The position numbers and the translations under genes are program-made. The notes beneath the pieces were generated by a model. It did no database searches and had not been told where the DNA came from. It saw nothing but the letters and a program-made list of their open reading frames with translations. Below, one piece after another: positions 1-20,565 of a stretch of DNA of 20,565 bases. The first letter of the stretch is position 1. Every line of letters starts with the position of its first letter. The stretch is from a virus: positions 1 to 20,565 of the IMG/VR virus record IMGVR_UViG_2166559002_000007; one strand, 5' to 3'.

Positions 1-1
1 G

Positions 2-1645
2 GAGCGGGAGCGGAAGGTGGAGAGAATTGTGGCAGGAAACCTCGCCCGCTGGCAGGAAGAAGGTCTGGTGCCGGATATGGAGATCGAACCGGGAGATGAG
101 ACGACACGCCTTGGTCGCGAGCGCGGCTGGACCTATTGGCATCACTTGTTCAATGCGCGGCAGTTGTTACTCCAGGCGATCACCATCAAGACATGGCGCC
201 AGTCATCGGCACCACAACTTGGTTGGCTCAACATTGCAAAGATGGCGGATTTCAACTCGCGGCTTTGTCGTTGGGCGACATCTCAGGGAGGGGGGCTCGG
301 TGGGCCAAAAGGCGTGTTCTCTAATCAGGCACTGAATACCTTTTTCAATTATGCAACCCGTACATGGGCAGGTTTTGGTCCCTCATCGTTCAAGATGGCA
401 GAAGTGGCGCTACCCTCTGTTGAACGCTCTGTCATTTCATCAACGGCAGATAAGCCTACGCAAGATTGCGAGTATTGGGTAACCGACCCTCCTTACGCGG
501 ATGCGGTGAATTACCACGAAATCACCGAGTTCTTCATTGCATGGCTGCGCAAGAATCCCCCCAAGCCGTTCGATGAGTGGACATGGGACTCCCGGCGCGC
601 TTTGGCGATCAAGGGCTCCGGTGACGACTTCCGGCGCGGAATGGTAGATGCCTACAAGGCGATGGCTGAACACATGCCGGACAACGGTATGCAATGCGTC
701 ATGTTCACACATCAGGACACTGGCGTCTGGTCCGACATGGTGGGCATCTTCTGGGCGTCGGGTCTGCAAGTCGTGGCAGCCTGGTATATCGCCACCGAGA
801 CCACCTCAGAATTGAAAAAAGGCGGCTATGTGCAGGGCACGGTGATCCTGATGCTGCGCAAGCGCCCGGAAGGCTCCCGCGCTGGCTTCAAGCAGCGCAT
901 CCTGCCCGCGGTGCGGGCCGAGGTCCAGCGTCAGATCGAGACCATGATGCACCTCAACGACGAGGTGAAAGACAAGCACGGCGAACCTGTCTTTAACGAT
1001 TCTGACCTGCAAATGGCTGGCTACGCCGCGGCACTCAAGGTGCTTACCGCCTACACCACCATCGGCGGCGAGGATGTTACCACCTTTGCGCTGCGCCCAC
1101 GCGCAAGGGGTGAAACCACGGTGGTGGATGAGATCGTGCAACAGGCAGCCGAGGCCGCCAACAGCCTGCTGGTGCCCGAAGGGTTGAGCGCGGAAACCTG
1201 GGCCAAGATCAACGGCATCCAGCGTTTCTACCTGCGCATGATGGACATGGAGACCACCGGCGCCAGCAAGCTGGACAACTACCAAAACTTCGCTAAAGCC
1301 TTCCGGGTGCAGGACTACACCAGGGTGATGGGCAACATGAAGGCCAACAAAGCCCGGCTCAAACGCATCACCGAGTTCAAGTCCCGTGACCTCACTGATA
1401 GCACCGAGATCGGTCCCACCTGGCTAGGAAGGCTCATTATCGGCCTGCAACAACTGCTGGCAGAAACCGAACCCCAGGTCGTGATCGGACAGTTGCAAGA
1501 GGACCTACCGGACTTCCTCGACATCCGACCGCTGCTGATCGACATGCTCGCCTTTATCGAGCGCAAGGCGCCCGAACCTGAAGTGCGCGACGCCGCAGAA
1601 GTCCTTAGGGGGCGGTTGAAGAACTTGCGCGCCCTGGGGCAATAG
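2..1645 (+). CDS. DUF1156-type adenine-specific DNA methyltransferase, 5'-truncated
   Basis: This is the C-terminal part of a large adenine DNA methylase that would mark host DNA in a defence cassette. The frame is open to the window edge, so the GTG at 17 is probably internal. The N-terminal DUF1156 region and zinc ribbon typical of the family are absent and should lie to the left. The stretch LARWQEEGLVPDMEIEPGD and the following GWTYWHHLFNARQLLL are family hallmarks. The catalytic motif IV DPPY is at 485-496 (residues 157-160 from the GTG) and is followed by ADAVNYHEITEFFIAWLRKNPP-like family sequence. About 540 residues are seen, against roughly 900-1000 in full-length relatives (from memory). 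The helicase gene follows on the same strand after 25 bp, so they are probably co-transcribed. The family call is strong; the exact defence type is inferred because the rest of the operon is outside the window. Confidence 0.88.
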   Translation, partial: ERERKVERIVAGNLARWQEEGLVPDMEIEPGDETTRLGRERGWTYWHHLFNARQLLLQAITIKTWRQSSAPQLGWLNIAKMADFNSRLCRWATSQGGGLGGPKGVFSNQALNTFFNYATRTWAGFGPSSFKMAEVALPSVERSVISSTADKPTQDCEYWVTDPPYADAVNYHEITEFFIAWLRKNPPKPFDEWTWDSRRALAIKGSGDDFRRGMVDAYKAMAEHMPDNGMQCVMFTHQDTGVWSDMVGIFWASGLQVVAAWYIATETTSELKKGGYVQGTVILMLRKRPEGSRAGFKQRILPAVRAEVQRQIETMMHLNDEVKDKHGEPVFNDSDLQMAGYAAALKVLTAYTTIGGEDVTTFALRPRARGETTVVDEIVQQAAEAANSLLVPEGLSAETWAKINGIQRFYLRMMDMETTGASKLDNYQNFAKAFRVQDYTRVMGNMKANKARLKRITEFKSRDLTDSTEIGPTWLGRLIIGLQQLLAETEPQVVIGQLQEDLPDFLDIRPLLIDMLAFIERKAPEPEVRDAAEVLRGRLKNLRALGQ

Positions 1646-1670
1646 CATGGAAGGCTGGGGTGTTTGAGCG

Positions 1671-4415
1671 ATGACCATTCGCAGATTCTCGTCTCGCACC
1701 CATCGGCTTGATCATTCCTTTCTGCTCGAGCACTTGAAAGGTGCGCGTAGCTACAAGCGCATAGCAGGCTACTTCACCAGTTCCCTGTTCGAGGTGGCTA
1801 ACGAGCTGTTGGAAGAAATCCCAGAAGTAAAGATCGTCTGTAACGTGGATATCCATCCAGATGATCTCAGGGTTGCCCAACTACGTGAAGCCAAAATGCT
1901 CGGCCGCTGGAACGAGCGCGCCTTGGAGGCCGAGGCGCTGCTGAACCGGGATCGCTACCGCAGGCTGGATGCCTTCCTTCAGAAGCACGGCCATGCCGTG
2001 CGCGTGGCACCGGATAGTGTTTGTGGTTTTCTGCACGGGAAGGCGGGTGTGATTGAGCTAGCCGATGGTCGCAAGCTTGGCTTTATCGGCTCCATGAACG
2101 AGACCCGCAGCGGATGGCAACGCCACTATGAAATTCTATGGGAGGACGACTCCCCCGAAGGGGTCGCCTGGATCGAGGCTGAGTTCGAATATCTGTGGAA
2201 CGCGGCGAAGGAACTGCCGAGAGCCGTGATCCGCGAGGTGCGCCGCCGAGGATATCGCCGCGAGGTGCTGTTCGACGAAATTGATGAGGACGATGATCTT
2301 GCACCTGCGGCACTGATCGAATCTCCTCTCTATCGCGAGGGGATGGCCCTGCAGCCCTGGCAACAGGGCTTTCTTACTGAGTGTTTGCGCCATTACCACA
2401 ATCATGGTGTTGTGCGCCTGCTGTTGGCCGATGAAGTCGGCCTGGGCAAGACCTTGTCGCTAGGCACCGCTGCGCTAGCTCTCTGCTTGCTGAGCGATCG
2501 GGAGAACGGTACCCGCAAGCCAGTGGTGATTTTCTCCCCCGCCACCCTCTGCGAACAGTGGCAAACCGAGATGATAGACAAGCTCGGTATCCCCTGCGCC
2601 CGCTGGCATACCCAGAAGAAGGTCTGGCTGGATCACGAAGAGCGCATCATCTCCCCCGCAGGAAGGGAACAGATCGCCCGTTGCCCGCTACGCATTGGCA
2701 TCGTTTCCACCGGGCTGATGATGCGTGACTGCCCTGAGAAAGAGCATTTATTGGGATTGCGCTTTGGGCTGGTCATACTCGACGAAGCTCACAAGGCGCG
2801 CAGTCAACAGGGCTTTGGTCCCAATTCTGGGGAACCCAATAACCTGCTACGCTTTATGCGCGAGATCGCCGCACGGAGCGACCATGTGTTGCTGGGCACG
2901 GCCACACCGATCCAGACTCGGCCTGAGGATCTCTGGGACCTGATGGGCATCCTGCACCAAGGAAAGGGCCACTTCGTGCTTGGCAACGATTTTTCGAAAT
3001 GGCATCGGCCACGGGAGGTTCTGCCCATCCTGTCCGGTGAGCAAGAGATCACCGACCCTGCTTTTGCCTGGGAGCTCTTGCGCTCGCCTCTACCGCTGGT
3101 GGATTCTACCGACGAGCCACGTGCGCGGCGCCTATACAGTGCAATTCGTCAGGATCTGGCGCTTACCAATAACCAATGGCAAACCAGTCAGCCATTCACG
3201 GAACTCACCGAGGAGACACGGGAGATTTTAGAAGACGAACTCTACCGGGAGATTGCCGGGGCTACTTTCTTTCAGCGCGAGAATCCGCTGGTGCGTCACA
3301 TCGTGCTACGCAAGCGAACGGCCCTGGAAGATGCGGGGCTATTGACACGAATTGGTGTGGATGTGCACCCGGACCGAAATCTGACCCGTGACCCCCAACG
3401 CTTTGATGCGCTATTCGAAGGCAAGGCACTGCGCACGAGCGATGATTTTCGTGAGGCATATCGGGAAGCTCGCAATTTTGGCAAGCTACTTTCCAAGCGG
3501 GGTAAGGGTGGCGGCTTCATGAAAAACCTAATGGAGCAACGGATCTGTTCCAGTATTGCGGCAGGACTCAGCACCGCCAAGATGCTTCTCGAAGGGCGTA
3601 CCGTTGAAGAGGAAACTGAAGATCAAGAGATCAAGTTATCGGTAGAAAGCGACGAAGAGCGCTATGTCCTAGAGCGTCTTATTGAGCGCTTGGAAAGGAT
3701 TAGTGAGGATCCAAAACTTCAGGGGGTTGCTCATTACCTGGAACAGGAAAAATGGCTGGAGCACGGTGTCATTATTTTTAGTCAATATTACGACACCGCA
3801 AGATGGGTCGCTGATGCCCTGGCAACCAGATATCCAGATGAGGCAATCGGCCTTTATGCGGGCGCGTCACGAAGTAGACTTTACCAGAAGGCCGATAGTG
3901 TCAATATCGAGCGTGAAACACTGAAAAGGATGGTGGCCGAGCATGAGATCCGAATCATGGTTGCCACCGATGCCGCATGTGAAGGGTTGAACCTACAAAC
4001 CTTAGGGGCGCTTATTAATGTTGATCTGCCGTGGAACCCCACGCGACTCGAGCAGCGTATCGGCCGAATCAAGCGGTTTGGGCAGGCTCGAGAAAAGGTC
4101 GACATGCTCAACCTTGTCAACGAACAGACAGTAGACGAAAAGGTCTACGATCGCTTATCTGAGCGGATGCGAGACCGCTACAACCTGTTCGGATCCTTGC
4201 CGGACACGATAAAGGATGAATGGATAGAGAATATCGAAACGCTCGGCGAGAAAATGGACGAATATATCAACGCCCAGAGGGAAGCGACCGGATTTGACCT
4301 CCGCTACACCACGACCATGCAGCCATCCGATAAGGACTGGAGGAATTGTTCTGATGTCCTGTCACGCAGGGATTTTGCGCAATTGATGAGTGCCGGGTGG
4401 GGAGATAGCCGCTAA
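1671..4415 (+). CDS. PLD-domain SNF2-family helicase of a DUF1156-type defence cassette
   Basis: This is a 914-aa DNA translocase/helicase with an N-terminal phospholipase D-like domain. The PLD half shows H122 and K124 (HGKAG), then G140-S141-x-N143-E144 (GSMNE), a single HKD-type motif as in PLD nucleases. The helicase core has motif I DEVGLGKT at residues 254-261, motif II DEAH at 371-374, motif III GTATPIQT, motif V VATDAACEGLNLQ and motif VI QRIGRIKRFGQ near 795-805. PLD-SNF2 fusions next to DUF1156 methylases occur in DISARM-related defence operons, where they are thought to translocate on invading DNA. The gene starts 25 bp after the methylase stop, with no strong Shine-Dalgarno sequence close to the ATG. 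A 6-codon ORF (1647-1667) lies in the gap, so reinitiation is possible. All motifs look intact. Nuclease activity of the PLD domain is inferred, not shown. Confidence 0.85.
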   Translation: MTIRRFSSRTHRLDHSFLLEHLKGARSYKRIAGYFTSSLFEVANELLEEIPEVKIVCNVDIHPDDLRVAQLREAKMLGRWNERALEAEALLNRDRYRRLDAFLQKHGHAVRVAPDSVCGFLHGKAGVIELADGRKLGFIGSMNETRSGWQRHYEILWEDDSPEGVAWIEAEFEYLWNAAKELPRAVIREVRRRGYRREVLFDEIDEDDDLAPAALIESPLYREGMALQPWQQGFLTECLRHYHNHGVVRLLLADEVGLGKTLSLGTAALALCLLSDRENGTRKPVVIFSPATLCEQWQTEMIDKLGIPCARWHTQKKVWLDHEERIISPAGREQIARCPLRIGIVSTGLMMRDCPEKEHLLGLRFGLVILDEAHKARSQQGFGPNSGEPNNLLRFMREIAARSDHVLLGTATPIQTRPEDLWDLMGILHQGKGHFVLGNDFSKWHRPREVLPILSGEQEITDPAFAWELLRSPLPLVDSTDEPRARRLYSAIRQDLALTNNQWQTSQPFTELTEETREILEDELYREIAGATFFQRENPLVRHIVLRKRTALEDAGLLTRIGVDVHPDRNLTRDPQRFDALFEGKALRTSDDFREAYREARNFGKLLSKRGKGGGFMKNLMEQRICSSIAAGLSTAKMLLEGRTVEEETEDQEIKLSVESDEERYVLERLIERLERISEDPKLQGVAHYLEQEKWLEHGVIIFSQYYDTARWVADALATRYPDEAIGLYAGASRSRLYQKADSVNIERETLKRMVAEHEIRIMVATDAACEGLNLQTLGALINVDLPWNPTRLEQRIGRIKRFGQAREKVDMLNLVNEQTVDEKVYDRLSERMRDRYNLFGSLPDTIKDEWIENIETLGEKMDEYINAQREATGFDLRYTTTMQPSDKDWRNCSDVLSRRDFAQLMSAGWGDSR

Positions 4416-4439
4416 CATCCTATGAGATTCATCGGCTAT
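4405..4439. terminator. Weak stem-loop at the convergent junction of the two defence modules
   Basis: The arms ATAGCCG (4405-4411) and CGGCTAT (4433-4439) are perfectly complementary over 7 bp around a 21-nt loop. The structure spans the stop codons of the helicase and of the subtilisin gene, which face each other 20 bp apart. The position suits a shared bidirectional terminator. The loop is long and there is no proper T-tract, so this may be chance. Confidence 0.25.
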
Positions 4440-6967
4440 ATTTCCGTACTGACTTCAACAGCAGTCCCAACCAGGTTCTCAACAACGGAGTATATGTCGA
4501 TGCTCTCATCGGGCACGTCAATACTGACAATCAGGCTGTAGCGCACCGAATTTTGCCATCGGTCCTGCGCAGTTCGATATTTCCACCAACCGCCCACTGG
4601 ATACACCGCTATGGTGTGCATATCGGCCAAGTCCGCGGCCATGCCTGTCCAGATATCGGAATGTAGCGAGCCTCTCGTACGCAACTGAGGCCCAAGTCGC
4701 CAGCCATCGCTATTCCCTTCAGGGCCAGTATAATCTCCAGTCTCTTCATTCGCCTTTTGATTGATTGATGCCCGGAAATTTTCCAGCGACTGGCCAGGAC
4801 GGATCACTTCGAAGCGAAGCCCGTGAGATTGGTAGCTGTATCGTCGACGATATCCTCGACGCCCCGGGTTGGGCTCAATAAAATAGGACAACGTTACCCG
4901 GAGTTTCACCTCCAACTCCGGCGGCAACTGCTGCAATACCTCGATAGGCCATGGCAACTGGTAGAGCTGCATCTCATTCAGCTTCGGATCATCTGAGTTC
5001 GAAGCATCCGCATCCTTGAAAAAGGGCTGCAGACTGTCCTGAGCAATGAGGGTCAAGGCATGGTTGGCGCTGTATCTGGCCCGCTCGAGATCGGGTACCC
5101 CGTAGCCAACACACCTGAGCATGATCTCCTTGGATAGCTTTGGACTGTGTTGCTGGTGCAAGCGCCCGAAGCGCTCCCACATTTTGGGTGTCCACTCGGC
5201 CGAATGCACTATGAGTGCACGAATGGTTTCAGGCCAGTATTCCGGATATTCAGCCATGAGTATGGCAGCTTGTCTTGAAACCAAAGCACATGCGGCACTG
5301 GTATCGGCAGTGGTCTCGAACAGCTGCCCTGTGGTTCTGCCAGATGTTGTTAACAACGAGATAACGTCAGCGTTCGAAACTTCCGTTGCCTCTGGTGAGA
5401 GCAGCCGATTGCCGCCCTCTGCAACCACATCCGGCTTATAGGGCGCATGCTTCCTCCAGGCCCAGTTAATTGAGGAACGAGTTGCAGGCGCGACATCACC
5501 CGATTCCGCCAAAGGTGACCATCCATTGAAGCTTGGATCGTCGTTAGTAGTCTTTTCAGTATAAGCACCGACCGTGAGCGCATTCCATGCCTGGGCCGGG
5601 TCCTCTATCTGGGCAAGGTGGACTTGCTCCCAGTAATCCAGATCTGGTGAGATTTCCCTATTGTTACCTGCTGAGATCACGAAAAGACGCTGTTTACCGT
5701 CTTCAACACCTGAGGAAAACAGGTCAATCTCAGCAGACCAAGAAGACGGCTGTCCGCCTTCTCTCTCTGGTGCGGCAGTTACCGCGAGCGAGTACACACG
5801 AGAGCAATCCGGCATGCCAATTTCCAGCTTGGCTGCCGTGCCCACAGTAATGGCTCCGTACAATTCAGGATCATTGTTACCGGCAGGGGGTAAAATTCGC
5901 GCTGATTCGATTCGATGATTCAGCATTATTGGCTCACCACTCACTAAGGCCGCATGCAAGTCGCCGAACGCTGCCAATCCCGCCTGTCGGGATCCATGGT
6001 CATTAAACGGAGCAAGAGGATTCGCAGGGTTAAAGTCATCATATCCTGGCCAATCTGGATGCCATCGTTCAGCCAGTTGCTCCGTGCATACCTCACCAAG
6101 AAGAGGATGGTTGTAGTTGACGCCTGTGTCCAAAATCATCACGGTGGTCGAGGCAGTCTCGCTGAGATGAAGCCGTCTTCTCAGGTTCTCAGCCCACTCA
6201 TGCTGTTCTTTGGGCGATAACGCAATAAGGGCATTCGGTGTTTCCTTGGCGGGCCTGAGTTCTTCGAGGTTGGCGATTAATTCCGGTGCTCTTTCAAGCT
6301 GATTGATGGAGGCTTTGATCAGAACCACTACGCTGTCAAAGAAACTGAGGGATGTGTTGCCCAACTGCGCTTCAATCCGCTCAGCTAATTGATGCGCGAT
6401 CTGAATAGGGTCCTCGTCTTCTGGTCGTTTCTTTAACCAAAGCTCCCACCACACCTGCTGCTGTGGATCAGCAGGATAGAGTGATAAATCATCCGTCCAG
6501 AATGACCGTAAATCTGCAAGCTTGATCTCAGAGATGCTATCAATCAGGTTGTGATTTCTGGGCCCTTTTTTTCCATCCTTATCAGGGTCCAAATAGTGCT
6601 CAATTTTTCTCTGAAATACGTCCCGTCTCGACTCAGGAATAAAGACAACGGCCACTTCACGACCATCAACCTTACGACATGATCGAAGCTTAAAATCACG
6701 GCTGGTATCCAGGCTGTCAAGCGGCAGGTCGCAACCTGGCTCTCCTATAATCTCAACATAGATACCAATATCTTCTGTAACAGGTTCAGATGCCTGCTCT
6801 CTTTGACTTTGAAACTGCGAGAGCACACCTGAATACTGGTGAGACAAGGATCGGCCATGTGAAATACGGTCTTGGGGAGGAATGACGGGATTGCGACCAG
6901 TACGACGTGACCGAAAAGCCTCATGGGTCGCAAAACCGTCTAGTAATATATGTGGCTTCCGTTCCAC
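4436..6967 (-). CDS. ietS: Subtilisin-like (S8) serine protease, IetS type
   Basis: This 843-aa protease has an S8 subtilisin domain in the middle and long unassigned flanks. The catalytic residues are visible: D280 in MILDTGVNYNHPLL, H324 in NDHGSRQAG, oxyanion Asn435 in VISAGNNRE and S557 in TTADTSAA. No signal peptide is seen, so it is probably cytoplasmic. Subtilisins paired with an upstream AAA+ ATPase are known as IetA/IetS, first described as an incompatibility factor on an Agrobacterium plasmid and later among anti-phage systems. It starts with GTG, 2 bp after the ATPase stop, with GAGG inside the end of the ATPase gene serving as ribosome site; the two are translationally coupled. 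The substrate is unknown; activation through the ATPase during infection is inferred. The composition is more AT-rich than the phage genes on the same strand. Confidence 0.85.
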   Translation of the reverse strand: MERKPHILLDGFATHEAFRSRRTGRNPVIPPQDRISHGRSLSHQYSGVLSQFQSQREQASEPVTEDIGIYVEIIGEPGCDLPLDSLDTSRDFKLRSCRKVDGREVAVVFIPESRRDVFQRKIEHYLDPDKDGKKGPRNHNLIDSISEIKLADLRSFWTDDLSLYPADPQQQVWWELWLKKRPEDEDPIQIAHQLAERIEAQLGNTSLSFFDSVVVLIKASINQLERAPELIANLEELRPAKETPNALIALSPKEQHEWAENLRRRLHLSETASTTVMILDTGVNYNHPLLGEVCTEQLAERWHPDWPGYDDFNPANPLAPFNDHGSRQAGLAAFGDLHAALVSGEPIMLNHRIESARILPPAGNNDPELYGAITVGTAAKLEIGMPDCSRVYSLAVTAAPEREGGQPSSWSAEIDLFSSGVEDGKQRLFVISAGNNREISPDLDYWEQVHLAQIEDPAQAWNALTVGAYTEKTTNDDPSFNGWSPLAESGDVAPATRSSINWAWRKHAPYKPDVVAEGGNRLLSPEATEVSNADVISLLTTSGRTTGQLFETTADTSAACALVSRQAAILMAEYPEYWPETIRALIVHSAEWTPKMWERFGRLHQQHSPKLSKEIMLRCVGYGVPDLERARYSANHALTLIAQDSLQPFFKDADASNSDDPKLNEMQLYQLPWPIEVLQQLPPELEVKLRVTLSYFIEPNPGRRGYRRRYSYQSHGLRFEVIRPGQSLENFRASINQKANEETGDYTGPEGNSDGWRLGPQLRTRGSLHSDIWTGMAADLADMHTIAVYPVGGWWKYRTAQDRWQNSVRYSLIVSIDVPDESIDIYSVVENLVGTAVEVSTEI

Positions 6968-6969
6968 TT

Positions 6970-7965
6970 TTAGACCTCATATTGTTTTCCGGACTGTCGG
7001 CGTTTAATAGCTTTCGTAATCAATGCTGTGGTAATTTTGGTGTCGTGATGCAAGACGGCTTCTTTCGCCGCGTCTTCACAGGCGCGGGTTACCTCCGCCG
7101 AACTAAGCCCATCTGCTGCGGCAGTGATATCCGCCCACACCAATGAATCGGTATCGAATACGGTCAACCGATTTTCGATGAGCTTTCTGATCTGATCTGG
7201 TCCTGGCTTTTCAAATCGGATGATATCGTCAAACCGACGATAGAGTGCTTTATCAAGCAGCTCGGGATGATTGGTCGCAGCCACTACGATGCTTTCCGAG
7301 GCGTCCTGCTCTACAAATAACAGAAATGAGTTCAGAACCCTGCGGATTTCTCCAACATCATTCTGAGCACCACGCTGCGTTCCGATGGCATCAAATTCAT
7401 CAAACAGATACACAGCACGGGTTTGTTTTATGTGATCGAATATCAATCTAAGCTTGGCCGCTGTTTCTCCCATAAACCGGGTAATCAAGTTGTCAAGAAC
7501 GATGGTGTATAAAGGCAATTTCAGTTCGGTCGCCAAGACTGCGGCTGACATCGTCTTGCCTGTACCAGGAGCCCCAGTAAACAACAACTTACGTCGAGGG
7601 AAAAGCCCGAACTGAGCAAGTCGGTCCTTTTGCCGTTGTTCCAATAGAACTTGCTCTAGACGTTCGCTAACTTCACTGGATAACACTAACTCGCTGCTGC
7701 GAACGGTAGAATGCGTTAGCTCCAGAAGCCCTTTAAGGTCGCCTTTCGGTTGCTGAACCAAAGGGGTAGGCTTGGCGGCCGCAAGCCCCATATTCATTAC
7801 ACCCTTTTGAGCCTTCTCGACCATCATCTTTATGTCGCTCGCCAGTTTATGGTGCCCCTGACGCGCTTCTTTTGCGGCCACCTGCAAAGCAATAGAATAG
7901 AACCGCTGATCGTCGCGATCAGCGTGGCTCTTAAGTAGCGCTTTTATTTGGTCGGCTGTAGCCAT
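6970..7965 (-). CDS. ietA: AAA+ ATPase, IetA type, partner of the subtilisin protease
   Basis: This is a 331-aa ATPase of the classical AAA group (FtsH/spastin-like core). It has Walker A GAPGTGKT with K137, Walker B YLFDEFDAIG with D189-E190, sensor 1 VVAATNHPE, and RRFDD, which carries the arginine finger. The first 110 residues are helical and basic and probably bind the partner or substrate. I chose the ATG at 7965 because AAGGA precedes it by 4 bp; an in-frame TTG at 7992 would add nine residues without a ribosome site. A -10-like TATCAT (complement of 7992-7997) lies 27 bp upstream, but without a good -35. The gene heads a two-gene operon with the protease, 63 bp downstream of the lysozyme stop, with no terminator between, so late phage transcription could read into it. 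A single AAA module suggests a hexamer; a sensing role is inferred. Confidence 0.85.
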   Translation of the reverse strand: MATADQIKALLKSHADRDDQRFYSIALQVAAKEARQGHHKLASDIKMMVEKAQKGVMNMGLAAAKPTPLVQQPKGDLKGLLELTHSTVRSSELVLSSEVSERLEQVLLEQRQKDRLAQFGLFPRRKLLFTGAPGTGKTMSAAVLATELKLPLYTIVLDNLITRFMGETAAKLRLIFDHIKQTRAVYLFDEFDAIGTQRGAQNDVGEIRRVLNSFLLFVEQDASESIVVAATNHPELLDKALYRRFDDIIRFEKPGPDQIRKLIENRLTVFDTDSLVWADITAAADGLSSAEVTRACEDAAKEAVLHHDTKITTALITKAIKRRQSGKQYEV

Positions 7966-7969
7966 GGTT

Positions 7970-7974
7970 TCCTT
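7970..7974 (-). promoter_or_regulatory. Ribosome binding site of ietA (AAGGA)
   Basis: AAGGA on the - strand, 4 bp before the ATG at 7965. It decides the start against the upstream in-frame TTG at 7992. Confidence 0.6.
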
Positions 7975-8028
7975 GTGTCCCCTTGGGTGCAATGATAAAC
8001 GATCTCATCCATCGATAGAACAATAGAT

Positions 8029-8472
8029 TCAGGGCCTTAGGTACATCCCCGACTCGGCAGTACGCCTTTTTACCAAGCCCCTCAAGCGCTTACCTCCAGC
8101 CCACACCCACCGCATGAACTCCCGTGGCACCTGGGCATGCTCCTCCCGGTTCACCTTCCGCCGCAACGTGGACCTCTGAAGCGCCCCAGTGCCGAGGTTG
8201 AAGGTGAAAGAAACGAGCGCATCGAACTGGCCATCAGTCAGTGGCACATTGATTAGCCGCAGGACTCCCCTCTCGGCCCAGCGCACATCGCCTTGCAGCA
8301 GATCCTCGGCCTCCTGCTCGTCGATCCCATCTGCAAACCGTTCTCTCTCATCCTCCCGCACCACATGTCCATAGCCAATAGTGGGATAACCCGCCGGACA
8401 GATGTAGATCGTAGGGCTGAACCCCTCAAACCGCTTGATAAGGTCCAGTCCTTCCTGGGTGATGTGGCGCAT
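8029..8472 (-). CDS. Phage lysozyme (endolysin), glycoside hydrolase family 24
   Basis: This 147-aa muramidase would cut peptidoglycan at the end of the lytic cycle. The N-terminal GLDLIKRFEGF carries the catalytic Glu16 and is followed by YICPAGYPTIGYGH, the GH24 signature. T4 lysozyme uses an E-D-T triad. Here the Asp position appears to be Cys25, a variant I recall from many GH24 phage lysins, while Thr31 is kept. The length is typical. There is no signal peptide or signal-anchor segment, so export should depend on the holin encoded just upstream. The ATG lies 1 bp after the holin stop, so the genes are coupled. It is the last recognisable phage gene on the strand before the defence pair. 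Confidence 0.93.
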   Translation of the reverse strand: MRHITQEGLDLIKRFEGFSPTIYICPAGYPTIGYGHVVREDERERFADGIDEQEAEDLLQGDVRWAERGVLRLINVPLTDGQFDALVSFTFNLGTGALQRSTLRRKVNREEHAQVPREFMRWVWAGGKRLRGLVKRRTAESGMYLRP

Positions 8473-8473
8473 G

Positions 8474-8938
8474 TTACTTGCCTCGCACCTTGGCCAGGGC
8501 CCGCTGACCGAACCAGAAGCTCATGACGGCTGCAAACAGGGCCTGGGTCTCCGGGTCCCAGATCTGGGGTAGTGCCTGGACGACGGTGAGACCCTGATCC
8601 GTGATCAGCACATAGAGGGCCGCAGTCTTGACCGCGGAAAACAGCAGGAAGAACGCATAAGTGATCACCGGGCGCACGGAAGCACGCAGACCGTCCACCC
8701 ATTTGACGCCGGAGGGCCGGCTGTCATGCCGGTAGAGGGCCTTGCTCTCGGCAATGTCCGCCTCGACGGCGATCTCCTCCAGGCGCTGGGTATGGCCCAG
8801 CCGCATCTGTTCCATCTGGCGGTCGAGGATGGCCAGCTCGTGCTTGCGGTCCTGGTGGTCCTGCCAGAGCCTGAGCAGGTCGGGAAAGGCGCTGGAGATG
8901 AACCCCAGCAGGCTGCCAAGTAGCGTCAGCATGGTCAC
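8474..8938 (-). CDS. Phage holin, three-transmembrane type
   Basis: This 154-aa membrane protein has the features of a holin of the 3-TM family. Hydrophobic segments lie at about residues 3-20, 90-112 and 131-147. A charged, helical, probably coiled-coil stretch sits between the first two (about 25-75, rich in R, E, Q and H). It would form the inner-membrane lesion that frees the lysozyme. The start ATG overlaps the stop of the preceding gene (ATGA, 4 bp), and the lysozyme gene follows after 1 bp. A second Met at codon 3 is a possible alternative start, so a dual-start holin/antiholin is conceivable but untested. The lysis-cassette position supports the call. Confidence 0.78.
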   Translation of the reverse strand: MTMLTLLGSLLGFISSAFPDLLRLWQDHQDRKHELAILDRQMEQMRLGHTQRLEEIAVEADIAESKALYRHDSRPSGVKWVDGLRASVRPVITYAFFLLFSAVKTAALYVLITDQGLTVVQALPQIWDPETQALFAAVMSFWFGQRALAKVRGK

Positions 8939-9222
8939 TGTCCTCCAAAGAGCTTGAGTTTCACGGCGGCGCCGGCCATCAGCGCCAGGATGAGGCCGGT
9001 GGTGGTGATGCGGATCAGGGTCTGCCAGGCAGTGTGCTTGGCGGTGTTGAAGGCCTCGAGCAGACCGCGCAGCTCGCGGATGTCGCTGGCGGCGTCCTCA
9101 CCATCGAGGCCGACGTCGGCCAGGGCCCGCCTGGCGCCTCGCTCGGCGGCCTGCTCGAGCAGCTTCTCGAATTCCTCGCGCGGCATGACGACCATGCCGT
9201 CTCGCAATTTGGGTGGGGTCAT
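8935..9222 (-). CDS. Small membrane protein, DUF6127-like, lysis cassette
   Basis: This 95-aa protein has a conserved-looking stretch MPREEFEKLLEQAAERGARR, an acidic helical middle, and one membrane segment at about residues 68-89 with a short cytoplasmic-type basic tail. It resembles the DUF6127 family, recalled as a neighbour of phage lysis and tail genes. A role as holin partner or antiholin is inferred only from its position. The ATG is preceded by GGAG 8 bp upstream (complement of about 9231-9234). It overlaps the holin start by 4 bp and heads the lysis cassette, downstream of a hairpin-rich intergenic region. Confidence 0.65.
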   Translation of the reverse strand: MTPPKLRDGMVVMPREEFEKLLEQAAERGARRALADVGLDGEDAASDIRELRGLLEAFNTAKHTAWQTLIRITTTGLILALMAGAAVKLKLFGGQ

Positions 9223-9235
9223 GGGGTACGCTCCA

Positions 9236-9258
9236 AAAAATTGTCGGGAACAATTTTT
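9236..9258. repeat. AT-rich perfect hairpin before the lysis cassette
   Basis: AAAAATTGT (9236-9244), a 5-nt loop CGGGA, and ACAATTTTT (9250-9258) form a perfect 9-bp inverted repeat. On the - strand it ends in a T run immediately before the ribosome site of the DUF6127 gene. It could act as an intrinsic terminator or attenuator, or be a regulator site controlling lysis genes. It stands out as AT-rich in GC-rich surroundings. Confidence 0.5.
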
Positions 9259-9280
9259 CGCGTCAGCCGCGAAGCGGTGA

Positions 9281-9296
9281 GGCGCAGGGATGCGCC
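9281..9296. repeat. GC-rich hairpin in the lysis-cassette leader
   Basis: GGCGCA and TGCGCC pair perfectly around the 4-nt loop GGGA. It lies between the terminator hairpin and the AT-rich hairpin. A further 4-bp stem CCGC-GAA-GCGG is at 9267-9277. The function is unknown; together these make a leader with several potential stems. Confidence 0.35.
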
Positions 9297-9300
9297 GAAC

Positions 9301-9330
9301 AAAAACGACGAACCCGCCACGAGGGCGGGT
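9301..9330 (-). terminator. Probable intrinsic terminator of the tail operon
   Basis: On the - strand, ACCCGCC, a 5-nt loop and GGCGGGT form a perfect 7-bp GC stem (9330-9312), followed by TCGTCG and then TTTTT (9305-9301). It starts 25 bp after the stop of the DUF2793 gene. The T run is displaced by 6 nt, so termination may be partial, letting some transcripts reach the lysis genes. Confidence 0.55.
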
Positions 9331-9354
9331 CCGGTGATGCGAAAAGGAGATGGA

Positions 9355-9705
9355 TCAGATACTGATGCCCGGGCTCCAGCCCGTGGCCTTGTAGGCCGAG
9401 AGCAGATCCTCGTCCTCGACGTAGCAGAGCCAGCCAATCCGGGGCGCGTGGAATTCCCACACCCCGCCAATCCAGACGGCGATCTCGCCGTCACGGCCCG
9501 CCCAGGCGCCGGTGGCCCCGGCCGCCACGATGTAGCGGTCGCCAGCAGCCGGGGTGGCCGGCGGCGCGGTCAGGGACCGGCTCTTGACCGACAGGCCGAC
9601 CACGGCGCCGAGGCGCTTGAGGTTGGCGTCCATTGCGGTGTTCCAGCCGGACTCGCCCAATGCCCAGCCGTAGGTCAGCCCGAGATTGGGATCCTGATTG
9701 GCCAT
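9355..9705 (-). CDS. DUF2793 phage tail-associated protein
   Basis: This 116-aa protein matches the DUF2793 pattern: an N-terminal segment with a repeated GW-type element, then PATPAAGDRYIVA, then IAVWIGGVWEFHAPRIGW and a closing acidic VEDED. The family lies near the tail-tip end of prophage operons and is presumed structural, perhaps at the tail tip or host-binding surface; this is inferred from position. The ATG overlaps the stop of the large tail hub gene by 1 bp (TGATG), so the two are coupled. A terminator-like hairpin lies 25 bp downstream, which makes this the last gene of the tail segment. Confidence 0.75.
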   Translation of the reverse strand: MANQDPNLGLTYGWALGESGWNTAMDANLKRLGAVVGLSVKSRSLTAPPATPAAGDRYIVAAGATGAWAGRDGEIAVWIGGVWEFHAPRIGWLCYVEDEDLLSAYKATGWSPGISI

Positions 9706-11963
9706 CAGATGCCTCCGTAGTAGTTGCCGTACCGGTAGCCGTAGCCGGCGCGGTCCACCTCGATGCGGTGCAGTTGCAGGCTGTCGAGGGCGCCGCGCTG
9801 CGCGTCGATGTCCACCGTTAGATGGCCGTTGAGCCGTCCGCCCGGCAGCGCGCTGTCGGTCGCCTCTTCGGGCCAGCCGTCGGTGGTCGCAGTGACGCCC
9901 GTGCGCGTGCGCAGCAGGGTGCCCGTCTCGCCGTAGTAGCGGACGCGGTAGGTCACGCCCGGCTCGGGGCCGATGTCGCCGTCGGTCTGGGCCACCAGGT
10001 AGGCGGTCTGCTGGGTGCGATCGCGGTGGGACCAGGCGAGCGCAACGGGCCCCACGATGGCGGCCGGGTATGCCACGCCGTTGATGCGGACATTACCCGG
10101 CGGGAACGGTAGGCCCTGCCGGCCCGCAAGGTTGAGCATCGGCCCGTCCGTCACCGCTACCTTGTTGCCCACGTCCGTCACGGTGTGAGGCTCGAGCCAG
10201 ACCCCGATGCTGGTCGCCGGGGCGCGAACGGTGCCGTCATACCCCGGCGAGGGACCGGCGCCGATCAGCCAGGTACCGGCCGGATGCGCCACGGGCACGG
10301 TATCGAGCACCGCCCGTTGCAGGGTCACGGTGCCGGCGGCCTCGTCCACCGCGAGCACCCCGACCGCCTCGACGGCTTGACCGGCGGTGGTGACCAGCCA
10401 GGCGTAGTCGCAATCGGCGAACAGGGCGGCGTCGGTCAGATCGGTGACCGCCACCGTGACATCATCCACGGCCTGGGGCAGATCGGCACCCAAGCGGGCG
10501 GCCGGGCTGTAGCCGGCGGTGTTGCGATACTCGGCCGTGCCCACGGCGTCGCCGGTATACAGCCACCACTCGCTCTGGGCCTGCCCGTTCCTGACCGCCA
10601 GCGCCGCAACATAGGTGTCGGTGTCCTCCACCACGCCGAGTTCCGCCCGGCTGAGGGTGTGGGCCAGATCCCAATAGGTCGCCTCGACCGCCACGCTCAT
10701 CCGTGGTGCCCGGGCCGAGGTGTCGTCCGGCACCCACGAGGTATCGTTGTCGCCGATGATGGCGTTCTGACCCAGGGCGAACACGTCCTCCACGCATGTG
10801 AGTGTCATGCTGTGGTCGGTATGGTCGCCCATGTCGATGGCACCCACCCGCAGCACCATCTCGGCAATGCCCAGCTCCGGCCAGTCGAGCACAATGACAT
10901 CGCCCGGCAAGGGCTGCCCGGATGCCGCGCTGTCGCCGCGCGGGTTGATCCGGAGCTTGACCCGGGCCAGCGGTACCGAGAGCGAGCGCAGGTCGCGCAG
11001 GGCCACTTTGGCCGCCAGGGCGTCGTCGGTGATGCCCGGATAGTCCCGGCGCTCGGCTACCACGCCGCCCTGGGCCTCGATGTTGGCCAGGTTGTGGACG
11101 GTGAGCGACTTGGGCTTGCCGGTATCCCGGTCGGTGTAGTTGACGGTCAGCTCGTTGACCGTCTCGGCCCAGTCAGGCCGCTCGAAGGATTCCAGCGCGA
11201 TGATGTTGTGCGGTCCGAAATGGCGGGCGTTCCACAGGTCCGGCTCGCGGATCAGCCGCAGTGAGAAGCGCCCGCTAGCGTCGATGACCAGCACCCCGCC
11301 GATGTGATCGAGCACCTGCTGCACGAACTGCTCGATGGGCGACTGGCGGGTCCAGAGCAGATTGAGGCCGAAGCCCTCGCTGTAGAGCGTCCACGACGCA
11401 GACGAGAAGCTGCCCGTATCGATCATCGAGGGCGCATAGCCCATTCCCCAGCGGGTGTCGGTCAGGCAGGCGTAGAGGATGGCCGCCGGGTTCATGCCGT
11501 TGGCCAGTTGGATCTGGTAGTTGCCGAACGGGTTGGGCGCGGCCGGATCCCATCCCGACAGAAACCGCCGCACCCGCGCCGCGACGGGCTTGAGGTAGGG
11601 GTTGTTGGCGGCCAGATAGCACTTGCGTAGTACCAGCCCTACCACCCCGCGGAAGGCCGGCACGGTGCCGCCGCCGGCCATGCGGGACTGCAGGTAGTCG
11701 TTGGCCGTCTGGGTCGCCTCGCCCAGCAGCACGTCGATGGCGCCGCTGATGCCGCCCTCGCGCTTCTCGCCGCCGAACAGGTTGGGCCGGTCGACCTGCA
11801 AGCGTTTCGGGTTGCTGCCCGCCACGCTGCCGCTCCAGAAGGTGCGTCCCTGCATGCGCAGCTCGGTGATGTCGTCCACCGGACCATGGCAGAGCACCAG
11901 GTGCATGCCCATGTAGTAGCGGTAGCCGACGATTTGCTTGCTACCGCCGCTGCTACCGCCCAT
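9705..11963 (-). CDS. Phage tail hub/tip attachment protein, J-like
   Basis: This 752-aa protein is a tail-tip hub of the lambda J / gene-transfer-agent type. Near the N-terminus it has KQIVGYRYYMGMHLVLCHGP, a family hallmark. Residues to about 350 look like the baseplate-hub core (for example LLWTRQSPIEQFVQQVLDHI and GVLVIDASGRFSLRLIREPD). The second half is Thr/Ala/Gly-rich beta structure with a fibronectin-like C-terminal domain. It would close the tail tube and help contact the host. The N-terminal part usually holding IPVVFG...PNVVWYGD is missing here and is found in a separate 77-aa gene upstream. The ATG overlaps the end of the 66-aa gene by 11 bp. Confidence 0.85.
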   Translation of the reverse strand: MGGSSGGSKQIVGYRYYMGMHLVLCHGPVDDITELRMQGRTFWSGSVAGSNPKRLQVDRPNLFGGEKREGGISGAIDVLLGEATQTANDYLQSRMAGGGTVPAFRGVVGLVLRKCYLAANNPYLKPVAARVRRFLSGWDPAAPNPFGNYQIQLANGMNPAAILYACLTDTRWGMGYAPSMIDTGSFSSASWTLYSEGFGLNLLWTRQSPIEQFVQQVLDHIGGVLVIDASGRFSLRLIREPDLWNARHFGPHNIIALESFERPDWAETVNELTVNYTDRDTGKPKSLTVHNLANIEAQGGVVAERRDYPGITDDALAAKVALRDLRSLSVPLARVKLRINPRGDSAASGQPLPGDVIVLDWPELGIAEMVLRVGAIDMGDHTDHSMTLTCVEDVFALGQNAIIGDNDTSWVPDDTSARAPRMSVAVEATYWDLAHTLSRAELGVVEDTDTYVAALAVRNGQAQSEWWLYTGDAVGTAEYRNTAGYSPAARLGADLPQAVDDVTVAVTDLTDAALFADCDYAWLVTTAGQAVEAVGVLAVDEAAGTVTLQRAVLDTVPVAHPAGTWLIGAGPSPGYDGTVRAPATSIGVWLEPHTVTDVGNKVAVTDGPMLNLAGRQGLPFPPGNVRINGVAYPAAIVGPVALAWSHRDRTQQTAYLVAQTDGDIGPEPGVTYRVRYYGETGTLLRTRTGVTATTDGWPEEATDSALPGGRLNGHLTVDIDAQRGALDSLQLHRIEVDRAGYGYRYGNYYGGI

Positions 11964-12153
11964 TGCGCCTCCTGCGGGCCTGCTCCACCGCGCGTGCCGC
12001 CATGGCGTCGCGGGTCTCGACCAGGCGGGCGGCCTCGACGCCTTCTTTCAGAAAGCGGTGCCAGTCGATGCCGTGGCGCCGGCACCAGAGCCGCGCGCCG
12101 GGGATGCACAGGCCGGCCAGTCGCACGTCCTCGATGGTGACGATCAGGCTCAC
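11953..12153 (-). CDS. Small conserved phage protein upstream of the tail hub gene
   Basis: This 66-aa protein starts MSLIVTIEDVRLAGLCIPGA and continues with CRRHGIDWHRFLKEGVE and a basic Arg-rich tail. The start is GTG at 12153, which overlaps the TGA of the preceding gene (GTGA-type coupling); the reading frame is much longer, but the tail proteins overlap the rest. Similar short proteins with HG(L/I)DW.(D/R)F and a closing RVVE-like helix are remembered from other BR0599-type tail operons, but no function is known. It has two close Cys residues (15 and 24) and no membrane segment. It overlaps the hub gene by 11 bp. A chaperone or assembly role is a guess. Confidence 0.7.
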   Translation of the reverse strand: MSLIVTIEDVRLAGLCIPGARLWCRRHGIDWHRFLKEGVEAARLVETRDAMAARAVEQARRRRNGR

Positions 12154-12383
12154 TTCTTGCCGCCTCCGCCGGAGTAAATGGGCTGTGCCTCGCTGTCGCC
12201 GTACCAGACCACGTTGGGCGCCTCGATCAGCACCTCCCCGAACACCACCGGGATGGGCATGCCTTCCTCGGCCACTGGGGCGCTGAAGTCGCTGGCGGGC
12301 TTGGCGTTCTCGACCTTCGGCTTGGGCGTGAGCGCGATCTGGATCAGGGCGGAGACGACGAACAGAACCAGCTGGACCCACAT
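12150..12383 (-). CDS. Short tail protein carrying the hub-type N-terminal segment
   Basis: This 77-aa protein has a hydrophobic N-terminus (WVQLVLFVVSALIQIAL, about residues 2-18), a Lys/Pro linker, then GMPIPVVFGEVLIEAPNVVW followed by YGDSEAQPI and a Gly-rich end GGGGKK. The central motif is normally found inside the N-terminus of J-like hub proteins, directly before the GYRYYMG segment. Here that segment lies in the hub gene two genes on. The protein may therefore be the detached N-terminal piece of the hub, or a small tail-assembly protein. A ribosome site AAGG precedes the ATG. It is coupled to the next gene by overlapping stop and start. Confidence 0.7.
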   Translation of the reverse strand: MWVQLVLFVVSALIQIALTPKPKVENAKPASDFSAPVAEEGMPIPVVFGEVLIEAPNVVWYGDSEAQPIYSGGGGKK

Positions 12384-12395
12384 GGGATTGCCTTC

Positions 12396-13235
12396 TCAAT
12401 ATGCGCTTTCGTTGAACGGGTTCTTGCGCGGGATCCACGGAAAGCCGCCGAAGTTGTCGGCGTTGTTGAAGCGGCTCTGGCAGGTCTGCAGGGTGTGGTC
12501 GCAGCCGGCATAGAGGCTGACCGTCTCGCCCGGCTGCAGCGGTGCCGGATAGATCAGCGTAATGCCCGAGCCATAGTAGTCGTTGCCCTCGATCATGTGC
12601 CGGCTGCCGTCGGCACGTTCGAGATACCCGCCCGCGAAGCGGTCCGGCGGGAAGCTCGCCCCCTCGAACCAGACCAGGCGGCCGTCCACCTGCGAGACGG
12701 TGAAGGATTCGGCCATCGGCGTCGCCCGGCACTCGGCGCCGTAGAGGACATGGGGACAGCGCCGGGCGTAGAGCCGGCGCAACCCCAATCGCTTGAGGCT
12801 GATGCTGGCCGGCTCGCAGCGGATGCGCGCCTCCCGCTCCTCGAAGATCACCTGCAGCACCCGCCCGGTCCAGACCAGCGCCCAACCCCAGTCGCTGCCG
12901 AAGCGGCGGTAGATGCTGATCCCCATGGGTTGGGGCTGCGGCGCGCCGCGGTACTCGCGCACCATATCCAGGTCGCGGGGACAGCGCAGGTCGATGGAGC
13001 GCCGACCGGCCTCCGGGCCCAGCCCGAGACTGCCCCGCGAGATGGCCGCGGGCAGGTATGTCCGGTCGCCGTTCCAGTCGACGTTAGCCACCACCTCGCG
13101 GCTGGCCGAGGTGTAGTGCCAGGCAGTGGTGCCTCGGGTGAAGCGGTAGAGCTCGGTGACGTCGTCGGTGTAACAGTTGAAGCCGGGGCCGGACGGGATC
13201 TCGCCGCCCGGTCCTCCGCCAATCAGGATCGGCAT
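12396..13235 (-). CDS. Phage BR0599-family (DUF2163) tail assembly protein
   Basis: This 279-aa protein belongs to the phage BR0599/DUF2163 family of tail-tip proteins. The N-terminal half (DDVTELYRFTRGTTAWHYTS) is the DUF2163-like part. The C-terminal half has CPHVLYGAECRA, then VSLYAGCDHTLQTCQSRFNN and GFPWIPRKNPF, the family signature with paired cysteines. In gene-transfer agents and related phages it forms part of the distal tail/hub complex; the role here is by family. The ATG has AGGA 9 bp upstream. The gene lies 15 bp after the preceding tail gene and 12 bp before the next. No NlpC/P60 peptidase gene, often found next to it in related operons, is present. Confidence 0.9.
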   Translation of the reverse strand: MPILIGGGPGGEIPSGPGFNCYTDDVTELYRFTRGTTAWHYTSASREVVANVDWNGDRTYLPAAISRGSLGLGPEAGRRSIDLRCPRDLDMVREYRGAPQPQPMGISIYRRFGSDWGWALVWTGRVLQVIFEEREARIRCEPASISLKRLGLRRLYARRCPHVLYGAECRATPMAESFTVSQVDGRLVWFEGASFPPDRFAGGYLERADGSRHMIEGNDYYGSGITLIYPAPLQPGETVSLYAGCDHTLQTCQSRFNNADNFGGFPWIPRKNPFNESAY

Positions 13236-13250
13236 CGTCTGTGGTTCCTG

Positions 13251-13946
13251 TCAGAACGGAATGTCCCCGCCGCCACGCAGGTAGGGATGGCAGCGCGCCA
13301 GAGTCATGAACCGCGCGGCCACTTCCAGCACCTCATTGGCGTGCCAGGTGAACTCCACCCTGTCCTGGTCGAGCCGGGCGAAGTGCAAGGGCGTGACGGG
13401 CGTGCCCACCGGCACGTCCACGGGCAGCGGATCGGCGAGCAGCAGCCGCGCCACGGTTTCCGACTCGGCCTCCAGCCTTGATACACGCACCGCCACAGGC
13501 GTCTGGCCCGCGGGGCGGATCAGCAGCCCCAGTCCCGGCTCCTCCCAGTGCCAGGGCAGCCGGGCGCGGCGCAGCAGCAGACGGTCGTCGCCGGTGCTTC
13601 CCGCCTGCGCCAACGTAAGGCCCGTGAACTCGTCCGGCAGCCAGACGGGGTTGAGGCGTCCGGCCAGATGCTCGAACAGCCCCAGCAGCCGGTCGGTGGC
13701 CGCCTGGCCCGCCACCAGCCAGCGGCGGCTCAAGATGTGCGCGGGGCGATCGTCCACCCGCCGGATCCACGGCCGGCCCAGGCGGTTGTCGATCCACTCG
13801 ACGCGGGCGGCATATTCGATGGAGGGCTCCGGCTGCCACTGTTCGGCCTCATGGATGACCGGCACGCCCTCGAGGGTCAGGTCCGGGGTGAAAGGCCATT
13901 CCCATACCCGCTCGTCCAGCCGGATCTCGACCGGCTGGGAGGTCAC
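13251..13946 (-). CDS. Tail-tip structural protein, C-terminal-half type
   Basis: This 231-aa tail protein resembles the C-terminal half of larger tail proteins near BR0599 genes: IRLDERVWEWPFTPDLTLEG, then HILSRRWLVAGQ and NPVWLPDEFTGLTLA, close to the remembered pattern ending in a WLP-type stretch. The start is GTG at 13946, which overlaps the TGA of the previous gene (GTGA); the long frame extending upstream is only the shadow of that gene. It ends HPYLRGGGDIPF. Function is inferred from position: distal tail or hub. Because homologues appear to carry both halves in one protein, this looks like a natural split with coupled translation. Confidence 0.75.
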   Translation of the reverse strand: MTSQPVEIRLDERVWEWPFTPDLTLEGVPVIHEAEQWQPEPSIEYAARVEWIDNRLGRPWIRRVDDRPAHILSRRWLVAGQAATDRLLGLFEHLAGRLNPVWLPDEFTGLTLAQAGSTGDDRLLLRRARLPWHWEEPGLGLLIRPAGQTPVAVRVSRLEAESETVARLLLADPLPVDVPVGTPVTPLHFARLDQDRVEFTWHANEVLEVAARFMTLARCHPYLRGGGDIPF

Positions 13947-14743
13947 CGCGGCGCAGTGGCGCCGAGCGGTCGTAGCGTCCGCGACCGTGCCCCGGACAGC
14001 GGCACGAAGGTCGAGCCCGCCACCACCGGCCGGGCCAGCGGCAAATCCAGGCTGACCTGATTCAAAGCAGTATCGAAGGCGGTGACGCTCACCTGCTGCA
14101 CGTCGCCGTCCGGTGCCTGAATCAGCGCCGGTCCCTGTCCCCAGTTGTCCAGCGTCTCGGTCTGGGTGGCGCGCATCACCGGCTCGGTCACCGCATCGAG
14201 CTGAATGGTGGTGCCGCCCGCGGCCGCATCCGCCGTCACACGGCGGGCCACCGGCCAGAACGGAAACAACGCCTCGCGCCCCTGGTGCTCGGTGAGCCAG
14301 GCATCCAGGCCAATGGCGCCGGCATCCCAGGCCGTGACCAGCATCTCGACTGCGCGGCGCGGATAGCGACGCAGACGGATGCGCGACTCGGTGCCGTCGC
14401 GCGAACGCAAAATCTGGGTCTTCCACTCCCACCGCTCCACCCAGGGCTGCGACCAGTCGTGCCGGAAGGCGAAGATCCCCCGCGGCGGCGGCTCGCGCCA
14501 GACCACCTCGATGAGGGTGGCGAGCAGCGCAGCGGGTGGATCCGGACGGGCCGTGGCCTCCGCCTCGAGGGCATCCACCTGAGCCAGCGGATCGGGCCGA
14601 ACCGCGGGCTCGGCGACCTGCTGGAGCAATCCGGCCGGCGGAAGGGGCTGGGCGGCGGGTTCCAGCAGTGCCTGATCGAGTTCGGTTCCGGGTACCCCCT
14701 TGCTCGCCGGCTCGATCGCGACCTGATCGACCTGCGCGGCCAT
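13943..14743 (-). CDS. Tail-tip structural protein, N-terminal-half type
   Basis: This 266-aa protein has a Pro/Glu/Ala-rich, probably disordered N-terminus (residues 1-80) followed by WEWKTQILRSRDGTESRIRL and RRYPRRAVEMLV. That resembles the 'W.T.IL..RDGTEQR..LR..PR' segment of tail proteins near BR0599 genes. The rest is beta-rich with Thr/Gly repeats. It is taken as a distal tail structural component by context. The stop TGA overlaps the GTG of the next gene, and the start lies 3 bp after the lectin-like gene. It may pair with that next gene as two halves of what is one protein elsewhere. Confidence 0.75.
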   Translation of the reverse strand: MAAQVDQVAIEPASKGVPGTELDQALLEPAAQPLPPAGLLQQVAEPAVRPDPLAQVDALEAEATARPDPPAALLATLIEVVWREPPPRGIFAFRHDWSQPWVERWEWKTQILRSRDGTESRIRLRRYPRRAVEMLVTAWDAGAIGLDAWLTEHQGREALFPFWPVARRVTADAAAGGTTIQLDAVTEPVMRATQTETLDNWGQGPALIQAPDGDVQQVSVTAFDTALNQVSLDLPLARPVVAGSTFVPLSGARSRTLRPLGATAPR

Positions 14744-14746
14744 GGG

Positions 14747-15778
14747 TTATCCCTTCTCCACTCCGAACTCGGCGGCGTTCAGTTCTGTCTCGGTCCAGTC
14801 CACGCCCGCCGCGGTCTGCTCGAACACCGTAGTCAGGTAGGTCGGATCGGTGGTCAACGGCTGCGCCGCGCCGGTGGCCACCGTGGCGCCGGACTGCGTC
14901 AACGCCTTGAGGGTGCCCGCGCCCGCGTCGGTCTTCTTCGCCAGGGCCGTGACCTGCACCCCCAGAACCGTAGGCGTGTTCATCGCCGGCAGCGGCTCGA
15001 AGGTGTAGCTGTCCCGGTCGCCCGTGTTGGCGGCGGTCACGTAGTCGCTGTGATCGGGTAGCGGCTCGTCGACCATCTCCCAGTTCTGCCCCGCGCCCGA
15101 GGGTGTCCACTGGCTGAAGCTGCCGGCACCTGTCGGGTGCAGAGCGTCGATGCGCACGTCGCCCAGGTAGTCGTTGTTGCGGGTCCCCGAGCCGTCGGCC
15201 AGATAGAAGTCATCGAACAGCAGCTCCACCGGCCATGGTTGGTCGGCCCAGCAGACGCCGCCTGCGACCAGGTTACCGCCGGTGGGAATGTTCTGCCCGC
15301 TGATCGTCAGCCAGGTCTGGCTGTTGACCCGCAGCTCCAGCAGCCCGGTACCGTTGCCTTCCACCACCTTCAGTTCAAGGTGGTTCCAGGTCTGGGCCGA
15401 GATGGCTCGCAATGACTGACCCGTCGGGAATCCACCCTGGCCGATGCCAAGCAGCCCGATGGCGTTGACCGACACCTCGTAGCGCTGGTTGCTACTGGTA
15501 CGCACGAACAGCAGCGGAAACCGGTCCGGCGGCAGCAGATCGAGGCGAAAGGCGCAGCCGAGGATGATCCGGCTCACGCCGTAGCCGATCTCGCGCACCA
15601 TGGCCACGCCCTGGCTGTTGGCGGGAAAGCGCAGCGCGGACGAGGCACTCCGGCGTCCGGGCACCCGCTCGCATTGTGGCGCGTACTGGGCCTTGGCGTA
15701 GCCGTAGTTGGGCACGCCGTCGGGCTTGAGGGCCTGTGGATCGAAGTGATCGAAGCCGTCGACGAACAACAGTGCCAT
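14747..15778 (-). CDS. Concanavalin A/LamG-like phage tail protein
   Basis: This 343-aa protein starts MALLFVDGFDHFDPQ, the pattern of phage tail proteins with a concanavalin A-like (lectin/glucanase) fold. Residues about 1-200 form the beta-sandwich (for example FRLDLLPPDRFPLLFVRTSS, then WNHLELKVVEGNGTG and ELLFDDFYLADGSGT). The rest is a second beta-rich domain ending VEKG. Sugar binding on the host surface is a family-based guess; it may be purely structural. The ATG at 15778 sits 1 bp after the tape measure stop; the longer open frame upstream overlaps the tape measure gene and is not used. Confidence 0.78.
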   Translation of the reverse strand: MALLFVDGFDHFDPQALKPDGVPNYGYAKAQYAPQCERVPGRRSASSALRFPANSQGVAMVREIGYGVSRIILGCAFRLDLLPPDRFPLLFVRTSSNQRYEVSVNAIGLLGIGQGGFPTGQSLRAISAQTWNHLELKVVEGNGTGLLELRVNSQTWLTISGQNIPTGGNLVAGGVCWADQPWPVELLFDDFYLADGSGTRNNDYLGDVRIDALHPTGAGSFSQWTPSGAGQNWEMVDEPLPDHSDYVTAANTGDRDSYTFEPLPAMNTPTVLGVQVTALAKKTDAGAGTLKALTQSGATVATGAAQPLTTDPTYLTTVFEQTAAGVDWTETELNAAEFGVEKG

Positions 15779-15779
15779 G

Positions 15780-18700
15780 CTAACTCCCGAGGTACTGGCG
15801 CACCGTGGCGGCGTTGCGCCGGATGACATTGGTGATGACCTGCTCGCCCACGGGCGTGGCCAGGAAGTCGCCCACCAGGGACTCGTCCACGGCGTTGACC
15901 ACCCGGACGTTGACCTGGGGCTTCTCCCGGGGGCCTGCGTTTGGCACCAGGCCGCCTGTGGCGAAAGCCAGATTCGGACCACGCCAGCGAGGCGCGAAGG
16001 ATCCGCCGTTGATCGCGTCCAGAAAGGCCACGCCCACCTTCTTGACCGAAGCGGCGTTGATCACGTATTCGCCGGCGGAGAGCCGCGCCGGGATGGAGTC
16101 CGACGTGGACGTGCCGGGGCCTGTGACGTAGCCGCCGGTTGCGAAGCCCTTGAACAAGGCACCGACAAAACCGCCAATGCCGCCGCTTAAATTCCCGAAT
16201 AATGACTGGGCCAGCTTCTGCGCGGCGATGCGGTTGATCGAGGCGATGACCGAGCGGGCGAAGTCGCGGAACGCCTCCCTGGCCGACTTGGCTTTGGTGC
16301 CGATTTGCTCGAACATCGTGGCGAAGGCGTCCTGGACCTGGCCTTTGACCCGAACGGCCACCTCGTCGACCACCAGCTTGGTCCTGGCCAGTTCGTTCTT
16401 CCAGGCCTGCACCCGCGCGACTGCCTCGGGGCCGATGGCCCGGGCCGCCTGTTCCATGAGCGGCAGCAGCTTCTCCATCTCGGCGGCGGATTGCTGCTGG
16501 AGACGGACGATCTGCTCGCGCGCCTGAGCCTCTGTGAGCAGCCCCGCCTGCTGCTGGATGCGGATCGCCTCCTGGGCGTTGCGCATCCGCTCGGCGGTCA
16601 GGCGCCATTTCGACTCCAGGGCGTCGAGGTTGGCCTGCGCGGCACGGACAGAGATCAGCCGGTCGATCAGCGAAACGCCGGCGGTGTCGTTCTCCACCAG
16701 CAGCCGGGCGCGCAGATCGCGATAGCTGCGGGCGATGGCCTCGCGGCGCTGGGCGTCGGTCCCGGTGCCTGTAAGGCGGGCCAGTTCGTCGCGGGCCTGG
16801 GCGAGCGCATCACGCAGTTCCCGCTCGGCAGCCGCCGCCTTGCGGGCATTGGCCACTTCCGCCTCGGCACGACGGTTGTTCAGCGCGATCAGGTCGGCCT
16901 CGATCTTGACGATGTCCGCCTTGGCATCGAGCCGTACCCTCTCGTCACTGGCTTCTCTCAGAATGCGCCGCTGCTCGGCCAGGGCCTGCCGTTTGCGGGC
17001 AATCTCGGCGTCGATCTCCCGCTGCTCAATGGCCGTCTTTTGCGCGTAGTAGTCACGGATGGAGATCAGGCGGTCGGCCAGTGCCCGATCGAGGGCCCTG
17101 GAGGCCTGCGCCAACCCTTCCTTGAGGATCCTGAGTTCCGCTTCGCTTTGGCTTTCAGCGAGCTTGAGGCGGGCGCCGTTGTCCTCGACCGAGGGAGTAC
17201 CCTTCGCCTGCGGCCTGGCAAAGAGCCGCTGGCGTTTCCGCTCGTTACGGATACGCGCTGCGATCGCCCGTGCGGTCTCGCCCACGTAGTCGCGCCCCAG
17301 CGATTCCCTGACCGCATCGCCCAGGGCCTTGCCGAATCCGCGCATCTCGGCCCGGCCCGCACGCAGCGTGGCCTTGAGATGCCGGAGCGAGAAGTCGCCC
17401 TCGAACGCCGCCGCGATATCCCGGCCCAGGGCGCGGGCCAGCGCGGCGATGTCGGAGAAGGCCCGCTTGAAGCGGCGCACGAGGAATGCGGCGGTGATCC
17501 CCACCACCTTGCCCATGGCATTGAAGGCGCCGATGATGCCGTTGACGAGCGAGCGCACCGCGCGACCGATGGCATTCACGCCGTCGATCACCGTCTCGCG
17601 CAGGCCCGTCCAGGTCTCGTCGTTGATGCCCACCAGGGAGATCAAGGCATCGACAAAGGCCCCGATCTTCTCGGTGACGAGATCCCAGGCGGCCGAGACG
17701 ATCTGCCCGATGGTGGCGATCTTGCCGCCGAACGCCACCGCCTTCTCCCGGGCCGAGAAGGCGGCGGTGGCCAGCAGCCCCAGGCCGGTGACGATGAGTC
17801 CGATGGGACCGCCGAGCAGCGCCAGCGCGCCGCGCAACAAGCCACCGGCACGGGCCAGCAAGGACGTGCCACGCGCCGCCTCGGTGACGGCGCGCCGCGC
17901 CTTGACTGCTTCCTGCGCCGCACGGGCCAGGTCCGCACGCAAGGCCGTGGTCGCCTTGCCTTGTGCAGCGGCCTGCGCCAGTGCCGCCCGGGCCGCGCGC
18001 AGCCGGGCGGTCGCCTCCGCCTCGATCAGGCGCAGGTTGTTCAGCCGCGCGGCGGCCTCGGCACGGGAAGCGGCCATACTGGCCGCCATGGAGGCCGCCA
18101 TGCGCCCGAAGGCCGCGACCAGCGCGGTGCCGGCCAGCTGGATCAACAGGTCGATGTGGACGGCGAGAAACTGGATCGCCCTGGCCAAACCAGCGGTGAA
18201 TCCGCTCCCCGCGTCCCGCTCGCCGAAGGCGCGCAGGAAGGCGTTTCGGAGCCGTGTCAGCGCCCCGGAGACGGTGTCGGGCAACGCGGCGTATTCCTGC
18301 GCCAGCCGCTCTTTCTGCCCGAGCAGTGCATCGAGCACCACCTCGGCGGTCAGCTTGCCCTGCTGAGCCAACGACCGTAGCGCGCCCAGGGGCACGCCGA
18401 GCCCGTCGGCGATGGCCTGGGCCAGGCGGGGCGTCTGCTCGATGACCGAGTTGAACTCGTCACCGCGCAGCTGTCCGGCGGCCAGCGCCTGGCCAAACTG
18501 GAGCAACGCGCCGCTGGCGGCCTCCGCCGAGGCGCCGGACAGCGCCACCGACTGGCTGATGGCCTCGGTGACCGCCAGGGCATCGCGCTGATCGCGTCCG
18601 AGCGCCCGGATGGAAGGCGCGAGCTTGGCGTAGAGCGTGACCGTCTCGGAAAGCGGCGCCCGGTTGCGCTGGGCGATGTCGAACAGCTCGCGATCGGCCC

Positions 18701-18947
18701 GGTTGAACGCCTCCTGCGAGGTGACCGCCAGCTGCAACCGGGCCTGCAGGCCCTTGTACTGGTCGGCGGCCTCGGCCAGCTCCCGAAGGCCCAGCCCCAC
18801 GCCGATGGCGCCGCCAATGTTGCGGAGCGTGTCGCCGACGCGGCTGGCCTGGTCGCGCAGGCGCGAGAGGCTCCCTTCGATGGAGCGGAAGGCCCGACGC
18901 GTCTCGTCGACGGCGGTGATGAGAATTTGAGCGCGATTGCGTGCCAT
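15780..18947 (-). CDS. Phage tail tape measure protein
   Basis: This 1055-aa protein sets tail length and is ejected with the DNA. The N-terminal half holds the tape-measure domain: SVIEQTPRLAQAIADGLGVP, then LAQQGKLTAEVVLDALL and LPDTVSGALTRLRNAFLRAF. A hydrophobic stretch (GGLLRGALALLGGPIGLIVT and on) lies around residues 365-400. A long Ala/Arg/Glu-rich coiled coil fills about 560-880. The C-terminus GYVTGPGTSTSDSIPARLSA...EYVINAASV is typical. The length predicts a tail of roughly 150 nm by the usual proportionality. The start ATG lacks a recognisable Shine-Dalgarno sequence. The region just upstream is occupied by an opposite-strand gene, so normal coupling to the preceding tail gene has been lost. 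Confidence 0.93.
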   Translation of the reverse strand: MARNRAQILITAVDETRRAFRSIEGSLSRLRDQASRVGDTLRNIGGAIGVGLGLRELAEAADQYKGLQARLQLAVTSQEAFNRADRELFDIAQRNRAPLSETVTLYAKLAPSIRALGRDQRDALAVTEAISQSVALSGASAEAASGALLQFGQALAAGQLRGDEFNSVIEQTPRLAQAIADGLGVPLGALRSLAQQGKLTAEVVLDALLGQKERLAQEYAALPDTVSGALTRLRNAFLRAFGERDAGSGFTAGLARAIQFLAVHIDLLIQLAGTALVAAFGRMAASMAASMAASRAEAAARLNNLRLIEAEATARLRAARAALAQAAAQGKATTALRADLARAAQEAVKARRAVTEAARGTSLLARAGGLLRGALALLGGPIGLIVTGLGLLATAAFSAREKAVAFGGKIATIGQIVSAAWDLVTEKIGAFVDALISLVGINDETWTGLRETVIDGVNAIGRAVRSLVNGIIGAFNAMGKVVGITAAFLVRRFKRAFSDIAALARALGRDIAAAFEGDFSLRHLKATLRAGRAEMRGFGKALGDAVRESLGRDYVGETARAIAARIRNERKRQRLFARPQAKGTPSVEDNGARLKLAESQSEAELRILKEGLAQASRALDRALADRLISIRDYYAQKTAIEQREIDAEIARKRQALAEQRRILREASDERVRLDAKADIVKIEADLIALNNRRAEAEVANARKAAAAERELRDALAQARDELARLTGTGTDAQRREAIARSYRDLRARLLVENDTAGVSLIDRLISVRAAQANLDALESKWRLTAERMRNAQEAIRIQQQAGLLTEAQAREQIVRLQQQSAAEMEKLLPLMEQAARAIGPEAVARVQAWKNELARTKLVVDEVAVRVKGQVQDAFATMFEQIGTKAKSAREAFRDFARSVIASINRIAAQKLAQSLFGNLSGGIGGFVGALFKGFATGGYVTGPGTSTSDSIPARLSAGEYVINAASVKKVGVAFLDAINGGSFAPRWRGPNLAFATGGLVPNAGPREKPQVNVRVVNAVDESLVGDFLATPVGEQVITNVIRRNAATVRQYLGS

Positions 18948-18967
18948 GGATGGTCAAGTGCCGCGTT

Positions 18968-18996
18968 TTGAATGATCAAGGGCCGGGGAATACAAT
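18968..18996 (+). promoter_or_regulatory. Sigma70-like promoter of the COG2958-type gene
   Basis: -35 TTGAAT (18968-18973) and -10 TACAAT (18991-18996) are separated by 17 bp. The -10 matches the consensus in five of six positions and the -35 in four. Transcription would start near 19003, giving a leader of about 20 nt with AGGG before the ATG at 19025. It gives the gene its own, probably constitutive, expression against the direction of the late operon. Confidence 0.65.
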
Positions 18997-19024
18997 TGCT
19001 GGAACAACAATAGGGATGCCCGCG

Positions 19025-19966
19025 ATGGCCTTGGATCTGAGAAACAAAGTGCTTGAGTTCCTGAAGGAGCACCCCGAGCAGAAATACACGGCAAGGCAAA
19101 TTGCCGAGTGGATCTTCGAGCGGTTTCCCGAGGACTGTCAGGCCAAGAAGAACAGCAGCAAGTTCATCACCAGTGATGCGGAGCTGATTCAGCAGCTCGT
19201 AGCAGAGATCGCTTCACAACGCCCCCAGATTCAGAAGAAGCACCCCGAGATCAAGACCACAGGCGGCAGACCACGCCGCTACTACTACTCCGAGAAATCG
19301 GACAGCGACGAAATCGACGATGCGGAAACCACTGGTGCGTCAGTATCCGCGGATGCGCCGACCCAGAAGCTGACAGAGCACGACTTGTATCCGCTTCTCT
19401 CTCATTACCTCTGGAGTGAGTTTGGCATTTACTCGAAGCGGATCGACGAGAAACGCTCATCGAACAAACGTGGCCCCAACGGTAATCGCTGGCTGTATCC
19501 CGATCTGGTCGGCATGGAAGACCTTGGTGCCGATTGGCATCGCATCGTTCGTGACTGCGTTCAGCAGTACTCCGACAAGCGCACCAAGCTCTGGTCGTTC
19601 GAGGTCAAGCTGCTGATCAACCGGTCCAACGTACGCGAGTGTTTTTTCCAGACGGTTTCCAACTCCTCATGGGCCAACTTCGGCTATCTCGTCGCCGCCG
19701 AGATTGGCGGTGGTGACACCCTCAAAGAGCTGCGCATGCTGTCCGCGGCCCATGGCATTGGCTTGATTCAACTGGATCCGGAAAGCCCGAGCGAAAGTCA
19801 GATACTCATCCCGGCCCGGGAACGACAGGAGATCGACTGGGATTCAGCGAATCGCCTGGCAACGGAGAACAAGGACTTTCTGGAGTACATCAAACTCGTC
19901 AAACAGTTCTACCAAACCGGCGAGGCGCGCCCCGGGGATTGGGACATTCCTGGGGGTCTCGCCTGA
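19025..19966 (+). CDS. COG2958/HrgA-like protein: winged helix plus PD-(D/E)XK-like domain
   Basis: This 313-aa protein starts MALDLRNKVLEFLKEHPEQK with a DNA-binding winged-helix segment (residues 1-90, TARQIAEWIFERFPEDC). A charged linker and a C-terminal domain follow, with LYPDLVGME (D160) and LWSFEVKLLI (E193, K195) and Q209 further on, the layout of a PD-(D/E)XK nuclease. It resembles COG2958 proteins, including HrgA, found next to methylase genes. Cutting DNA is inferred from the motifs. ATG 19025 was chosen because AGGG lies 9 bp before it; ATG 19016 would have AGGG directly adjacent, and upstream in-frame Met codons lie before the promoter. It runs opposite to the tail genes, has its own promoter and is less GC-rich, so it looks like prophage cargo. 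Confidence 0.72.
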   Translation: MALDLRNKVLEFLKEHPEQKYTARQIAEWIFERFPEDCQAKKNSSKFITSDAELIQQLVAEIASQRPQIQKKHPEIKTTGGRPRRYYYSEKSDSDEIDDAETTGASVSADAPTQKLTEHDLYPLLSHYLWSEFGIYSKRIDEKRSSNKRGPNGNRWLYPDLVGMEDLGADWHRIVRDCVQQYSDKRTKLWSFEVKLLINRSNVRECFFQTVSNSSWANFGYLVAAEIGGGDTLKELRMLSAAHGIGLIQLDPESPSESQILIPARERQEIDWDSANRLATENKDFLEYIKLVKQFYQTGEARPGDWDIPGGLA

Positions 19967-19969
19967 GTG

Positions 19970-20260
19970 TTATTCCAGAGAGCCCAGCAGCTCGAGCTTC
20001 TCGCCGTCGCGGCTGAAAGTGCCGCGCCAAAGCGTCATGCCATTTAGTGTCTGGCGTGTAATGAGCAATTCAAATCCCTCGCAGTTGCGCTGGCGGGCCG
20101 TGGCAAAGTCGTCGGTGTGGAGTTTTGCTTCGCGGATCAGCGTCGGCGCGATGCTGCGGACCGCATAGATAAAAAGGTCGGTCAAATGCTCCTGGGTCTG
20201 GGGATCGATGTTGTCGGCCTGAATGTCCTCGATCTGGACGCTCTTGTATCGGTTGCTCAT
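19970..20260 (-). CDS. Hypothetical protein, 96 aa, convergent with the COG2958-type gene
   Basis: This 96-aa protein is not recognised. It starts MSNRYKSVQIEDIQADNIDP and ends GEKLELLGSLE; the middle (TDLFIYAVRSIAPTLIREAK) is helical and the end (FELLITRQTLNGMTLWRGTF) looks like beta strands. It has no signal peptide or membrane segment. GGAG lies 7 bp before the ATG, which supports translation. Its stop is 3 bp from the stop of the convergent COG2958-type gene. It could be cargo linked to that gene, such as a regulator or immunity factor, or an ordinary small tail gene of the late operon. Nothing in the sequence decides between them. Confidence 0.6.
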   Translation of the reverse strand: MSNRYKSVQIEDIQADNIDPQTQEHLTDLFIYAVRSIAPTLIREAKLHTDDFATARQRNCEGFELLITRQTLNGMTLWRGTFSRDGEKLELLGSLE

Positions 20261-20342
20261 CAGCGTTCTCCGGTCTGTTTGCGTAGGGACATGAACGCTT
20301 TGTTCGCCTTTTTAATCAAGTAGTTATTGCGCTATCTAGCGA
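20261..20342. other. AT-rich spacer with a small inverted repeat
   Basis: This 82-bp gap separates the 96-aa gene from the cut structural gene. It is clearly more AT-rich than the phage genes and contains CGCTA-TC-TAGCG (20330-20341), a 5-bp inverted repeat just after the structural gene stop. It is compatible with one edge of a cargo insertion and may hold the promoter of the 96-aa gene, but no convincing -35/-10 pair is seen. Confidence 0.3.
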
Positions 20343-20538
20343 CTATTTCCGCAGTTCTTTCTGAATGGCCTGGGCAAGCCGGGGCAGCTTGCGCCGAACG
20401 GCGGATTCCAGATCGAACCGTTTGCGCAGGCGCACCGAGTCGACCAGCACGGCAACGGGGATCTCCTGCCCGCGACGCAGGCGTTTCTGCCCGGTACGCA
20501 GCCGTTCGCCACGCTTGAAGCGCGCAAGCACCCGGTCG
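20343..20538 (-). CDS. C-terminal end of a probable phage structural protein, cut by vector
   Basis: About 65 C-terminal residues are seen, ending FDLESAVRRKLPRLAQAIQK ELRK. The piece is basic and helical and includes LARFKRGERLRTGQKRLRRG then EIPVAVLVDSVRLRKR. The style resembles C-termini of phage minor tail or gp10-like (head-tail connection) proteins, which fits a position upstream of the tape measure, but this is tentative. The frame is open through GTG 20531 into the vector junction, so the true start is outside the clone. Confidence 0.5.
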
Positions 20539-20565
20539 GTGGGATCCCCGGGTACCGAGCTCGAA
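20539..20565. other. Cloning-vector polylinker (fosmid type)
   Basis: GTG GGATCC CCGGGTACCGAGCTCGAA carries adjoining BamHI, SmaI, KpnI and SacI sites and the start of an EcoRI site in the order of the pUC/fosmid polylinker. The GTG before GGATCC fits the half-site left by blunt cloning at the CAC/GTG site of pCC1FOS-type fosmids. It is artificial and not part of the organism. Confidence 0.92.

Follow-up and report, generated by a model that had tools for sequence, protein, structure and literature searches.

The window, by which we mean the whole stretch of DNA analyzed, is an entire viral record of 20565 bases. Read from right to left, it carries a siphophage late operon that begins with a DUF6441 gene and continues through the gene for the tail tape measure protein (TMP), tail proteins, and an endolysin to homologs of IetA and IetS, beyond which a PLD-domain helicase and a cut DUF1156 methyltransferase lie on the other strand. 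Between DUF6441 and TMP sit two convergent genes, hrgA and p96, which are the subject of this analysis. The features on which the argument draws are the following:

2..4415, + strand: DUF1156 methyltransferase (cut at the record start) and PLD-domain helicase (PADLOC DUF1156_MTase and PLD_Helicase; NCBIfam NF042963 and NF042964)
4436..7992, - strand: homologs of IetS and IetA, distal to the endolysin (PADLOC IetA E 1.8e-76, IetS E 3.8e-32)
8029..8472, - strand: endolysin, at the distal late-operon end that in this record lacks hrgA-p96 (phrog_7 E 9e-53)
15780..18947, - strand: TMP, left flank of the insertion (TMP_3 E 2.5e-63; many PHROG tape measure families)
18968..18996, + strand: candidate sigma-70 promoter of hrgA, TTGAAT-17 bp-TACAAT (consensus scan, 9 of 12)
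19025..19966, + strand: hrgA, encoding a 313-aa HrgA-family protein, opposite to the late operon (ORF; start set by alignment with 30 homologs)
19970..20260, - strand: p96, encoding a 96-aa protein, convergent with hrgA and in the direction of the late operon (ORF)
20343..20538, - strand: C-terminal part of the DUF6441 gene, right flank of the insertion, cut by the cloning site (DUF6441 E 2.4e-22; phrog_6367; stop codon 20343-20345)
20539..20565, no strand: cloning vector (fosmid polylinker), not biological

The last 27 bases of the record, GTGGGATCCCCGGGTACCGAGCTCGAA, are identical in six other viral records, and a near-identical stretch is present in cloning-derived plasmid records. We read them as cloning vector, presumably pCC1FOS or a close relative, because in one of those viral records the same junction is followed by a T7 promoter and lacZ-alpha. 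The record thus ends in fosmid vector; therefore, DUF6441 was cut by cloning, and the genes upstream of it lie outside the clone. At least six IMG/VR records besides this one (L253-L258 in our numbering of loci) contain the polylinker, which shows that the collection has vector contamination. The original prediction had treated the lack of major tail protein and tail chaperone genes as an anomaly of the locus, a point that falls away, since their absence is uninformative in a clone that ends at 20539. The relatives L082 and L084 have the major capsid gene first, followed by further ORFs, the major tail protein gene (phrog_807), chaperone-like ORFs, DUF6441, and finally TMP, so that the genes in question are expected upstream of DUF6441. 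We also considered p96 as a tail chaperone or another of the missing tail genes and rejected the idea, as p96 travels with hrgA and the relatives have a separate phrog_807 gene and chaperone-like ORFs of their own.

The two genes form a block of 1395 bases (18948-20342) bounded by the stop codon of DUF6441 (20343) and the start codon of TMP (18947). A + strand gene between TMP and an upstream structural gene, in a block of lower GC content, had been predicted, and both features are borne out: hrgA has a GC content of 56.3% and p96 of 57.0%, compared with 69.4% for TMP and 68.3% for the phage region. The accompanying description of the block as running against the late operon holds for hrgA but not for p96, a - strand gene that the original prediction had missed. 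The site is empty in L084, whose TMP shows 94% identity, and there the stop codon of DUF6441 overlaps the start codon of TMP (...GAACGCTGATGGCACGC); L085 is also empty, with a gap of a few bp. Our survey of relatives joined 26 records found via TMP with 77 found via DUF6441, 10 of them common to both sets, to give 93 distinct records with both genes. The gap between the two genes is 40 bp or less in 80 of the 93, 70-86 bp in three, and 0.7-2.2 kb, filled with other cargo, in ten. The relatives thus do not all share the arrangement of the window, as an ancestral feature would imply. As in a phage moron, the block separates genes that are adjacent in relatives and differs from its flanks in base composition (56-57% versus 66-69% GC). 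We conclude that it is almost certainly cargo inserted into the tail module.

That this would be an unusual place for cargo is right in so far as the two genes abut in most relatives, but the ten exceptions (L082, L091, L094, L096, L099, L107, L112, L197, L213, and L233) carry toxin-antitoxin or nuclease-like cargo at the very same junction. It comprises a Phd antitoxin with a PIN toxin, other PIN toxins with a partner, a TacA-like antitoxin with a GNAT protein, and a NOV_C-like protein, and it is antisense to the late operon in all ten. Because these relatives hold other cargo there, the DUF6441/TMP junction is a real, if uncommonly used, cargo site of which the window is one more occupant; it represents a second, less used site in these phages.

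The window is the sole record with hrgA-p96 at this junction, its right flank runs into vector after only 196 bp, and it comes from a fosmid library, all of which would fit a chimera of cloning or assembly with no real insertion. Both flanks, however, belong to one phage type in correct order and orientation (the DUF6441 and TMP-start DNA are about 90-92% identical to L084/L082), the block sits exactly between one stop codon and the next start codon, and ten other relatives hold cargo at the same point. We regard a chimera as highly improbable.

The insertion may not be free of charge. TMP is coupled to DUF6441 through the overlapping stop and start codons in L084; this coupling is gone in the window, where we looked for a clear ribosome site before TMP and saw none, and its loss would be a cost of the insertion to the phage. 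Two further details concern the edge of the block. An 11-base string, GAACGCTGATG, is common to the start of p96 (window 20250-20275) and the start of TMP in L084 (~5826), and could be either a trace of recombination or a chance match. An apparent ORF remnant upstream of p96 and overlapping its start (RNNYLIKKANKAFMSLRKQTGER) was dismissed as chance, no equivalent frame being present in 23 relatives.

A good promoter for hrgA was part of the original prediction. One sigma-70-like site, matching 9 of 12 consensus positions, does lie at 18968-18996, flanked by the start codons of the divergent genes TMP and hrgA and hence in the right place, but 0.5 such sites are expected by chance in the 4 kb scanned, which leaves it a plausible, not proven, promoter. 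Between the convergent hrgA and p96, no terminator was found, and the RNA spanning the two stop codons is predicted to fold no more stably than shuffled sequence.

To our knowledge, descriptions of HrgA have long been confined to Helicobacter, where its gene is associated with restriction genes and its function is unclear. The protein of the window is assigned to the family by its 44-47% identity, over 96-97% of its length, to plasmid proteins annotated 'HrgA protein', and homologs on Helicobacter plasmids match residues 102-296 at ~36% identity. Its AlphaFold2 model (pLDDT 84.3) places a winged helix in residues 1-93 and a PD-(D/E)xK nuclease-like domain in residues 113-308. The N-terminal part matches winged-helix domains structurally, and the C-terminal domain gives moderate matches to PaqCI and SPO1766 (Z 9.6 each) and EndoMS (Z 8.0), with rmsd 3.3-4.0 over 106-142 residues. 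Foldseek returned no match below E 0.001 (best E not below 0.07), the best PDB hit by sequence was a putative homing endonuclease at only E 0.1, no Pfam family (HARE-HTH, Mrr, and others) reached its gathering score with the window's protein, and no PADLOC model matched. Residues E118, D160, E193, K195, and Q209 are invariant in 31 HrgA sequences down to 38% identity, and the conserved acidic residues and E-x-K motif of PD-(D/E)xK nucleases are present among them. Taken together, motif and predicted fold make HrgA a likely DNA-cutting nuclease.

A scan for HrgA yielded 46 viral loci and 80 loci in bacterial genomes; neither hrgA nor p96 had a match in the isolated phage records searched. Most of the viral loci read hrgA, p96, endolysin, p154, p95, p116, and tail protein, with hrgA transcribed toward the others. 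In other phages, then, the pair usually occupies the distal end of a late operon of this kind, a point that the original prediction did not see. Elsewhere, the pair lies between endolysin and p154 (L035, L037, L161, and L162), and in L165 p96 alone occupies that position, apart from an hrgA at the operon end. In this way p96 tracks hrgA to three different places in late operons. The tail junction is empty in three records whose lysis end holds the pair (L136/L187, L151/L212, and L166/L238).

Directly upstream of hrgA, on the same strand and at a distance of 1-100 bp, are defense genes that vary from locus to locus:

L002, L028: oligonucleotide cyclases (CD-NTase)
L003: BrxL
L021: kinase
L124: type I restriction subunits (REase_I, HsdR)
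L126: PD-T7-3
L129: caspase
L139: Orf5/HEC-06-like

With variable defense genes beside a fixed anchor, this operon end is a prophage defense hotspot, and hrgA-p96 is its fixed border. The corresponding end of the window holds the methyltransferase and PLD helicase, an anti-phage pair, together with IetA and IetS homologs that score well below the NCBIfam equivalog cut-offs, and is without hrgA. In L126 and L139, the same methyltransferase and PLD helicase (73-83% identical) adjoin hrgA-p96. In the window, 36 bp separate the endolysin from the start of the IetA homolog, which is read in the late direction, an odd arrangement for a defense gene meant to act in lysogeny. Outside recognized phage contexts, hrgA follows oligonucleotide-cyclase-like genes by 9-14 bp (L004:5215-5991 and L028:4649-5986) and, in L028, is also preceded by a patatin-like gene, which suggests a link of HrgA with CBASS-like operons. 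The genes just upstream of hrgA-p96, such as those in L009 and L133, are candidates for new defense systems.

These surroundings have to be weighed against the view of hrgA as an orphan restriction-like gene, a selfish or passive passenger at a junction that tolerates any small cargo, with p96 a late gene carried along and no specific role in defense. The junction does accept cargo of quite diverse kinds, for the most part toxin-antitoxin pairs, which may themselves be selfish, and hrgA alone is found in many non-phage settings. Yet hrgA directly follows many different defense genes on their own strand, its catalytic residues are kept intact across distant homologs, as fits selection for activity, and p96 accompanies it to each of its places in the late operon. 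We judge the passenger view unlikely and hold that HrgA probably serves defense.

The second gene is less easily read. Homologs of p96 stand beside hrgA in 79 other loci at 25-52% identity (80 loci with the window), the two stop codons lying a median of 4 bp apart, and p96 without hrgA was never seen among the loci fetched. A short-pattern search for p96 in viral contigs found none of these, and the profile search found many; it was thus the pattern method that missed them. Conversely, hrgA lacks p96 in 47 loci, a few of which have too little downstream sequence to tell. In a quick tree of 112 HrgA proteins, the presence of p96 is clustered (19 changes versus 34.6 in shuffles), and the window's protein falls among mostly phage-borne copies; this placement is without firm support, so the tree does not decide between a move of the pair within one phage lineage and its arrival from outside. 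The AlphaFold2 model of p96 indicates a confident fold (pLDDT 87.5), to which Pfam, PHROGs, NCBIfam, and PADLOC gave no match, and structural comparison left FABP, thioesterase, dynein light chain, and roadblock tied at Z 4-5 (best Z 5.2).

The company of p96 is informative. Late genes of this phage family adjoin hrgA in 60 of 75 loci with p96 versus 2 of 40 without (loci with at least 1.5 kb downstream; Fisher p 8e-16, to be taken only as a guide since the loci are related), and several of the other 15 p96 loci border a spanin, endolysin, or phage peptidase of other phage types. In all 60 scorable loci, p96 is on the late strand, the position expected of an inhibitor gene in a late operon of the Tab/anti-Tab type.

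The same position would suit a structural or lysis-related late protein beside which hrgA merely inserts: p96 usually adjoins the endolysin, and in L165 it is separated from hrgA, with endolysin and p154 as its neighbors. p96 could, indeed, be an ordinary late gene whose own function keeps it beside hrgA. Against this, p96 was absent, as was hrgA, from 20 related phage records found via TMP, some of which may be incomplete, in a search that detected three positive controls; it is, accordingly, not a core late gene. The p96 of the window, moreover, is located next to hrgA among the tail genes, well away from the lysis genes, and has no counterpart in PHROGs. A structural or lysis role thus seems rather improbable to us.

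The strict pairing of p96 with hrgA, and the toxin-antitoxin nature of other cargo at the DUF6441/TMP junction, invite a further reading, in which HrgA is a toxic nuclease, p96 is its antitoxin, and the two are kept together for stability. Unlike the members of most such pairs, however, the two genes converge and are not co-transcribed, and the loci that carry hrgA without p96 imply that HrgA need not be toxic alone. We consider a toxin-antitoxin pair decidedly unlikely. What we do entertain, tentatively, is that p96 restrains HrgA; because p96 is without a recognizable fold, it is position that speaks for this role.

With these alternatives weighed, we find it reasonably likely that the block is a prophage defense moron, a self-contained two-gene cassette with HrgA acting in lysogeny and p96 perhaps restraining it. 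The proposed mechanism would comprise the following steps:

(i) HrgA would be expressed in the lysogen from its own candidate promoter, on the strand opposite to the late genes.

(ii) As a putative DNA-binding nuclease, HrgA would attack incoming DNA, thereby shielding the lysogen and its prophage from other phages.

(iii) Upon induction, p96, read together with the late genes, may restrain HrgA so that the phage spares its own DNA.

(iv) The location of the pair inside the operon may assist this restraint, as late transcription would run head-on through hrgA.

A broader and somewhat unlikely extension is that hrgA-p96 constitutes an undescribed prophage defense module with self-protection, combining a constitutive nuclease with a late-only inhibitor, that forms a widespread hotspot border in proteobacterial siphophages and is movable as a unit. 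The data tie HrgA to defense operons and, in phages, to one small partner; if p96 does restrain HrgA, the pair would give prophages a common means of arming the lysogen that spares their own induction.

Several known systems offer points of comparison. HK97 gp15 is a phage moron in a tail or late operon. Tab, of the Pseudomonas aeruginosa phage JBD26, is an 83-aa protein encoded between the terminase genes that blocks the tape measure protein, and is itself restrained by anti-Tab, so that a prophage defense comes with its inhibitor (PMC10884400). The block of the window resembles HK97 gp15 and Tab in being a small extra gene with its own (here candidate) promoter, placed between genes adjacent in relatives and (here presumably) serving the lysogen; it differs in that hrgA is of nuclease type, lies on the opposite strand, and has a convergent partner. 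Tha, a HEPN RNase, forms with Ith a pair with opposing transcription, and placing the inhibitor under late control failed to rescue induction (PMC11087260). Like Tab/anti-Tab and Tha/Ith, the pair described here would join a prophage defense gene to a gene on the lytic transcript, with opposing transcription as in Tha/Ith. The protein domain types are unrelated to those of either system, and p96 is a putative inhibitor. The Tha/Ith result also cautions that a late-expressed p96 may come too late. P2 and P4 prophages contain hotspots of variable defense genes between fixed phage genes (PMC9122126), an arrangement that the operon end described above shares; it belongs to another phage family, forms the distal part of a late operon in siphophages, and is bounded by the fixed hrgA-p96 pair, and the P2/P4 study makes no mention of HrgA. 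Finally, Helicobacter HrgA is of the same protein family by annotation, but it stands in the place of a restriction enzyme gene, whereas the hrgA of the window is phage cargo that travels with p96.
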